Assembly: GCA_022482815.1 (NCBI GenBank) | Contig: JAKVOM010000001.1 | Span: 186,001-250,000, forward strand | DNA: 64,000 nt | Source: Acidaminococcus sp. | Lineage (GTDB): Bacteria; Bacillota; Negativicutes; Acidaminococcales; Acidaminococcaceae | Reading direction: 5' to 3' | Shown: positions 1-64,000 of the stretch, in pieces | Layout: each line of letters starts with the position of its first letter | How positions within the stretch are numbered: position 1 is the first letter of the stretch | Translations under genes and position numbers: made by a program | The notes under the pieces: model-generated | Databases searched by the model: none | What the model saw: only the letters and a program-made list of their open reading frames with translations | What the model was told of the DNA's origin: nothing

Positions 1-3
1 TTC

Positions 4-1287
4 ATGCCGGAAGACCCTTTTGATGACAGCCAGGAGATTGTTATTTGCAGTGAAAAGAAATATACCGACTTCCGTTGTCCTAAATGTGGTCAGAAAATGT
101 ATTCTTACGAGCCATTTTCCACCTACTTGAAAAGCTTTCCTGCGTATCCTGAGCATACCAGGATGATCCGCTTTGAAGGGCATCGTTTCCGTTGCTCCTG
201 CTGCCATGCAACGATCACTGAGCCTATTCCTTTTAAATATCCCGGGACTCGCATTACCATGAGGGCTTCCCTTTGGATTGAGACGCTGCTTCGTAATGGA
301 ATCCCTGCCAATGCAATTGCTAAGATGTCAGGAATTCACTGGAGCACGATTCGCTATGTCCACAAACAGCTCATGGACGAATCTCTCGATAAATATGAAA
401 TGGAATTGGAGCTGACCTCTTACAAGCCCCGTTTCCTGGCCATCGATGAGTTTGCTATCCATAAGGGACACACTTATGCCACTTGCGTCATGGATTTAGC
501 GACAGGTTATATTCTCTGGGTTGGCAGAGGTCGGGCGATAGCTGACTTCGAGCATTTCTTCAAGGAATATGATCAGACAAAGCTGACAGAGGTCAAGGCA
601 GTCGCCATGGATATGAACGCTTCCTACAACAAGCTGGTACAAGAACATCTGCCGCAAGCTAAGGTCGTGTATGATCGTTACCACATGCAGGCTCAATTCG
701 GGAAGGAAGTATTAGGTGTAGTAAGACTTGATGAGGCCAGAATGCATAGGGATAACGCCAACGACATGCAAGAAGCATTAAAAGACGCAAGTGCTGAAGA
801 CAAGCCGGCTTTGAAAGAGCGGATATCCGAGGAAAAGAAGAACTACCGCACATTGAAGAAAGTCCGCTGGCCGTTACTCACCAATGAAGATAGGCTGAAT
901 CCTAAGAGCAAAGAAGCGTTGCAGGCCATCTTTGCAGAGCACGAGGATCTGGCAATATGTTATTCCATGAAGGAAGAGATGGTAGCCCTCTATGAATTAA
1001 GGGACTATGACAAGGCTCTTGCAGGATGGAAGCGCTGGTTTAAAGCTGCACTAGGCAGCGGGATTCCGGCCCTGGTTAGGTTTGCTAAGATTAAGCTGCC
1101 AAGGATAGACGGTCTGGTGAACCATGCCCTGTACCCGATAAACACAGGGAAGCTTGAGGGTTTCAACAACAAGATTAAAGTGGCCAAAAGAAGAGCTTAC
1201 GGATACAGAGATGATGAGTACTTTTTCACGTTAATTCGCTACCTCTCAATTCCGACCGTAAGAGGTATACTCCCGAAAAAAACGTGA
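4..1287 (+). CDS. ISL3-family transposase
   Basis: DDE-type transposase of about 427 residues. The N-terminal part has a CPKCG zinc-finger half (residues about 25-29) and a second cysteine pair (RCSCCHA), then a helix-turn-helix-like stretch (ANAIAKMSGIHWSTIRYVHK). The catalytic core starts at FLAIDEFAIHKGH and continues with AVAMDMNASY and a late region ending KLEGFNNKIKVAKRRAYGYR, the C-terminal signature of ISL3 enzymes. The frame is still open at base 1, so the true start may lie left of the window. The stop is 98 bases from the 3' end of rplL, so the element sits just beyond the ribosomal operon terminator. I could not identify terminal inverted repeats because the left end is missing. 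Confidence 0.88.
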   Translation: MPEDPFDDSQEIVICSEKKYTDFRCPKCGQKMYSYEPFSTYLKSFPAYPEHTRMIRFEGHRFRCSCCHATITEPIPFKYPGTRITMRASLWIETLLRNGIPANAIAKMSGIHWSTIRYVHKQLMDESLDKYEMELELTSYKPRFLAIDEFAIHKGHTYATCVMDLATGYILWVGRGRAIADFEHFFKEYDQTKLTEVKAVAMDMNASYNKLVQEHLPQAKVVYDRYHMQAQFGKEVLGVVRLDEARMHRDNANDMQEALKDASAEDKPALKERISEEKKNYRTLKKVRWPLLTNEDRLNPKSKEALQAIFAEHEDLAICYSMKEEMVALYELRDYDKALAGWKRWFKAALGSGIPALVRFAKIKLPRIDGLVNHALYPINTGKLEGFNNKIKVAKRRAYGYRDDEYFFTLIRYLSIPTVRGILPKKT

Positions 1288-1338
1288 AGAACCAAAAAAG
1301 TAAAAACCTTTAGCCGCTTAGCCATTCCTCATATAATC

Positions 1339-1373
1339 CAAAAAAACTCCCCACGCAATGCGTGAGGAGTTTT
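1339..1373 (-). terminator. Intrinsic terminator after rplL
   Basis: Read on the minus strand, a stem (ACTCC plus CACGC arms) with a very short loop is followed by seven T residues. It lies 12 bases beyond the rplL stop and closes the ribosomal operon before the ISL3 element. Confidence 0.85.
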
Positions 1374-1385
1374 GAAAAGTTGAAA

Positions 1386-1754
1386 TTATTTCAGTTCAAC
1401 CTTAGCGCCGGCAGCTTCCAGCTTTTCCTTCATAGCTTCAGCATCAGCCTTAGCTACGTTTTCCTTAATGGTGTTAGGAGCAGCATCAACAGCAGCCTTA
1501 GCTTCCTTCAGGCCCAGACCAGTCAGTTCACGAACAACCTTGATAACCTGAATCTTGCTAGCGCCAACGTCAGTCAGAACAACGTTGAATTCGGTCTTTT
1601 CAGCAGCAGCAGCACCGCCGGCAGCAGGAGCAGCAGCAACAGCAACAGGAGCAGCAGCGCTAACACCGAACTTATCTTCCATAGCCTTTACCAGGTCAGC
1701 CAGTTCCAGGACAGTCATGTTTTCAATGGCTTCCATAATTTCTTCTTTAGTCAT
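1386..1754 (-). CDS. rplL: 50S ribosomal protein L7/L12
   Basis: Stalk protein of the large ribosomal subunit that recruits translation GTPases. At 122 residues it has the normal length. It shows the N-terminal dimerisation domain ([27 protein letters not shown]), an Ala-rich flexible hinge (residues about 34-55) and the conserved C-terminal domain with [19 protein letters not shown]. The ATG is preceded by a good GGAGG. It follows rplJ by 83 bases and shares its leader, the usual arrangement in which four or six L7/L12 copies bind one L10. Confidence 0.98.
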
Positions 1755-1837
1755 TTTAAATACCTCCGAAAATTTTTCCAGTTAATTTTTTAATTAAATA
1801 AACGATGGGTCAAGCAACCCGTTGATAACTCAAGCGA

Positions 1838-2371
1838 TTAAGCGGATTCTTTTTCCTTCTTCTCGCGAATTGCATCCACGACAGTAACCAGGCTGCGCAG
1901 CGTACCATGCAGTACATTGACGAGTCCGGAAATCGGGGCCTGCATGCTGCCAACCAGTTTGGCCAGCAGTTCTTCCTTGGACGGCAGTTCTGCCAAAGCA
2001 TTGATTTCGTCAACACTGATTGCCTTGCCATTCAGGAGACCGCCCTTAATTTCAAGAGCCTTATGATCCTTACCGAAGTTATGAGAAATCTTGGCAGGAG
2101 CGACAGGATCGTCAGTGGAGCAAGCCAGAGCGGTATTCTGTTCAAGAATGCCATCCAGGCCTTCAATACCAGCTTCCTTAGCAGCAATGCGGATGAAGGT
2201 GTTCTTGGCAACCATGTACTTCACACCGGCTTCGCGCATTTGCTTTCTCAGCTCAGTATCTTCAGCTACGGTCAGGCCGCAGTAGTTTACCAGGACGACG
2301 CCCTGGGAACTAGTCAGCAGCTCTTTCAGTTCAGCGACTTTTGCAGCCTTTTCAGGTCTGATATCATGCAT
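1838..2371 (-). CDS. rplJ: 50S ribosomal protein L10
   Basis: Base of the L7/L12 stalk. The sequence MHDIRPEKAAKVAELKELL followed by GVVLVNYCGLTVAEDTELRKQMREAGV is typical for L10, and the long C-terminal helix binds L7/L12 dimers. A TTG lies one codon upstream in frame, but the AAGGAGGTG ribosome binding site is spaced seven bases from the ATG at 2371, so I chose that start (177 residues). An L10-type leader precedes the gene, consistent with autogenous control by L10 or the L10-L12 complex. Confidence 0.97.
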   Translation of the reverse strand: MHDIRPEKAAKVAELKELLTSSQGVVLVNYCGLTVAEDTELRKQMREAGVKYMVAKNTFIRIAAKEAGIEGLDGILEQNTALACSTDDPVAPAKISHNFGKDHKALEIKGGLLNGKAISVDEINALAELPSKEELLAKLVGSMQAPISGLVNVLHGTLRSLVTVVDAIREKKEKESA

Positions 2372-2407
2372 CAATATACACCTCCTTGCTTCAAGATATT
2401 AATCAAT

Positions 2408-2512
2408 GAAAAGACCTCTCGGCAGGCCGCCGGAGGTCGTATTTATAAAACACTCCGACCTGGGCAGGCGTTCATTCACGTTAGGCTTTCGCACCCGCTG
2501 TCTGCGGTCCGA
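2408..2512 (-). promoter_or_regulatory. L10 (rplJ) leader with attenuator stem
   Basis: On the minus strand the interval between rplA and rplJ contains GGACCGCAGACAGCGGGTGC, and further on CCTGCCCAGGTCGG. These are the two paired blocks of the known ribosomal protein L10 leader, which carries a kink-turn recognised by L10. They are followed by a stem GACCTC (plus strand 2413-2418) with GAGGTC (2433-2438) and a short T run, which looks like the regulated terminator. The element therefore probably attenuates rplJ-rplL when free L10 accumulates. The assignment is from memory of the motif; a covariance model search (Rfam L10_leader) would settle it. Confidence 0.82.
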
Positions 2513-2530
2513 TGGTCATTTTCAATTTGA

Positions 2531-3232
2531 TTACTTGTTGCTGTCAGCTTTCAGTACATCGATAGGTACGCCAGGGCCCATGGTGGTGGACAGGGTAACA
2601 CTCTTAATGTACTGGCCTTTTGCGCCGGAGGGCTTTACTTTGATCAGGGTAGTGATCAGGGCAAGATAGTTGTCCAGCAGCTTTTCAGCGTCAAAAGAGG
2701 CTTTACCGATAGCGGTTTGTACGTTACCGGCCTTGTCGGTACGATATTCAATCTTACCGGCTTTGCTTTCGCCTACGGCACGTTTTACATCCATGGTTAC
2801 GGTACCAACCTTCGGGTTAGGCATCAAACCTTTAGGACCAAGCAAACGGCCCAGACGGCCAACAACACTCATCATGTCAGGGGTAGCAATGCAGACGTCA
2901 AAGTCGAACCAACCGCCTTTGATCTTTTCTGCCATATCTTCGGCACCAACGAAATCAGCGCCGGCTTCCTGAGCTTCCTGAGCCTTAGCGCCTCTGGCGA
3001 ATACCAGGACGGTCTTGGACTTACCAGTGCCATGAGGAAGAACCAGAGCACCGCGGACCTGTTGGTCAGCGTACTTAGGATCTACACCCAGACGAACAGA
3101 GCATTCAACAGTGCTGTCGAATTTGGTGCAGGAAGTCTTCTTGACCAGTTCAACAGCTTCTTTCGGGGAATATGCCTTGCCGGCTTCAATCAGCTTTGCG
3201 GCATCGGTATATTTCTTACCAGCTTTTCTCAT
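2531..3232 (-). CDS. rplA: 50S ribosomal protein L1
   Basis: Large-subunit protein of the L1 stalk, 233 residues, normal length. It begins [20 protein letters not shown] and contains the conserved [26 protein letters not shown] and the signature [21 protein letters not shown]. It ends in the usual [17 protein letters not shown]. The ATG has a GGAGG at good spacing. It lies between rplK (48 bases upstream) and the L10 leader, the normal bacterial order. Confidence 0.98.
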
Positions 3233-3280
3233 TTGAAATCCTCCTAGTGGTACTAACGGCGTAAGCCTCCCACGTCAAAC

Positions 3281-3706
3281 TTAGTCTACTACGTCAATGC
3301 CCATGCTGCGGGCAGTGCCTTCGATCATGCGCATAGCTGCTTCAACAGAGCCAGCGTTCAGATCCTTCATCTTGGTTTCAGCGATTTCCTTGACTTTGTC
3401 GCGTTTAACCGTAGCAACCTTGTTCTTGTTCGGTTCACCGGATGCTTTGTCGATACCGGCTGCCTTCTTCAGCAGAACAGCTGCAGGCGGAGTCTTCGTG
3501 ATGAAAGTAAAGGAACGGTCTTCGAATACAGTAATTTCTACAGGGATAATCAGGCCTGCCTGTTTTTCAGTGCGGGCGTTGAAGTCCTTAACGAAGGCCA
3601 TGATGTTGATACCAGCCTGACCTAATGCCGGGCCTACAGGAGGTGCCGGAGTAGCCTTACCAGCAGGAACCTGCAGTTTTACCATCTTAATAACTTTCTT
3701 TGGCAT
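3281..3706 (-). CDS. rplK: 50S ribosomal protein L11
   Basis: Ribosomal protein of the GTPase-associated centre, 141 residues. The start [20 protein letters not shown], the [19 protein letters not shown] block and the C-terminal [19 protein letters not shown] are unmistakable. A GGAGGTG lies upstream of the ATG. It follows nusG by 19 bases and is cotranscribed with it. Confidence 0.98.
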
Positions 3707-3725
3707 ATCAATTACACCTCCTTAC

Positions 3726-4319
3726 TTACTCTATAGCTTCCACTTGGGTAAAATTCACTTCAATCGGAGTCACGCGGCCGAACATTTCAATCATAACCTT
3801 GATCTTCTGTTGGTCGTTGTTGATCTCCGCTACCGTACCTACCATATCATTAAAGCCGGGGGCCTTAATGCGGACGGTATCATTCAAATCAACAGGGCAC
3901 TCCATATGTACCAACGGTGCTGCTTCTTCCTGTTCAGGTGCTGCACCTTCTTCTTTGGGCTGCATCTTGAGGATACGCGCAACTTCATCGTCAGACAGCG
4001 GAATCGGTTTAATACTGTTGCTGCCAGTATTGCCGATACCACCTACGAATCCGGTAACGCCCGGGGTATTGCGCACAGCATACCAGGTACGTTCATCCAC
4101 GATCATATCAATCAGTACATAGCCCGGGAAAATCTTACGGGGCACGACCTTTTGCTGATCATCCTTTGCGCTCACTTCGTCCTGCATAGGAACAAGAACC
4201 TGGAAAATCTTATCTTCAAACCCTAAGGAATGAATCTTATTTTCGAGGTTCTTCTTGACTTTGTTTTCATACCCGGAATAGGTATGAATTACATACCAAT
4301 GTCTTTGACCTTCTTCCAT
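3726..4319 (-). CDS. nusG: Transcription termination/antitermination factor NusG
   Basis: Elongation factor that binds RNA polymerase through its NGN domain (HWYVIHTYSGYENKVKKNLE near the start; FPGYVLIDM; VRNTPGVTGFVG) and carries a C-terminal KOW domain (GFNDMVGTVAEIN). The chosen ATG at 4319 gives 197 residues. A GTG two codons upstream overlaps the secE stop, but the GGAG site fits the ATG better. The linker between NGN and KOW is a little long and acidic (EEGAAPEQEEAAP), a modest lineage feature. Confidence 0.97.
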   Translation of the reverse strand: MEEGQRHWYVIHTYSGYENKVKKNLENKIHSLGFEDKIFQVLVPMQDEVSAKDDQQKVVPRKIFPGYVLIDMIVDERTWYAVRNTPGVTGFVGGIGNTGSNSIKPIPLSDDEVARILKMQPKEEGAAPEQEEAAPLVHMECPVDLNDTVRIKAPGFNDMVGTVAEINNDQQKIKVMIEMFGRVTPIEVNFTQVEAIE

Positions 4320-4321
4320 GC

Positions 4322-4546
4322 TCACTGCACTCCCATTACCAGACGGAACAGTACGGAGAAGATAGCATCAATGGCCCAGATCAAAAGGGCAGAAGTCAGG
4401 GAAGCCACAATGACGGTAGCAGTATAGCCTAAAAGCTCGCGCCGATTGGGCCACGTCACCTTTTTCATTTCATTTTTAACATCCCGCAGGAAGCCCGACA
4501 CTCCGCCGGAGCTCTTCACATCGGGAGTCATCTGAGTTGATGCCAT
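4322..4546 (-). CDS. secE: Preprotein translocase subunit SecE
   Basis: Small (74 residues) single-spanning subunit of the SecYEG channel. The sequence DVKNEMKKVTWPNRRELLGYT is the SecE signature, followed by one hydrophobic segment (TVIVASLTSALLIWAIDAIF). The stop sits two bases before the chosen nusG ATG, so the two are probably translationally coupled. Confidence 0.96.
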   Translation of the reverse strand: MASTQMTPDVKSSGGVSGFLRDVKNEMKKVTWPNRRELLGYTATVIVASLTSALLIWAIDAIFSVLFRLVMGVQ

Positions 4547-4558
4547 AGTCCCTCCACC

Positions 4559-4723
4559 TTACTTCGTTTCCTTATGCAACGTGTGCTTTTTGCAGAACTT
4601 GCAGTACTTTTTGATTTCAATACGATCAGAATCGTTTTTCTTATTTTTGGTCGTCTGGTAGTTACGCTGCTTGCATACGGTGCAGGCCAGGGTAATGCCA
4701 ACACGATTGTTATTTGCTGCCAT
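4559..4723 (-). CDS. rpmG: 50S ribosomal protein L33
   Basis: A 54-codon gene found by translating the minus strand between secE and the promoter at 4771-4799. It begins [19 protein letters not shown] and ends [15 protein letters not shown], with the two CxxC pairs (CTVC, CKFC) of zinc-type L33. It stands in the normal rpmG-secE-nusG order, 12 bases upstream of secE. It is too short for most ORF cut-offs. Confidence 0.96.
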
Positions 4724-4770
4724 TTCTTTACACCTCACTTACTTCCAAGAATCCCTAAAGTCGCCTATAT

Positions 4771-4799
4771 AGACTACCACACAAGGGATAAGATGTCAA
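4771..4799 (-). promoter_or_regulatory. Promoter of the rpmG-secE-nusG-rplKA operon
   Basis: On the minus strand a perfect TTGACA (plus 4794-4799) is separated by 17 bases from TAGTCT (plus 4771-4776). It lies about 48 bases upstream of rpmG and directly after the tuf terminator, so it starts a new transcript. Confidence 0.8.
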
Positions 4800-4800
4800 C

Positions 4801-4837
4801 AAAAAAATGAGGACCGACCATTTTCGTGTCGGTCCCA
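4801..4837 (-). terminator. Intrinsic terminator after tuf
   Basis: Minus-strand stem GGACCGAC/GTCGGTCC with a nine-base loop, followed by seven T residues, about 30 bases after the tuf stop. Confidence 0.9.
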
Positions 4838-4865
4838 CATTTTAACCGCTTAGCAGCGGAGTTTC

Positions 4866-6059
4866 TTATTCGTCGATTTCGGTAACAACACCGGCACCAA
4901 CGGTATGGCCGCCTTCGCGGATAGCGAAACGCAGACCTTTTTCAATAGCAATCGGGGTGATCAGTTCTACGCTCATCAGAATGTTATCGCCAGGCATTAC
5001 CATTTCGGTTCCTTCCGGCAGGTGAGCTACACCCGTTACGTCCGTCGTTCTGAAATAGAACTGGGGACGATAGCCGTTGAAGAACGGAGTATGACGGCCG
5101 CCTTCTTCTTTCGTCAGTACGTAAACCTGACCCTTGAATTTCGTATGAGGATGAATGCTGCCCGGTTTGCTCAGAACCTGACCACGTTCAACTTCGTTTC
5201 TTTCAATACCACGCAGCAGGCAGCCGATGTTGTCGCCGGCTTCTGCTACATCCAGGGTCTTGCGGAACATTTCCAGACCGGTTGCTACGGACTGTCTCTT
5301 TTCAGTCGTCAGACCTACGATTTCGACAGGGTCACCAATCTTGATGGAACCACGTTCAACACGGCCCGTTGCTACGGTACCACGACCGGTAATCGTGAAT
5401 ACGTCTTCGACAGGCATCAGGAACGGTTTCGTCAGATCGTGCTGCGGAGTCGGAATGTACTTGTCGACTTCTTCCATCAGCTTCAGGATGTTCTTCTTTT
5501 GTTCTTCGTCGCCTTCCAGAGCCTTCAGTGCGGAACCTACAACGATAGGAACTTCATCGCCGGGGTAATCGTACTGGGTCAGCAGGTCACGAACTTCCAT
5601 TTCAACCAGTTCGATCAGTTCAGGATCGTCGACTTGGTCGGACTTGTTCAGGAATACTACGATTGCAGGTACGCCAACCTGACGGGCCAGCAGGATGTGT
5701 TCACGGGTCTGAGGCATAGGACCATCAGCAGCGGAAACAACCAGGATGGCACCATCCATCTGAGCAGCGCCGGTGATCATGTTCTTAACATAGTCGGCGT
5801 GGCCCGGGCAGTCTACGTGAGCGTAGTGTCTGTTCGGAGTTTCATATTCAACGTGGGCGGTGTTAATGGTGATACCACGTTCTCTTTCTTCCGGAGCCTT
5901 ATCAATATCAGCATAAGCTTCGAAAGTAGCTTTGCAGCCCGGAGTCTCGGACAGTACCTTGGTGATAGCTGCCGTCAGGGTCGTCTTGCCATGGTCAACG
6001 TGACCGATGGTACCAATGTTAACATGGGGTTTCGTTCTTTCAAATTTCTCTTTAGCCAT
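4866..6059 (-). CDS. tuf: Translation elongation factor Tu
   Basis: GTPase that delivers aminoacyl-tRNA to the ribosome. From the ATG at 6059 it starts [20 protein letters not shown], the canonical start. The P-loop [27 protein letters not shown] and the effector region [16 protein letters not shown] are all present, as are domains 2 and 3. GGGAGGT lies upstream of this ATG, so the slightly longer in-frame extension is not used. It follows the tRNA cluster, an order also seen in the tRNA-tufB operon of enterobacteria. Confidence 0.98.
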
Positions 6060-6102
6060 TAGATTACCTCCCAACGTTTTCTTGTGTTAATGACTGGATT
6101 TT

Positions 6103-6126
6103 AAAAGAGCCCCGAAAGACGGGGCT
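6103..6126 (-). terminator. Terminator-like hairpin between tRNA-Met and tuf
   Basis: Minus-strand stem AGCCCCG/CGGGGCT with a five-base loop followed by CTTTT. It lies 12 bases after the tRNA cluster and about 45 bases before the tuf ATG. The T run is short, so it may be a partial terminator or a processing stem. Confidence 0.65.
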
Positions 6127-6138
6127 GGACTTATGAGA

Positions 6139-6215
6139 TGGTGGCGGCACACGGATTTGAACCGCGGACAGGCCGGGTATGAACCGACTGCTCTAGCCAA
6201 CTGAGCTATGCCGCC
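6139..6215 (-). tRNA. tRNA-Met(CAT), elongator type
   Basis: Read on the minus strand: acceptor GGCGGCA/TGCCGCC, D stem GCTC/GAGC, anticodon loop TTCATAC, T arm CGCGGTTCAAATCCGTG, encoded CCA, 77 bases. The anticodon CAT with this acceptor fits elongator Met. A lysidine-modified Ile2 tRNA cannot be fully excluded by eye. Confidence 0.88.
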
Positions 6216-6220
6216 ATGGA

Positions 6221-6296
6221 TGGAGCTGATGACCAGAATCGGACTGGTGACCTTATCCTTACCAAGGATACGCTCTACCAACTGAGCTACATCAGC
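6221..6296 (-). tRNA. tRNA-Thr(GGT)
   Basis: Minus strand, 76 bases with encoded CCA. Acceptor GCTGATG/CATCAGC, anticodon stem TATCC/GGATA with loop TTGGTAA, hence anticodon GGT. Confidence 0.93.
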
Positions 6297-6299
6297 ATG

Positions 6300-6375
<76 letters not shown>

Positions 6376-6379
6376 ATTA

Positions 6380-6464
6380 TGGTGGAGGGAGAAGGATTCG
6401 AACCTTCGAAGCCAGAGGCGGCAGATTTACAGTCTGCTCCCTTTAACCACTCGGGAATCCCTCC
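6380..6464 (-). tRNA. tRNA-Tyr(GTA)
   Basis: Minus strand, 85 bases with encoded CCA and a long variable arm. Acceptor GGAGGGA/TCCCTCC; anticodon loop CTGTAAA between CAGA and TCTG, hence anticodon GTA. Confidence 0.94.
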
Positions 6465-6486
6465 ACGTTTGTGTGTCACTAAAATC

Positions 6487-6562
<76 letters not shown>

Positions 6563-6584
6563 CTCTGAATTCGTAACATAGAGA

Positions 6585-6613
6585 ATTATACAAAATGTTA
6601 CAATATATGTCAA
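6585..6613 (-). promoter_or_regulatory. Consensus promoter of the tRNA-tuf cluster
   Basis: Minus strand: perfect TTGACA (plus 6608-6613), 17-base spacer, perfect TATAAT (plus 6585-6590). It sits about 23 bases upstream of tRNA-Thr(TGT). This is the strongest promoter visible in the window, as expected for tRNA and tuf expression. Confidence 0.92.
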
Positions 6614-6653
6614 GCGAATTTTTGCCGCTTTTTTACAATGTCCTCAGGAAGCA

Positions 6654-7457
6654 TCACAGATAGAAATACCACAGAGAGAACGCAGCCAGGATCAGCCGGT
6701 AAATAGCAAAGGAAGTCAAAGTAGATTTATTAAGGAAGCCGATGAACCAGAGTACGGATACATAAGCAACGGCAAAAGCAACCACAAATCCGACGGCCAG
6801 TACCGTCAAATCGCCCATGGAAAGAAAAGCAATATTCTTCAGCAGTTCATACAGACAAGCTGCAACCATGATGGGCAGTGCCATAATGAAGGTGAAATCG
6901 GCACCGGCCTTGCGGTTGACACCGACCATGAGGGCTCCGCTGATCGTCGAGCCGCTTCTGCTGAACCCCGGCCAGAGCGACAAGAATTGATAAAAACCAA
7001 TGTACAGGGCCTGACGCAGGCTGATGTGATCCACGTCCTGTACCAGTTCTTCCTCATGTCCTTTGATTTTATGTTCTGCCGCCATCATCAAAACCGCACC
7101 GAGGATCAGACCGATAGCTACCGTAAACGGAGAAAACAGGTACTTTTTAATGAAAGAATGTACCAGCAGCGCAAAAAGCATGGTAGGGACACAGCCGGCT
7201 GCCACATGGATTCCGCTCAAACCCTTCTTGGGATTCCAGCCGTCACGCGTAAGGAAGCGGGCAAAACGGTTCCGATAGATCACCAGCACAGACAAAATGG
7301 CGCCCAACTGAATTACAATATCAAAGATTTGGGCAAGATTTCCGCTGAATCCAATCATGTGCCCTACAATAATCATATGGCCGGTAGACGATACCGGCAA
7401 AAATTCCGTCAGCCCCTCGACAATGCCGAGAATGACAGCATTGATAATTTCACTCAT
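6654..7457 (-). CDS. uppP: Undecaprenyl-diphosphate phosphatase UppP/BacA
   Basis: Integral membrane phosphatase that recycles undecaprenyl pyrophosphate, the lipid carrier for peptidoglycan and other envelope polymers. It confers bacitracin tolerance when abundant. At 267 residues it has normal length with several hydrophobic helices. The two active-site motifs are present: LTEFLPVSSTGHM near the N terminus and PGFSRSGSTISGAL in the middle. A GGAAG site lies upstream of the ATG. It is flanked by non-coding DNA on both sides and is probably transcribed alone. Confidence 0.96.
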   Translation of the reverse strand: MSEIINAVILGIVEGLTEFLPVSSTGHMIIVGHMIGFSGNLAQIFDIVIQLGAILSVLVIYRNRFARFLTRDGWNPKKGLSGIHVAAGCVPTMLFALLVHSFIKKYLFSPFTVAIGLILGAVLMMAAEHKIKGHEEELVQDVDHISLRQALYIGFYQFLSLWPGFSRSGSTISGALMVGVNRKAGADFTFIMALPIMVAACLYELLKNIAFLSMGDLTVLAVGFVVAFAVAYVSVLWFIGFLNKSTLTSFAIYRLILAAFSLWYFYL

Positions 7458-7740
7458 ACCTGTTTTAACTTCCTTTCCTATTTATCCTGCTAAATAAAGC
7501 TGAAGTGACTGCAAATACGAAGAAAGCATATACACTTTTTTTGAATAGCCTGCTTATTATACTCTATTTATTTTCTGAAAGGAAGATGGCTTAAGCCTAT
7601 AATCGAGGATATTCCGGAAGTTTCATAGAAAATTTACGGGCTCTTTGAAAAAATGTTAAAGAATGTTTAGAATAAGCCAAGGCGCTTCGCACAAAAGAAA
7701 GCTATGGCCGCCTTCGGCGGCAAAGCGACCTGCGACCAGC
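7458..7740. other. Intergenic region uppP-pfkA
   Basis: Holds a minus-strand TATAAT (near 7556-7561) that may serve uppP, and a compact hairpin GCCGCC-TTCG-GGCGGC around 7706-7720. No coding potential was seen. Confidence 0.5.
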
Positions 7741-7791
7741 AAAAAAAAAGACCGTGAACCAATGATTGCTCATTGTTTCATGGTCTTTTTT
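7741..7791 (-). terminator. Terminator after pfkA (bidirectional shape)
   Basis: A 19-base imperfect stem (AAAGACCGTGAACCAATGA against its complement) with loop TTGC, flanked by nine A residues on the left and six T residues on the right. It can end transcription from pfkA on the minus strand. Confidence 0.82.
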
Positions 7792-7797
7792 AACACC

Positions 7798-8898
7798 TTA
7801 ATCTCCGAAGCAGATGCCCAGTTCACGGCCGCACTTGATGAGATCGGAATCAGGAGGTACCTGATGCGGATGATCAGCGACCTTCGCAATCGGCACGCGC
7901 ACAATCTCGTTGGCATGGAGCGATACCATTACATTGTATTCGCCGTCCATGCACGCTTCCGCGGCCTCCACACCGTAACGCGTAGAAAGGATACGATCAT
8001 AAGCGGTCGGTGAGCCGCCGCGCTGCAGGTAACCCAGAATGGTGGCACGGGATTCAATGCCTGTCAGCTTCTCGATCTGATCAGCCAGCTTATTGCCGAC
8101 ACCGCCCAGGCGGATCTGTTCAAAACTCTCTTTTACAATGCGGGCTACAGTAATATCCCCGCCTACCGGCTTTGCACCTTCGGCTACAGTGATAATACTG
8201 AATTTCTTACCCTGTTTCTGCCGTTCTTTGATTTTCTTGACAACAGAATCAATCTTATAAGGAATCTCAGGAATCAGGATAACATCAGCGCCGCCTGCCA
8301 GTCCGGAATGAAGTGCAATCCATCCGGCATAACGGCCCATGACTTCCAGTACCATGACGCGGTGATGGGATTCGGCCGTAGTATGCAGCCGGTCCAGTGC
8401 GTCTGTTGCGGTTGCTACCGCCGTGTCAAAACCGAATGTCCGTTCCGTGCAGGGCAGGTCATTATCGATTGTCTTCGGTACACCGACTACATTAACCCCG
8501 CAGAAGCGATGCAGGTCATAGCCAATCTTCAGACTGCCGTCGCCGCCGATAATGATCAGGCATTCCACATGATGATCTTTTAAATTTTTGACGACAACAT
8601 CCCGCATATCCTTGTAAATGATGTTACCGTCCTTGTCTTCACCGCTGGCGTAGCGGAAAGGATTATCACGGTTGGTCGTACCAAGTACCGTCCCGCCGCG
8701 AGGCAGGATGCCCGACACATCGCTCATGGAGAGCAGCTTCATGTCGTTTTGGATCAAACCATGAAATCCATTGGAAATGCCGTAAATCTGATATCCATTA
8801 TGAATAGCCGTTTTCACTACTGCCCGAATTACCGCATTAAGCCCCGGGCAATCACCACCCCCAGTAAGTACGGCCAGCGTTCCTTTAATTCCTTCCAT
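7798..8898 (-). CDS. pfkA: 6-phosphofructokinase
   Basis: Phosphorylates fructose-6-phosphate at the committed step of glycolysis. The ATG at 8898 (366 residues) follows a TAGGTG site; an in-frame GTG three codons upstream is less well placed. Motifs: GGGDCPGLNAVIR (P-loop-like start), IIGGDGSLK (residues about 116-124), VPKTIDNDLPCTE (140-152) and VMGRYAGWIAL. The Gly in GGDGS points to ATP as phosphoryl donor, while the Lys in PKTIDND is typical of the pyrophosphate and mixed-substrate branch; classic ATP enzymes have PGTIDND. I therefore read it as an ATP-dependent member of the mixed-substrate group. It is cotranscribed with the P-loop gene just upstream (17 bases). Confidence 0.93.
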   Translation of the reverse strand: MEGIKGTLAVLTGGGDCPGLNAVIRAVVKTAIHNGYQIYGISNGFHGLIQNDMKLLSMSDVSGILPRGGTVLGTTNRDNPFRYASGEDKDGNIIYKDMRDVVVKNLKDHHVECLIIIGGDGSLKIGYDLHRFCGVNVVGVPKTIDNDLPCTERTFGFDTAVATATDALDRLHTTAESHHRVMVLEVMGRYAGWIALHSGLAGGADVILIPEIPYKIDSVVKKIKERQKQGKKFSIITVAEGAKPVGGDITVARIVKESFEQIRLGGVGNKLADQIEKLTGIESRATILGYLQRGGSPTAYDRILSTRYGVEAAEACMDGEYNVMVSLHANEIVRVPIAKVADHPHQVPPDSDLIKCGRELGICFGD

Positions 8899-8915
8899 TG
8901 TTGTCACCTACTCAT

Positions 8916-9377
8916 TCAGTCAATATTCCAAATCGTATAATCTGCTGCAGACAGGCGGATAGATTCGGTTCCGTCAAATTTGTCATAGCAAAGCAGACCA
9001 TCTTTCACATAACCAGGCCATGCGAGGACGATAGTAAAGGCCTTACCCAGTTCGTCAAATACACTCTTTGAGTCGATGTTGAACACAGGAATAAAGAAAG
9101 TCTGTACACGGTCAAGCATAATCACAGGGCCACGGTGCGTAGCGAGTTCCGCGCGGAACGTTTCCGGAGCTTTTGCTTTTCTTTCGCTCGGCAGCAGCTT
9201 CAGGAATTCTTCCGTGATCAAAAGACGGGAATCCACATAATCCCAATTTTTCATCTCTGCGGCTTCGCGCAGGATTTTGCTCTTGCCGCTGCCCGGTTTA
9301 CCGGTTACGACTAATACTTTAATATCTTTCTTTTGGACTTCTTCGACTTGTTTCAGAAATTCATCAATCTGACTCAT
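8916..9377 (-). CDS. BrxF-like P-loop ATPase, stand-alone
   Basis: A 153-residue protein starting MSQIDEFLKQVEEVQKK; the ATG at 9377 has GGAGG nine bases upstream. It shows a Walker A motif GKPGSGKS (residues 26-33), a Walker B-like VIMLD (85-89), and a C-terminal block VLAWPGYVKDGLLCYDKFDG (117-136). From memory this layout, especially the LAWPG block after the Walker B strand, matches the small BrxF protein of BREX-3 phage-defence systems. No other BREX gene (brxC, pglZ, brxHII, pglXI) is in the window. The gene has its own promoter and is followed by pfkA after 17 bases. The function is unknown; it could equally be a housekeeping P-loop protein of the same fold. Confidence 0.65.
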   Translation of the reverse strand: MSQIDEFLKQVEEVQKKDIKVLVVTGKPGSGKSKILREAAEMKNWDYVDSRLLITEEFLKLLPSERKAKAPETFRAELATHRGPVIMLDRVQTFFIPVFNIDSKSVFDELGKAFTIVLAWPGYVKDGLLCYDKFDGTESIRLSAADYTIWNID

Positions 9378-9421
9378 GGCTATCGCCCTCCTTATATTTA
9401 GTTCGCCCACCTTAACCTCAG

Positions 9422-9449
9422 GTTATATGCTAATTATCCTATTCGTCAA
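9422..9449 (-). promoter_or_regulatory. Promoter of the P-loop gene-pfkA operon
   Basis: Minus strand: TTGACG (plus 9444-9449), 16-base spacer, TATAAC (plus 9422-9427), about 45 bases upstream of the P-loop gene start. Confidence 0.6.
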
Positions 9450-9589
9450 AAGCCGTTTCTTCCCTCTAAAACTTTTTATTAATTCGGTTCCGGCTTTTTC
9501 CTTCGGGAATATTGTATCATATCAAACAATAATTTTGGGGAATCTTTCTTCTGAAATCAATCAATTGCAGATCATACAGTTTTTGCACT

Positions 9590-10297
9590 CTATTTTTCTT
9601 TTTGAAATTGTTCCTTGGCGGCCATAATAAGCAGGCCTTTATTGAGCGTAGCCAGATCCAGGTCATGGTTACGCAGGGCAAGGTACTTTTCCAGCTTCCG
9701 CTTTACCCTCTGAAGCGCATTATCGATGGACTTGGTACTGCGTCCCATTTCCGCGGCAATTTCTTGATAGGACTTGCTCTCGAGATAACAGCACAACACT
9801 TTCCATTCCAACGCGCTCAGCATGGAAAGTACATTTTTTTCAATATCGGCAAATTCTTCCTGATCCACGACCAGATGCTCCGGGTCGATGCTGCGTGACC
9901 CGCCCAGCATGTCCATCAAGGTACGTTCCTTGCCGTCATCATAGACCGGTTTATCCAGCGACACATATGAATTGAGCGGTTTATGCTTCTGCCGGTTAGC
10001 ACCCTTGATGGCAGAAATAATCTGCCGGTTGACACACAGTTCGGCAAAGACCTTAAAAGAAGCCTGATGGTCCGTTTTGAAATCACGAATGGCCTTAAAG
10101 AGACCAATCATTCCTTCCTGGACGATATCTTCCCGTTCTGCTCCAATAAGAAAATACCGGCTGGCTTTGATCTTAACAAATTCCTTATACTTTTCGAGCA
10201 GGAAATCCTGGGCTTTGGCATCATGGTCGCTGCGGATGCGGGCAATCAATTCTTCATCGGTCATCTGCCCGTAATGAATGGGTTCCTCGTTTGACAT
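9590..10297 (-). CDS. sigH: RNA polymerase sigma factor SigH-like
   Basis: Sigma-70 family factor of 235 residues. Region 2 shows EKYKEFVKIKASRYFLIGAEREDIVQEGMIGLFKAIRDF, the typical core-binding and -10 recognition segment. Region 4 near the C terminus (LSALEWKVLCCYLESKSYQEIAAEMGRSTKSIDNALQRVKRKL) is a helix-turn-helix. In Bacillus SigH controls post-exponential genes. It is 27 bases downstream of rlmB, matching the conserved rlmB...sigH order of Firmicutes, although the gene usually found between them (yacP) is absent. Confidence 0.92.
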   Translation of the reverse strand: MSNEEPIHYGQMTDEELIARIRSDHDAKAQDFLLEKYKEFVKIKASRYFLIGAEREDIVQEGMIGLFKAIRDFKTDHQASFKVFAELCVNRQIISAIKGANRQKHKPLNSYVSLDKPVYDDGKERTLMDMLGGSRSIDPEHLVVDQEEFADIEKNVLSMLSALEWKVLCCYLESKSYQEIAAEMGRSTKSIDNALQRVKRKLEKYLALRNHDLDLATLNKGLLIMAAKEQFQKEK

Positions 10298-10324
10298 AGA
10301 TTCACCTCTCGTCAGATAAGAAAA

Positions 10325-11080
10325 TTACTGCTTTCGTTCAGCAAGCAGCCTCTGCCGGACAATATCATACATCAGGATGGCACCGGCCACCGAAGCATTC
10401 AGAGAAGATACCTGGCCCAGCATGGGGATACGTACAATAAAATCACACTGTTCCTTTACAAGGCGTCCCAGACCATTTCCTTCAGCTCCTACAACCAGCA
10501 CCATCGGTCCCGTAAGGTCTGCGTCAAAGTACAGGTCCTTACCGTCCATATCAGCTCCGACAATCCAGAAACCCGCTTTTTTCAGTTTCTTCATCGTCTG
10601 AACCATATTGCCGATAGGAATAATGGGAATATATTCCACGGCGCCTGCCGATACCCGGGCAACGACCGCGTTGAGAGGACAGCTGCGCCGCTGCGGGAGC
10701 AGGACACCATCAAAACCTGCCGAATTGGCCGTCCGGATAAGAGCCCCCACATTCTGCGGATCCTGCAATTCATCAAGAAGCAAGAAAAGCGGCGTCTTAC
10801 CGGAAGCCTGCACTCTGCCAAGCACCGTATCAAGATCGGCAAGCGGTACGGGAGTCCCCTGCGCGGCCACCCCTTGATGACGCAGCCCGCCGGCAAGGCG
10901 GTCCATTTTTTCCTTCGGCACCAGTTCCACCGGAATGTGCGCTTTTTCTGCAAGTGTTTGGATATCAGCCAGGCTGCCTCCGTGGCTTGTCGTCTGGATG
11001 TAAATTTTTTGCAGACCTCTGCCGGCCCTCAAGGCTTCCCGTACGGCATTGCGGCCGACAATGATATCACTGTTATTCAT
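10325..11080 (-). CDS. rlmB: 23S rRNA (guanosine-2'-O-)-methyltransferase RlmB
   Basis: SpoU/TrmH-family methyltransferase that modifies G2251 in the peptidyl-transferase loop of 23S rRNA. The start MNNSDIIVGRNAVREALRAG (ATG at 11080, 251 residues) matches the family length; an upstream in-frame extension of 38 residues is unlikely. The N-terminal substrate-binding domain is followed by the SPOUT knot with LLLDELQDPQNVGALIRTANSAGF, LVVGAEGNGLGRLV and the C-terminal IPMLGQVSSLNASVAGAILMYD. It is cotranscribed with sigH. Confidence 0.93.
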   Translation of the reverse strand: MNNSDIIVGRNAVREALRAGRGLQKIYIQTTSHGGSLADIQTLAEKAHIPVELVPKEKMDRLAGGLRHQGVAAQGTPVPLADLDTVLGRVQASGKTPLFLLLDELQDPQNVGALIRTANSAGFDGVLLPQRRSCPLNAVVARVSAGAVEYIPIIPIGNMVQTMKKLKKAGFWIVGADMDGKDLYFDADLTGPMVLVVGAEGNGLGRLVKEQCDFIVRIPMLGQVSSLNASVAGAILMYDIVRQRLLAERKQ

Positions 11081-11178
11081 CCTTCGTTTTTTCTCCTTTG
11101 GCAGGGAGGCGGAATTTTTTCTCTGCCTCCTGGGGCCTGCCTGATGCAGAGCCCTGCTGTTAATTCCTAAAGCTACAA

Positions 11179-11213
11179 ATGGAGCTGAAATCATTTTACG
11201 GTTTCAGCTCCAT
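11179..11213 (-). terminator. Hairpin after the flavodiiron gene
   Basis: Perfect 12-base arms (ATGGAGCTGAAA and its complement) around an 11-base loop, 24 bases after the flavodiiron stop and before rlmB. The T run on the minus strand is poor, so it may protect the 3' end rather than terminate strongly. Confidence 0.55.
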
Positions 11214-11237
11214 TGCTATGCAATTATCAACTAACGA

Positions 11238-12416
11238 TTACTTTCCGGAAACTTTTTCAGCAAATTCGTAGCCGAATTTCTCGGCAGCCTTGATATCCTC
11301 AGGCAGCGGACGCCACTTGCAGTTGAAACCCGGCAGCAGCTGCATACCGCTGGCAGTGATGGCAGCTTCCAGTTCCTTCTGTGCACCGCCGGCCCAGCCG
11401 AAGCATCCGAAAGCAGCTGCTTTCTTGTCGGTCAGCTTCATGCCTTTGAGATACATCATGAAGGCGCCCATCGTCGGCATCATTACACTGTTCTGCGTAG
11501 GGGAACCGACGAGAATCGCTTTTGCCGTCAGAACGTCGCTCATAATCATAGCTTTCCGTTCACTGGTGTAGCGATACAGCTTAGCACGCATGCCCTGAGC
11601 CTGGATACCATCCATAATGGCATTAGCCATAGCAGCCGTGCCGCCCCACATCGTATCATAAACAATGATGATGCGGTCGATGGTCTTGCCCGTGCCCCAG
11701 TCCTCATAGCACTTCAGGATATCTTCAATATGGGATCTCCAGATGCTGCCGTGGCAGGAGCAGATCATACGAAGCTTGAGGCCGCGTACCGTCTTTACGG
11801 CACCCGGTACCAATTTGCGGAAAGGCATCAGGATATTAGCAAAATACCGTTGTGCTTCATAGAGCATATTGGTAACTTCGGTCTCATCATCAAAGCGCTT
11901 GGAGCAGCAGTAATGCTGACCGAAAGCATCACTGGAGAACAGAATTTCTTCTTCCGGGCAGTACGTAACCATGGAATCAGGCCAGTGCAGCATCGGAATA
12001 GGAACAAAGGTCAGGCTGCGCTTACCGAGGCTGATTGTATCGCCTTTTTTAACAATCTGAGTTTTGAAGATATCGCCATAATGCTCTTTCAGTTCATTGG
12101 CGCCCTGCGGCGTAATGAGCATTGTCGCATTCGGGCAGGCCTTGGCCAGGAGAGGCAGGCTGCCGGAATGGTCCGGTTCCACGTGGTTAACGACAATATA
12201 ATCTACCTTAGCCGGGTCAACAACTTCACTGATATTGTACAGTTGTCTCTCTGCAAAAGGAGCTTTGACACCGTCAATCAGGCAGACCTTTTCATCCATA
12301 ATAAGATAAGAATTATAAGTTACACCGCGGGGAGTGGAAAAGCCGTGAAAGTCAGCACAAGTCCAATCCCGAATCCCCACTTCATAAATATCTTTACTAA
12401 TTTCCTGTGGTTTCAT
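11238..12416 (-). CDS. Flavodiiron protein (FprA-type NO/O2 reductase)
   Basis: Cytoplasmic flavoprotein that reduces oxygen to water or nitric oxide to nitrous oxide in anaerobes. The N-terminal metallo-beta-lactamase-like domain carries the diiron ligands: NHVEPDHSG (H78, E80, D82, H83), MLHWPDSM (H144), SSDAFG (D163) and CSCHGSIW (H222). The C-terminal flavodoxin domain starts near IIIVYDTMWGGTAAMANAI and contains LVGSPTQNSVMMP. The ATG at 12416 has AAAGGAG upstream. It stands alone as a transcription unit; no rubredoxin gene is adjacent. Confidence 0.94.
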   Translation of the reverse strand: MKPQEISKDIYEVGIRDWTCADFHGFSTPRGVTYNSYLIMDEKVCLIDGVKAPFAERQLYNISEVVDPAKVDYIVVNHVEPDHSGSLPLLAKACPNATMLITPQGANELKEHYGDIFKTQIVKKGDTISLGKRSLTFVPIPMLHWPDSMVTYCPEEEILFSSDAFGQHYCCSKRFDDETEVTNMLYEAQRYFANILMPFRKLVPGAVKTVRGLKLRMICSCHGSIWRSHIEDILKCYEDWGTGKTIDRIIIVYDTMWGGTAAMANAIMDGIQAQGMRAKLYRYTSERKAMIMSDVLTAKAILVGSPTQNSVMMPTMGAFMMYLKGMKLTDKKAAAFGCFGWAGGAQKELEAAITASGMQLLPGFNCKWRPLPEDIKAAEKFGYEFAEKVSGK

Positions 12417-12832
12417 AAGTGCAGTCTCCTTTCTCACACTACTGCTACAATTATACTATTTTCTCAAAGTAAACACAATTATAATGATTGTAAACGCCGG
12501 TCGCATGTCGCAGGTCGCGCTTTATGAAGCAAATCGGCAAGCGATTTGCAGTGAATTAAAAACCAACCTCCGCCTGCTACCTGTCTCAAGGTTCAATGTC
12601 TGCAAGACACCGACCGTACACGATACATTGCAGGCAGTACAAAATCGCCGTCCGCAGTCCGCCCATGAAGGCAGTTTTTCAAATTTAGTTCAAATGCAAT
12701 TTTATGTTTTATTCTGGTCATAAGCCTGCATTTTTTGTCTAAGGCGACCCAGATGCCATGTGCAAAAGGCCAAATGCGCATTTATACTTCCACCGTCGAC
12801 AGCTGCCTGCCATCTGCTGTCTGCCATCTGCC
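12417..12832. other. Intergenic region with degenerate repeats
   Basis: About 416 bases without a plausible gene. It holds low-grade repeat pieces also seen elsewhere (TGTCGCAGGTCGCGCTTT; short CTGCCATCTGC-type runs near 12800). No RNA gene recognised. Confidence 0.4.
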
Positions 12833-12878
12833 AAAAGCGGCTGTGAAAAATGAACCCATTTTTCACAGCCGCTTTTTT
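12833..12878 (-). terminator. Terminator of the alanine symporter gene (GGCTGTGAAA family)
   Basis: Nearly perfect stem of about 20 bases (AAAAGCGGCTGTGAAAAATG) with a short AACC loop. It overlaps the symporter stop codon by two bases and belongs to a terminator family sharing the GGCTGTGAAA stem. Confidence 0.82.
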
Positions 12879-14226
12879 ACTCTTCCTTTTTCGTACGGAG
12901 ATAATCAAAATAAATTTTGGTTTCCGAAACAACAACACCGGACAAAGCCAGGAGTGCAATCAAGTTAGGAATTGCCATAAGACCATTTACGATATCGGCC
13001 AAAATCCAGATAGCCTCCAGCTTCAGGAAAGCACCCATACCAACCAGAATGATGAATCCAATGCGGTACGGGAAGATAGCCTTTGTGCCGAGCAGGAACT
13101 GAATGCAGCGTTCGCCGTAATAGTTCCATCCCAGAATGGTCGTAAAGGCGAAAAGCACCAGACCAACCATCAGGAGGTAACCTCCCATTTGAGGATAAGC
13201 CTGCAGGAAGGCTGCGTTCGTCAAAGCCGCGCCGTTCAGATCACTCGTCCACAGTCCGCTGATGGTCACAACCAGACCCGTCATGGTGCAGATGATAATC
13301 GTATCAATGAAAGTACCCGTCATAGAAATAAGGCCCTGTTCTGCAGGGAACTTTGCTTTGGAAGCAGCGGCTACAATCGGAGCAGACCCTAAACCGGATT
13401 CGTTGGAGAATACGCCGCGGGCAACACCATTACGCATGGCGTACATTACAGTTGCGCCAAGGAAACCGCCGCGGGCCGCCGTCGTCGTAAAAGCATCATG
13501 GAAAATTTCAGCTACGGCACCAGGTACCTTATCGGCAAATATAATCAGGATACCAGCCGTAGACAGCAGGTAAATCACAGCCATGGCCGGCACAATACGG
13601 GAAGCAGCTTCAGAAATACTCCTCAGGCCGCCCAGCGTAACAGCAGCTACGGCAATGGTCAGTACAACAGCCGTACCCGTAACAGGGATACCGGCGTTCA
13701 GCTTCGTAATATCCACGATGGAGTTGACTTGAGCAAAAGTACCGATACCAAAGTAAGCTACAAGCACACCGAAGAATGCAAAAATACAAGCCAGTGGTTT
13801 ATACTTTTCGCCCATGCCGAGCGTAATGTAGTACATCGGGCCGCCGGCAATATTGCCTTTGTCGTCAACGGTGCGGAATTTACGGGCCAGCAGGCCTTCG
13901 GAATATTTCGTAGCCATTCCGAAGAAAGCGGCTATCCACATCCAGAAGATAGCGCCCGGGCCGCCCGCTTTAACAGCCGTTGCGACACCGACGATATTAC
14001 CGGTACCAACGGTTGCGGCAAGTGCCGTGCAGAGTGCCTTAAACGCGTTGATATCCCCTGCTTCCCCGTTTTCTGCCGTAAAAATAAGTTTCAGTGCTTT
14101 CGGCAGACGGCTGATCTGCAGGAAATGAACACGGCAGGACAGGAAAATACCGGTACCGACGAGCAGCACCAACAGTGGAGGTCCCCATACGAAACTATCA
14201 ATGCTGTTCAACAATTCAATGCTCAT
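12877..14226 (-). CDS. Alanine/glycine:cation symporter (AGCS family)
   Basis: Inner-membrane transporter that takes up alanine or glycine with sodium or protons, 449 residues with about ten hydrophobic segments. Family features: FVWGPPLLVLLVGTGIFLS at the N terminus, ALAATVGTGNIVGVATA, GPGAIFWMWIAAFFGMATKYSEG and ARGVFSNESGLGSAPI. The ATG has a GAGGGG site. It is probably monocistronic, with its own terminator. It fits amino-acid fermentation. Confidence 0.93.
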   Translation of the reverse strand: MSIELLNSIDSFVWGPPLLVLLVGTGIFLSCRVHFLQISRLPKALKLIFTAENGEAGDINAFKALCTALAATVGTGNIVGVATAVKAGGPGAIFWMWIAAFFGMATKYSEGLLARKFRTVDDKGNIAGGPMYYITLGMGEKYKPLACIFAFFGVLVAYFGIGTFAQVNSIVDITKLNAGIPVTGTAVVLTIAVAAVTLGGLRSISEAASRIVPAMAVIYLLSTAGILIIFADKVPGAVAEIFHDAFTTTAARGGFLGATVMYAMRNGVARGVFSNESGLGSAPIVAAASKAKFPAEQGLISMTGTFIDTIIICTMTGLVVTISGLWTSDLNGAALTNAAFLQAYPQMGGYLLMVGLVLFAFTTILGWNYYGERCIQFLLGTKAIFPYRIGFIILVGMGAFLKLEAIWILADIVNGLMAIPNLIALLALSGVVVSETKIYFDYLRTKKEE

Positions 14227-14276
14227 AATGCAAAATTCCCCCTCTTCATCATCATTTACAACTTTCTGCTAAGTTT

Positions 14277-16007
14277 CTAACCTATATCACTAAGCACCGC
14301 TTCACCAGTCTGTTTGTTCAAAGTGAGGGCGCGTTGATGGAAGGAAGTCAGCGTACTGCGGTGACCCACGCTGACAAGGGTCGTCTTTGTAAGCCGCTCT
14401 GCCAGCAGCTTATACATAGCTGCCTCAGTATCTTCATCGAGGGCTGACGTAGATTCATCCATGAAGAGCCACGCCGGCTCATAAATCAGGGCACGGACGA
14501 AAGCCAGGCGCTGCTGTTCACCCACAGAGAAAACATGGGACCAGTCAGCTTCCTGATCCAGGCGGTCAGCCAGATACCCAATCCGGCAGTCCGTCATCAG
14601 TGCCTTCAATTCTTCATCAGTACGGTGACGCGTTCCCGGATAAAGGACCGCATCACGAAGTTTGCCCAGCGGCAGGTAAGGCCGCTGCGGGATGAACATC
14701 ACATGCTCAAAATCGGGCATTGTCACTTTCCCGCGGGCAAAGGGCCAAATCCCGGCGAGCGCACGAAGCAGGGTACTCTTACCGCTGCCGCTGCTGCCGC
14801 GGATCAACACATTTTCACCTGGCTCAAAAGTCAGGGAAAGCGGTTTCAGGATAGCCTGTCCATTGGGAAGGTCAACCTCCAGATTTTCGATTTCAATCTC
14901 CGGCTGATTCACAAACCGGCGTTCCACATGTTCCTGGTTGCCAGCTTCCCGTACAGCCTGCATATGGGCGCCAAAACTGGTAAGACGATCAACCACAGCC
15001 TGCCATTCGGCAAGGGAAGCATATACATCCACAAAATAGGAAAGGGACTCCTGGACGCGGCCGAAGGCTGTCGCCACCTGCATCAATCCGCCCAGGGTCA
15101 GCTCTTTTTTCAGATAGCGCGGAATGGCCACCACAAACGGGAAGATAATAGCAATCTGGGAATACCCGGAATTCAGCCAGACGAGCTGTTTCTGCTTCTG
15201 GACAATTTTCCAGAAATTATCAAGAAGCCTCTTGAAACGTTCGCCAAATACTTTACGTTCATGAGATTCGCCGTGATAAAACGCAACGCTTTCGGCGTTT
15301 TCACGCATACGCATCATGCTGAAACGAAAATCAGCTTCATACCGCTGCTGCACAAAATTGAGCCCGACAAGACGATGCCCCACCTTATGCGTCAGATACG
15401 TACCAATCACGGCATAACCCACAGCTACCCAGACCATGTAGCCATTGATGGTCCACGTACGGCCCATGAACTGAAAAGATAACGGACCGGACAGCTGCCA
15501 CAAAATAGCCACAAAGGAAAGCAATGTGCAGAGTGCCTTGATAATGCCAATGAAAAAGCTCAAGGTACGTGTCACGAAAAGACTGACGTCTTCACTGATA
15601 CGCTGGTCCGGGTTATCCATGTCTTTCCCGAACATCTCCAGACGGTAGTATGTCTTGCTCTGCAGCCATTCATCCATGTAGCGATTGGTGAGCCAGCGGC
15701 GCCAGTTCAAAATCAGCGTCTGCTGCAGATAGTAAGCATACACGGCCAGAACAATATACGTAAAAGCCAGTTTGGTAAAACGCCAGAGCTGGGAGAAAAT
15801 TTCTTCAGTCTGATAATTTTGCAGTGCCGTATAGAATGCATTGTTCCACTCGTTGAGCAAAACCAGCATATACACGACACCGAGATTGAGAACAAGAATA
15901 GCAGCCAGCAAGAGAAAAGCTTTCTTCTTTTCCTCACTTTTCCAGTAGCTGCGGGTCAGGTGCCACACCTGACGAAGCAATTCAATGGTAAGATTTGTTT
16001 TTTTCAA
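14277..16007 (-). CDS. ABC transporter, fused permease-ATPase of SbmA/BacA-YddA type
   Basis: A 576-residue half-transporter. The N-terminal half is an SbmA/BacA-like membrane domain (LLNEWNNAFYTALQNY; LNWRRWLTNRYMDEWLQSKTYYRLE; DNPDQRISEDV). The C-terminal half is an ABC ATPase: Walker A IRGSSGSGKSTLLRALAG, signature FSVGEQQRLAFVRAL and Walker B WLFMDESTSALDE. Relatives include E. coli YddA, mycobacterial Rv1819c (cobalamin and peptide uptake) and peroxisomal ABCD fatty-acyl carriers, so the substrate cannot be named. The start codon is TTG at 16007 with AGGAGAAG upstream; no ATG or GTG fits better. Confidence 0.85.
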   Translation of the reverse strand: MKKTNLTIELLRQVWHLTRSYWKSEEKKKAFLLLAAILVLNLGVVYMLVLLNEWNNAFYTALQNYQTEEIFSQLWRFTKLAFTYIVLAVYAYYLQQTLILNWRRWLTNRYMDEWLQSKTYYRLEMFGKDMDNPDQRISEDVSLFVTRTLSFFIGIIKALCTLLSFVAILWQLSGPLSFQFMGRTWTINGYMVWVAVGYAVIGTYLTHKVGHRLVGLNFVQQRYEADFRFSMMRMRENAESVAFYHGESHERKVFGERFKRLLDNFWKIVQKQKQLVWLNSGYSQIAIIFPFVVAIPRYLKKELTLGGLMQVATAFGRVQESLSYFVDVYASLAEWQAVVDRLTSFGAHMQAVREAGNQEHVERRFVNQPEIEIENLEVDLPNGQAILKPLSLTFEPGENVLIRGSSGSGKSTLLRALAGIWPFARGKVTMPDFEHVMFIPQRPYLPLGKLRDAVLYPGTRHRTDEELKALMTDCRIGYLADRLDQEADWSHVFSVGEQQRLAFVRALIYEPAWLFMDESTSALDEDTEAAMYKLLAERLTKTTLVSVGHRSTLTSFHQRALTLNKQTGEAVLSDIG

Positions 16008-16041
16008 TTGTTCTTCTCCTTACAAAACATTGAATGAGGCT

Positions 16042-16070
16042 ATTATAATCCGTTATATTATAAAAAGCAA
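16042..16070 (-). promoter_or_regulatory. Promoter of the SbmA/YddA-like ABC gene
   Basis: Minus strand: TTGCTT (plus 16065-16070), 17-base spacer, TATAAT (plus 16042-16047), about 35 bases from the TTG start. Confidence 0.7.
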
Positions 16071-16209
16071 AGGTTTTATGAAAATTTTATAAAACATTGT
16101 ATCATTTAAAATTTTCTTTCCCTTCATTATGCATAGTATGTTTCATTTAAAAGACACATTATAATTTGTCAATCTGCACAGTCCAAAAACGAACGTTTTG
16201 CTCAATGAA

Positions 16210-16400
16210 AAGCTATCCTTCACCACTATCGTCAGCACTTCCTTACGTCAGTGCTGACTGCGGTTCTCCTCTCCTTCCGACTGCGTGGAAGGAGGTTATA
16301 GAGGAATCCCAAACCTACTAAGAAACTTTCCTCCACCGCAGAGCGGTCCGCCCTCCTTCCGACTGCGTGGAAGGAGGTGGCATAGGAATTCCAAACCTGA
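16210..16400. repeat. REP-like palindromic repeat, two tandem units (family B)
   Basis: Two units, about 16210-16319 and 16323-16400. Each contains CTCCTTCCGACTGCGTGGAA followed by GGAGG, an imperfect hairpin, then a shared GAAT(T)CCAAACCT tail. The first unit also has a TCAGCACTTCC...GTCAGTGCTGACTGCGG segment that recurs at 40.5 kb. It fills the gap between the ABC gene and the RND pump terminator; no gene seen. Confidence 0.75.
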
Positions 16401-16417
16401 CGGTTTGGCTTAATTAA

Positions 16418-16459
16418 CAAAACACCCCTGAAGCCCATCGGGACTCCAGGGGTGTTTTT
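16418..16459 (-). terminator. Terminator after the RND pump gene
   Basis: Stem AAAACACCCCTG/CAGGGGTGTTTT with a 16-base loop, 34 bases after the pump stop. Confidence 0.82.
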
Positions 16460-16492
16460 CGTGAGTCAGTACGCATACGTACTAACCCTATT

Positions 16493-19400
16493 TTACTTTT
16501 CCTCGGATTCGTTTGAAGTTTCATCTTCTTCATCTTCCGTAGATCCCAGAGGAATTTCCGGATGGAAGACTCTTTCAATCGTCAGGAACAGAACCGGTAC
16601 GAGGAAGATAGACAGCAGGGTGGAGCTCATCATACCGCCGATGATAGCAGTACCGATGGAAGTACGGGACCCTGCGCCTGCGCCGGATGCCCAAGCCAGA
16701 GGTACAGCACCGATAACCGTTGAGAAAGCGGTCATCAGAATAGGTCTCAGACGGACCTTAACCGTATCAACCAGAGCCGGCAGGACGGCACGGCCATTAT
16801 CAACTCTCATCTTTGCGTATTCGACAATCAAAATGGAGTTCTTAGCCGACAGACCAATCAGCACAATCATACCGATCTGCATGTAAATATCAGCGTTAAG
16901 GCCTCTCAGATACTGGAACCCTACGCAGCCCATGACGGCCGTAGGTACACCGAAGATAATGCCCAGCGGCAGCGTCCAGGATTCGTACAGAGCAGACAAG
17001 CACAAATATACGAAGATCAGGGAAGCACCGAAAATCATGTAGGAAGAAGAACCTGCGTTCTTTTCATCACGGCTCTGGTCAACCCATTCGTAGGTATAAC
17101 CACTTGGGAGGTTTTCATTCAGCACGCTTTCGATGGCCTCGATAGCCTGGCCGGTAGAATACCCGGTAGCAGGAGCACCTGCAATCTTAGCACCACGGGC
17201 GTTGTTGAAACGCGTGATAACAGGAGGAGCCTGAATTTCTTTAGCCGTAACTACAGCCGAAATAGGAATCAGGTCTCCGGAGTTGTTCTTTACGAAGATA
17301 TTGGAAAGTTCCTTCGTATCGGCACGGAACTTCGGATCTGCCTGCATAACAACTTTCCAAGTTCTGCCCAGGAGGTTGAAGTCGTTGATTTCACTGCCGC
17401 CGAGGTTTGCCTGAAGGGCCGTTGTTACGTTAGAAACAGGGATATCCAGGCTTTCGGTTTTTTCACGATCCAGTTCGAATTCGATGGAGGGCGTGCTGTT
17501 TGAGAACGTCGTGTAAGCCATGGACACTTCCGGACGCTGATTAATAAGACCCAGCAGTTTTTGAACGTCCTGGTTCATCGTATCGGTATCTTTACCAACC
17601 GTATCCATGATGTAAAGGCTCAGGGAACCGGTACTGGACATACCGGGAAGGACAGCGACGTTGAAAGCACGAACCGTTGCTTCAGGAGTTTCGGCACCCA
17701 TAGCGGCTACCTTATTGATAATGTCCTGTACGCTCTGACCAGTTTGAGCTTCACGTTCGTCGATATCATTCAGTTTAACAGGAACCAAAACGCCATCCGG
17801 CTGACGCGTACTGGACAGGACATCGATACCAATAACTTCCATGACGTACCTGACACCGGGGATCTTCTTGACTTCCGTAGCAAACTTACCGGAAAAAGCT
17901 GATGTACGGTTCATAGAAGACGCAGCCGGCATCGAAGCGGAAACCAGCATAAAGGACTGGTCTTCATCCGGTACGTAACCGCTAGGAATCAGCTTAAAGA
18001 AGACGCCAATCATAACGAAGACAAGACCTACACCACAGAGGCCGAGTTTGTAATGATTGAGCAGCTTCTTACAAAGATTCACATAATGCTTAGTCGCCCA
18101 TTCGAGCCATCTGTTGAAGACATCGAATACCTTGGTCAGGATTTTACCGGTCTTCACTTCCGTCTTCGGTTTGATGACGATGGAGCTGACGGCCGGTGAC
18201 AGGGACATAGCGACGACTGCCGACAGGGACAATGCCACCACAATGGTGAGAGCGAACTGCTTGTACAATACGCCCGTAGCACCGCTCATGAAAGATACCG
18301 GCAGGAAAACGGCGAGCAGTACGAATGCCGTAGCGACAATAGCGCCCGATACGGAACGCATAGCCGCGAACGTAGCTTCCTTGGCGCTCATGCCCATTTC
18401 GTCAACGTTATATTCGACAGCTTCAACGACAACGATAGCATCATCGACGACGATACCGATAGCCAGCACCAGAGCGAACAATGTCAATGTATTGATGGTG
18501 AAATCAAAGATATAGAAAGAAGTAAAGGTACCGAGCAGGGAAACCGGAATAGCCAGAACCGGAATCAAGGTAGCTCGCCAGCTCTGCAGGAAGAGCCAGG
18601 TAATAAGCACTACGAGAATCAGCGTTTCAATGAACGTGACACCTACTTCTTTTAAGGATTCACGCACGTAGTCCGTGTTATCCTGTACGATAATCAACTG
18701 TAAATCAGGCGGGAAGTTCTTTTCTGCTTCCGACAGTACCTTTCTGATAGCAGCTACAGATTCCAGGGAGTTTGCATCGGACTGCAGCGTGATGGCGTAC
18801 TGCATAGCCGGCACACCATCCAGACGACCAACTACGAAGTCACTTCTCTTACCATACTCAACGCGGGCGATATCACGCAGGTGGAGCAGCTGCCCATTCG
18901 AGTTCTTAAGAACGATATTCCCGAACTCCGATTCCGTTTTCAAACGGCCCTGCAGACGAGCGGAGTACTGGTACTCCTGATCATTCACTGTCGGCCGTCC
19001 GCCAATCTGACCTACAGGCGCCTGAATGTTCTGGTTCTTGACAGCCGTGGAAACATCAGCTGCCGTAATGCCATTGAGGGCCATCTTCATCGGATCCAGC
19101 CAGATACGCAGGGACAATTCAGGGCCATATTCGTTGACTTCGGAAACGCCCTTTACACGTTTCAGGGCATCGACGAACTGCGTAGCACCATAGTTTTTCA
19201 TGAACAGTTCATCGTAAGTGCCGTTCGGTGAAATCAGGGAGAAGTACATAATGGTTTCATCGGCGCGTTTCATCGTCGTAACACCATACTCCGTAACTTC
19301 ACTCGGCAGGGAAGCGTTTGCCTGAGACACACGGTTCTGTACCTTGACCATGTCCATATCGGCATCGGATTCCAGGTTGAATTTAATATCCAGACTATAG

Positions 19401-19660
19401 TTACCGGCGTTATCACTGGTCGAACGCATATCGATCATGTCATCAACGCCGTTGACCTGTTCTTCAATAGCCTGAGCTACCGTTTGTTCGATAACTTCCG
19501 CGTTAGCACCGACGTAGTTCGTTGTTACGGAAACACGCGGATAAGAAATCTGCGGATACTGGGCTACAGGAAGGCTCATTGCGGAAATACCACCGACGAG
19601 CGCAAGAATAATGGAAATAACGCAAGCGAATACGGGGTGGTCAATAAAGAATTTTGCCAC
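16493..19660 (-). CDS. RND multidrug efflux permease (HAE1/AcrB family)
   Basis: Inner-membrane proton antiporter of a tripartite pump, 1055 residues, full length. It begins MAKFFIDHPVFACVISIILA and has two large periplasmic loops. The TM4 proton-relay motif is present as GIVVDDAIVVVEAVEYN. Other hallmarks are LPVAQYPQISYPRVSV, GATGVLYKQFALTI and LIGLSAKNSILIVEYA. The start codon is GTG at 19660, preceded by GAGGGGG. It lies 15 bases after the adaptor gene, so the two form an operon. No TolC-type outer-membrane gene is adjacent, so that channel must be encoded elsewhere. Its presence supports a diderm envelope. Confidence 0.95.
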   Translation of the reverse strand: MAKFFIDHPVFACVISIILALVGGISAMSLPVAQYPQISYPRVSVTTNYVGANAEVIEQTVAQAIEEQVNGVDDMIDMRSTSDNAGNYSLDIKFNLESDADMDMVKVQNRVSQANASLPSEVTEYGVTTMKRADETIMYFSLISPNGTYDELFMKNYGATQFVDALKRVKGVSEVNEYGPELSLRIWLDPMKMALNGITAADVSTAVKNQNIQAPVGQIGGRPTVNDQEYQYSARLQGRLKTESEFGNIVLKNSNGQLLHLRDIARVEYGKRSDFVVGRLDGVPAMQYAITLQSDANSLESVAAIRKVLSEAEKNFPPDLQLIIVQDNTDYVRESLKEVGVTFIETLILVVLITWLFLQSWRATLIPVLAIPVSLLGTFTSFYIFDFTINTLTLFALVLAIGIVVDDAIVVVEAVEYNVDEMGMSAKEATFAAMRSVSGAIVATAFVLLAVFLPVSFMSGATGVLYKQFALTIVVALSLSAVVAMSLSPAVSSIVIKPKTEVKTGKILTKVFDVFNRWLEWATKHYVNLCKKLLNHYKLGLCGVGLVFVMIGVFFKLIPSGYVPDEDQSFMLVSASMPAASSMNRTSAFSGKFATEVKKIPGVRYVMEVIGIDVLSSTRQPDGVLVPVKLNDIDEREAQTGQSVQDIINKVAAMGAETPEATVRAFNVAVLPGMSSTGSLSLYIMDTVGKDTDTMNQDVQKLLGLINQRPEVSMAYTTFSNSTPSIEFELDREKTESLDIPVSNVTTALQANLGGSEINDFNLLGRTWKVVMQADPKFRADTKELSNIFVKNNSGDLIPISAVVTAKEIQAPPVITRFNNARGAKIAGAPATGYSTGQAIEAIESVLNENLPSGYTYEWVDQSRDEKNAGSSSYMIFGASLIFVYLCLSALYESWTLPLGIIFGVPTAVMGCVGFQYLRGLNADIYMQIGMIVLIGLSAKNSILIVEYAKMRVDNGRAVLPALVDTVKVRLRPILMTAFSTVIGAVPLAWASGAGAGSRTSIGTAIIGGMMSSTLLSIFLVPVLFLTIERVFHPEIPLGSTEDEEDETSNESEEK

Positions 19661-19675
19661 TTGTCAGACCCCCTC

Positions 19676-20845
19676 TCACTTTGCAGAAGTTGAATCGGTG
19701 GAAGTGGAAGAGGATTCAGTCGTATCCAGATCATCTTCAGTGATCATCGTCGGATCAACTTTACTGTCTTTGTTCAGCTTCTGAACACCTTCAACAACAA
19801 CAGTTTCCGAACCATCAAGTCCGCTCTTCACAAGCCACAGACGTCCGATACGGGCACCAAGCTGAACTTCCTTCAAGGAAACCGTATTATCAGAATTGAT
19901 TACATACACATAATGCTTGTAAAGCAAATCCGTTACAGCACGCTGCGGAACAAGAACCGCGTTAGGCACCGTGGAGCCCACCAGAGAAACATTGGCAAAC
20001 ATGCCAGGCAGGAGCAGGTTATTCGGGTTTTCAAAAACGGCCTTTAAGGTCAGTGTACCGGTCGTGTCGCTGACACTGCGGTCAACCTGATCCACATAGC
20101 CTCTGTACGGATACTCGGAGCCATCTGCCAGGGTAAGGGTAATATCACGAAGCTGAGTACCGTTATCCGTATTGCCCTTCAGCATATCAAGGTAATCACT
20201 TTCAGAAACGGAGAAACGGACACGCATCGGGTTGCTGTTGGACAGCGTCGTCAGAACGGTAGAATTAGCCGTTACAAATTCACCTGCTGCCAGCGTATTG
20301 GTATCAATCTTGCCGGCAAAAGGAGCTATGATGCGCGTATCGCTGACATTGACCTGGGAAGAAGTTACGAGAGCCTGGTAAGCATCCACGCTTGCCTGAG
20401 CCTGTGCCAATGCCGTGTTATACTGATCCGCGGTCTGTTTGGAAACAGCACCTTGTTCATACAAAGTCTGATAACGAGCCGCATCGCGCTGCGCATTTGC
20501 GAGAGTTGCCTGTGCATTAGCCAAGTTTGCCTGTGCATTCAGGACGTCGGCCTGATAGGTACGCGGATCGATTTCGTACAGCAGCTGACCAGCTTCTACA
20601 TAGTCACCGCCGTTTACATACTTTCCGACAATTGTTCCGGTTACCTTGGATTTAATGGATACTTCATCCTTTGCTTCTACGAAACCGGTGTACTCATACG
20701 TAATCGGTGTATCTCTCTTGATGGCCTGCATTGCCTTTACCTTAACGGCGCCGGATGTGGTCGCAGTTTTCTTACTGCAGCCAGCAGCCCCCAGCACGAG
20801 CAGCAATGCCATGCCAACTGCCATCGCTTTCTTTTTTCCTATCAT
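19676..20845 (-). CDS. RND efflux periplasmic adaptor lipoprotein (MexA/AcrA type)
   Basis: Membrane-fusion protein linking the RND permease to an outer-membrane channel, 389 residues. The N terminus MIGKKKAMAVGMALLLVLGAAGC is a lipoprotein signal with Cys23 as the lipidated residue. Next come a barrel-sandwich half (IKSKVTGTIVGKYVNGGDYV), a coiled-coil hairpin rich in ANAQATLANAQRDAARYQ repeats (about 105-165), the second lipoyl half (APFAGKIDTNTLAAGEFV) and beta-barrel domains. It ends in a low-complexity Ser/Thr tail. It is the first gene of the pump operon. No local regulator is apparent. Confidence 0.94.
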   Translation of the reverse strand: MIGKKKAMAVGMALLLVLGAAGCSKKTATTSGAVKVKAMQAIKRDTPITYEYTGFVEAKDEVSIKSKVTGTIVGKYVNGGDYVEAGQLLYEIDPRTYQADVLNAQANLANAQATLANAQRDAARYQTLYEQGAVSKQTADQYNTALAQAQASVDAYQALVTSSQVNVSDTRIIAPFAGKIDTNTLAAGEFVTANSTVLTTLSNSNPMRVRFSVSESDYLDMLKGNTDNGTQLRDITLTLADGSEYPYRGYVDQVDRSVSDTTGTLTLKAVFENPNNLLLPGMFANVSLVGSTVPNAVLVPQRAVTDLLYKHYVYVINSDNTVSLKEVQLGARIGRLWLVKSGLDGSETVVVEGVQKLNKDSKVDPTMITEDDLDTTESSSTSTDSTSAK

Positions 20846-20965
20846 TTGACTAATTCCTCCTACACACCTACCCTCACAGGGGCAAAAAAATTCTACTTAA
20901 AGAAACACCCAATATTATAGCGTAACCCCGAACGGGTATCAAACGCCAAAATCACTGATTATCCT

Positions 20966-22579
20966 TCATATTTCTCTGTTTTTCTCTATTTTCATCTTTT
21001 TTTCATCGTTTGACTGGCTAGTCAAAAATTCTTCATTCAGCTTATTCTTTAACAGGAACGGCAGTACATCTTCTTCCGGCAGGTCAAGCTCCCTGTGGTT
21101 TCCGTAAAGAATAGCAAATACGGCATTATCGTAGTAATACCCATTCAGATCCTTTTCCGTAACAGTGATATTCTTTTCTTCCGCCTTTTTGGTCACTAGT
21201 TTCCAAAACTTGCCATACGGACGTACGAGATCTTTCAAAGGCACTTCTTCGCCCGTTTTGAGGTTGAAATTGAAGCTCTTGATCACAGGCTCACTGATTT
21301 CATGATCGGAATAGAGTCCCATCACAAGCAGACTGACGTAATTCCTGCCTGCATACTTCACATCGTAGGATAAATGCAGGCGGCTGCCGAACGTAGCCGC
21401 TTTCTGGCGGTCGCGGTAAAACATTTCAATCTGATGATTCAATTTCCAGGCCAGCTTGGGGTCAATTTTTTGAAAATGCGGATATTCCAGCGTCCCTGCC
21501 GGCGTCTCTACTTCCTGGGGAATGATTTCGTAGCCGCTCTTACCCTGCACGCTCTGCCCGGCATTATACTTGGGCTTAGCATAAAGATTAGCCTGGAAGT
21601 TCACATCATCGGGCACCCACGTCCCGGCACGATATTCCCAACGGGTACGGACATACCCAAGAGGGCTGGCATTGATGACACCGGCAATCTTCTGTACCGT
21701 TATGACCGCGTCGACCCCATCGCCATTCGTATCAGCAGTCATCAGCTGACTGATTCCCTGTACGTAAGGTCTCTGTCCGGAAAGGCGAACCGTGCCGTCT
21801 TTATTGAAGACGTTCAGCGTTTCATACATATCTTTATCCTTGGAAAGATCAAGGATGACCTCCTGCTGAATGCTCGGGAAATTCAGCCGTGCACGGAATC
21901 CGTCCAGGTAGACGCCATTCATTTGGATACCCCGGTTATCGGTGGACGTAAAGATTTCCTCCGGTTTGCTGCCCGTGAAATCGAGGATCCGGTAATCCAC
22001 CATTCCGCCGCTGCCGCCCGTAGGAGCTGCAATCACCACATTCATGGCACCGCTGCCCGTCACGTCGGCAAGTGTTACATAAGCATCGTATCCGCCCAGA
22101 TTCTTCGGACGAATATAATATTTGACAGGAGCGTTCTCGGAATCCTTTACAATCACGTACATATCGCCCATGAAGCTTGATTTGTCAACAACGGGGCTTC
22201 CCATCAGGTCAACAATCTCGGCTTCTCCGTCTCCGTCCACATCGCCGATGGCTTCACTCACAAGCTGGCCATGCTGCAGCGTGAAATCGACTTCACGTGT
22301 CTGCGGCTTGAAAGAAGGCTTTTGCGGCACATTGCCAATAGGAATTTCATTATCCTTCTTATCTTCCGCAGCAGCCGCTTTCTCTTTTTCCCTGGACTCA
22401 TGTTCTTTGCGGCTTTCCGCACGGCTCCAGCCTTCCGTCTTCTCAATAGTTCCGGAAGCTGCAGCCGGCTGGGTATCACCCTCTGCCGTAATCTCGGCAG
22501 CTTCTCCCCGATGAAAGGGAAATCCCATAAGCCCTGCCAGCACCAGGGCGATTCCAAATTTTTTATGCAATCTATTCAA
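20966..22579 (-). CDS. Secreted protein with VCBS/FG-GAP-like loops and DUF3298-like C terminus
   Basis: A 537-residue exported protein. The start is TTG at 22579 with AGGAGGTT upstream, giving a signal peptide (FGIALVLAGLMGFPF...GEAA). Residues about 35-80 are charged and low-complexity. Two Asp-rich calcium-binding-type loops follow (DVDGDGEAEI near 113 and DTNGDGVDAV near 284), as in FG-GAP/VCBS repeats. The C-terminal third (YAGRNYVSLLVMGLYSDHEI; FNLKTGEEVPLKDL) resembles the DUF3298/RsiV domain, which in Bacillus RsiV senses lysozyme. No sigma factor gene is next to it. The function is unknown; it probably acts in the periplasm or at the surface. Confidence 0.7.
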   Translation of the reverse strand: MNRLHKKFGIALVLAGLMGFPFHRGEAAEITAEGDTQPAAASGTIEKTEGWSRAESRKEHESREKEKAAAAEDKKDNEIPIGNVPQKPSFKPQTREVDFTLQHGQLVSEAIGDVDGDGEAEIVDLMGSPVVDKSSFMGDMYVIVKDSENAPVKYYIRPKNLGGYDAYVTLADVTGSGAMNVVIAAPTGGSGGMVDYRILDFTGSKPEEIFTSTDNRGIQMNGVYLDGFRARLNFPSIQQEVILDLSKDKDMYETLNVFNKDGTVRLSGQRPYVQGISQLMTADTNGDGVDAVITVQKIAGVINASPLGYVRTRWEYRAGTWVPDDVNFQANLYAKPKYNAGQSVQGKSGYEIIPQEVETPAGTLEYPHFQKIDPKLAWKLNHQIEMFYRDRQKAATFGSRLHLSYDVKYAGRNYVSLLVMGLYSDHEISEPVIKSFNFNLKTGEEVPLKDLVRPYGKFWKLVTKKAEEKNITVTEKDLNGYYYDNAVFAILYGNHRELDLPEEDVLPFLLKNKLNEEFLTSQSNDEKKMKIEKNREI

Positions 22580-22876
22580 TGTAAGGAACCTCCTGTATGT
22601 TATTTTCTAATTAAGTGTCTAGTTATTATACAATAGAAATGAGAAATTTGGGTAGAATTTGAATAAAAAACAAGAACTATAGAATATAATGCGTGTGCCT
22701 TCTTTCACATTCCCTTGTTCCGCCGTCTGCTTTCTGCTCTGCGCAGCCCGGACAGCAGCCGGCAGCATCTGAAGAAAACTACAGACAGAGCCTCTCTTCT
22801 TTACTAATTATCTGAAAACGCATATACTTGTGGAGATAAAGTAAAATTGACCTGAAAAAAGGAGTGTTTGCAACAG

Positions 22877-24298
22877 ATGACTGAGTATAATCCGATTACC
22901 CCTGATTTTCTTCAGAAGTTATTTGATATTGCCGGACGCCGCGTGGTTGTAGGCGAATCCATCAACCCTGACTACACACATGACACCATGCCGATTTATG
23001 GCATCGGCATGCCGGAAGCTACCATTGATGTCAATTCAACGGAAGAAATTGCCGCCATCATGAAGCTCTGCAACGAGCATCATGTCCCGGTTACGGTCCG
23101 CGGTTCCGGAACGGGGCTTGCCGGCGGCTGCACTCCGGTTCAGGGCGGTGTCGTGCTCTGCACGGTTCGCATGAACAAAATCCTCGGCTACGATGAAAAA
23201 AATATGAACGTCCGCGTCCAGCCCGGCGTGCTCCTTGATGATTTGGCTAGAGACGCCGCTGCCCACGGATTTTTCTATCCGCCCGATCCCGGCGAGAAAT
23301 ATGCCACCCTCGGCGGCAACGTGTCGACTAATGCGGGCGGGATGCGCGCTGTAAAATACGGGACAACACGTGATTATGTACTGGCTATGACGGTAGTACT
23401 TCCGACAGGCGAGATTGTCCGGCTCGGAGCTCCCGTCAGCAAAACTTCTTCCGGATACAGTCTGCTCCATCTGATGATCGGTTCCGAAGGCACGCTGGGC
23501 ATTATCACGGAACTCACGCTGAAACTGATTACGCCGCCCAAGTGTCACTGTTCCCTCATCGTGCCGTTCCGTACGCTGTCAGAGGCCATTCAGACCGTGC
23601 CGCCGCTAAAACGTTCAGGCCTTGATCCACAGGCTATCGAATTCTTCGAAAAGGAAATGCTCGATACAACGGAAGCCTACATCGGCACAAGCGTCTTCCC
23701 CAAGCAAGTGGAAGGAGAAACGGTAGGAGCTTACCTGCTCGTTACGCTGGATGCTTCCACCAATGACCTCCTTGATCAGGCTGTAGAAGATGCTTCTGAA
23801 TTGTTCCTCGGTGCCAATGCCATGGATGTGCTCGTGGCCGACGTTCCCATGTATCTGGATAAGACCTGGGCAGCCCGTTCCGCCTTCCTGGAAGGACTGG
23901 AAAACCAATACAACCTGATTGATGAGTGCGATGTTGTCGTCCCGGTTTCCCATATTCCTGATTTCATCCTGCACATTCACGAAATTCGTGACAATTATCC
24001 ATTCGATGTCCGCATGTTTGGTCACGCCGGTGATGGAAACATCCACGTGTACGCCTGCGCCAACGGCGAGCAGAAGGATATAATGCCTTTTAAAGAAGCC
24101 ACGGCACGCTTTATGGATGACCTGTATGCCAAGGCGCTGGAGCTGGATGGGCAGATTTCCGGTGAACACGGCATCGGCTTCGGTAAAGCGCCTTATCTGC
24201 AAAAGGCATTGGAACCGGCCCAGATCCGGATTATGCAGGGCATCAAAGAAGTCTTTGACCCTAATCTGATACTGAATCCGAATAAGATCTGCTTCTAA
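22877..24298 (+). CDS. FAD-linked oxidase, GlcD/D-2-hydroxyacid dehydrogenase family
   Basis: Flavoprotein of the VAO/PCMH fold that oxidises 2-hydroxyacids such as glycolate, D-lactate or D-2-hydroxyglutarate. The ATG at 22877 (473 residues) lies 12 bases from GGAG; a TTG three codons earlier is too close to it. The N-terminal FAD domain shows VTVRGSGTGLAGGCTPVQGG, PPDPGEKYATLGGNVSTNAGG and GSEGTLGIITELTLKL. The C-terminal cap has VRMFGHAGDGNIHV (metal-binding His) and ISGEHGIGFGKAPYL. No GlcE/GlcF or electron-transfer flavoprotein genes are adjacent. In glutamate-fermenting Negativicutes a 2-hydroxyglutarate role is possible but not shown. Confidence 0.9.
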   Translation: MTEYNPITPDFLQKLFDIAGRRVVVGESINPDYTHDTMPIYGIGMPEATIDVNSTEEIAAIMKLCNEHHVPVTVRGSGTGLAGGCTPVQGGVVLCTVRMNKILGYDEKNMNVRVQPGVLLDDLARDAAAHGFFYPPDPGEKYATLGGNVSTNAGGMRAVKYGTTRDYVLAMTVVLPTGEIVRLGAPVSKTSSGYSLLHLMIGSEGTLGIITELTLKLITPPKCHCSLIVPFRTLSEAIQTVPPLKRSGLDPQAIEFFEKEMLDTTEAYIGTSVFPKQVEGETVGAYLLVTLDASTNDLLDQAVEDASELFLGANAMDVLVADVPMYLDKTWAARSAFLEGLENQYNLIDECDVVVPVSHIPDFILHIHEIRDNYPFDVRMFGHAGDGNIHVYACANGEQKDIMPFKEATARFMDDLYAKALELDGQISGEHGIGFGKAPYLQKALEPAQIRIMQGIKEVFDPNLILNPNKICF

Positions 24299-24329
24299 AC
24301 AGTAACCGGAAAATATCATAATAATATAC

Positions 24330-24375
24330 AAGGGGCTGTGAAATATGCGAATGCATTGTTTCACAGCCCCTTTTT
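24330..24375 (+). terminator. Terminator after the FAD oxidase (GGCTGTGAAA family)
   Basis: Stem AAGGGGCTGTGAAA with its complement and T5, 32 bases after the stop. It shares its stem with terminators at 12.8, 33.3, 34.0 and 48.6 kb. Confidence 0.85.
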
Positions 24376-24455
24376 CACGCTTTTCTCTGTCCGCAGCCCG
24401 CATTCCGCCTGTGGAAGCAAACTGTTTCTCAGTTTGCAAAGATTAAAAACTGACT

Positions 24456-24533
24456 TCTATCTGTAGTCTTACTCAAGAATCCGCCAAGTCAACCATTCAC
24501 ACGATTGTACTAACCATCTTACCCACTGACCAC
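24456..24533 (-). repeat. Dispersed intergenic repeat, family A (inverted copy)
   Basis: On the minus strand it reads GTGGGTAAGATGGTTAGTAC, later TTGGCGGATTCTTGAGTAAG. The same order of blocks (TTAGTAC then GGCGGATTCTTGA about 25 bases on) occurs in five other intergenic places in this window. Confidence 0.75.
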
Positions 24534-24550
24534 TTCTATAGTGCCTCAGG

Positions 24551-25045
24551 TTATTTCTTATAAATGGCTTCTGCCTGCTCTGCCATGCGCTCGCCATACG
24601 TTCTGAAGAGATCGGCAAAATCTTCCATCTTAGGGCTCATGCCGACAGGTCCCAAGTGAATAACAGGCTTGCCCTTGGCAGATCCCCCGGAATAGACCAT
24701 CATGCCAAAGACCATTGCGTGCGTCAGAAGCGTTTGGATAACCAGATCAGCCCCGCCGTGGATGTACTGCGCAGTGGCAAAAGCACCACCTAATTTCCCG
24801 GCAAGATTGAGTCCGTGACCCTCCTTTTGGAGCCACGATGTCATATCCCCCGTCAGCGATGCCATATAGGTAGGCGCTCCGAAAATAACGACATCCGCTG
24901 CTTTGACAGTCTCCACATCTACGTCAGGAATTTTAAAAGTGCTTACTTTAATGTGCCCGCTCTTCTCCAATCCTTCCGCGATGTAGGAAGCGGCTTTTGC
25001 CGTGTTTCCGGTCTTGGAATCAAAAATAATTACTGCATGAATCAT
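24551..25045 (-). CDS. Flavodoxin-family protein
   Basis: FMN-binding electron carrier or small flavoprotein of 164 residues. The phosphate-binding loop is FDSKTGNTAKAASYI (residues about 7-21), followed by VVIFGAPTYMASLTGDM, the second FMN loop, and AFATAQYIHGGAD. It resembles the NADPH-dependent FMN reductase/WrbA-like flavodoxins. The ATG at 25045 has AAAGGA about eight bases upstream; the ATG three codons earlier has no room for a site. It follows the MBL-fold hydrolase gene by 16 bases and is probably cotranscribed. Confidence 0.85.
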   Translation of the reverse strand: MIHAVIIFDSKTGNTAKAASYIAEGLEKSGHIKVSTFKIPDVDVETVKAADVVIFGAPTYMASLTGDMTSWLQKEGHGLNLAGKLGGAFATAQYIHGGADLVIQTLLTHAMVFGMMVYSGGSAKGKPVIHLGPVGMSPKMEDFADLFRTYGERMAEQAEAIYKK

Positions 25046-25061
25046 TTCCGTCATCCTTTCT

Positions 25062-26042
25062 TCACTTGACTATAAAGTATTCATTGCGTTCACCCTGCAT
25101 CTCATGGGTCAGTTTCCCGCGCACGGTCAAATAATCAAGATGGGCCTTAGCTTCCCCTGTCGCAAAATATTTCTGCGTCAGCGGAAATTCTTTCCAGTTC
25201 CGCGCCCTGATGTTCCACTGCATGAGCCCCGCAATCTCATAAGGCGTAAGCCCCGGATGCGCTTCTACGATATTCATTACACCTTCAAGACGCTTCCGGT
25301 GGTGTTCCTTTAAGAAATCTACCCGATCACGCAGCGTGCCGAGCGGCACCCTGTGCCCCGGAAAAAGCCTTTCTGCCGGCAAATTACGGATTTTATCAAG
25401 GCTGACCAGGTAATCGCCCAAAGAATCTTTGACGCCGAGCCAGTCACAAATATTCGGTGTAATGCGAAACAGTACATGATCTCCCGTAAAGAGCCAGCGC
25501 TTTTTCCCTTCGCAAAGGCACATATGACCCGGTGTGTGGCCGGGCGTAAAAAGACATTGCAGCGCCATTCCGCCGTAATGCAGTACTTCCCCATCAGTTA
25601 CAAAAGTGTAGTCGTCAAATGGTTCCGGTCCCCGCGTCTGTGCAGGATTTTTCCCCCACAGAGCCAGGACTTCCTCCTCAGAAAAGCCATTAAAAATACA
25701 TCTATGGTAACGTTTTTTCCAAAGTTCATCATCCCGGATAGCGGAAAGTCGTCTGCCGTCAATCTCACTGATATAAATCCGGCATCCCGGCCTGTGCAGG
25801 AACGTCGACAGGCCCGAATGGTCGTGATGGACGTGGGTCAGGAAAATATCCGTGTGACTGAGATCCACGTGCAGCTCCGAAAGCTGCTGCAGCATCGCTT
25901 CCCGGCATGTCGGTTCGTTAAAACCGGTATCAATGAGCAGGTTGCGTTCCCCAACAAACAAATAGCTATTTAAGTTTTTCAGCGGATTTCCCACCAAAGG
26001 AATATCCAGCCGCCATAGATTTTCGGCCAGGCGTTCAGACAC
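25062..26042 (-). CDS. Metallo-beta-lactamase-fold hydrolase
   Basis: Zinc-dependent hydrolase of about 326 residues with the motif THVHHDHSGLSTF, CLFTPGHTPGHMCLCE, FTGDHVLF and GHRVPLG. These form the standard HxHxDH-H-D-H metal set of the glyoxalase II-like branch. An extra C-terminal helical part (HPGLTPYEIAGLMQWNIR; YLTVRGKLTHEM) resembles the winged-helix tail of LACTB2-like proteins. Two GTG starts are possible, 26051 and 26042; AGGGA is well spaced only for 26042. The substrate is unknown. The flavodoxin gene downstream suggests a redox-linked operon. Confidence 0.85.
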   Translation of the reverse strand: MSERLAENLWRLDIPLVGNPLKNLNSYLFVGERNLLIDTGFNEPTCREAMLQQLSELHVDLSHTDIFLTHVHHDHSGLSTFLHRPGCRIYISEIDGRRLSAIRDDELWKKRYHRCIFNGFSEEEVLALWGKNPAQTRGPEPFDDYTFVTDGEVLHYGGMALQCLFTPGHTPGHMCLCEGKKRWLFTGDHVLFRITPNICDWLGVKDSLGDYLVSLDKIRNLPAERLFPGHRVPLGTLRDRVDFLKEHHRKRLEGVMNIVEAHPGLTPYEIAGLMQWNIRARNWKEFPLTQKYFATGEAKAHLDYLTVRGKLTHEMQGERNEYFIVK

Positions 26043-26258
26043 GTTGTTCACTCCCTGCGATGATTATTTCTATCTTTATTCTAACATAATTAAAATGAAA
26101 AGACGCTTCTAGCATTTAACATTCAGCTTTTGGCTGCCTTCGGTAAAGTGAAGAAGTGGCTGGCATCTGATAGTTTGTCCGCAAATGTGAACAGATTGTC
26201 AGGACAAAACCCGAAGCAGACAGCCGATAGCAGTTTGCAGATAGCAGCCGATAGCAAA

Positions 26259-26300
26259 AGAAGAGGTCGTGAAAAATGAAACCATTTTTCACAGCCCCTT
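26259..26300 (-). terminator. Hairpin after the DAACS symporter gene
   Basis: Arms GTGAAAAATG/CATTTTTCAC with an AAAC loop, part of the GGCTGTGAAA terminator family. The minus-strand T run is interrupted, so strength is uncertain. Confidence 0.55.
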
Positions 26301-26333
26301 CAACTAAACTCACTTATCCGGCATCACAGCCTT

Positions 26334-27593
26334 TTACTCACTTTTTTGCTTCATACTCACTGCGCCGGAATTATACCATTTGTTGACACAGACAGAGCAG
26401 GAAATATCACCGATGACGTTAAGAGCGGTACGGCCCATATCAAAGATACGGTCGGCGCCGAAAATGATGCCGATGTAAATCGGATCGATACCTACAGCTT
26501 CCAAAACCATAGCCAGCATAATCGTACCGGCGCCAGATGTCCCGGCCGTACCAATAGAGGCCAGGGTTGCCGTAAGCACAACCGTTACAAGCTGCGTACC
26601 CGTCAGATGCATTCCCATGCAGCGAGCCAGGAAGACGGTTGCTACGCACTGATAAATAGCGGTACCATCCATGTTAACCGTTGCACCAAGCGGCAGCACG
26701 AAGGAGCTGACTTCCCGCTTGACTCCCATCTTGTCGGCGCATTCCATGGAAATCGGAAGCGTGGCAAGAGAGGAAGTAGAGGTAAAAGCGAACAGGAACG
26801 CAGGCATGATTCCTCTGAAGAAATCAATCGGATGCATCCCGGCAATAAATTTAGCAGACAGGGAATATACCACGAAAGCGTGGATAATGTAGCCGATGTA
26901 AGCGACCCCGATAACGAGAGCCAGGCTCGTTACAATGCTCGGCCCCTGGCTGGCGACCACCCATGCCATCAGGCAGAAAACACCAACGGGAGATACGCTG
27001 ATAATCATCATCATGACCTTCATCATGACTTCTTCCATGGAACGCACAAGCGTAGCCGTCGGTTTGCCCTTTTCACCGGCCAGCAGAATCCCGCCGCCAA
27101 AGATGATAGCGATAAAAATGACCTGAAGCATAGAAGCCGAGGAAAAAGCCTTCCACATATTGCTCGGGAAAATATTGACAATCGTCTGCATGACAGTTGG
27201 TGCTGCCTTTGCCTTAAATGCCTGATTCTGAGCCATGGAAAGAACCGGGAACTGACTTTCAAAAGCAGTCCCCAGAGCCAGCCCGATGACACAGGCGATA
27301 GCCGTCGTAATAAGGAAATAAATCAGTGTGCGGACGCCGATGGTCCCGACCTTGCGGACGTCACCGAGCTGTACCACACCATCAATGATGGAAAGAAGCA
27401 CCATAGGAACGACTACAAACTTCAGCAAATTGATAAAGATATCGCCAAACGGTTTGAGCCAGGCCGTAGTAAAAGCTGCAGCTGCCTTGGCCCCCATGGA
27501 TCCCCACATAGCGATACCGGCAACAATACCGGCAACCATAGCCAGGGCAATCCATAGACTGAGTGACATTGTCTTTTTCCTTGATTCATCCAT
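26334..27593 (-). CDS. Dicarboxylate/amino acid:cation symporter (DAACS family)
   Basis: Membrane symporter of 419 residues for glutamate/aspartate, serine/threonine or C4-dicarboxylates with Na+ or H+. It starts MDESRKKTMSLSLWIALAMV at the ATG at 27593, preceded by GAGGAGAG; the much longer open frame upstream is promoter DNA. Family features include FLFAFTSTSSLATLPISMEC (hairpin loop 1), LPLGATVNMDGTAIYQ (TM7) and ASIGTAGTSGAGTIMLAMVL (hairpin loop 2). It has its own promoter and is probably monocistronic. Confidence 0.93.
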   Translation of the reverse strand: MDESRKKTMSLSLWIALAMVAGIVAGIAMWGSMGAKAAAAFTTAWLKPFGDIFINLLKFVVVPMVLLSIIDGVVQLGDVRKVGTIGVRTLIYFLITTAIACVIGLALGTAFESQFPVLSMAQNQAFKAKAAPTVMQTIVNIFPSNMWKAFSSASMLQVIFIAIIFGGGILLAGEKGKPTATLVRSMEEVMMKVMMMIISVSPVGVFCLMAWVVASQGPSIVTSLALVIGVAYIGYIIHAFVVYSLSAKFIAGMHPIDFFRGIMPAFLFAFTSTSSLATLPISMECADKMGVKREVSSFVLPLGATVNMDGTAIYQCVATVFLARCMGMHLTGTQLVTVVLTATLASIGTAGTSGAGTIMLAMVLEAVGIDPIYIGIIFGADRIFDMGRTALNVIGDISCSVCVNKWYNSGAVSMKQKSE

Positions 27594-27678
27594 AATATCT
27601 CTCCTCTTTCTGCATCTTAACTTGACCGATATGCCCACACCCGATAAAAATTTTGCATATTGTATCCAATGCAACTTC

Positions 27679-27707
27679 ATTGTAGCATTACATTTCTTTA
27701 TTTTCAA
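27679..27707 (-). promoter_or_regulatory. Promoter of the DAACS symporter gene
   Basis: Minus strand: TTGAAA (plus 27702-27707), 17-base spacer, TACAAT (plus 27679-27684), about 86 bases upstream of the ATG. The rest of the interval to 28042 holds only the HydE terminator. Confidence 0.7.
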
Positions 27708-27945
27708 ATTATTCAGTATATACAAATTATTTATTACTATATTATTAAAGAAGAAACAATTTGCCCTCTGTTTGTGTAAATAGAGCGAAAACAACACGTA
27801 TACAAAGAATGATTTGAGGGAAAATGCAGAAAAAAGAGGGTCAAAAATTCCGATATCATGTACAACAAAACCAGATAGTACTGCGAAAAATAACGGGCAG
27901 CAATTGAAAAGACGCGTGTCTCGGACCGCCGGCCACCCGTGGTAA

Positions 27946-28012
27946 TAAAAAACAGGAACTGTGAAGAAAATTCGCAGCAGAATTTCTCCACAATTCCTGT
28001 TTATCGTATTTT
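27946..28012 (-). terminator. Terminator after hydE
   Basis: Minus-strand stem AAACAGGAATTGTGGAG against CTTCACAGTTCCTGTTT with T6. A relative of the GTGAA-containing terminator family. Confidence 0.82.
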
Positions 28013-28042
28013 ATCAGCCAGGGCAGCTCCACCCCGGCCATT

Positions 28043-29161
28043 TTACTGGTGCCGATTCAATAACGTATGATGATCCGTAAAATAACGGGGTGAATCTCCC
28101 CATTCATCCCAGCCGACACGTTCCCCGATGGAATGAATTCTCGACTCAAGGCAATTCTTGCACATATCCGGCGTATCGCTCACACACGGTTTATTATCGT
28201 ACAAAAGATACTGTGCTCGATACTTCGGCACCGTCACAATCGGCATCAGGATATTGGCTCCTGCCTTAAGGCCCATTTCGCGGCCAATCGGATTCAGTGC
28301 CTGAAGCGCCGTTGTAGCGGCAATATTGACGTTTTTAAGGCAAAGCCGCGTCGCCGCAATCATATTGAGTCCCAGGATAAAGCGGCGTTTGCGTGCCTCA
28401 AAGGAGTCACCGCCGTTTCGCAGGACTTCCTGCCCCAGCGGCGTCTGGTGATGGACTACGTACGGTCCCATACCGATCATATCAATTTTCAGCTTTTTGT
28501 AGAAAAGAATATCATCGGCCAAATCTTCCAAAGTCTGACCGGGCAGCCCAATCATATCTCCCGTTCCGACCTGATATCCGATTTTTTTGAGCGTCAGGAT
28601 ACAGTCCCTGCGCACCGTCCATTCATGATGGCCATCCCGGGGATGCAGTTTGGCATAAAATGCAGGATTGCTGGTTTCAATACGAAGCAGATAGCGGTGT
28701 GCCCCGGCTTTGAACCAGCGGCGATAGGTTTCTTCCGTCTGCTCTCCGACACATAGCGTAATCCCCAGCGCTCCGTGACCGATTTTCTTGATTTCCCGCA
28801 GGATTTCTTCTACAAATTCAATAAATTCCGGATCCTGCCGTTCCCCGGACTGAAGTGTCAGCGATCCGTAATGACGTTCGTACGCCCACCGGGCCATGGC
28901 AAGAATATCTTCCCGACTCGTATCGAAGCGCTTTACTTCCTGATTATCGCGGCGGATTCCGCAGTACTTGCAATTTTTAATGCAGCGATTGGAAAATTCC
29001 AAAAGACCGCGATAATAGTCCACATTGCCAATATATTTCAGCTTCAGGGCATAAGCCGCATCATAGAGTTTCTGACGATCTTCCTCTTCCGTCAGTCCCA
29101 GCATTGTGACGAGATCATCCCGGGTCAGTTCTTCCTTATGTAAAAGAGCGTCAAGCTCCAT
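28043..29161 (-). CDS. hydE: [FeFe]-hydrogenase maturase HydE (radical SAM)
   Basis: Radical SAM enzyme that acts with HydG and HydF to build the H-cluster of [FeFe] hydrogenase. From the ATG at 29161 (AAGGAGGAAGGC upstream; 372 residues) the cluster motif is FSNRCIKNCKYCGIR (Cys60, 64, 67). A second C-terminal cysteine set, CVSDTPDMCKNC, matches the optional second cluster of HydE. Other marks are LTLQSGERQDPEF, RIETSNPAFYAKLHP and GDMIGLPGQTLEDL. BioB- or PylB-like functions are less likely given these blocks. hydF, hydG and hydA are not in the window. Confidence 0.92.
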   Translation of the reverse strand: MELDALLHKEELTRDDLVTMLGLTEEEDRQKLYDAAYALKLKYIGNVDYYRGLLEFSNRCIKNCKYCGIRRDNQEVKRFDTSREDILAMARWAYERHYGSLTLQSGERQDPEFIEFVEEILREIKKIGHGALGITLCVGEQTEETYRRWFKAGAHRYLLRIETSNPAFYAKLHPRDGHHEWTVRRDCILTLKKIGYQVGTGDMIGLPGQTLEDLADDILFYKKLKIDMIGMGPYVVHHQTPLGQEVLRNGGDSFEARKRRFILGLNMIAATRLCLKNVNIAATTALQALNPIGREMGLKAGANILMPIVTVPKYRAQYLLYDNKPCVSDTPDMCKNCLESRIHSIGERVGWDEWGDSPRYFTDHHTLLNRHQ

Positions 29162-29250
29162 GCCTTCCTCCTTCAATGCAAAAAAGCAATCTGCAAACAG
29201 TATCGACATTGTATAGGGAATAAGTGTGTATTGTCAAGGAGAGGAAAAAC

Positions 29251-29330
29251 AGTGATTAGTGGACAAGTGGTTAGTACACCCGTCGGGCATCTCCCTTGGC
29301 GGATTCTTGAGCAAGATTGCCATACAAAGC
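29251..29330 (+). repeat. Dispersed intergenic repeat, family A
   Basis: Copy in the hydE-permease interval: AGTGATTAGTGGACAAGTGG, then TTAGTACACCCGT, then TTGGCGGATTCTTGAGCAAG. The 357-base gap otherwise holds only the permease terminator. Confidence 0.75.
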
Positions 29331-29421
29331 CAAGGCAGATAGCTGATAGCAGCCGTCGGTGAAGCCTTTGATTGTAAAGCTATGTCGCTGCGCTTTCATA
29401 AAGAAGCTAAACACATAGCTA

Positions 29422-29453
29422 CAAAAAATCGGACCCCGCAAGGGATCCGATTT
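29422..29453 (-). terminator. Terminator after the APC permease gene
   Basis: Minus-strand stem AAATCGGATCCC/GGGGTCCGATTT with T6. Nearly the same hairpin is used at 31764-31795. Confidence 0.85.
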
Positions 29454-29518
29454 CTTATTTAACCTCCGCAAAGCGCATTACGGTTTGCATCTACGGGTGA
29501 CCAGCACCCCGCATTCTT

Positions 29519-30829
29519 TTACTCGTCCTTACTTTCCTTGATGAGTCCTTTCTTTTTCTTATTGGCGTACACAAGGTAGTACGGAGCAATAATGATGCAG
29601 CCGCCGAGGCCCCAGATGAGCTGCGTGGTCTTGGCATTGGAGAGCATCCAGAGACTCGTCAGGATAGCAATGACCGGAATAATGATCCCTCCGGGAATCT
29701 TGTAGGTCCGTTCGCGGTCTTTCCATTTCTTCCGGAATACGATGACAGCAAGACAAGTCGGCAGATACTGCGTAAAACGAGATACAGCACTGATCGCAGC
29801 AAGCGTCGTAAAGCTGCCGCTCCAGGCAAGGAGAATGCTCAGCACTGCAATGACCACAGAGGCCACCCACGGCGTTCCCCAGGGCGTTCTCTTATTCAGG
29901 ACTTCCGGCAGCATACCGTCTTCAGCAAGAGACGTGCAGCCGCGCGGTGCGTAAAAGGACTCGGCCATATTGATGCCGCCCATGGAGCACAAAGTGCCGG
30001 CCAGGATAAAATACATTCCGACAGGCCCGAGAATACGTCCGAAAGCGGACTGAATCGGTGCTTTGTCCGTAGCCAGATCCGGTCCCAGGATGCCGATGGA
30101 AATGCCGACGACAAGCATGTACAGGATCGTTACAATAACCATCGTCAGAATAATGCCCCGAGGCAGATTTTTCTTCGGATCTTTATAGTCTTCAGCGCCG
30201 ATGGCAATGGCTTCAAAACCGGTATAGGCAAAGAACATGGTGATAGCCGCATTGGCCACGGCACCGTCAGCCATGTGCTCAGGTACAAAGGGAGTGAAAT
30301 TGTCGCCGTTGATAAAGAAGATACCGATAGCAATAAAAACAAAAAGCGGCACCAATTTCGACACGGTCATGACATTGTTAAGAATCTTGGAAACCTTGAC
30401 GCCTGCGATATTGAGGATGGTCAAACCGCCAATCATGACAGTCGCAATGATATTCTTCATTGTATCCCCCTGGAAGAACGGGATAGCTGCGCCGAGTGCT
30501 GTAGCAAATCCGACGGCCATGGCCGCCCAGGCGATGACGGAGACGAACATCTTTAAAACGCCGACTTCATAGCCCCAGAAATCCCCGAAGGCCGCCTTGG
30601 CGTAAAGGTACGGCCCGCCGTTGCGGCTGAAGAATCCGGCCGTCTCGGCAAAGCACAAGGCCAGACATCCCGCCAGGAAAGCATCAAAGAGCAGCACCAC
30701 CAGGCTGGAAGGCCCCATTAAGGCATAAGCACGGTTTGGAAGCAGGAAAATCCCCGTACCAACAATAGAGTTAATACCTAACAAAACAATACTGACCAAA
30801 CCAAATTTATCTTTTTTATCTCCCGCCAT
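29519..30829 (-). CDS. APC-superfamily amino acid permease
   Basis: Twelve-helix amino acid/polyamine transporter of 436 residues starting MAGDKKDKFGLVSIVLLGIN (ATG at 30829, GGAGGCGG upstream). Family signs: GINSIVGTGIFLLPNRAYAL in TM1, FAETAGFFSRNGGPYLYAK, TGFEAIAIGAEDYKDPKKNL and APRGCTSLAEDGMLPE. Its start overlaps the end of the C26 peptidase gene by 14 bases, so the two are translationally coupled. A gamma-glutamyl-amine hydrolase with a permease suggests uptake and breakdown of a polyamine- or gamma-glutamyl-type compound. Confidence 0.9.
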   Translation of the reverse strand: MAGDKKDKFGLVSIVLLGINSIVGTGIFLLPNRAYALMGPSSLVVLLFDAFLAGCLALCFAETAGFFSRNGGPYLYAKAAFGDFWGYEVGVLKMFVSVIAWAAMAVGFATALGAAIPFFQGDTMKNIIATVMIGGLTILNIAGVKVSKILNNVMTVSKLVPLFVFIAIGIFFINGDNFTPFVPEHMADGAVANAAITMFFAYTGFEAIAIGAEDYKDPKKNLPRGIILTMVIVTILYMLVVGISIGILGPDLATDKAPIQSAFGRILGPVGMYFILAGTLCSMGGINMAESFYAPRGCTSLAEDGMLPEVLNKRTPWGTPWVASVVIAVLSILLAWSGSFTTLAAISAVSRFTQYLPTCLAVIVFRKKWKDRERTYKIPGGIIIPVIAILTSLWMLSNAKTTQLIWGLGGCIIIAPYYLVYANKKKKGLIKESKDE

Positions 30830-31562
30830 GGATAACCGCCTCCGCTGCCTGTACAAAATCTTTGAAGAGGCGTTTTGCCAGTTCATTATTAATAGACATC
30901 ATCTCAGGGTGGAACTGATATCCCATCAAATAATTCTCGCCGGTTCCCTGGATGGATTCAACGGTTCCATCCTTTGCGCGCGCCGTAACAACAAGGCCCT
31001 TGCCGACCTCGTGCACGGTCTGATGATGGTGCGTATTCGTTACCCATTCCGTACGGCCCAGGATTTTCGCCAGCCGGCTGTCCGGCTCAATTTCGATTGT
31101 ATGGGTCGGCGTAGCAGGATCCTGATTCTGGGAATGCTTGACAAAAGACCGGGCATCCTTGGACAAATCCTGATACAGCGTACCGCCATGCGCAATATTG
31201 ATAATCTGCATACCGCGGCAGATACCAATAACCGGGATACCTCTTTTTTCTGCTTCCTGCAGAAGCAGCATATCGAAATGATCCCGTGCCGGCCATACAG
31301 GTCCAATCTGGCGGCAGGGCTCTTCCCCATAAAGAAGCGGATAAATATCATGCCCGCCGCTTAAAACGAGTCCGTCAACACGGCTCATCACTTCTTTTAC
31401 TGCCTCTTCGTCCTCATTAAAAGGGACAATAACGGGAACCCCGCCCGCTTCTGTAACCGAGCGGATATAATCGTGGTTTACATAAGATCTGTGATATCCC
31501 GGAAATGTTCCTCCCCCATCTACCATATGACTTCCAGATACACCGATAAACGGTCTTGTCAT
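30816..31562 (-). CDS. Gamma-glutamyl-gamma-aminobutyrate hydrolase-like (peptidase C26, PuuD family)
   Basis: Class I glutamine amidotransferase-like hydrolase of 248 residues. The nucleophile elbow is PVIGICRGMQIINIAHGGTL (Cys115), LVLSGGHDIYPLLY is the oxyanion region and YQFHPEM supplies the catalytic His-x-Glu. The family cleaves gamma-glutamyl amides such as gamma-Glu-GABA in the putrescine pathway. The rest of that pathway is not in the window, so the substrate is open. It is the first gene of a two-gene operon with the permease. A strong palindrome sits in its 5' region. Confidence 0.88.
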   Translation of the reverse strand: MTRPFIGVSGSHMVDGGGTFPGYHRSYVNHDYIRSVTEAGGVPVIVPFNEDEEAVKEVMSRVDGLVLSGGHDIYPLLYGEEPCRQIGPVWPARDHFDMLLLQEAEKRGIPVIGICRGMQIINIAHGGTLYQDLSKDARSFVKHSQNQDPATPTHTIEIEPDSRLAKILGRTEWVTNTHHHQTVHEVGKGLVVTARAKDGTVESIQGTGENYLMGYQFHPEMMSINNELAKRLFKDFVQAAEAVIHGGR

Positions 31563-31614
31563 ATGTGTTCACACTCCTTTCCTACTATAAACATAACAAA
31601 TTCAAAATATAATA

Positions 31615-31654
31615 CGGGGAAGAATTGATTCACCCTGCGAATCAATTTTCCCCG
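31615..31654. promoter_or_regulatory. Palindrome between -10 box and C26 peptidase gene: operator or 5' stem-loop
   Basis: Arms CGGGGAAGAATTGATTC (31615-31631) and GAATCAATTTTCCCCG (31639-31654), nearly perfect. It begins eight bases downstream of a minus-strand TATAAT (plus 31662-31667), so it covers the expected transcription start of the peptidase-permease operon. There is no T run after it on the minus strand, which argues for an operator, possibly of the adjacent TetR protein. Confidence 0.6.
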
Positions 31655-31763
31655 ATTTTCTATTATAATATGTTATGTTATATCAGAAAAGAGTTTTTAT
31701 GAGCACTCATATGCAGACAGGTACCCATGCCCGGCTGCCAAGCCCACCATTTCGTAGTTTCAT

Positions 31764-31795
31764 AAAAAATCGGACCCCTAAAGGATCCGATTCTT
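31764..31795 (-). terminator. Terminator after the TetR-family gene
   Basis: Minus-strand stem AATCGGATCC...GGGTCCGATT with T6, near-identical to the hairpin at 29422-29453. Confidence 0.82.
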
Positions 31796-31832
31796 TTATT
31801 TATTATTTTATGGCAAATCGCCCTGCGGCTAC

Positions 31833-32465
31833 TTACTTTTTCCCGACAGTCCCTTCCGGACCGATACTGTCATAGCCGCCCAAGGCAAAACGAAGCAGTT
31901 GTAACTGCAGCTCATACCAGTGCTGATTCTTGCACCAGCCAATGCGTTTATTAACGGCCATGGATCCATTGACAACGTACCAAAAAATATTTTCGGCAAT
32001 GAATTCCGAGACGCCCTGTCGTTTCATCAAAAATGGAACAAGGAATTTCCGTTCTTTGTCAAAGATTCTTTGGACAAGCAGAGATGCAAGATCGTCATCC
32101 TGCATGAGAGGACGATACTTCGGAATGTCAATCAGACGGTAACAAGGCGGAAGGCGATCATTATAGGCTTTGAAGGCGGCAAGATTATTTTGTCTTGCTA
32201 CCTCCCACAAGTCATCAAAAGATTCACAGCAGTTACGGTCTGTAATCGAATCCAGGAAGATCATAGCGTCCTGCATCACATCCTCGAGGAGGGCATAGAT
32301 ATCGACGTAATGAGCATAAAAAGTCCCCCGTGTCACATGGGCTCTGCGGCAAAGCTCCGTCACACGGATTCTGGAAAAAGGAATCTTTTTTAGCATTTCC
32401 AGGAAAGTATCCTTGAGCAATGTTTTTGTCCCACTTGAACGCATAGTGGGTCGATCGGATTTCAT
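31833..32465 (-). CDS. TetR/AcrR-family transcriptional regulator
   Basis: Repressor-type protein of 210 residues starting MKSDRPTMRSSGTKTLLKDT (ATG at 32465, AAAAGGAGGTG upstream). The N-terminal helix-turn-helix is IRVTELCRRAHVTRGTFYAH, the TetR signature. The C-terminal ligand domain ends in a Trp/Phe-rich segment (AENIFWYVVNGSMAVNKRIGW). It is divergent from the isochorismatase-family gene across 144 bases and upstream of the C26 peptidase operon on the same strand, so either may be its target. Confidence 0.88.
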   Translation of the reverse strand: MKSDRPTMRSSGTKTLLKDTFLEMLKKIPFSRIRVTELCRRAHVTRGTFYAHYVDIYALLEDVMQDAMIFLDSITDRNCCESFDDLWEVARQNNLAAFKAYNDRLPPCYRLIDIPKYRPLMQDDDLASLLVQRIFDKERKFLVPFLMKRQGVSEFIAENIFWYVVNGSMAVNKRIGWCKNQHWYELQLQLLRFALGGYDSIGPEGTVGKK

Positions 32466-32543
32466 AGGTGACACCTCCTTTTTTATTGTACCATCCTTTA
32501 GAGTTCTCATCCAAAAAACCATACATTTTTGGAATTCTGTTCA

Positions 32544-32573
32544 TTGATTAAAAATATTTTGTCTTGATATAAT
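32544..32573 (+). promoter_or_regulatory. Promoter of the isochorismatase-family gene
   Basis: TTGATT (32544-32549), 18-base spacer, TATAAT (32568-32573), 36 bases upstream of the ATG and within the divergent region shared with the TetR gene. Confidence 0.72.
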
Positions 32574-32609
32574 TTAAAAAGAGATTCTTATTGTAAAGGA
32601 GAGATACCT

Positions 32610-33296
32610 ATGGAAGAATTATTCAAAAACTTCAACGGAAAAGCCCCGAAGATTGATCCGTCTGATGCCGTCCTTCTGCTCATCGACCATCAGAGCGGTC
32701 TGTTCCAGTGCATCCGTGACATGGACTTCAAACGGGTACGTGACCATGCTATCGCCCTCGCAGAAGCAGCTACGCTCGCAGGCATTCCTGTCATCACGAC
32801 TGCTTCCGTTCCTCAAGGTCCTAACGGTCCTCTGATTCCGGAAATCCATAAAGCAGCTCCTCATGCAGTATACGTTGCCCGCCGCGGCGAAATCAACTCC
32901 TGGGATTGCCCGGCTTTTGTAGAAGCTGTCAAGAAAACGGGCCGCAAGACCCTGATCATTGCCGGCACCGTAACGAGCGTATGCCTGGCTTTCCCGGCTA
33001 TCAGCGCTGTTCAGGACGGCTACAAGGTCTTTGCCCTGCCGGATGCTTCCGGTACCTATTCCAAGATGGCCGAAGAAGTTTCCCTCGCCCGCATGGTACA
33101 AGCTGGTGTCGTTCCTATGGATACGGCTTCTGCTATTGCCGAACTCCAGAAGACCTGGCATCGTGACGACTGGGAAAAATGGGCACTCGTCTGGGCTCGT
33201 ATCTTCACGAACTATGGCCTGCTGCTTGAAAGCTATGCCAAGGCCGTGGAAGTTACGAAGACCGGTGAACCGATGGATAGTCTCCGCGAAGACTGA
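32610..33296 (+). CDS. Isochorismatase-family cysteine hydrolase (YcaC-like)
   Basis: Cytoplasmic hydrolase of 228 residues. The catalytic Asp lies in VLLLIDHQSGLFQ (Asp26) and the nucleophilic Cys in GTVTSVCLAFPA (Cys125); the basic residue is probably within ARRGEINSWD. The C-terminal extension (WHRDDWEKWALVWARIFTNYGLLLES) is typical of YcaC-type proteins. These are octameric enzymes of uncertain substrate. Strong AAAGGAGAG upstream. Divergent from the TetR gene, which may repress it. A perfect-palindrome terminator follows. Confidence 0.88.
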   Translation: MEELFKNFNGKAPKIDPSDAVLLLIDHQSGLFQCIRDMDFKRVRDHAIALAEAATLAGIPVITTASVPQGPNGPLIPEIHKAAPHAVYVARRGEINSWDCPAFVEAVKKTGRKTLIIAGTVTSVCLAFPAISAVQDGYKVFALPDASGTYSKMAEEVSLARMVQAGVVPMDTASAIAELQKTWHRDDWEKWALVWARIFTNYGLLLESYAKAVEVTKTGEPMDSLRED

Positions 33297-33326
33297 GCGT
33301 GTCGTAGTAAATAGCTGATTAGAAGT

Positions 33327-33377
33327 AAAAACGGGGCTGTGAAATCATGCACGTGCATGATTTCACAGCCCCGTTTT
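33327..33377 (+). terminator. Perfect-palindrome terminator (GGCTGTGAAA family)
   Basis: AAAACGGGGCTGTGAAATCA and its exact complement meet at a GCAC/GTGC centre, giving arms of about 25 bases without a real loop, followed by TTTT. As DNA it is a perfect palindrome and could extrude as a cruciform. Confidence 0.85.
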
Positions 33378-33398
33378 CATGCTTTCCGCAGTCGGCCC

Positions 33399-33449
33399 GT
33401 GGTTATTACAACCGTGCGAGTACCTGTTTTAGCGGATTTTTGATACAAG
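33399..33449 (+). repeat. Dispersed intergenic repeat, family A (diverged)
   Basis: CGTGGTTATTACAACCGTGC then TTTTAGCGGATTTTTGATAC; the same block order as the other copies, with more mismatches. Confidence 0.6.
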
Positions 33450-33866
33450 TTACGACTTACCGTTACTTGCGGCTTTTGGGAATTCTCCTTCCAGTCTTGC
33501 TTCCAATACTTTCCGCAGTTTCACTTTTACCGTATACAAATGATTTCTGATTTCCAATTCTGAAAATCTGATAACTTCATAACCCCTGCTCTTGAGAAAT
33601 GCGTTCTCCCGAAGATCATATGCCATCACTGCTTTCTCAAAGTGCTCAGTGCCATCGACTTTGACAACTAATTTAGCCTTTGCACAATAAAAATCAGCAA
33701 TAAAGTGATACAAAACTTTTTTCCGTGTAAAGTGCACAGGAAGTTTCCTAAGAACCTGATACCATAAAGTCTTCTCCTCCACGCTCATGTTTTTGCGCAT
33801 TATTCTGGCTTGATACCGAAGCTGATCATATTCAATGTACGAAACTTCATCTCTTGCTCTCATCAT
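33450..33866 (-). CDS. DUF559 protein (Vsr/PD-(D/E)xK-like endonuclease fold)
   Basis: About 138 residues. The order of blocks RKNMSVEEKTLWYQVLR, FIADFYCAKAKLVVKVDGTEH and RENAFLKSRGYEVIRFSELE is that of DUF559 proteins, related to very-short-patch repair nucleases. The usual acidic residue in LVIEVDG is replaced by Lys (LVVKVDG), so activity is doubtful. Two adjacent ATG codons (33866, 33863) follow GGAGGTACTC; either may be used. It stands alone between repeats. Confidence 0.78.
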   Translation of the reverse strand: MMRARDEVSYIEYDQLRYQARIMRKNMSVEEKTLWYQVLRKLPVHFTRKKVLYHFIADFYCAKAKLVVKVDGTEHFEKAVMAYDLRENAFLKSRGYEVIRFSELEIRNHLYTVKVKLRKVLEARLEGEFPKAASNGKS

Positions 33867-34031
33867 GAGTACCTCCAATAATATAGAAAATAAATTTTAG
33901 TGATACTGCTACTATACACGAAGGCAGCATAAAAATGTGAATCGTGGATGTGAATGGACCAAAAATGGAAGTAAGGGGGGGGAAATAGGCATCACTGCCC
34001 GCAAGATAAACAGTTTTTTCCTACAGGCAAC

Positions 34032-34082
34032 AAAAACAGGAGCTGTGAAAATCCATAATAGGATTCACAACTCCTGTTTTTA
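34032..34082 (-). terminator. Terminator after the methionine synthase gene
   Basis: Arms AAAACAGGAGCTGTGAAAAT and complement with T5 on both strands. It is 35 bases beyond the stop and belongs to the CTGTGAAA terminator family. Confidence 0.82.
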
Positions 34083-34117
34083 ACATATTCAATTAAAGCA
34101 CACTATTCCGCGGTTCC

Positions 34118-36532
34118 TTACTTCTTATCAGCAAATACTTGTCTGACAAAGTGAATAGCTTCCACGGCATTGGGTGCCCAGCAGTCCGCTCCAATATCCT
34201 TTACATCCTTCTCGGTGAGCATTGGCCCGCCCGCGATGATCTTGCAGTCCGGCACCTTCCGGTGCACCTCTTCCACGCATTTTTTCATTTCAGGAATTGC
34301 AAAAGGAAGAAGCGCACTGAGTGCAACTACCCTGGCATGATGTTCCAGTGCATTTTGCACAACCGTTTCCGCAGACACATTACTGCCAAGATCAGTCACG
34401 GTATATCCACAATGGCGCAGAAGTAAATGTAAAATATGCTTTCCCACATTCTGGAAATTACCCTGAATGGTGGCAAGGAGGACCTCCTGATTGCCTTCTT
34501 CCTGCGAACCGGCAAATCCTAGCTTATCATGAAGTACATTGAAGGCTGCATTGACCGCTTCCGAACTCATCAATAACTGGGGAAGATAAATCTTCTTTTC
34601 CTTAAACTTAGCACTGATACTATCCAAAGTTTCAGCAATCTCATGATTGATGATATCCACCGGTTTTTCATGCGTCTCCAGCAATTTCTGGACAGCACTG
34701 ACGGCCGCTTTAGGATACCCCTTTTCTATGGCTTCCCCCAAAGACAGCTTTTCCAAATCGAGCATCGATGATTTAGGCATTGGCCGTGAAACCATTGCGT
34801 CCCCCGGCACGGATTCATAATAGGCAATATACTTCCGGCAGCCTTTGTCAAATCCTCTGATAGCTCCATGCGCCACATATGTCCCCATCATCGTCCCCTG
34901 ATTCGGATTAATAATAACGGCGCTCACTCCTGCCTGCATAGCTTCTGCAAAGAAAGCACAGTTAGCAGCCTCACGATAGGGCAGCCCATAGGAAATATTA
35001 GAAATACCCAGGATGGTCTTGATTCCATTCCGTGTCAGCTCGCTGACCATCTTCAAAACAGTCTGGCTATTTTGAGGACTTGTACCAATGGGAACGGTAA
35101 TCGGATCAATCAGTAAATCCTGCTCCGGAATGCCTTCTTGTTTTGCTGCGTCAATAATTCTCAAGGCAATGGCCATCCGTTCCTCATAGGTGTGCGGAAT
35201 GTCATTTTCATCCATGCAAACTCCGACTACAAGGGCACCGTACTTTTTGGCAAGGGGTAAAACTTTCTGCTAAGAATCTTTACTGCCATCCACACTATTC
35301 AGGATAGGTCGTCCGTTATAGATGCGCAGCGCCTGATCCATGGCTTGTGGATTTGCTGTATCAATCATCAGCGGAATAGGCGTAATCGACTGCAGTCTCT
35401 TAATGACTTCTGTAAGCAGCGCTGCTTCATCCGTCCCGGGAATATACACATTCACATCAAGGATCTGGGCACCCCGTTCGATTTGTTCCAGGGCGAGCTG
35501 GCAGACATATTCCAAATCCCCCGATACTAAGGCCTTCTGCAGGTCCGGCTTTCCTTTCGGATTGATCCGTTCCCCGATAATGACCGGCATGCCTCCGAAT
35601 TTTACCAGCGTCCCGCAGCCCGTCGCTTCAGCCACTTCCACCTTCCGGATTTCCGGCAAAGGGATACGCTTGACCCTGTTCACGACTTTTTCGATATGCA
35701 TCGGCGTGGTTCCACAGCATCCGCCCATGATGGAGACATCGTTCACCATACCAAGCATAGCTTCCGCATAGTCATCCGGTTCAATCTCACCGACGCGCTC
35801 GTGCGGACTATAGGCAGCAAATCCGCAGTTCGGATTCACTACAAGCGGCAGATTGACCGCTGCCCTTGCACGTTTGACAAGCGGCTGCATTTGGGCAGGT
35901 CCCATTCCACAGTTAAAGCCGCAGGCGGTAGCACCGAAAGCTTCCGCGAGTACCATAGCCGTTTCCACATCTGCTCCATTAAGCAGTTTACCGTTCACAT
36001 CAAAGGTATATGTCACAATCGTCGGAAGCGAAGAATGTTCCCGTGCCGCCAGCATTGCTGCTTTGGCCTCATAGGTATCGCGCATCGTCTGAATCAGGAT
36101 GAGGTCGACGCCTGCTTTCTTTCCGGCTTCCACAATTTCCGCAAAATAATCCACTGCATCCGCAAAGGGTAGGTCGCCGTACGGTTCAAGAATACGTCCC
36201 AATGGTCCTATATTTAAGGCCACATAGCCGTCTTTCCATGCCATCTGAAGTGCTCTTCTGGCATTATAGACAGCCGCTTCCACAATTTCCGATACACTCG
36301 GAGTATTTTTTCCCGGAGAAAACCTGAGGGAATTCGCCTCAAACGTATTTGTCTTTAAAATATCCGCACCCCGGCGAACATATTCTTCGTGAAGGGCCTG
36401 TATAACCTCAGGATGGGATAAATTCCATAGCTCTGGACGTTCTCCCAAAGGCAGCCCTGAAGTTTGCAGCATCGTCATCATCGAACCGTCGAAAAAGAGT
36501 CGTTTTGAGTGTAGCGCGTCCAGAAATTTCAT
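34118..36532 (-). pseudogene. metH: Cobalamin-dependent methionine synthase core, interrupted by an in-frame TAG
   Basis: Short-form MetH without activation domain, about 804 codons from the ATG at 36532 (TGGAGGG upstream). The Hcy domain has ATACGFNCGMGP and SIMGGCCGTTP (zinc Cys). The folate domain starts near VIIGERINPKGK and contains ILDVNVYIPGTDE. After NSVDGSKDS comes TAG (plus 35270-35272, codon 421). The same frame then continues at once with QKVLPLAKKYGALVVGV and DENDIPHTYEERM to the end, with no frameshift. In the B12 domain the expected GDVHDIGKN reads GNFQNVGKH, so the cobalt-ligating His is Gln. Nonsense plus ligand loss suggests decay. The alternatives are stop readthrough, translation restart, or a sequencing error for the TAG alone. 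The activation-domain gene lies upstream. Confidence 0.85.
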
Positions 36533-36613
36533 GTGATTCCCTCCATTCATTACGGGCAATTTAACAGGAGACCAGAAAGTTGTACCCTTTTTTCCTGCCC
36601 TTTTTATTTTGCA

Positions 36614-37252
36614 TCAATATATACCAATTACGCCAACCACGGATTTTGCAGGAAAAACTCCCTTCTCCGCACAGGCTGTCAAATCGGTTACTTCCGTACC
36701 TTCCAGCAAAGCAAAAATTTTCTTCTGCTCATTGAAAGGCCAATCCTCCGTCCCGGGAGAGATGCACGGCAAAAATCCCCGGGAACCGGGTAATTTACTT
36801 TTCCAAATAGCTTCCTGCTTGTGCAGGTACGCATCCAAAAGCGCCTTGCCCACGGCTTCCGCCGCAGCACCCTCTGCGGAGTTTTGGGCCGTAATACGGC
36901 TGATGGCCGCATCCATTCGGTAGCCCAGTGTAACTGCAAAAACAAGAAGAGAGGTACACCCCTTTAACCGATGAGCTAAAAAAGAACTGCATAAAGTAAC
37001 GCCACCGGAAAGAAGCACCCCTGTTTCTCGTCCGAATTTCCCTGTAACTACGGCATAGGAAAATCTTTTGGCGGCCGCACGAGGCTGCATTTCGTTACGC
37101 AGCATCAGGAAAGCACAATCGACCAGGACAGCTGCTTCTTTATCTTCCGGATCCGCTCCCAAATAGAGAAGCGCCTCCCTTTCATGAAATGGAACAGCTA
37201 CCGGCTCCACTATATGTTCCCCCGCTTTCAGCCGCAGTATAATGGTTAACAA
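36614..37252 (-). CDS. MetH activation-domain-like protein (stand-alone)
   Basis: About 212 residues resembling the separate SAM-binding reactivation domain that partners short MetH, as in Thermotoga. The end PGTEDWPFNEQKKIFALLEG and FPAKSVVGVIGIY matches that fold. The hallmark R-x-x-x-G-Y appears here as CISPGT, so both Arg and Tyr are missing. The listed start is TTG at 37252 without a clear site; a GTG at 37213 with GGGGGA seven bases upstream is an alternative. It lies 81 bases upstream of the interrupted metH and is presumably cotranscribed. Confidence 0.72.
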   Translation of the reverse strand: MLTIILRLKAGEHIVEPVAVPFHEREALLYLGADPEDKEAAVLVDCAFLMLRNEMQPRAAAKRFSYAVVTGKFGRETGVLLSGGVTLCSSFLAHRLKGCTSLLVFAVTLGYRMDAAISRITAQNSAEGAAAEAVGKALLDAYLHKQEAIWKSKLPGSRGFLPCISPGTEDWPFNEQKKIFALLEGTEVTDLTACAEKGVFPAKSVVGVIGIY

Positions 37253-37611
37253 ATAAATTGTACTATTAGATTATGTTATGTATTTGCTTTGGGTACATTG
37301 TATAATAAGATTCACTATAAAACAATAAAAAATAATTAAATTCTGAAAAATTATCCTTTAAGACGACATATTTATGTACTAATATGTTACAAAATATAGA
37401 AAATAGCCTGAAGACCCACCCGAAGCAGCGCAAAACAGCAGGCAATGCTTTGCAGAATTGTGCCGAGAGCAGTCGGCCAAAAGGCAGACGGCCGGCAGGA
37501 GGTATACCTGCGGCTCTGAACACTTCAGCACCGGAAAGACGGCTTCAACGCAGGCCGGTCCCCGGTGCTGAAATTATGACCGGTGCATCCTGCAGTTATT
37601 CTTTACGCAGC
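37253..37611. other. Intergenic region pepT to MetH-activation gene, with hairpin
   Basis: Holds an inverted repeat TTCAGCACCGG/CCGGTGCTGAA at 37524-37572, possibly the pepT terminator although no T run follows. The left 120 bases are A/T-rich. I looked for cobalamin and SAM riboswitch motifs on the minus strand and did not find them. Confidence 0.5.
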
Positions 37612-38838
37612 TTATTTGCCGCTGCCGCAGAGACCGCAGACAAGCTTTTCCAGGACATCCACCATAGTCCCCAGGGATGCTTCTGGAATGAATTCATAGC
37701 GGCTATGGAAGAGATAACCTCCCGTTGAAAGGTTCGGGCAAGGCAGTCCCATCCTGCTGAGACGGGCACCGTCCGTACCCCCGCGGATTGGTTGGATTTT
37801 TACCGTAACGCCGCAGGCTTCGAAAGCTTTCTTGGCTTCCTCCACAAGTTCCATATGCTGCTCAATGACAGGTCTCATATTAAGGTACTGGTCTTTAATT
37901 GCAACGGAGACCACACCTTCGCCCCACTTTTTATTGAGTGCGGCTGCAATGGCATTGACTTTATCCTTTTGTGCCTGGAATTTTGCACTGTCATGCTCAC
38001 GGAGCAAATATTTCAGTTCACAGTGTTCCACGCTGCCCTTAAAGGATGATAAATGGTAGAACCCTTCATAGCCTTCCGTATAGACCGGCTGTTCTTTTTC
38101 CGGCAGCATGTTCTGGAACTCACAGCCCACAGCTGCTGCGTTGATCATCTGTCCCTTGGCGTCGCCCGTATGAACACTGACGCCATTAATGGTAACGACG
38201 GCCAGTGCAGCATTGAAATTTTCATATTCCAGTTCGCCCAGAGCTCCGCCGTCCACCGTGTAGGCTACGTCCGCACCGAATTTCTTGAGGTCGAAATATT
38301 CCGTACCATTGCCCACTTCCTCATCCGGGGTAAAAGCAATGCGAATCTTACCATGCTTCGGAGCCGCCGGATTCATCATGCGCTCGGCAAGCGTCACAAT
38401 TTCAGCAACCCCCGCCTTGTCATCAGCGCCGAGAAGGGTCGTACCGTCTGTCATGATGAGGCGCTTGCCAACCATCGCTTTTAAATCCGGGAAAACATCC
38501 GGTGTCATCACAATCTGCTTATCGGCATTCAGGACGACATCTCCGCCCTTATAATCCACGAATTGCGGATGAATGGGGCCGCCGGCTACAGCGTTACTCG
38601 TATCAAAGTGGCTGATCAGCCCAATGACAGGTGCCCCTTCCGCCGTGGCCGGAACCGTGCCCGTCACGTAACCATACTGGTCCTGTTCGACATCCTGAAG
38701 TCCAAGTTCCCTCAGTTCTTCGGCAATCGCCTTGCCCAGCACCAATTGGTTCGGACTGGAAGGGTACGTCTTGGCATCATCGATTGAGGTCGTGTCCGTT
38801 TGAATGTAATTGAGGAAACGTTCTACAGCTGTTTTCAT
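37612..38838 (-). CDS. pepT: Peptidase T (tripeptide aminopeptidase)
   Basis: Zinc aminopeptidase of the M20B family removing the N-terminal residue of tripeptides, 408 residues, full length. Motifs: VIGLISHFDTSNAV (metal His, catalytic Asp), TLLGADDKAGVAEIV (bridging Asp), IAFTPDEEVGNGTEYFD (catalytic Glu), TVDGGALGELEYE and IRGGTDGARLSRMGLPCPNL. AAGGAGAAA precedes the ATG. Apparently monocistronic. Confidence 0.95.
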   Translation of the reverse strand: MKTAVERFLNYIQTDTTSIDDAKTYPSSPNQLVLGKAIAEELRELGLQDVEQDQYGYVTGTVPATAEGAPVIGLISHFDTSNAVAGGPIHPQFVDYKGGDVVLNADKQIVMTPDVFPDLKAMVGKRLIMTDGTTLLGADDKAGVAEIVTLAERMMNPAAPKHGKIRIAFTPDEEVGNGTEYFDLKKFGADVAYTVDGGALGELEYENFNAALAVVTINGVSVHTGDAKGQMINAAAVGCEFQNMLPEKEQPVYTEGYEGFYHLSSFKGSVEHCELKYLLREHDSAKFQAQKDKVNAIAAALNKKWGEGVVSVAIKDQYLNMRPVIEQHMELVEEAKKAFEACGVTVKIQPIRGGTDGARLSRMGLPCPNLSTGGYLFHSRYEFIPEASLGTMVDVLEKLVCGLCGSGK

Positions 38839-38892
38839 TATAAATTTCTCCTTCTCTTATTCATATTGATCCCCAAAAGCATTTTCAAGCCT

Positions 38893-39444
38893 TCACTCCG
38901 GCTTAAAAAGCGGGAGATTAGCCAATACAGTAATATCCTTGCGGCCGATGGAATCCCCTTCGGCTAAAATGGCCTCACGGCCCATAATGTGAGCTCCGGC
39001 CTTATTCATCAGTTCCTCCAGTGCTTTCATGGAACCACCCGTGCTGATGACATCATCTACGAGAAGCACATTCTTTCCCCTGATCAATTCAATATCTGCA
39101 TCCTGGAGCACCAGCATTTGTTTTCCTTTTGTCGTAATGGACTCATCTTCCACAACAAGCGGATGTTCCATATAAGCCTTAATAGATTTGCGGGCCACTA
39201 CATACCGCTTCATACCCATGAGGCGGGCCATTTCGTGAACGAGAGGAATCCCCTTCGTTTCAGCGGCCACAAGATAATCCGTACCTTCAGGAACATACTT
39301 CACCAGTTCCTTTGCCGCATTGCTGACAAGCTCTACATCTCCCAAAATCACAAATCCTGCGATGGCAAGCGTCGGTGAAATCGGAAGAATCGGCAGCTTG
39401 CGCGTACATCCGGCCACTTTCAGCTCATAAAAACGATCAGCCAT
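38893..39444 (-). CDS. Adenine phosphoribosyltransferase-like protein
   Basis: Purine-type phosphoribosyltransferase of 183 residues, starting MADRFYELKVAGCTRKLPIL at the ATG at 39444 (AGGGAGGC upstream). The PRPP loop is VLLVDDVISTGGSMKALEEL (Asp-Asp pair), with YLVAAETKGIPLVHEMAR earlier. The N-terminal part differs from classic Apt, so the base specificity (adenine, xanthine or other) is uncertain. It borders the DnaA-box cluster. Confidence 0.85.
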   Translation of the reverse strand: MADRFYELKVAGCTRKLPILPISPTLAIAGFVILGDVELVSNAAKELVKYVPEGTDYLVAAETKGIPLVHEMARLMGMKRYVVARKSIKAYMEHPLVVEDESITTKGKQMLVLQDADIELIRGKNVLLVDDVISTGGSMKALEELMNKAGAHIMGREAILAEGDSIGRKDITVLANLPLFKPE

Positions 39445-39472
39445 TCTATTGCCTCCCTTGGACAAAATCAAT

Positions 39473-39804
39473 TTATCCACTGCAGCAGTCCCCATATCAT
39501 CAGTCTGCAGAGGACTTATCCACAGTTTTTTATCCACAAGGCTTTTGAAAACCTGTGGATAACTTTTAATTTTTTACTGTTCCTAAAGCATCGAAAAGCA
39601 AAAAAGTCAAGTTATTTTTTTGACTAAGCAGTCATCTACTCCCGCATAAATTCAGCATTTCCGGCTCTTTTGTTCGATTTTTTCACTGTCCGGTTCCGGC
39701 CGTAAAAATTATCCACAAGCGCTTTGTAGTCCCCATCGGACTTGTGGACAACTTAATTTTACTTATCCACAGTTATCCACATTATCCACAGTCGTTGTGG
39801 ATAA
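39473..39804. other. Cluster of DnaA boxes
   Basis: Eight perfect 9-mers TTATCCACA or complement: 39516, 39530, 39554 (reverse), 39709, 39763, 39773, 39782 and 39796 (reverse). Two near matches lie at 39473 (TTATCCACT) and 39743 (TGTGGACAA, reverse). Four perfect boxes fall within 42 bases at the right end. Between the two groups lies an A/T-rich stretch (about 39560-39640) with GTCAA/TTGAC arms. The cluster sits in a 564-base gene-free gap. It is either a replication origin, part of one, or a DnaA-titrating or regulatory site. Confidence 0.85.
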
Positions 39805-40008
39805 GTCAGTGCATAACCCGGCGGGTGCAGAAGAATTCAAGCCTGCCGCAGGCTGATTCCGGGCAGCATCATATTTCACAATAACTGCTTTTTTCTTTGC
39901 TGAAGTCCCTGCAATACAGCCCTGAAATTCGGAATTTATACAAAGACAAACAAAAGGGGAAAACTTTGCCCGTATAATCGGGAACAACAGTTTTCCTCCA
40001 TTCGTTTT

Positions 40009-40317
40009 TTAAAGATTTTCTGCCATCTTAGGAGGCATGCTCCACTCGACAAGCACTTCCGTGTTTTCCCACAGACGGCCCAGTACAAGCTTGGCATCTT
40101 CCCAGCTGTCGGCAGCATTCACCGTTTTCTTTTCAAAATGATAGGTACACTCATCCCTGGGAACACTTAAAGTCAAAGGCTTTGCCAAAAAGTCCAGCAC
40201 TGCTTTTTCAGCTTCTGCCTGCCCTTCCAGGTGTGCGGAAAACTTTTTAGCCTCCTCATCGTATTCCAAATAGCCATACTGGCCCTTATAGTTAAGTGTT
40301 ACCATTTTCGTTGCCAT
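40009..40317 (-). CDS. Small hypothetical protein
   Basis: A 102-residue soluble, mildly acidic protein: MATKMVTLNYKGQYGYLEYD at the start, a central VPRDECTYHFEKKTVNAADS and a VLVEWSMPPKMAENL end. GGAGTG lies upstream of the ATG. Predicted content looks like beta strands with a helix (HLEGQAEAEKAVLDFLAK). I do not recognise a family. It faces the DnaA-box cluster with its 3' end. Confidence 0.7.
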   Translation of the reverse strand: MATKMVTLNYKGQYGYLEYDEEAKKFSAHLEGQAEAEKAVLDFLAKPLTLSVPRDECTYHFEKKTVNAADSWEDAKLVLGRLWENTEVLVEWSMPPKMAENL

Positions 40318-40477
40318 AAAGACACTCCAATCCTCTATTTATCATAAATTATACAGCAATCTATAATGTAAACATTATATCACAACGCTATAGGAAAGTG
40401 GTGAAAATCGGTACTGCTTTTGACAGGTGGCAAAGGCTGACTTTACCGGTCGATTGTAAAGCCTAAAGGTTAAAAGA

Positions 40478-40538
40478 AGCTATCCTCCACCGCACTCATC
40501 AGCACTTCCTGCCGTCAGTGCTGACTGCGGTTCTCCTT
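40478..40538 (+). repeat. REP-like repeat family B, left part interrupted by IS110
   Basis: AAGCTATCCTCCACCGCACT, then TCAGCACTTCCTGCCGTCAG, then TGCTGACTGCGGTTCTCCTT. It matches 16210-16270 closely until CTCCTT, where the IS110 element begins. Confidence 0.75.
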
Positions 40539-40775
40539 GTATCATATGAATAAGGACTTTACCTCCTTTTGGGGATAAAGTGCTACACTGTAAAAGATGC
40601 TGTGGATTGGTTAATGTCCTCCTACCGATAAACGGTTTTATGGAGATTCCGACCACAGCTCTTTGCAGCGATGTTAATAAGTTAGATACCGCCAGACGGT
40701 TTATATAGAACAAGGATACATGGCAAAGAGTTTGTGGACTCAGCATCATATCTTTATCTTTGAGGAGGTCTTTTT
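40539..40775 (+). ncRNA. Candidate bridge-RNA region of the IS110 element
   Basis: A 237-base non-coding left end before the transposase. In the IS110 group the left end encodes the bridge RNA that pairs with both target and donor DNA. A CTCCTTTTGG stretch at 40557-40566 resembles the target CTCCTTTCG and could belong to the target-binding loop. RNA boundaries and loops were not determined. Confidence 0.5.
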
Positions 40776-42023
40776 ATGATCTACGTTGGAATTGATGTAT
40801 CTAAGAGCAAACACGACTGCTGCATCCTTGATTCTGAGCATAAGGACGACTACGAGGAATTCACGATCCCCAATACCCGGAATGGTTATGACCACCTGCT
40901 AAAGCGAATTTTTTCCTACAATCAATCGGTAAAAAATATAAAAGCAGGGCTGGAGGCCACCGGAGAGTATAGTGTGAACATCACCAGATTCCTGTTGAAC
41001 AATGGCCTAGCAACCTGCGTTCTCAATCCTCTGCTGACGGATCAATACAGAAAGAGTCATAGCCTTCGCAAAACTAAAACCGATCGCATTGACGCACACT
41101 TCATTGCTTGCATACTTATGTCCGATTTAGACCTCAAGCCCTACGTACCCCAAGAATACCACAATAAAGTCTTGAAGTCACTAACCAGGACTCGCTTTGG
41201 ATGGGTTCATGAACGGTCTCTAAAAAAGCAAACCCTTACCCGTATAATTGATACTAGCTTTTCTGAACTTCCACAGTACATAAACCTGGATTCTGCTACC
41301 GCTCACGCTCTCCTTAAGGAGTATCCCACTCCCGAGAAAATGGCGAACGCAAATTTGAAACACATGAAAGAAATTATCTACAAAACATCCAAAGGCAGGT
41401 TAAGTATGGATCTGGCTGAGCAGATTCGTAACGCTGCAAGGCATTCCGTAGGTCTGGGCAAAAGCGATATATCTACTGAAATTAATGTAGTGGAAACAAT
41501 ACACGATATTGAGGTAAAAAACGAACAAATTCAAAAAGTTGAGTCCAGAATTAAAAAACTGTTAGAGGAACGTAAAGAACCGTTACTTACAATCCCTGGG
41601 ATTAGTATTGCTACAGGGTCCGCAATTTTAGGAGAAATTGGGGATTTCTCCAGATTTTCCTCCCCCGACAAGATACTGGCCTATGCCGGATTTGCGCCCT
41701 CTAAGAACCAGTCAGGCCGGCGGAGTGGAATAGGACCGAGTGCCCATATGGAGAAAAGAGGATCACGATATCTACGTCATGCTCTCTTCAATGCGGCAAG
41801 ATTCGTCTGCCAAAATGAACCAGCTTACAAAGAATATTTGGCAAAGAAATTAAGCGAAGGAAAACATTTCTATATAGCAATCTCTCACGTAGTTAAAAAG
41901 TTAGTACGTCTAATCTATGCACTTCAAACGAGAGGAATCCCATACAAAACACCTGCTCAATTAATGCTTCAAAGGCAGATAAATACTGGCTCCGATTCAC
42001 AGGATTTTGCACTTGACATATGA
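40776..42023 (+). CDS. IS110-family transposase (DEDD)
   Basis: 415 residues. The N-terminal RuvC-like DEDD domain: MIYVGIDVSKSKHDCCILDS (first Asp), AGLEATGEYSVNI (Glu), KTKTDRIDAHFIACIL (last Asp pair). The C-terminal transposase_20 domain: LLTIPGISIATGSAILGEIG, then ILAYAGFAPSKNQSGRRSG and RYLRHALFNAARF with the catalytic Ser region. GAGGAGGT precedes the ATG. All signatures appear intact. Confidence 0.95.
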   Translation: MIYVGIDVSKSKHDCCILDSEHKDDYEEFTIPNTRNGYDHLLKRIFSYNQSVKNIKAGLEATGEYSVNITRFLLNNGLATCVLNPLLTDQYRKSHSLRKTKTDRIDAHFIACILMSDLDLKPYVPQEYHNKVLKSLTRTRFGWVHERSLKKQTLTRIIDTSFSELPQYINLDSATAHALLKEYPTPEKMANANLKHMKEIIYKTSKGRLSMDLAEQIRNAARHSVGLGKSDISTEINVVETIHDIEVKNEQIQKVESRIKKLLEERKEPLLTIPGISIATGSAILGEIGDFSRFSSPDKILAYAGFAPSKNQSGRRSGIGPSAHMEKRGSRYLRHALFNAARFVCQNEPAYKEYLAKKLSEGKHFYIAISHVVKKLVRLIYALQTRGIPYKTPAQLMLQRQINTGSDSQDFALDI

Positions 42024-42031
42024 TAGTTAGT

Positions 42032-42076
42032 CTCCTTTCGAAGCCGCAACGCGGCTTGAAAGGAGGTCCCACCTAA
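42032..42076 (+). repeat. REP-like repeat family B, right part after IS110
   Basis: CTCCTTTCGAAGCCGCAACG followed by CGGCTTGAAAGGAGGTCCCA, a hairpin with arms of about 15 bases. Together with 40478-40532 it reconstitutes one repeat unit. Confidence 0.7.
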
Positions 42077-42272
42077 TTGGAAGTTTAGTTTAAATTTTAC
42101 AGGCGCTTTATCGGGCCAATTCCTGTTATCCGACTAAACACCCACCGCAAGCGGCCGCCCTCTTATTTCCCAAAATCAGGGAACCAAGAGGGCGAAAGTA
42201 CTGCTGAAATTTCGGTTGCAAATTTTTTCAAAAGCAATGATTTAAGATAAAAATAAGGCGTACGCCCCATCA

Positions 42273-42531
42273 AGAAACGTGTGCCCCGATATCACGCATG
42301 CTTTTTTATTTTGTTTCTGATGGACTCTGCTGCAAGACAGGCGCAGGGACGCGAAGGACCGGGCTGAGGCCACGAAGTCGTACAAAAGACGTACGTCGAG
42401 TGGTCGCAGCCCGGTCCGACAAAGTCCATGCGTCTGGATTCTGCAAATCGCTCTGTGAAATTCCTTAAAAAAAGCTCTCAGATAAGATGCGTGCGAGGCC
42501 AGCCGAGCACCAGATTATCTGAGGTGCCTTT
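42273..42531. repeat. Structured intergenic element, copy 1 (family D)
   Basis: About 260 bases lying directly after the ppk1 stop (minus orientation). Centre: perfect outer stem GGACCGGGCTG/CAGCCCGGTCC (42356-42366 and 42407-42417), continuing through GGCCAC/GTGGTC to an inner GTCGTAC/GTACGTC region around an AAAAGA loop. To its right is the ppk1 terminator hairpin. A second copy at 51997-52385 is nearly identical over about 200 bases. No ORF. It could be a structured RNA, a MITE-like element, or both. Confidence 0.75.
42467..42525 (-). terminator. Terminator after ppk1 (within family D element)
   Basis: Minus-strand stem CTCAGATAA/TTATCTGAG enclosing a second hairpin, followed by GC and T7. 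It starts about 10 bases after the ppk1 stop. Confidence 0.82.
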
Positions 42532-42534
42532 TTC

Positions 42535-44649
42535 TCACTCTTCTGCTTTATGATACACAGGCTTCAACCTCTGCTCCATCGGCATCTCCTTCTTAGGCGC
42601 ATGCTCAATCGCCCATTTCATCATACTCTCCTGGGCGCTGACAGGTTCGCGGCCATGGGAAGTAACGCGGCGATAAGTACCATTTGTCAGCATGACGTGC
42701 GCACCGAGGTTATCCCGCAGGCAGAAATTCAGGAATTCCTTGATGCGGGCAATGTGTTCCGGCCGTTCAATCGGGAACATCAGTTCCACACGTTCACTCA
42801 AGTTACGATGCATCATATCGGCACTGGATAAATAGAGTTCCTCGTGTCCGCCGTTGGCGAAATAATACACGCGGTGATGCTCAAGAAAGCGCCCGATAAT
42901 GGAACGGACGGTAATGTTATCGCTGATGCCCTTGAGGCCCGGAATCAGGCCGCAGATACCGCGGACAATCAGCTCAATCTTCACGCCGGCCCGGGAAGCC
43001 TCATAGAACTTTTCAATCATGGGCTGATCCATGAAGGAGTTCATCTTGGCAATAATGTGACCTCCCTTGCCTTCTTTCACGTGCTGGATTTCCCGGTCCA
43101 CCAGGTCATACATTTTCTGGCGCAGCCCCAACGGTGCCATGATGAGTTTATGGAATGCGGGCGGTTCGGAATAACCACTCAGTACGTTGAAGAAGGCAGA
43201 AGCATCTTCACCGTAAAGGTCGTTGGCCGTCAGGAGACCAAAGTCCGTATAGATTTTAGCGGTTTTATCATTATAGTTGCCGGTGCCCAGATGGACGTAC
43301 CGTTTGATGCCTTCCGGTTCTTTGCGTACTACCAGCGTAATTTTGGAGTGCGTCTTAAGTCCGACAAGACCATAAATGACGTGGCAGCCGGCACGTTCCA
43401 GGCGGCGTGCCCAGACAATGTTGTTTTCTTCATCAAAACGAGCCTTTAATTCCACCAGTGCCGTGACCTGCTTGCCGTTTTCGGCAGCGCGGGCAAGTGC
43501 CGCAACAATGGGAGAATTGCCGCTGACGCGGTACAGGGTCTGCTTGATGGCAAGGACATTCGGATCTTCCGCAGCGTCCGCCACAAGTTTGACGACGGGA
43601 TCAAAGCTTTCATACGGATGGTGCAGCAGGATATCATGTTCGCGGATCTGGTCAAAAAGATGATCATACGTCGGCAGTTCTGCAGGCTGCTGCGGCGAAA
43701 ATGGCGGGAAACACCAGCGTTCCATGCCGGGCAGGCCAATGAAACGGAAGAGGAACGTCAAATCCAGCGGTCCTCTGATTTCATAGACGTCCTGTTCTTC
43801 CAATTCAAGGTTCTTCACCAGAAAATCTTTCAGGAAATTACCGCTCTGAGGATTGATTTCAAGCCGGACAGCACTGCCCCGTTTCCGCTTTTTCAAGGAC
43901 AGTTCGATTTCTTTCATCAGGTCGTGCGTTTCATCTTCATCGACTTCGAGGTCGGAGTCACGGGTGATGCGGAAAGTAACCATATCCACAATCTTAAGGC
44001 CCTTGAACAGGTCCTTGCAGTGTTCCATGATAATGTCTTCCAGAAAGACAAAGAGCCTTTCTCCCTTTTGCCCTTTGACTTCCAGAAAACGCGGCAGGAC
44101 GGAAGGCACCTGGATGAAGGCAATCTTCTGTTCATTCTTTTCGTCGCGCAGTTCCACGGCGATATTCAGGGATTTATTGGCAAGGAACGGGAAAGGACGG
44201 GCCGCATCGATGGCCATCGGTGTGAGCACCGGGAAGACATCTTCACGGTAATACCGTTCCAGTTCCTGGTGCTGTTCCTGAGTCAGTTCAAAAACTCTCT
44301 TGAAACAAATACCATATTGTTCCAATTCCTTGAGCAGGGCGAATAAATAATGATATTTCAGCTTCATTTCGCTGTGCGCTTCCACAGCGATGCGCTTCAA
44401 TTGTTCCGTCGGAGTCAGTCCGGCCATATCCGGACGCTCAATGCCGCTCGCCTGGCGATTGATCAGACCGGCGACACGAACCATGAAGAATTCATCCAGA
44501 TTGGACGCGGAAATCGCAACAAAGCGCAGGCGCTCGCAAAGGGGAATTCTTCTCACACCGGCTTCCTTCAGCACGCGAAGGTTGAATTTCAGCCAGCTCA
44601 GTTCCCTGTTGATGTAGTATTCAGGTTTCGTCAGATCCACAACAGACAT
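42535..44649 (-). CDS. ppk1: Polyphosphate kinase 1
   Basis: Reversible synthesis of inorganic polyphosphate from ATP, 704 residues, full length. N-terminal domain: YYINRELSWLKFNLRVLKEA and LDEFFMVRVAGL. Catalytic phospholipase D-like domains: DPNVLAIKQTLYRVSGNSPI, VTALVELKARFDEENNI and YVHLGTGNYNDKTAKIYTD, with the His that is phosphorylated, then GLIPGLKGISDNITVRSIIG and LSSADMMHRNLSERVEL. AAGAGGAGG precedes the ATG. The gene follows the Ppx-like gene after three bases, forming an operon. Confidence 0.95.
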   Translation of the reverse strand: MSVVDLTKPEYYINRELSWLKFNLRVLKEAGVRRIPLCERLRFVAISASNLDEFFMVRVAGLINRQASGIERPDMAGLTPTEQLKRIAVEAHSEMKLKYHYLFALLKELEQYGICFKRVFELTQEQHQELERYYREDVFPVLTPMAIDAARPFPFLANKSLNIAVELRDEKNEQKIAFIQVPSVLPRFLEVKGQKGERLFVFLEDIIMEHCKDLFKGLKIVDMVTFRITRDSDLEVDEDETHDLMKEIELSLKKRKRGSAVRLEINPQSGNFLKDFLVKNLELEEQDVYEIRGPLDLTFLFRFIGLPGMERWCFPPFSPQQPAELPTYDHLFDQIREHDILLHHPYESFDPVVKLVADAAEDPNVLAIKQTLYRVSGNSPIVAALARAAENGKQVTALVELKARFDEENNIVWARRLERAGCHVIYGLVGLKTHSKITLVVRKEPEGIKRYVHLGTGNYNDKTAKIYTDFGLLTANDLYGEDASAFFNVLSGYSEPPAFHKLIMAPLGLRQKMYDLVDREIQHVKEGKGGHIIAKMNSFMDQPMIEKFYEASRAGVKIELIVRGICGLIPGLKGISDNITVRSIIGRFLEHHRVYYFANGGHEELYLSSADMMHRNLSERVELMFPIERPEHIARIKEFLNFCLRDNLGAHVMLTNGTYRRVTSHGREPVSAQESMMKWAIEHAPKKEMPMEQRLKPVYHKAEE

Positions 44650-44652
44650 GGA

Positions 44653-46209
44653 TTAAACCTCCTCTTGCTTTAGTACAGGCTTCAGGCCGTAAACTTCTTC
44701 GAAAACCGTTCCCCGTTTTTCAAAGGTCCAGCGTTCCAGGGAAAAGTCTTCCCTGCTCCTGACCTTCACGACAAAATTATTATCCTTGATGGATGCCTTG
44801 CATTTCGCCACTTTGTTCTTCCGGCTGACATCCAGACAATCTGCCATACGCAGGATAGCCGCCAATTTTGCCACCCGCGGCGTAATGCTGATATGCCGTT
44901 CATACAATTCCACGGCCTGAGAATCCAGGGAATCCACGGAATAAAGAAAAGCAATCTCCGCAATCATCTGCCGTTCTTCCCGGCTGAAACCAATGAGGTC
45001 CGCGTCACGGATGATTTCATAGTTATACAAATTATGAGAGCGCAGGGACAGGTACTTGCCTACTCCGTGGAGAGCAGCAGCCGCGCGCAGATAAAGCAAA
45101 TCCGCCTTATCCAGCCCCTGGGAAGATGCCAGGGCGGCAAAAAGTGAGCAGCAGAAACCTTCCACCAGGTCTGCGTGTTTTTTATTATAGAAAAGACGAT
45201 GACCGATGCCGCGGATCTGACTGAGCTGCAGTTCCTGCATGAGGCGGATGAACTCTTTATCGGTCTGTCCTGCAATATAGAGCGTTTTCATGCCGTCGAT
45301 AAAGCGGCTTGTGGGAATGGTAATCCGGCTCGTCTTTGCCAGGGCAGCCAGCTGATAATACAGTGCCGCAGCCGGCAGGGCCAGTTCCGTTTCTCCATCC
45401 GTCAGATGATAAAGTTTAATCATCTGGTCCTTCGTCAGGGTGTGAACGCGCTTATAAAGCGTTTCGAGTTCGTCCAGCGTAATATGGATAAAACCCTGCG
45501 TGTCAGGACGCTTGCGCAGCATCTTGTTGATGAACATACCTTCGGCACCGCTCAAAATCAGGGAATCCATCTTTTTGCCCGCCAGTTCTTCTGCTACCGG
45601 AATAATGTGCGCTGCGATATACTCTTTCAGGGCATCCTCAAAATGGATGCTCGCCTGTTCATTGCGCGTGAAATATTCCTTCAGGCGAATCAGCCCGACA
45701 TGCAGGTTTTGCTGATACTGGATTTCACCACTATCCATATAGGTAAAGCCCATGCCCCCGGAAGAAATATCGACCATCAGCCAGCTGGCCGCGGGCAGTT
45801 CCTCTGTAGTACGGATGCCCATAGCATTCATAAAGGAAGCCAGTTTCGTGAAGATTTCTCTTGGCATATTGACGACGTCAATCTTGAACCCGGTCTTCAC
45901 AAAAATCTGATCGAGGAAGTACTCCTTGTTCTCCGCTTCCCGGACAGCTGTCGTCGCCTGCAGGATATAGGAACGGATTCCATAATCCTTCATGAGCAGC
46001 CGGAAGCCCTTCAGGATCGTCACGATTTTCTGGATTGTATCCAGGGAAATGCGTCCTGTCTGGAACGTCTCTTCACCCAGTCTGACAGCATGGGTGGCTG
46101 AATCAAGAATTTTGATATCATTCAGCCCGGAGTATTGAATCAGCTGCATCGTCACTTTTTCGGAGCCTAAGTGGATGACTGCCGCCGAGTAGTTTTTTTT
46201 CTTCGCCAT
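44653..46209 (-). CDS. Ppx/GppA-like protein with degenerate active site plus HD-like domain
   Basis: 518 residues from the ATG at 46209 (GGAGGATGGAGG upstream). The fold is that of exopolyphosphatase/GppA, but the phosphate-binding motifs are eroded. The usual DxGSNS reads VIHLGSEKVTM, the GxExEA loop reads VVNMPREIFTKLA and the DxGGGSTE loop reads MVDISSGGMGFTYM. The C-terminal part (YLRAAAALHGVGKYLSLRSH) resembles the HD region of Ppx, also without a clear HD pair. It is probably not a phosphatase but a binding or regulatory partner, perhaps of Ppk1, with which it is cotranscribed. Confidence 0.78.
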   Translation of the reverse strand: MAKKKNYSAAVIHLGSEKVTMQLIQYSGLNDIKILDSATHAVRLGEETFQTGRISLDTIQKIVTILKGFRLLMKDYGIRSYILQATTAVREAENKEYFLDQIFVKTGFKIDVVNMPREIFTKLASFMNAMGIRTTEELPAASWLMVDISSGGMGFTYMDSGEIQYQQNLHVGLIRLKEYFTRNEQASIHFEDALKEYIAAHIIPVAEELAGKKMDSLILSGAEGMFINKMLRKRPDTQGFIHITLDELETLYKRVHTLTKDQMIKLYHLTDGETELALPAAALYYQLAALAKTSRITIPTSRFIDGMKTLYIAGQTDKEFIRLMQELQLSQIRGIGHRLFYNKKHADLVEGFCCSLFAALASSQGLDKADLLYLRAAAALHGVGKYLSLRSHNLYNYEIIRDADLIGFSREERQMIAEIAFLYSVDSLDSQAVELYERHISITPRVAKLAAILRMADCLDVSRKNKVAKCKASIKDNNFVVKVRSREDFSLERWTFEKRGTVFEEVYGLKPVLKQEEV

Positions 46210-46465
46210 AGAATCCTCCATCCTCCAATACCGGTGATTTCGCTTTCGCGCATAAAAAAACCGCCGATTCAATATGAATGACTATATTTAAAATCAGGCG
46301 TCTTGTCTATGAAAAAAAATCATAATCCGTGTTATACTTAATACAAAATAATCGGATTCGAATTTATTCTATCACTCTTGGCACATAAATGCTCCCATTT
46401 TACACAAACTTTACAACCATATGCCATGATATAGGAAGATAGTTCCCAAACAAAGGGGTACGGAT

Positions 46466-48067
46466 ATGAAAAGAATCGGAATCATTGACGTCGGGTCAAA
46501 CTCAGCCCGCCTCGTCATCATGGAAATTGATGAGTCCAAAGGTTCACGTCTGGCCTATAACCAGAAAGACCCGCTGCGGCTGGCACTCAAGACTGACAAA
46601 AATGGATATTTGACGGAAGAGGCCTTCTCTGCTACTGTCACCTGTCTGAGAGGTTTCGCCTCCATGTGCCACTTCTTCCACACGGACGAAATCATCGCCG
46701 TCGCTACAGCCGCTATCAGAAACGCAAAAAACGGTGCCAAGCTTGTTAAATCTGTAAGAGAAAAAACCGGAATCGATCTGGAAATCATCTCCGGCAAAAC
46801 CGAAGCTTACTTGAGTTATCTCGGCGTCATCAATACCATCAACGTAAAAGATGCCGTCATCTTCGACCTGGGCGGCGGTTCTACCGAAGTCATCCTGGTC
46901 CGCGACAGAAAGCTTGTCGATTCCATCAGTCTGCCCATCGGCTGTGTCAACTTAACAAAAGCCAGCCGTCAAAACGGCTCAAATAGTACCGAAGACATGA
47001 AAATCATGAACAAGCTGATTACAGATCAGCTGTCCAAGACACCCTGGCTCGACAACTGCGGTCTGCCTCTTGTCGGCGTCGGCGGTACAGCTCGTTCCAT
47101 CGGCAAAGTCGAAGAAAAGCGGCAGAAATATTTCACGGCCAAACTGCATAATTTCCAGTTTGACCTGAATGATTTCAAAGACTGGTACAAAAGTATGGCT
47201 TCTACGGCTCCGCCTCTGCGCCGCCGCATTCCCGGCCTGTCTTCGGATCGTGCCGACGTCATTCTGGCAGGTTCTTCCATTATCAAGGGCATTGCCGATA
47301 AAGCCAAATCGAAAAGATTTATCATCTCGGGCTGCGGTCTGCGTGAAGGACTGTTCTGCCAGTATCTGCACCAGCACACGTCCCGCCCGCTCATCATTCC
47401 GGATATCCTGAAGGAAAGCCAGAATGATATGATTCATATGTACTGCCCGGATGAGCAGCACGGCCGCCTTGTGGCAAAATTTGCCATGGAACTTTTCCGC
47501 GGCTGGCAGAGACTGCATCAACTGGATCCGAAACGCTGGGGGCCGCTGCTGGAAACCGCTGCCCTGCTCCATGATTCGGGCATTACCATTAACTTCTACA
47601 ACCACACCCGCCACAGCGGCTACATCATTGAAAACAGCCGTCTTTTCGGGCTGAGCCATATGGACGTGGTCTTTGCCTCCATCATCGCGGCCTGGCATCA
47701 CGGTATCAACCGCACCTATCTGCGCAATAAACCATACCGCAAGCTCCTTACGGAAAATGACATCCAGGAACTGAGCAAAGCCGCACTGCTCCTGGCCATG
47801 GCCGAATGCCTGGATTATACACAGAGCGGTGTCGTTGAAAACATCGAGGCTCGTGTGAACAGCGGCATGGCTACGCTGACCCTCATCGCCCGGGTAGATC
47901 CGGCCATGGAGCTGAGTCGCCTGAACGCCATGATGAAATGGATCCGCAAGACCCTGGGCTGTCCGCTGACCCTGCTCGTCAAAGCCGGCGTGCCCAAAGC
48001 CGCTCCGGTTTCGCCGGTGAGGAATCATGTGAAAGTAGAAGAAGTTGTAAATCAGCAGCGTCAATAA
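46466..48067 (+). CDS. ppx: Exopolyphosphatase / guanosine pentaphosphatase (Ppx/GppA)
   Basis: Degrades polyphosphate processively or hydrolyses pppGpp, 533 residues. Motifs are canonical: GIIDVGSNSARLVIMEI, IAVATAAIRNAKNG, EIISGKTEAYLSYLGV and FDLGGGSTEVILV. The C-terminal HD-type domain has AALLHDSGITINFYNHTRHSGYII and ASIIAAWHHG. AAGGGG precedes the ATG. It is divergent from the degenerate Ppx-like/ppk1 operon across 256 bases, so synthesis and breakdown of polyphosphate are encoded back to back. Confidence 0.92.
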   Translation: MKRIGIIDVGSNSARLVIMEIDESKGSRLAYNQKDPLRLALKTDKNGYLTEEAFSATVTCLRGFASMCHFFHTDEIIAVATAAIRNAKNGAKLVKSVREKTGIDLEIISGKTEAYLSYLGVINTINVKDAVIFDLGGGSTEVILVRDRKLVDSISLPIGCVNLTKASRQNGSNSTEDMKIMNKLITDQLSKTPWLDNCGLPLVGVGGTARSIGKVEEKRQKYFTAKLHNFQFDLNDFKDWYKSMASTAPPLRRRIPGLSSDRADVILAGSSIIKGIADKAKSKRFIISGCGLREGLFCQYLHQHTSRPLIIPDILKESQNDMIHMYCPDEQHGRLVAKFAMELFRGWQRLHQLDPKRWGPLLETAALLHDSGITINFYNHTRHSGYIIENSRLFGLSHMDVVFASIIAAWHHGINRTYLRNKPYRKLLTENDIQELSKAALLLAMAECLDYTQSGVVENIEARVNSGMATLTLIARVDPAMELSRLNAMMKWIRKTLGCPLTLLVKAGVPKAAPVSPVRNHVKVEEVVNQQRQ

Positions 48068-48105
48068 AAAAGCACTTCTGATTTGCAGTTGTGCGTGGGG
48101 GGTAA

Positions 48106-48172
48106 GGCTACCATCCACCGCAAGCGGTCCTCCTTCCTCCGACTTCACTTCGTGAAGTGGAAGAAGGTCCTC
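48106..48172 (+). repeat. REP-like repeat family B (diverged copy)
   Basis: TACCATCCACCGCAAGCGGT, then CCTCCTTCCTCCGACTTCAC around a TTCACTTCGTGAAG hairpin. In the 553-base gene-free gap after ppx. Confidence 0.65.
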
Positions 48173-48287
48173 TTTGTATTGCCCAAATGAAAAACCATCT
48201 GCAGAAAATTTTTCCTGCAGCTGATTTTTATATTTTAGTGAAAAAAGCGCATTTGGCATATAGCATTAGGCCGGTCTGCGGCATAAA

Positions 48288-48393
48288 GTGGTTGGTGGTT
48301 AGTGAACAGGGGTTAGTACACCCGTGCAGACAGCCACTTTCGCGGATTCTTGATATAGATTGCATCTGGCAGTTAGCTAGCCTTCGGCAGAGT
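48288..48393 (+). repeat. Dispersed intergenic repeat, family A
   Basis: GTGGTTGGTGGTTAGTGAAC, GGTTAGTACACCCGTGCAGA, CGCGGATTCTTGATATAGAT, TGCATCTGGCAGTTAGCTAG. It is close to the copy at 51850-51958 along its whole length. Confidence 0.85.
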
Positions 48394-48556
48394 GGTGTTT
48401 GGCTCTGCGGCCAGGTAGAAAAAATAAACTGAAAGAAGATATTTTGAGGTTTAATCTGGATATTAGTCTTAATCCTTATAAGTTCAAAAAAATACTCTGC
48501 AAGTTTTCTTCCATGGTCGGACTACGGAAGGCTACTCGCAGGCGACGTTATGAAAA

Positions 48557-48606
48557 CAAAAGAGGCTGTGAAATGATGATTTTTCATGATTTCACAGCCT
48601 CTTTGT
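48557..48606 (-). terminator. Terminator after the YfcC-family gene (GGCTGTGAAA family)
   Basis: Stem CAAAAGAGGCTGTGAAATGA and complement, 14 bases after the stop; TTTTG on the minus strand. Confidence 0.82.
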
Positions 48607-48620
48607 TTATGACTGCCTAA

Positions 48621-50186
48621 TTACAAAATCCCTAAGGACGGTGCAATCGAGACGATGATGACACCGACAATGAGCATAGCAATATCAGCTTTCAGAATAA
48701 ATCCGAGATAGTGATTGTAAGGCACTTTGTAGAGTTCCAAGGTACCCATGTTGGTTGCGCTCGGATAAATTGCGGAAGTGAAGTTCAGGCCGATGGTGAA
48801 TGCGGAGATCAACATAATCTGCCCGCCGATGGAACCAATCGGTGCAGACTGGAACAGAGCATAAGCCACTGCGCCCAGAATCGGCATGGTGATACCGGCT
48901 ACACCGCTCGTCGACTGCATAAAGAACCCGATACCAAGGTAAGAAGCAGCGGCGGCAATGGCAAAGGCCCAGGACGGCACACCGGACAGGGCATTCTGAA
49001 TCCAGTACACAAACGTTACGGACATGCCCGCAGTCTTGCTGCCCATGATGACTGAAATCGCGTTGGCAATCGTCAGCACCAGGATGACGCCAAGCATTTC
49101 ACGAGCCCCTTCTACAAATTCGTGAACAAACTCTTCCTCAGGCATCTTGTTGATCACGCCAAGCAGCAGAGCGCCCGTAAAGAAGACAAACGCATATTCA
49201 TCAAAATACCAATCACCGAAGTGCGTATAATGACCGGCACCGAAGAAATTCCCCAGGAACGGCACTTGCGCAAGTGTAGTGAACGGAAGGTTGATAATGT
49301 CCTTCATAGTAGACCCATCCGCGAATTTAATAGAATCCCAAGGAATATAACCGCATACAAGGGCCAGGACCATCAAAACGAGAAGTCCGATGGACATCGC
49401 CTGCTGACGCGTAATTTCTTCATGTTTTTCTGCTTTTTCTTCATCCACAAACGTATTGACATCCAGACCGTACACAACGGAACGGGAAGGATCATCTTTA
49501 ACCATAGCCGCATAACGCAGTACGTAGATGATGGCCACCACCGTCAAAGCGACAAACACTACCATACGCAGCATAATGCCGCTGCCCATCGAAAGCCCTT
49601 CCGTACCGATGGCACCGACGGCAGCACCGACAGAGAACGGGTTCACAACACTGGCCATATTCCCTGCCGTGGCACCGACTGTCAGGACGCCGATACCGGT
49701 GATCACATCATATCCGGCCCGTATAAACAGGGGCACAACCATCATGGAGAAAGCCGGAATTTCTTCCCACAAGCCATACACAGAGCCAAAGACGGAAGAC
49801 ACAAAGACAAGCACCATAAGGAGCGTCTTACCGGTGAAGTGTCTCAGCAGCCAGCCGATACCGGCGCTCATAGCTCCCGTTGAATTCATGATGTGCAGGA
49901 ACGAACCTGCCATCAGGATGGCGAAGCCGACAGGAGCGGCCTTTACAAAACCCTTAGCCGGGGCAGCGAGGATATCCCACAGACCCATCGGCTGCAGGCC
50001 CTGTCCGGCCACCACTTTACCCTTTACCATAATGGCATTGTAGATAATTTCTTTTGTACCGTTCTTCGTAACGACGACGGACTGCGGTACAAACCATGTG
50101 AGTATAGCCACAAGAATCAGGACCAGAAAAACAATGGAATACGAACTGAGCATCTTGGATTTTTTCTTCTTTTGTTCAGGCATCAT
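48621..50186 (-). CDS. YfcC-family membrane transporter
   Basis: About 521 residues with 11-13 hydrophobic segments, starting MMPEQKKKKSKMLSSYSIVF. It shows the YfcC/DcuC-like features WFVPQSVVVTKNG near the N terminus, VYGLWEEIPAFSMMVVPLFI, VGATAGNMASVVNPFSVGAA and FMQSTSGVAGITMPILG. Members of this family are annotated as amino acid, peptide or C4-dicarboxylate carriers; the substrate is not established. It is 29 bases downstream of pepV, so a dipeptide or amino acid substrate is the natural guess. Confidence 0.85.
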   Translation of the reverse strand: MMPEQKKKKSKMLSSYSIVFLVLILVAILTWFVPQSVVVTKNGTKEIIYNAIMVKGKVVAGQGLQPMGLWDILAAPAKGFVKAAPVGFAILMAGSFLHIMNSTGAMSAGIGWLLRHFTGKTLLMVLVFVSSVFGSVYGLWEEIPAFSMMVVPLFIRAGYDVITGIGVLTVGATAGNMASVVNPFSVGAAVGAIGTEGLSMGSGIMLRMVVFVALTVVAIIYVLRYAAMVKDDPSRSVVYGLDVNTFVDEEKAEKHEEITRQQAMSIGLLVLMVLALVCGYIPWDSIKFADGSTMKDIINLPFTTLAQVPFLGNFFGAGHYTHFGDWYFDEYAFVFFTGALLLGVINKMPEEEFVHEFVEGAREMLGVILVLTIANAISVIMGSKTAGMSVTFVYWIQNALSGVPSWAFAIAAAASYLGIGFFMQSTSGVAGITMPILGAVAYALFQSAPIGSIGGQIMLISAFTIGLNFTSAIYPSATNMGTLELYKVPYNHYLGFILKADIAMLIVGVIIVSIAPSLGIL

Positions 50187-50215
50187 AGAACCTTCTTTCC
50201 GAAACTGGAGTACCT

Positions 50216-51565
50216 TCAAGCGTTGAAATTATAGAATGTATGAATATAAATTTTTATAGCTGTCTTAAATTCGTCCACAACCATGTGTTCATTCGGCATA
50301 TGTTCGCTCTTTTCGACGCCGGGGAGAATGCAGCCGAAAGCTACGCAGTTATCCATAGCCCGTGCGTACGTCGCACCGCCGCTGCTGATTGGCTGATTCT
50401 GCGTATCGCCGGTGGCTTCCCGGTAGGAAGCCACAAGTTTAGTAATAATAGGAGAATCAAGCGGCATATAAACAGGTTTCAGCCAGTCAAACTCTTCATA
50501 GATGAAACCGTATTCGGCAGCTTTTTTCTTCAAGGCTTCCACCGCTTTTTCCTTCGGGTAGGTAACCGGAATACGCATATCGATATAAAGCGTTTCCTCT
50601 TCCGGCGTCAGTTCGATCTTTCCAATGTTGAATTTCAGTTCACCGGAAGCTTCATCCTTGACTTCTCCAAAAATCGGTTCCGCAAATTTATGTCCTTCCA
50701 GACAATCTTTTACGAAAGCGCCTGCCTTGGTCGGATGTCCCATCGCATCAAGAGCCAGCAGATAATGGTGAATCGCGTTGACACCCAGTTCCGCGTCTTT
50801 GGCATGGATGCTCTTGCCTAAAATACCGATGCTGCCATCTGCCTCTATGCGGTATTCATAATGAAGATGCTCTAAGGCCGTCTTCAAGGCTTCCGAATAC
50901 GGAGCCTTCACATAGGACGGTACCACGTTGTAGGCATCGCCGCCTTTAAAGACAAGGCCGCTTTCATTTTTGGCATGGAGGATAAGATCCAGCACCCCTT
51001 TTTCTGCATAAATAAGAGGAAAAACTGAATCAGGCGTAAATCCAAAATTCGGCTTTTCCTCTTTTTCCATATACTTTTTGATTCCGCGCCACAGATTCTC
51101 TTCATCCGTACCGAAGATGAAGCGCAGCCGGTAATTCGGTTTGAACCCAGCATCCAGCAGGGCTTTCATGGCATAGACAGCAGACAGCGTCGGGCCCTTG
51201 TCGTCCTGCACGCCGCGTCCGTAAGCTTTGCCATCTCTATAGTCTACCTTAAAAGGATCAGAATGCCAGTCAGACGACAGTCCCGGCGGCACTACGTCTA
51301 AATGACCCAATACGCCGATTAAAGTGTCCCCTTCCCCGATTTCAGCATAGCCATAATACCCTTCGGGATCAGCATATGTACGGTATCCCATGTCCTTCAT
51401 CATGGCAAGCGTCGCCTTCAGGACCTCCTGCAAAGCGGGCACATCAGGATAAGTGTCCTCTTCCAAATAGCTCGGAATGGAAACCAGCTTCTCCATCGCT
51501 TTTAAAAACTCCGGGAAATTCTGTTCCATTTGGGCGTAATACTGCTTCTCTTGCTCTGGTGTCAT
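50216..51565 (-). CDS. pepV: Dipeptidase PepV (M20 family)
   Basis: Zinc dipeptidase of 449 residues starting MTPEQEKQYYAQMEQNFPEF at the ATG at 51565 (AAAAGGAGG upstream). Motifs: LIGVLGHLDVVPPG (metal His), YGRGVQDDKGPTLSAVYAMK (bridging Asp), FIFGTDEENLWRGI (catalytic Glu), FTPDSVFPLIYAEKG and GGATYARAMDNCVAFGCILPG. It cleaves dipeptides in the cytoplasm. Operon with the YfcC transporter. Confidence 0.92.
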   Translation of the reverse strand: MTPEQEKQYYAQMEQNFPEFLKAMEKLVSIPSYLEEDTYPDVPALQEVLKATLAMMKDMGYRTYADPEGYYGYAEIGEGDTLIGVLGHLDVVPPGLSSDWHSDPFKVDYRDGKAYGRGVQDDKGPTLSAVYAMKALLDAGFKPNYRLRFIFGTDEENLWRGIKKYMEKEEKPNFGFTPDSVFPLIYAEKGVLDLILHAKNESGLVFKGGDAYNVVPSYVKAPYSEALKTALEHLHYEYRIEADGSIGILGKSIHAKDAELGVNAIHHYLLALDAMGHPTKAGAFVKDCLEGHKFAEPIFGEVKDEASGELKFNIGKIELTPEEETLYIDMRIPVTYPKEKAVEALKKKAAEYGFIYEEFDWLKPVYMPLDSPIITKLVASYREATGDTQNQPISSGGATYARAMDNCVAFGCILPGVEKSEHMPNEHMVVDEFKTAIKIYIHTFYNFNA

Positions 51566-51849
51566 TGTCGTTCCTCCTTTTAAAAATATTAATAATTTTG
51601 CATAATTATCAGATAATTTCTTTTTCGCCCTTTCCTGCATTTTCTATTTTAAAAATAAAGCGTCCATAATACGACAAAAATACAATGAATCGTAACAAAA
51701 GAAACGCTATCCGAACATTATTTCAAGAATAGTTCTTCATTTTCTTTGTACTCTAAATACTATGTCCGCAAGTGCTTTTTAATGTTTCCATCAGTCTGGT
51801 GTCTGAAATCCGAAACCCCATGACGGGCTGAAGCCCGAGGCAAGTGCAG

Positions 51850-51958
51850 AAGTGGTTGGTGGTTAGCGGATGGTGGTTAGTACATTCGTGCGAGCAGTTA
51901 CTTTGGCGGATTCTTGATATAGATTGCATCTGGCAGTTCATTGGCCTTCGGCAGAATG
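51850..51958 (+). repeat. Dispersed intergenic repeat, family A
   Basis: AGTGGTTGGTGGTTAGCGGA, GGTTAGTACATTCGTGCGAG, TTGGCGGATTCTTGATATAG, ATTGCATCTGGCAGTTCATT, CCTTCGGCAGAATGGG. It sits in an 824-base gene-free interval and is followed directly by the family D element. Confidence 0.85.
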
Positions 51959-51996
51959 GGAAGCTCACGCAGTTCCTCCTCGTCGCTGCATTAAGA

Positions 51997-52385
51997 AAAG
52001 TATGCCCAATGTCACGCATGCTTTTTATTTTGTTTCTGATGGACTCTGCTGCAAAACAGCCGTAGATGCAAAAGAAAGCGAAGACGCTTTTGTTTTACAA
52101 GTTGTCCAAAACACCAAATTTACTTATTCAGCAAAATGCTTCTCTCAAGCACCGCTATTATTTCCATTTTCACAGAAGATTTGCTGCAAGACAGCCGCAG
52201 GGACGCGAAGGACCGGGCTGAGGCCACGACGTCGTACAAAAGACGTACGTCGAGTGGTCGCAGCCCGGTCCGACAAAGTCCATGCGGTTGGATTCTGCAA
52301 ATCGCTCTGTGAAATTCCTTAGAAAAAGCTCTCAGATAAGATGCGTGCGAGGCCAGCCGAGCACCAGATTATCTGAGGTGCCTTT
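51997..52385. repeat. Structured intergenic element, copy 2 (family D), with insertion
   Basis: Matches copy 1 from AATGTCACGCATGC through the terminator. The outer stem GGACCGGGCTG/CAGCCCGGTCC is at 52210-52220 and 52261-52271. Relative to copy 1 it carries about 125-130 extra bases (about 52055-52183), flanked by two versions of GCTGCAA(A/G)ACAGCCG, so the extra DNA looks like a slipped duplication or insertion. It lies directly after the GH18 gene stop. Confidence 0.75.
52323..52376 (-). terminator. Terminator after the GH18 gene (within family D element)
   Basis: Same CTCAGATAA/TTATCTGAG stem as after ppk1, followed on the minus strand by AGCTTTTTC. Confidence 0.8.
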
Positions 52386-52389
52386 ACCT

Positions 52390-53448
52390 TTAATGTTCCA
52401 GTAGTACCCACACATCCGGCGTCTCAAACCCAAACCTCCAGGCGGCAGTACCGGCCAAACTATACCGGCTCACGAGACGGGTCTTATAGTAAAGGCTCAG
52501 CGCATCTTCCTGCCAGAAGACATATTTCGACCCATCTTCTTCGTAAGAGCAGCGGAACATCTTTTCTTCGGGCAGCCATTCACGCCGCCAGCTCAGCAGC
52601 TTGCCTTTTTCCTGATTCAGGAGATCGGCATGCAGCATGTCGAGCGTACTTGCCCGATACTTATCGCTCCCCGCTTCAGCCTTCCACAGACGCATATAGA
52701 GAGGAATCCCAAGCACTACCTTTTCCGGTGGGATACCTTTAGCAAGGGTCGCCTTCAGCCGGTCCTCGTCCCAGTTAAAGGAAGCTGTCGGGCCTGGTAC
52801 AGTACTGAGGCGCGAATACTGGTCATACGTCATGAGGACGAGATAATCGAGTTCCTTCGTCAGTGCCTTACGGTCGTAGCAGCGCGACCAGTTCGGATTA
52901 TCGCTCGGTACGGTCACATCCATAGAAAGCACAAGTCCCTTGTCCTTTGTCCGGCGGCGCAGATACTGCACAAAAGAGGTCAGTGCATCGCGGTCATTTT
53001 CATAGATGTTTTCAAAATCCACATTGATCCCGTCAAAACCATGCTTTTCCGCCTGAGCGACAAGCTGCTCAATCACATAGCCCTGAGAATGAGGATCCTG
53101 CAGGACTTTATGCGTCAAGTCCGGATCGAAGCTGTTCGTAATAAGCGGCCACACCTGGTACCCCTTCTGGTGAGCCCGCTCCACATAGCCTTCTACAGAA
53201 TTATCCTGTACGAGGCCGTACTCGCCGATCACCTTGTACCAGACCGGAGATACCACATTGACTCCGGGTACCTTATCCAGCGTTGACAGGTCCACGTTGG
53301 GATCATTCTTATGCTGCCAGACGAGACTGATTTTCTGAGGATTTTCCGGTACCTTTTTCTCCGGCACTTCCTTCTTGCCGGCACAACTGGCGCTGCAGGC
53401 TATCATAAAAGTAAGAAGCAGTACCCCTGCAAAAGAAAATCGTTTCAT
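52390..53448 (-). CDS. GH18-family glycoside hydrolase, lipoprotein
   Basis: 352 residues from the ATG at 53448 (GGGAGGAG upstream). The signal MKRFSFAGVLLLTFMIACSASCAG has Cys residues that fit a lipoprotein box. The catalytic DGxxxDxE motif is FDGINVDFENIYE, and YLVLMTYDQYSRLSTVPGPT and GIPLYMRLW complete the GH18 barrel. The closest known types are spore cortex/YdhD-like or chitinase-like enzymes acting on N-acetylglucosamine polymers. The gene is 16 bases downstream of lrgB. Confidence 0.88.
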   Translation of the reverse strand: MKRFSFAGVLLLTFMIACSASCAGKKEVPEKKVPENPQKISLVWQHKNDPNVDLSTLDKVPGVNVVSPVWYKVIGEYGLVQDNSVEGYVERAHQKGYQVWPLITNSFDPDLTHKVLQDPHSQGYVIEQLVAQAEKHGFDGINVDFENIYENDRDALTSFVQYLRRRTKDKGLVLSMDVTVPSDNPNWSRCYDRKALTKELDYLVLMTYDQYSRLSTVPGPTASFNWDEDRLKATLAKGIPPEKVVLGIPLYMRLWKAEAGSDKYRASTLDMLHADLLNQEKGKLLSWRREWLPEEKMFRCSYEEDGSKYVFWQEDALSLYYKTRLVSRYSLAGTAAWRFGFETPDVWVLLEH

Positions 53449-53464
53449 TGCTCCTCCCTCTTTT

Positions 53465-54148
53465 TTACATGAATATAAGCGCCAGTGCCGTCGTGATGAT
53501 GCCGCAGACACATAAAGAAATCGAACTCATGGCCCCTTGAATCTCACCGATTTCCAGCGCCTTGGTCGTACCCACGGCATGACTGCACGCCCCGATAGCA
53601 GCGCCCTCCGCCACAGGATCCGTCACATGAAAGAACCGGGCAAAAAATGGAGCCAGCACAGCGCCTTCGATACCCGTCATTACTACGGACGCTGCCGTAA
53701 TGCCCGGAATACCTCCGCCGCTTTCCGAAATACCCATGGCAATAGCAGCCGTCACACTTTTCGGCAGCATGGAAGCGGAAAAAACAGCATTCGTCTGAAA
53801 GAAATGGCATAAAAACCACGCTGCGGCTATACTAACGAGGCTCCCCATACCACAGCCGATGAGGATGGGCAGGAAATTTTCCCGCAGCACTTCCTTTTGC
53901 TGATAAATATTAAGAGCCAGCACGGCCGTCACCGGGCCAAGAAGCAAAGAAATAAGACGGCCGCCCGCCTGGAAATGGCGCAGCGGAATCCCTGTCACGG
54001 CCAGGATAATCACAATCATGATGGAGGAAGTGAACACGGGATTGGCAATGAGCCATCCGGTCTTTTTCTGCAGTTTCACAGCAAGAACCCAGCAAGCAAA
54101 AATCAGCGTCAATCCGAAAAAAGGAGATTGGGTTAATCCGTCAAGCAT
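53465..54148 (-). CDS. lrgB: LrgB/CidB-family membrane protein
   Basis: Membrane protein of 227 residues with about seven hydrophobic segments. The block FSASMLPKSVTAAIAMGISE and GGIPGITAASVVMTGIEGA are family signatures, as is AIGACSHAVGTTKALEIGE. In this family LrgB partners LrgA or CidA in control of murein hydrolase activity or in metabolite export. The ATG at 54148 overlaps the lrgA/cidA stop by eight bases; a GTG three codons earlier is less likely. Its partner is disrupted by an IS, which may also affect its expression. Confidence 0.92.
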   Translation of the reverse strand: MLDGLTQSPFFGLTLIFACWVLAVKLQKKTGWLIANPVFTSSIMIVIILAVTGIPLRHFQAGGRLISLLLGPVTAVLALNIYQQKEVLRENFLPILIGCGMGSLVSIAAAWFLCHFFQTNAVFSASMLPKSVTAAIAMGISESGGGIPGITAASVVMTGIEGAVLAPFFARFFHVTDPVAEGAAIGACSHAVGTTKALEIGEIQGAMSSISLCVCGIITTALALIFM

Positions 54149-54430
54149 GGGTGCCACCTCTGCGCTTCTGCAGGCGCATACACACCTGTACGGTCCACGC
54201 CGTCACTGCGTACACGAGCGGCGTCGTCACAAGTGTGATGACAAGAAACGGGACGAGATAGTTTCTGAGCGTTTCCACATACTCCATCGCACCCACTACG
54301 GCGGGCACGAAGAAGATTCCCATGTTGCGGATGAAGAATCCGCCCACATTCGAAATTTGCGCGGGCCGGATAATTTTTCGATATAGCAGTGCCGTCAAAA
54401 TCAACAGACTAATGACACTATACGGCACTT

Positions 54431-54600
54431 TGACATCCTCCCACGAATAAATTCGTGGGATTCCTGAGTGACTAACGCCCTCTGCTACCTTGCGATAGTC
54501 TTACGAGGACTCCTGCAGCTGGACGATGCCCCGCCCAGTATTGTTTACTTCAGGCCGATTCAAGTATTCGCAGGCCTTCCTGATGGATATTACGGGCAGC
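54431..54600 (-). ncRNA. Candidate omega RNA (TnpB guide) at the IS right end
   Basis: In IS200/IS605 elements the 3' end of tnpB plus the right end is transcribed as the reRNA/omega RNA, whose guide comes from the DNA flanking the right end. Here the guide would be lrgA/cidA sequence starting AAGTGCCGTATAGTGTC. The exact start is not determined. Confidence 0.55.
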
Positions 54601-55665
54601 ATTCCTGTCCCTGTCATGATGCGAACCACAGGCAGGGCAAACCCATTCGCGAATACGGAGATCTTTCATCTCAGGATTCTTATAGCTGCATTCCGAGCAG
54701 AGTTGGCTAGACGGGAAGTATGGATCTACTTTAACGATTCTTGTACCAACCTGCCTGCCTACATAAGCGAGGATATTCTCGAACTCAGAAAGCCCGTAGT
54801 CCATAACCTTTTTCCCGTGGCCTTTCTGCATGAACTTCATATTCAAGTCCTCAAGACAGATGACTGCGTAGCGGGAGCATAATTCTCTTGCCAACTGCCA
54901 GTGAAAAGCATTACGCTGATTCGCAATCCTACGATGCAGACGAGCCAATTCCTGGCGAGCCCTGCACCGATTGTTTGACTGCATACGTTTCCTCGACAGC
55001 TTGCGATTGGCACGGGCAATTTCGTTCCTGGCTTTGCGGAAAAATCCTGGTTCCCGGATATCTTCCTCCGGATTTTCAGCTATGAGCATTTTGCCATTGA
55101 AACCGAAATCGAAGCCGACGCTTTTACCTGTTCGTGCTCCTACTTCGATATCCGGCAATTCGCAGGTGAAATAGAGATAGATATCACCAAGACTGTCTCG
55201 TTTGACAGTCAAAGTCTTAATTTTGCCTTCGATGTTGCGGCTTTTCGCATAGCGGTATTTCTGTTTTGCGATATAGACAATACCATGCTCCTGATCCAGT
55301 TTCCAGCCAGCCTGTTTGAGCGTATAGGATTTATACTTTCGTACCTTGCGGAATCCTGGTGGTGCCGTCTTCCGCTCCCGCTTCAGGTTTTCCCAGAAAA
55401 GCTTATAGCCCCTGTCAATGCGTTGAGTAACATCTTGCAAGGCTTGCGAGCCAATCTCTTTCAGATAAGCAAAACGCGGTATTTTCTTAAGCTTCGTGAG
55501 ATGCTTCTGGAGCGCATAGAGGTTCAATGACTTATGGTACAGTTTCCAATATCTCTTATGCAGGGCAATGCAATGATTATAGGCCATTCCGGCAGCATTA
55601 ATCTGTCGATGCAGCTTTTTGTTCCGCTTAGCACGGAACAGCTTGAACCCGAATGTCCTGACCAT
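54550..55665 (-). CDS. tnpB: TnpB RNA-guided nuclease of the IS605 element
   Basis: 371 residues, apparently intact. The RuvC-like active site is SVGFDFGFNGKMLI (Asp), AVICLEDLNMKFM (Glu) and DRDRNAARNIHQEG (Asp). The zinc finger SSQLCSECSYKN...WVCPACGSHHDRD lies between them. The N-terminal WED/REC-like region begins MVRTFGFKLFRAKRNKKL. GGGGGTG precedes the ATG. It starts six bases after the tnpA stop. TnpB promotes retention of the element by cutting empty donor sites. Confidence 0.93.
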   Translation of the reverse strand: MVRTFGFKLFRAKRNKKLHRQINAAGMAYNHCIALHKRYWKLYHKSLNLYALQKHLTKLKKIPRFAYLKEIGSQALQDVTQRIDRGYKLFWENLKRERKTAPPGFRKVRKYKSYTLKQAGWKLDQEHGIVYIAKQKYRYAKSRNIEGKIKTLTVKRDSLGDIYLYFTCELPDIEVGARTGKSVGFDFGFNGKMLIAENPEEDIREPGFFRKARNEIARANRKLSRKRMQSNNRCRARQELARLHRRIANQRNAFHWQLARELCSRYAVICLEDLNMKFMQKGHGKKVMDYGLSEFENILAYVGRQVGTRIVKVDPYFPSSQLCSECSYKNPEMKDLRIREWVCPACGSHHDRDRNAARNIHQEGLRILESA

Positions 55666-55671
55666 TGCTTT

Positions 55672-56073
55672 TCACCCCCTGGTTTTTTGAGTATCCACAT
55701 AGCGTTTAATCGTTTCGCTGCTAACATTGCCGGCCGTCGAAACAAAATAGCTCCTGGTCCATAATGACGACATACCACTCAGTTGAGGAAATTCATTTCG
55801 AAGTCGATGGGAGGAAGCTCCTTTCACCTTCCTCATAATTTCGGCAGGGGATTGCTTCGGCCAGCACCTTAAAAACAAATACACATGGTCGATATGGCAT
55901 TCCATGGCAAGGATTTCAATTTTAAGTTCCTCGCATATCTGCCGTGTCAGCTCCTTGAATCTCTCCTCGACATGAGGAATCAAGAATATCTTGCGGCGGT
56001 ATTTGGGACAGAATACAAAATGATAGTTGATGAAAGATACTGTTGTTTTTGTCCTGAAATATTTATTTTCCAT
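55672..56073 (-). CDS. tnpA: TnpA Y1 transposase of the IS605 element
   Basis: 133 residues starting MENKYFRTKTTVSFINYHFV (ATG at 56073; weak ribosome site). HUH-type single-strand transposase: FCPKYRRKIF, the metal motif ECHIDHVYLFLRC and the catalytic Tyr in SSETIKRYVDTQ. The second His of the usual HVH is Tyr here (HVY), which could weaken metal binding. Confidence 0.88.
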   Translation of the reverse strand: MENKYFRTKTTVSFINYHFVFCPKYRRKIFLIPHVEERFKELTRQICEELKIEILAMECHIDHVYLFLRCWPKQSPAEIMRKVKGASSHRLRNEFPQLSGMSSLWTRSYFVSTAGNVSSETIKRYVDTQKTRG

Positions 56074-56476
56074 GATGTTAGCATAACATATTGATAGATA
56101 ATTATCAATTAACCATCTACGAGCATGCAAAATATCATTTTGTTTTTAGTGGACGAGTTTCATCCCATGGTTAAAACCAAGGGCTTTCACTCGCTGGGGA
56201 TTTGTAAACCTGTAAAAGGCAGCATCTCCGCAATGGCTACGCCGGCCAGACAGACGCCGCTGATCAGTGCCAGTTCCGTCACAATATTCATATGTTCCCC
56301 CTCATCAAATAGTATTAGACAATTATGAGTATAACGTATATGGCTGTAGAAAAAAGTAGCGAGACGTAAAGTTATAAGTTATGAGTTATGAGCTGTGAGT
56401 ATCGTAGTGCAGGCAGGTTGGCAGGTACGGTGCAAGGCAGATTGCAGACAGCAGCAGATAGTGGGAATCTATGCGA

Positions 56477-56530
56477 AGTGGTTAGTGGGCAGTGGTTAGT
56501 ACGCTAATGCAGAATTTTTCCTTAGCGGAG
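56477..56530 (+). repeat. Dispersed intergenic repeat, family A (diverged)
   Basis: AGTGGTTAGTGGGCAGTGGT, TTAGTACGCTAATGCAGAAT, then CCTTAGCGGAGAG. The 407-base gap around it also holds short CAGATAG-type repeats and the phytase terminator. Confidence 0.65.
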
Positions 56531-56596
56531 AGCGGCCCTTTGGGCATCTAGCTTCACCTTCAGCAAAGCGATACAGCCTGATAAGCAGAATCAAAA

Positions 56597-56640
56597 AATA
56601 GCCGCAGCCACATTAGCGTTGTGGTTACGGCTGTTTTATT
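56597..56640 (-). terminator. Terminator after the phytase gene
   Basis: Minus-strand stem CAGCCGTAACCACA with TGTGGCTGCGGCT and T6. Confidence 0.78.
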
Positions 56641-56698
56641 CACTCAAGGCAAAATTGCTGTGGCAATTTTGTTTCCTTAGGCGGAATGCGGACAGCGG

Positions 56699-57718
56699 TC
56701 AGCGGGCGGCGGCTTCATTAAGCCACTGCGACCACGGTGTTGCGTAATTGTCTTTATAGTTTTCCTGGACGTACTTGTAAAAGAGGGCCATCATGCGCTT
56801 CTTTTCCTTAAAGAGCGGTACTTTCCACCCTTTTACACCGGTGCCGCCAAACGCCGCATACACGCCGCCGAGGCGATACTGCCTGACGAGGATATCCTTG
56901 TAGGGGACATCGGGATTTTTCATCATATCGTAGAAGACCATAAAGGTCGTTGTGCGTCCCTGACCGGCCGCGCAGTGAAAATGCAGCCAGGCATCCTGCG
57001 GCAATGAGCGATAGAACCGGATAAACCGGTCAATTTCACTGGCCTGCGGCCACATGTGATCCGTGCAGGTAAGCCGTACATAATGCATGCCGGCGCGGGT
57101 AACAAGCTCCTCTTCATCCAGCACCTCTTTAGCCTCTATCCTGGCCAGGTTCATGGGTTTTTTCCCGGCGCCCAGGCGGTACAGTTTCACGTGTTTTCCC
57201 TCCATATTGCCAAGACGCTTCTTTTCCTTCAGGAGAGCCTGCAAGTGGGAATCCCTGCGACTTGCCCAATTATTTTTACCGTAAAAGCTGACCGGTTTGC
57301 CGTTCACAAAACCGTGAGATTCCTGCCTCAGGTCCACGTCATAGATCGGTCCGCTCGTATGTTTCTGCAGCTCCTTTACAAGTGCCGGAAGCTGGGTTTC
57401 CGAAAACTGTGCCGATCCCGAAATAGGAAGCGTATCGAGACCCTTCCGAGATGGGATAAAATTGGGGTCCACTTCGGTGCTGTAGCGCTTTTCGGCCGGC
57501 TTAAAGGAATCAGCCGCCGTGCGGAAATTGCGCGGCAGCACGCCGTCACCCGGCATATCAAAGCGCCAGAACGCCCTGCTCCGCTTCAAGTGCCTTGCGC
57601 TTCGCGGCGGTGCAGTCTGTTCTTCTGCCGCCGCGGCAGGCTGGCACGCACCCAGCCACCCCACAAATAAAGCCGCAGCCGCCAGGGTACTTACGATTTT
57701 AAGATGGTGCTTGAACAT
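56699..57718 (-). CDS. PTP-like (cysteine) phytase, putative lipoprotein
   Basis: 339 residues from the ATG at 57718 (AAAGGAG upstream). The N terminus MFKHHLKIVSTLAAAALFVG and WLGAC form a signal with a possible lipobox at Cys25. The active-site P-loop is HFHCAAGQGRTTTF (His248, Cys249, Arg255) and the general acid lies in LTCTDHMWP (Asp220). This layout, with an N-terminal partial beta-barrel domain, matches the protein-tyrosine-phosphatase-like inositol polyphosphatases of Selenomonas and relatives, which dephosphorylate phytate. Protein phosphatase activity is the alternative. It starts 34 bases after hsdR on the same strand. Confidence 0.85.
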   Translation of the reverse strand: MFKHHLKIVSTLAAAALFVGWLGACQPAAAAEEQTAPPRSARHLKRSRAFWRFDMPGDGVLPRNFRTAADSFKPAEKRYSTEVDPNFIPSRKGLDTLPISGSAQFSETQLPALVKELQKHTSGPIYDVDLRQESHGFVNGKPVSFYGKNNWASRRDSHLQALLKEKKRLGNMEGKHVKLYRLGAGKKPMNLARIEAKEVLDEEELVTRAGMHYVRLTCTDHMWPQASEIDRFIRFYRSLPQDAWLHFHCAAGQGRTTTFMVFYDMMKNPDVPYKDILVRQYRLGGVYAAFGGTGVKGWKVPLFKEKKRMMALFYKYVQENYKDNYATPWSQWLNEAAAR

Positions 57719-57752
57719 GATGATGTTCTCCTTTCCCTCTTTAACGCCAGCC

Positions 57753-60700
57753 TTACTCAATGAGCTGCTGCAATTTATCCACGTAGAGTTTCCGTACTGC
57801 TTCAAGCAGCAAGCGCCAATATTTCAGACCGATATCCGGATGTGTCTTACGATATTCTTTTACATTGCTTGCTTTTTTCAGTGCATCTTGGTTGACTTGT
57901 TTATCCTGCGGATCTTTGCTCACATCATACGTCTCAATGAAGAAAGCCAACGTATCCGGATCTACACACCATTCTTTTGCAAATGCATCGACTATGCCTT
58001 TTACTTTTGCCTGTACCCTGTCATTCATGATATCGGCAAAGTTTTTGTTCACGAATAGAGCCGGATTATCCTGGTATTCTTTCCAGATTTCCTCCAAGAT
58101 TTCTGCACGAGCCGGATTGGTCTTACGGAACCGGGCAATTTCTTCATTGATTTCTTCAATGATTTTTTGAGTTCGTGCATTTTCTTCAATGACGATAGCA
58201 GACTCATCTGCACGTGTTGCTTCCATGAGTTTCAAGATATATGCTTCATCAATCTGATCTTTATGGTAGCAGAGAAGTTCGTAATTGATGGCAGTGTTGA
58301 TATCAGGATCATCAGGGTCTTCATCATCACCCTTTAATTCTTCCTTTACGTTGACAAATTTCCCACCATAAGCCTCAATCAAATCTTCATTCACATGATA
58401 ATCACTGACCAAGTCTTTACTTCCAAACTCCGAATAAACCTGCAAATCCGAATAGGCATTATCGAATTCCCTATATACCTTCAGGAACTTAATCTTTTGT
58501 TTCTTTGTCAGAGAGTCGATTACATCCGGCGTTGGTGCGACTTTCCGCAGTGCCTGAATTGCCTCACGGAACTTTCTTTCCGCTTCTTCCCAAGAAGGAG
58601 CCTGGACAAAGCTGCCGCCTCCGGCAGAATAAAGAGTCATTGCGTGATCCACGGCTCGTTTAAAGTGCGCAGGCACTTGGAAAATAACGATTTGTCCAAA
58701 TCTTTTCTGATTATCATACAAACGGTTCGTACGAGAGAACGCCTGAAGGATACTGTAAGAACGCATCGGCTTGCGGTCAATAAAGAGCGTTGATAAACAA
58801 GGTGCATCAAATCCGGTGAGTAGTCGATCTACCACAATGACGATATCCAGTTGATTTTCCCGCACTTGATATTTTTCCTTTTTTCGAGCCAAGCGGTCAT
58901 TGACATTGGCGTTGTAGGCATCAAGCTGTTCCATCGTATATTGGGTACCGAACATCTCATTGTAGTCCTGCATTGACGCTTTCATCTGGTCCTGATTAAA
59001 AGAACTGTCGTCATTATTTTCGCTGACAGAGTATGTAATGGCGACCTTCGGAAAATCGGATAACTTTCTTTTAATCTCATCACGAATGGTCACAGAAGAT
59101 TCTTTTCCCTCTTTGACCCGCTTAAACAGCTGATAATAGCGTTGTGCCTGTTTAATGGAACTCGTAGTAAGAATAGCCGTAAAAGTATTCCCTTTTCCCC
59201 GATCTAAGCCCAGTTTCCCACTGGACTTATTGATGATAAAATCAACCACTTGCAGCATGTGATTTTCATCTTCATAGGCAGCATCGATGATCTTATCCTT
59301 CATCAGCTCTGATTCCAAATCATACCCATCTTCGTCCTGTTCCCATGAAGTTATATTATTCTTTTCTGCCAGTTCTTCCCTATCAAAGGTATTGCGGTAT
59401 TCCACCTGAAAACCAAGGACTGAACCATCGTGCAGGGCTTCTTTGATGGTATACCGATTCAGACAATCACCATACTGTTCTTCCGTAGTTTTGGGGAGAT
59501 CCCCAGGACTATCTTTTGCATCTTCACTGAAAATCGGCGTTCCCGTGAATCCAAACCACAATGGGTTCGCAAAATATTTATTAAGCAAATCCTGAGCAAC
59601 CGGCGACACAGCACGATGACATTCATCTACGATAAACACCAACCGGAGATTATGGAGTTTTCCGTATTTCTTTGAACCTTCCGGATGCCGCTTCATGACA
59701 ATCTGTAACTTTTGGATGGTCGTGACAATCACATCCCCATCCTTTGACTGCAGCTTTTTTACCAGGTCACTGGTATTATCCGTTTCATTCACATCGATTG
59801 TGTCGTACTGTGCATATGCCTGAAATGCCCCTGTTGTTTGGTTGTCCAGATCCCGGCGGTCAACCACAAAGATTACTTTGTCAACACTAGGAATTTGGGT
59901 GAGATAATGAGCCGCTTTATAAGCTGTGAGTGTCTTTCCTGATCCGGTTGTATGCCATATGTAGCCGGAATGTCTTCCGCCATCGGAATATGGATTGACT
60001 GCATCCTTTATGGCTTCAATGGCATGAATCTGATAGGGGCGAAGCATGATAATCGCTTTGCGTTCACTATCAAGTACTGTATATTGAGAAACCATCTTGT
60101 GGGCAGCCGGAATCGAAAGTACTTCTTTCGCAAATGACAAATAATCATTAATCGGCTGATTGTTATCATCCAGCCAGACAGAAAGGAATTTTTCGTTAAG
60201 CCCTCTTTCAGGCGCGGCTGCAATGTACCGTGTATCCGCCCCATTAGAAACCACAAACATCTGAAGTGTGGAAAAGATATCAGTGAAAACACCTTCCTTC
60301 AGATATTTTTTGATTTGATTAAAAGCTTCCTTGTAGGGGTGACTGCGGTTTTTGAGTTCCATATGGATCATGGGAAGGCCGTTGATGAGCAGCGTCACAT
60401 CGCCGCGGCGATTGCGGTTCATCTTATCTTTTCGTTCAAATTCAATCTGATGTACCACTTCATATACCGAAGATCCGCCGGCAATATCAACTCTTTTGAA
60501 AACCACAGGGTGTATGGTTCCCAAACTAGCATCTTCTCGCTGTATATCTACTCGTGCAATACCATTTTCTCCCAACAGCCATTTTGCTGCATCATAAAAC
60601 GTGGTAAATCGCAGTTGGTTCTGTATCTGGAGAAATTCATTATCCGTCAAGGGGTGCTCATCAAACAATTCTTTGTTATTGCGGATAAGAATATGGCGGA

Positions 60701-60821
60701 AATTATCCCAAAGATCCTGAACGGTATGGATATCCTCTCTAAATGTCCATTGGGACTCTTTTTCTGTGAGTTGCTCAATCAGATGATTTTCAATACTTAG
60801 CTCAGATTCATATGTTGCCAT
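57753..60821 (-). CDS. hsdR: Type I restriction enzyme subunit R
   Basis: Motor and nuclease subunit of a type I R-M system, 1022 residues. The N-terminal PD-(D/E)xK nuclease is GDVTLLINGLPMIHMELKNR (Asp141, Glu155, Lys157). SF2 helicase motifs: WHTTGSGKTLTAYKA (about 289-303), FIVDECHRA (399-404), FTGTPIF, and later VIVVDRLLTGFDAPCLSTLF and ILQAFSRTNRLY. GGGAGGCG precedes the ATG. It is 18 bases downstream of hsdS in the order hsdM-hsdS-hsdR. Confidence 0.95.
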   Translation of the reverse strand: MATYESELSIENHLIEQLTEKESQWTFREDIHTVQDLWDNFRHILIRNNKELFDEHPLTDNEFLQIQNQLRFTTFYDAAKWLLGENGIARVDIQREDASLGTIHPVVFKRVDIAGGSSVYEVVHQIEFERKDKMNRNRRGDVTLLINGLPMIHMELKNRSHPYKEAFNQIKKYLKEGVFTDIFSTLQMFVVSNGADTRYIAAAPERGLNEKFLSVWLDDNNQPINDYLSFAKEVLSIPAAHKMVSQYTVLDSERKAIIMLRPYQIHAIEAIKDAVNPYSDGGRHSGYIWHTTGSGKTLTAYKAAHYLTQIPSVDKVIFVVDRRDLDNQTTGAFQAYAQYDTIDVNETDNTSDLVKKLQSKDGDVIVTTIQKLQIVMKRHPEGSKKYGKLHNLRLVFIVDECHRAVSPVAQDLLNKYFANPLWFGFTGTPIFSEDAKDSPGDLPKTTEEQYGDCLNRYTIKEALHDGSVLGFQVEYRNTFDREELAEKNNITSWEQDEDGYDLESELMKDKIIDAAYEDENHMLQVVDFIINKSSGKLGLDRGKGNTFTAILTTSSIKQAQRYYQLFKRVKEGKESSVTIRDEIKRKLSDFPKVAITYSVSENNDDSSFNQDQMKASMQDYNEMFGTQYTMEQLDAYNANVNDRLARKKEKYQVRENQLDIVIVVDRLLTGFDAPCLSTLFIDRKPMRSYSILQAFSRTNRLYDNQKRFGQIVIFQVPAHFKRAVDHAMTLYSAGGGSFVQAPSWEEAERKFREAIQALRKVAPTPDVIDSLTKKQKIKFLKVYREFDNAYSDLQVYSEFGSKDLVSDYHVNEDLIEAYGGKFVNVKEELKGDDEDPDDPDINTAINYELLCYHKDQIDEAYILKLMEATRADESAIVIEENARTQKIIEEINEEIARFRKTNPARAEILEEIWKEYQDNPALFVNKNFADIMNDRVQAKVKGIVDAFAKEWCVDPDTLAFFIETYDVSKDPQDKQVNQDALKKASNVKEYRKTHPDIGLKYWRLLLEAVRKLYVDKLQQLIE

Positions 60822-60839
60822 TCAGAGTGCGCCTCCCGC

Positions 60840-62129
60840 TTAACAAAACATATTCTGGAGCATGAATTTTTTTATAGATTGTAGTTGTTCAATCTTACGC
60901 TGATGAATAGTGATGAGCCTGTCAATTTTTAAAAGAAATGTAGAAATTTTAGCATTTTCTTCCCTACTTGTTGGCATTATTAACTCGATATTTCGAATGT
61001 CCTCGACAGTAATATTAGCATGTGATGATGCTTTTATTAACGACTTAAAATAATACTGTCCATATTCTGATTCCAATTCTTGAAGAATGAATTCACCATC
61101 ATTTTCATTTTTTAATTTACATATCCCTACAGCTCCTCCTATAAAGGACTTTTCTTTAAGTTTATAGAATCCTACATTTCCTATCCGTCCAGAAATAGAT
61201 ATAAGAATACTTGGTTTGTCCAATGTAATTTTAGGAAATTTTTCTGCTATTTTGATAGGAATATAAAAATCAGTATTAAGATTAATCTTATTTCCCGTAA
61301 AATCTTTATTTTGAATAAAAGGATACGTATCTGTTTCTTTTTTTCTAACCAACATAGGTTTTATCGTTTTAGAATAGTCAAACCCCGTTTGTTTTGTAAT
61401 AAGTTCACATAGGTTATCTAACTTACAGTGTTTCCATGCGTCAGTAAATCCTTTAAATCGAAGTTTGGGAACATTCTCTCCTTTTGCCGGAAACATATTT
61501 TGAAGGAAGTATTCTTTAATCCTTTTTTGTAATTCCAACTTACGCTGATGAAGAATGATAATGTGATTAAGTAAGCCAAAAAAATGTACAATTCTCTTTT
61601 GTTCATCAATAGAAGTCATAGGAAACACCAACTTTTGTACCACTGATGAACTTAACCCGTTCATTATGCTTCCAACAGATAATCTATTGATTTGATTCTT
61701 AATCAGCTCTGAATCCTGCAGTAAAAGTTTGATAAATTCAGGAATAATTCCATCTTTAAACTGTAGCCTTAATAAATGTGAATTCATAATACCTTTTTCA
61801 GCATTAGAAGGAAAAATCGCACAAGCTCCAATTGTGCCCATCATGCTTATTACAAGGTCTCCTGGTCTCAATTCACAACTTTTTAACTCTTCATATTTTG
61901 CCGGTGTAATATAGTAATCTCCAATTGTAAAATCTTCTTCAAATATATTTTCCTGAGCATAAACCTTTACACCTGTATTTACGTAATATTCCTTTTTTAG
62001 AGCACTACCAAAGGGACCTATTTTCATAGATCCTTTTGTTGTTTTTAATAAATCGGTTACCTTACGCCGTTCCCAATCATCAGTGAATCCCTTAAAACGA
62101 ATTGCTGGAATCGCTTTCAACTTATTCAT
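60840..62129 (-). CDS. hsdS: Type I restriction enzyme specificity subunit
   Basis: DNA recognition subunit of 429 residues with two target-recognition domains. The repeated pattern RFKGFTDDWERRKV and RFKGFTDAWKHCKL opens each TRD, and the conserved helices QKRIVHFFGLLNHIIILHQRK and NAKISTFLLKIDRLITIHQR close them. The ATG at 62129 follows GAGGTG and is 10 bases beyond the hsdM stop. Local base composition is clearly more A/T-rich than in neighbouring genes, usual for exchanged hsdS genes. Confidence 0.93.
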   Translation of the reverse strand: MNKLKAIPAIRFKGFTDDWERRKVTDLLKTTKGSMKIGPFGSALKKEYYVNTGVKVYAQENIFEEDFTIGDYYITPAKYEELKSCELRPGDLVISMMGTIGACAIFPSNAEKGIMNSHLLRLQFKDGIIPEFIKLLLQDSELIKNQINRLSVGSIMNGLSSSVVQKLVFPMTSIDEQKRIVHFFGLLNHIIILHQRKLELQKRIKEYFLQNMFPAKGENVPKLRFKGFTDAWKHCKLDNLCELITKQTGFDYSKTIKPMLVRKKETDTYPFIQNKDFTGNKINLNTDFYIPIKIAEKFPKITLDKPSILISISGRIGNVGFYKLKEKSFIGGAVGICKLKNENDGEFILQELESEYGQYYFKSLIKASSHANITVEDIRNIELIMPTSREENAKISTFLLKIDRLITIHQRKIEQLQSIKKFMLQNMFC

Positions 62130-62139
62130 TACGAACACC

Positions 62140-63747
62140 TCATTCCATCAATTTAAGGAATTTCTGAAGAGCCTTGGCCTTTTTTTCATCTTTAGTGGTC
62201 AAATTCTGCATCATTTCGAAAAGCGATTTTTCATTTTCTGCAAGTTCAGCGTCTGTCTTTTTTAGTCCTGCATTAACTTCATTCAAATCAATTTCCGGTT
62301 CCGGCTCAAAGGTATCTACATAACGGGGAATGTTAAGATTAAATTCATTCTTTTGAATTTCTTCATACGTAGCCACATGGCAGAACCTATCTACGTCTTT
62401 CCGTTCCTGATAAGCCATAAAAATCCGTTCAATATTGGCATCAGTCATGATATTCTGCGGTTTGCCCTTTTCAAATTCTTTGCTGCCGTCAATAAAGAGA
62501 ACATCACGGCCTGGGCGGTCTTTTTTGAGGATCATGATAATCGTAGGAATCCCCGTTGAATAGAAGATACCCGCAGGAAGCCCGATAACGGCATAAATAG
62601 CGCCCTTTTCCAAAAGTTTTTCGCGAATCTTACCTTCTGCAGCCCCACGGAACAGCACGCCATGGGGCAGTACAATGCCCATTGTACCCGTGGCTTTTAA
62701 ATGGTAAAAACCGTGCAGCAGAAAGGCATAATCCGCCTTAGATTTAGGAGCCAGTACGCCATAATCCGAAAAACGTGGATCCTGCAAAAAGCCTTTATCG
62801 GCACTCCATTTTTGAGAGTAAGGAGGATTCATCATTACGGCATCAAAGTCCGTAATTTCATCAACAGGCCAATCCTTATCCAAAGTATCACCATTCCGCA
62901 GGTGCTGATTGGTAGCCGGAATGTTATGGATAATCATGTTCATGCGAGCCAGGTTGTACGTAGAAGTCTTGATTTCCTGCCCATAGTAGTCGATGGAGTC
63001 TTTATCTTCGATATAATTTTTTACGTTCAGCAGCAGAGAACCGGATCCCATTGCCGGATCATAAGCCGTAAATCCTTTTTTATCTATGTAGTTCTGGGTC
63101 GTGATGCGCGTCAATAGTTTAGATACTGACTGCGGCGTATAGAATTCTCCTGCCTTCTGACCCATATCAGAAGCAAAATTACCAATCAAATATTCGTAGG
63201 CATCACCAAGTGTATCCGTGTTGTGGCTGTCCAGATTGAGAGGTGCCAGTGCCAGCATCACGTCAGATATCATTTCATTGCGCTTTTGCGGAGTAGATCC
63301 AAGTTTAGTAGAGTACAAATCTACATCATCGAAAAGATGTCCCAAAAGCTCCGGATTGGATTGTTCTGCATCCCGAAATGCCTGGTTCAGGCGTTCGAGC
63401 TGAAATTTCTTCTGCTGAATTTCATTGACCAGAGCGGTAAAGGTAAATTCCGGCTTGATTTCATAATCCATATTCATGGAAAACAGCAAATCGTCATGGT
63501 AATCGCTGTCTGCATAATATTTTTTATAGGCAGCTTGCCGCTGGGCTTCCGATGCGACATCACTTTTTTCAAGTTCTCCTGCATCCACGAGTGCACTTGC
63601 AGCGTTCTCCAACACTTTATCAGACAAATGTTTATAGAAAATCAGGCCAAGGGCATAATTCATATAATCGGCAGCACCCATCGTCTGACGCATAACATTA
63701 GCAGAATCCAGCAATACTTGTTTCAATCCTTTTTCTTCATTACTCAT
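62140..63747 (-). CDS. hsdM: Type I restriction enzyme methyltransferase subunit
   Basis: N6-adenine methyltransferase, 535 residues. SAM-binding FTAYDPAMGSGSLLLNVKNY (motif I) and catalytic AVMMNPPYSQKW (motif IV, residues 307-310 NPPY). The N-terminal helical domain begins LLDSANVMRQTMGAADYMNY. A strong GAGGAGG lies upstream of the ATG. Confidence 0.95.
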   Translation of the reverse strand: MSNEEKGLKQVLLDSANVMRQTMGAADYMNYALGLIFYKHLSDKVLENAASALVDAGELEKSDVASEAQRQAAYKKYYADSDYHDDLLFSMNMDYEIKPEFTFTALVNEIQQKKFQLERLNQAFRDAEQSNPELLGHLFDDVDLYSTKLGSTPQKRNEMISDVMLALAPLNLDSHNTDTLGDAYEYLIGNFASDMGQKAGEFYTPQSVSKLLTRITTQNYIDKKGFTAYDPAMGSGSLLLNVKNYIEDKDSIDYYGQEIKTSTYNLARMNMIIHNIPATNQHLRNGDTLDKDWPVDEITDFDAVMMNPPYSQKWSADKGFLQDPRFSDYGVLAPKSKADYAFLLHGFYHLKATGTMGIVLPHGVLFRGAAEGKIREKLLEKGAIYAVIGLPAGIFYSTGIPTIIMILKKDRPGRDVLFIDGSKEFEKGKPQNIMTDANIERIFMAYQERKDVDRFCHVATYEEIQKNEFNLNIPRYVDTFEPEPEIDLNEVNAGLKKTDAELAENEKSLFEMMQNLTTKDEKKAKALQKFLKLME

Positions 63748-63766
63748 TATCCAGTTCCTCCTCTAT

Positions 63767-64000
63767 TTATTGTTCCTGCATATTTCTTAAAATGGCCATG
63801 ATTCCTTTTAATTTGGAATCAGCGTGCAAAACTTCCAAATAGTGTTGATACAGAGCTGTAGCATACAGGGTTCCTATTTTTTCCTGCTTATCCCTATATG
63901 GCAGCTCTATTTCTACCTGCTTTAATTGCTGAGCAGAAAGCCGGGCAATTACAGATCCCTGCAGCAAGATACTGTACTGCCTTTTTAGCTGTCTCGACTG
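63767..64000 (-). CDS. C-terminal end of an HsdS-like protein (partial)
   Basis: The minus-strand frame is open through the window edge. The visible 77 residues, including QGSVIARLSAQQLKQVEIEL, PYRDKQEKIGTLYATALYQH and a final RNMQEQ, resemble the end of a specificity-subunit TRD followed by the conserved helix (usually LPPLEEQQKIG). It lies 19 bases upstream of hsdM in the same direction. It may be a half-size HsdS or an additional specificity gene. The start is outside the window. Confidence 0.65.
   Translation of the reverse strand, partial: QSRQLKRQYSILLQGSVIARLSAQQLKQVEIELPYRDKQEKIGTLYATALYQHYLEVLHADSKLKGIMAILRNMQEQ

Follow-up and report, generated by a model that had tools for sequence, protein, structure and literature searches.

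The Acidaminococcus window analysed here, a 64,000-bp stretch of a genome assembled as one contig of 3,057,042 bp, contains a dense cluster of DnaA boxes that is genuine, recurs in relatives and is not a replication origin, and that is probably a chromosomal DnaA-binding reservoir of the DnaA-box-cluster (DBC) kind. The cluster appears to be a relocated reservoir, standing in for an older one downstream of tsaD (gcp), and this probable history of relocation makes it more interesting than it was at first description. The features of the locus, in window coordinates, are as follows.

38893–39444, minus strand: gene after the cluster, encoding a purine phosphoribosyltransferase (PRT; NCBIfam PRK07322, "adenine phosphoribosyltransferase" subfamily, 228.8 bits, cut-off 143)
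39473–39804, unstranded: DnaA-box cluster, whole, with eight perfect and two one-mismatch boxes in 332 bp (contig 225473–225804)
39473–39562, unstranded: proximal array, boxes 39473+ (one mismatch, TTATCCACT), 39516+, 39530+ and 39554−
39563–39708, unstranded: spacer between the arrays, GC 0.36
39709–39804, unstranded: distal array, boxes 39709+, 39743− (one mismatch, TTGTCCACA), 39763+, 39773+, 39782+ and 39796−
40009–40317, minus strand: orf102, gene before the cluster, encoding a 102-residue protein with no family assigned
40776–42023, plus strand: IS110-family transposase gene, between ppk and orf102 in the window's genome and 1 kb from the cluster
42535–44649, minus strand: polyphosphate kinase gene ppk, the usual neighbour of orf102

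A motif scan confirmed the ten boxes within 332 bp, and the four perfect ones within 42 bp (39763–39804), that the preliminary description had reported. The eight perfect boxes of the cluster are the only ones in the 64-kb window, for which 100 dinucleotide-preserving shuffles gave a mean of 0.49 and a maximum of 2. Genome-wide, 40 perfect boxes were counted against 7 for a reversed-motif control, with 8 of the 40 in the cluster; this rate corresponds to 0.004 perfect boxes per 289 bp and, for a single stretch picked post hoc, to a Poisson log10 P of about −24 for eight boxes. A chance origin of the cluster was rejected on the shuffles, the genome-wide count and the Poisson estimate. Structurally, boxes 39773 and 39782 of the distal array abut (9-bp step), with 39709 at 64 and 73 bp from that pair, and the proximal array contains a convergent pair with a start-to-start distance of 24 bp. 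Steps of the 64-bp kind (55, 63, 73) recur in a number of relatives and in many of the family's tsaD clusters, and are not among the commonest box steps phylum-wide.

No credible gene was found in the gap that holds the cluster (39445–40008), in line with its description as gene-free: the PRT frame can be extended, from a GTG start, as far as 39537, and the start common to relatives is the ATG at 39444. A structured RNA was rejected, with no Rfam match up to E 0.1 across 38800–40800, and a consensus scan of the spacer (39563–39708) found no terminator-like site. The A/T-rich centre that had also been described is real in the window's genome, where 6.6% of 146-bp windows across the 64 kb are equally low in GC, but it is absent from the three relatives measured, in which the spacer has a GC of 0.50–0.54. 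Acidaminococcus proteins are the closest named relatives of the PRT. The orf102 protein had no match in Pfam or NCBIfam, and ppk adjoins its gene in 17 of 20 orf102 loci read. Two divergent Ppx/GppA-type genes (44653–46272 and 46466–48067) adjoin ppk.

Within the genus, all nine Acidaminococcus genomes analysed had boxes in the corresponding orf102–PRT gap, which bears out the conservation in relatives that had been proposed as a check. Five genomes (G000, G002, G003, G006 and G007) combine a longer gap with one full dnaA match, with two arrays in all except G003, and four (G001, G004, G005 and G008) have a compact gap, the distal array alone and a second dnaA-like match. The proximal array is thus missing from G003 as well as from the compact four, and a convergent pair (23–25 bp) equivalent to the proximal one occurs in G002, G006, G007 and the sister-genus genomes G019 and G020. 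Compact species retain 4–5 boxes, of which 1–3 are perfect. Of the 36 ungapped box columns in an alignment of the compact four, 35 were invariant, against 21 of 42 other columns, and in that of the two-array genomes (G000, G002, G006 and G007; G003 is outside both) 58 of 90 against 27 of 237, box columns being those with a motif match in at least half of the rows, which raises their invariant share by construction; the finding of boxes in this gap in all nine genomes is free of this bias. In the five of nine genomes that have cluster and dnaA on one contig, the distance between the two is 0.146, 0.117, 0.095, 0.091 and 0.083 genome lengths (three of the five genome sizes are rounded), a similarity that may merely follow conserved gene order.

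Two further observations concern the dnaA region in this genus. The second dnaA-like gene (G001:C1:88-1167, G004:C4:585836-586915, G005:C31:112082-113164 and G008:C4:311853-312917) occurs upstream of dnaA in all four compact-cluster species and only there, with a profile match that begins at position 75–81; the four are one clade, and the pairing with the compact cluster is possibly a coincidence. A further four perfect boxes, 10 kb from oriC, closely follow a gyrA-like gene that was named by eye (G000:C1:683604-683751, L050:3604-3751), and at least two perfect boxes about 10–11 kb from dnaA were found in G001–G004 as well, among the matches listed.

Beyond the genus, the cluster is independent of the PRT gene. 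Homologues of orf102 were found in 47 of 59 family genomes, and 14 of these 47 carry boxes downstream of it (two or more boxes of no more than one mismatch within 330 bp of the gene end, a rule under which G031, whose one-mismatch boxes stand singly at 204 and 470 bp, scores as absent): the nine Acidaminococcus genomes plus G009, G019, G020, G021 and G042, which represent four other genera and have different sequence following the boxes. Only two boxes are present in each of G021 and G042, and G019 and G020 share the window's plan, with a distal group and then, about 190 bp on, a convergent pair 23–24 bp apart. At E 1e-30 the PRT gene was detected in nine of nine genus genomes and in one of 50 other family genomes (G029), and was not found in any of the five non-Acidaminococcus genomes with boxes. 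Boxes without the gene, together with its rarity outside the genus, thus make the cluster older than, or independent of, PRT, and these five genomes argue that the cluster is therefore not mainly a PRT promoter element.

These comparisons also bear on the proposal that the chief role of DnaA at the cluster is transcriptional control of PRT and/or orf102, as a link between purine salvage and replication or DnaA-ATP; we consider this unlikely. The layout in some species would suit such a role, as the proximal boxes lie 37–118 bp before the PRT start in the window's genome and boxes fill the short gap ahead of that start in G001, G004, G005 and G008, but G001, G003, G004, G005 and G008 lack the proximal array, and the 939 bp that precede the sole other PRT homologue of the family, in G029, are free of boxes. 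Two weak promoter-like matches fall on the PRT strand, one of them overlapping the distal array (three matches in all, 1.9 expected). From B. subtilis the indications run both ways: DnaA appears to repress some genes next to its binding regions, but the gcp region is described as lying between two 3′ ends, with no promoter there to control (PMC4447404). A DnaA-regulated promoter would tie the cluster to the regulated gene, and these boxes occur without it. Control of PRT by DnaA, as the preliminary description had suggested, may therefore exist as a side effect, but it is not the main reason for a cluster that five genomes keep without the gene.

In E. coli, hydrolysis of DnaA-ATP at datA is IHF-dependent. 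The window's cluster resembles datA in being non-coding and in its distance of about 0.1 genome length from oriC (datA 0.10, PMC5010248; here 0.08–0.15), but the two have no gene context in common, and datA converts DnaA-ATP to DnaA-ADP. To DARS1 and DARS2 the likeness is the recurring box geometry in an intergenic gap; DARS reactivate DnaA. A site that alters the nucleotide state of DnaA beyond mere binding, by datA-like hydrolysis or DARS-like reactivation, is accordingly suggested by the recurrence across species of convergent and abutting boxes and by the similar relative distance of datA, yet we regard it as decidedly improbable: IHF and Fis modulate DARS2 (PMC5010248) and shape DnaA binding at datA and DARS (PMC5295017), and for B. 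subtilis the latter review reports no identified regulator that turns DnaA-ATP into DnaA-ADP. Titration, a nucleotide effect and a transcriptional side effect cannot be told apart from sequence.

The closest likeness of the cluster, and the one behind our reading of it as a DnaA reservoir, is to the DBCs of B. subtilis, which likewise pack TTATCCACA-type boxes densely into non-coding sequence at a distance from oriC. DBCs are defined by at least three DnaA boxes with a mean spacing below 100 bp (PMC7561715); here ten boxes occupy 332 bp at 447 kb from dnaA, and the conservation looked for in a DBC is found in nine of nine genus genomes and in 14 of the 47 family genomes with orf102.

Positionally, the chromosomal origin is at dnaA, and the window's cluster is no origin. 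The cluster had been described as far from any dnaA gene, which holds, with dnaA at contig 672652–673992. GC skew, computed for the window and for 20 sampled 20-kb stretches, is opposite in sign on either side of dnaA/dnaN (negative on one side and positive on the other), with the sign change at about 673–675 kb and the reverse change between 2.32 and 2.5 Mb; of the 63 two-kb steps across the window, 62 have negative skew, with no switch at the cluster. The boxes that flank dnaA (672357–672554 and 674037–674203) number five perfect and nine one-mismatch, a group that exceeds the cluster only when one-mismatch boxes are counted (perfect boxes: eight in the cluster, five at dnaA), and a DnaA-trio run precedes dnaN in the window's genome, 13 bases past a box. 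Skew flip, box group and trio run coincide at dnaA/dnaN, and we therefore place oriC there. The preliminary description had entertained an oriC separated from dnaA, to be abandoned if a larger cluster lay beside dnaA at the skew minimum; the skew flip and the 14 boxes at dnaA refute it on its own terms. Compared with the bipartite Firmicutes oriC (rpmH-dnaA-dnaN), the cluster has the box content, but neither adjoining dnaA/dnaN or other replication genes, nor a skew change, nor a detected trio run, the trio scan being a weak discriminator that finds a run in only two of nine genus dnaA regions. A second or former origin, or one borne by a mobile element, is very remote: it could claim the box number and A/T-rich centre of the window's genome, the IS110 element 1 kb off and the double oriC proposed for A. 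fermentans DSM 20731 by Gao 2015 (PMC4403523), though at that strain's two dnaA genes and not here, but the skew flips at dnaA and not in the window, no trio run was seen at the cluster (weak, as the scan also missed seven of the nine genus dnaA regions), the A/T-rich centre is not conserved, and the IS110 transposase, the only mobile gene identified by the cluster, was found only in the window's own locus among the 20 orf102 loci read.

Evolutionarily, the window's reservoir appears to have a counterpart elsewhere. A search for abutting box pairs turned up clusters right after tsaD in further genera of the family; that the gene is tsaD was checked in L131. The abutting-pair pattern occurred in 92 of 300 genomes of the class, at many places (reversed control 0 in every row), and two of the 13 such loci read outside the family lay downstream of tsaD (L143, L145). 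With a rule of at least two boxes (at most one mismatch) within 150 bp of the gene end, the tsaD-downstream cluster was present in 25 of 56 informative family genomes, that is, in 25 of 47 outside the genus and, by this rule, in none of the nine Acidaminococcus genomes, G000 (one one-mismatch box 222 bp past tsaD) and G006 (two one-mismatch boxes, 294 and 330 bp past tsaD) being scored absent; the count dropped G046 (no tsaD hit) and G019 and G038 (contig ends), and G056 offered only 184 bp. Across the phylum, at least two boxes lay within 300 bp past tsaD in 68 of 109 genomes read, against 0 of 109 and 1 of 109 for control stretches before and inside the gene; the 109 were drawn from 117 tsaD-matching genomes besides the window's own, and the first 29 were the best-scoring. 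In these 68 clusters (L240–L348 set), 290 of 316 boxes point in one direction and 26 in the opposite one, and 51 contain an abutting pair. The phylum tsaD cluster probably corresponds to the gcp/ydiF region of B. subtilis, which has the same gene context (PMC4447404), and may be an ancestral DnaA reservoir. Compared by gene context, the window's cluster differs from the gcp/ydiF site in lying downstream of orf102 instead of tsaD, and it mixes convergent boxes, whereas the tsaD clusters are mostly one-way.

The distribution of the two clusters within the family is consistent with a shift from one place to the other. Three genomes (G020, G021 and G042) have boxes at both tsaD and orf102, and 21 of 56 have neither cluster, orf102 itself not being found in eight of the 21. 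A TsaD tree (56 rows, midpoint root only, with G037 and G038 left out as short and G046 having no tsaD) unites all 14 orf102-box genomes in a moderately supported (91/66) group of 16; the remaining two members, G029 and G030, are incomplete genomes in which orf102 was not found, and G031, which has the tsaD cluster only, adjoins the group. Under the midpoint root, the simplest history would be a gain at orf102, a period of overlap and loss at tsaD in Acidaminococcus. A pasted copy of the tsaD cluster at orf102 was also considered in the three genomes with both, where short-word BLAST matched the two places only up to 15 bp, so duplication is unsupported. Of the 14 genomes of genus g17, the three looked at lack both clusters, and all three have 6–8 boxes between a 4-alpha-glucanotransferase (malQ-like) gene and a UxaE-like gene (L352, L353 and L354, from G043, G050 and G049; the flanking proteins were classified in G050, and those of G043 and G049 were matched to them by eye). 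Separately, boxes in G049 (L357:1501-1660) adjoin a ParA/Soj-like gene and then a ParB-like gene (by eye), about 8 kb from dnaA. We tentatively posit, at slightly less than an even chance, that the phylum inherited a tsaD reservoir that moved in the Acidaminococcaceae, where an orf102 cluster arose beside the old one, Acidaminococcus lost the tsaD copy and g17 has its malQ/uxaE-like site, the cell needing a reservoir near oriC but in no fixed place.

Functionally, a DnaA reservoir, the second suggestion of the preliminary description, stands as the best-supported reading on the strength of conservation, position and the B. subtilis precedent, and we infer from these the DnaA binding itself, as well as titration and an effect on timing at the cluster. 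DnaA, probably in its ATP form, would bind the cluster as a cooperative array on tandem and convergent boxes; because the site lies 0.08–0.15 genome lengths from dnaA, it would be copied soon after each initiation, and this early copying would double the number of sites and lower free DnaA, helping to prevent early re-initiation at the dnaA/dnaN origin. In B. subtilis, removal of six box clusters leads to early initiation, which one cluster put back partly relieves (PMC5295017), and a cluster is weaker when moved to the terminus (PMC5010248). The first of these two sources, a review, also states that a B. subtilis cluster which plays a significant part in controlling initiation has yet to be identified (PMC5295017), so the precedent is modest. 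With 4–5 boxes in compact species and two in G021 and G042, titration capacity would vary much. Also counting against a reservoir, the cluster holds one fifth of the perfect boxes of the genome, and the rest, oriC included, would titrate too; and there are the 21 family genomes with neither cluster.

Non-origin DnaA-box clusters were already known, and to the orf102-side example the comparison adds a probable history of relocation; the open-access literature yielded nothing that pairs DnaA boxes with tsaD under that gene name, most subscription papers lying outside that search. To our knowledge, the weight of DnaA titration relative to DnaA-ATP hydrolysis in the timing of initiation outside E. 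coli is unsettled. If true, the relocation would be a natural experiment for the titration model, as a reservoir that recurs phylum-wide at tsaD and lies elsewhere in one lineage would provide matched sets of species in which titration could be tested.
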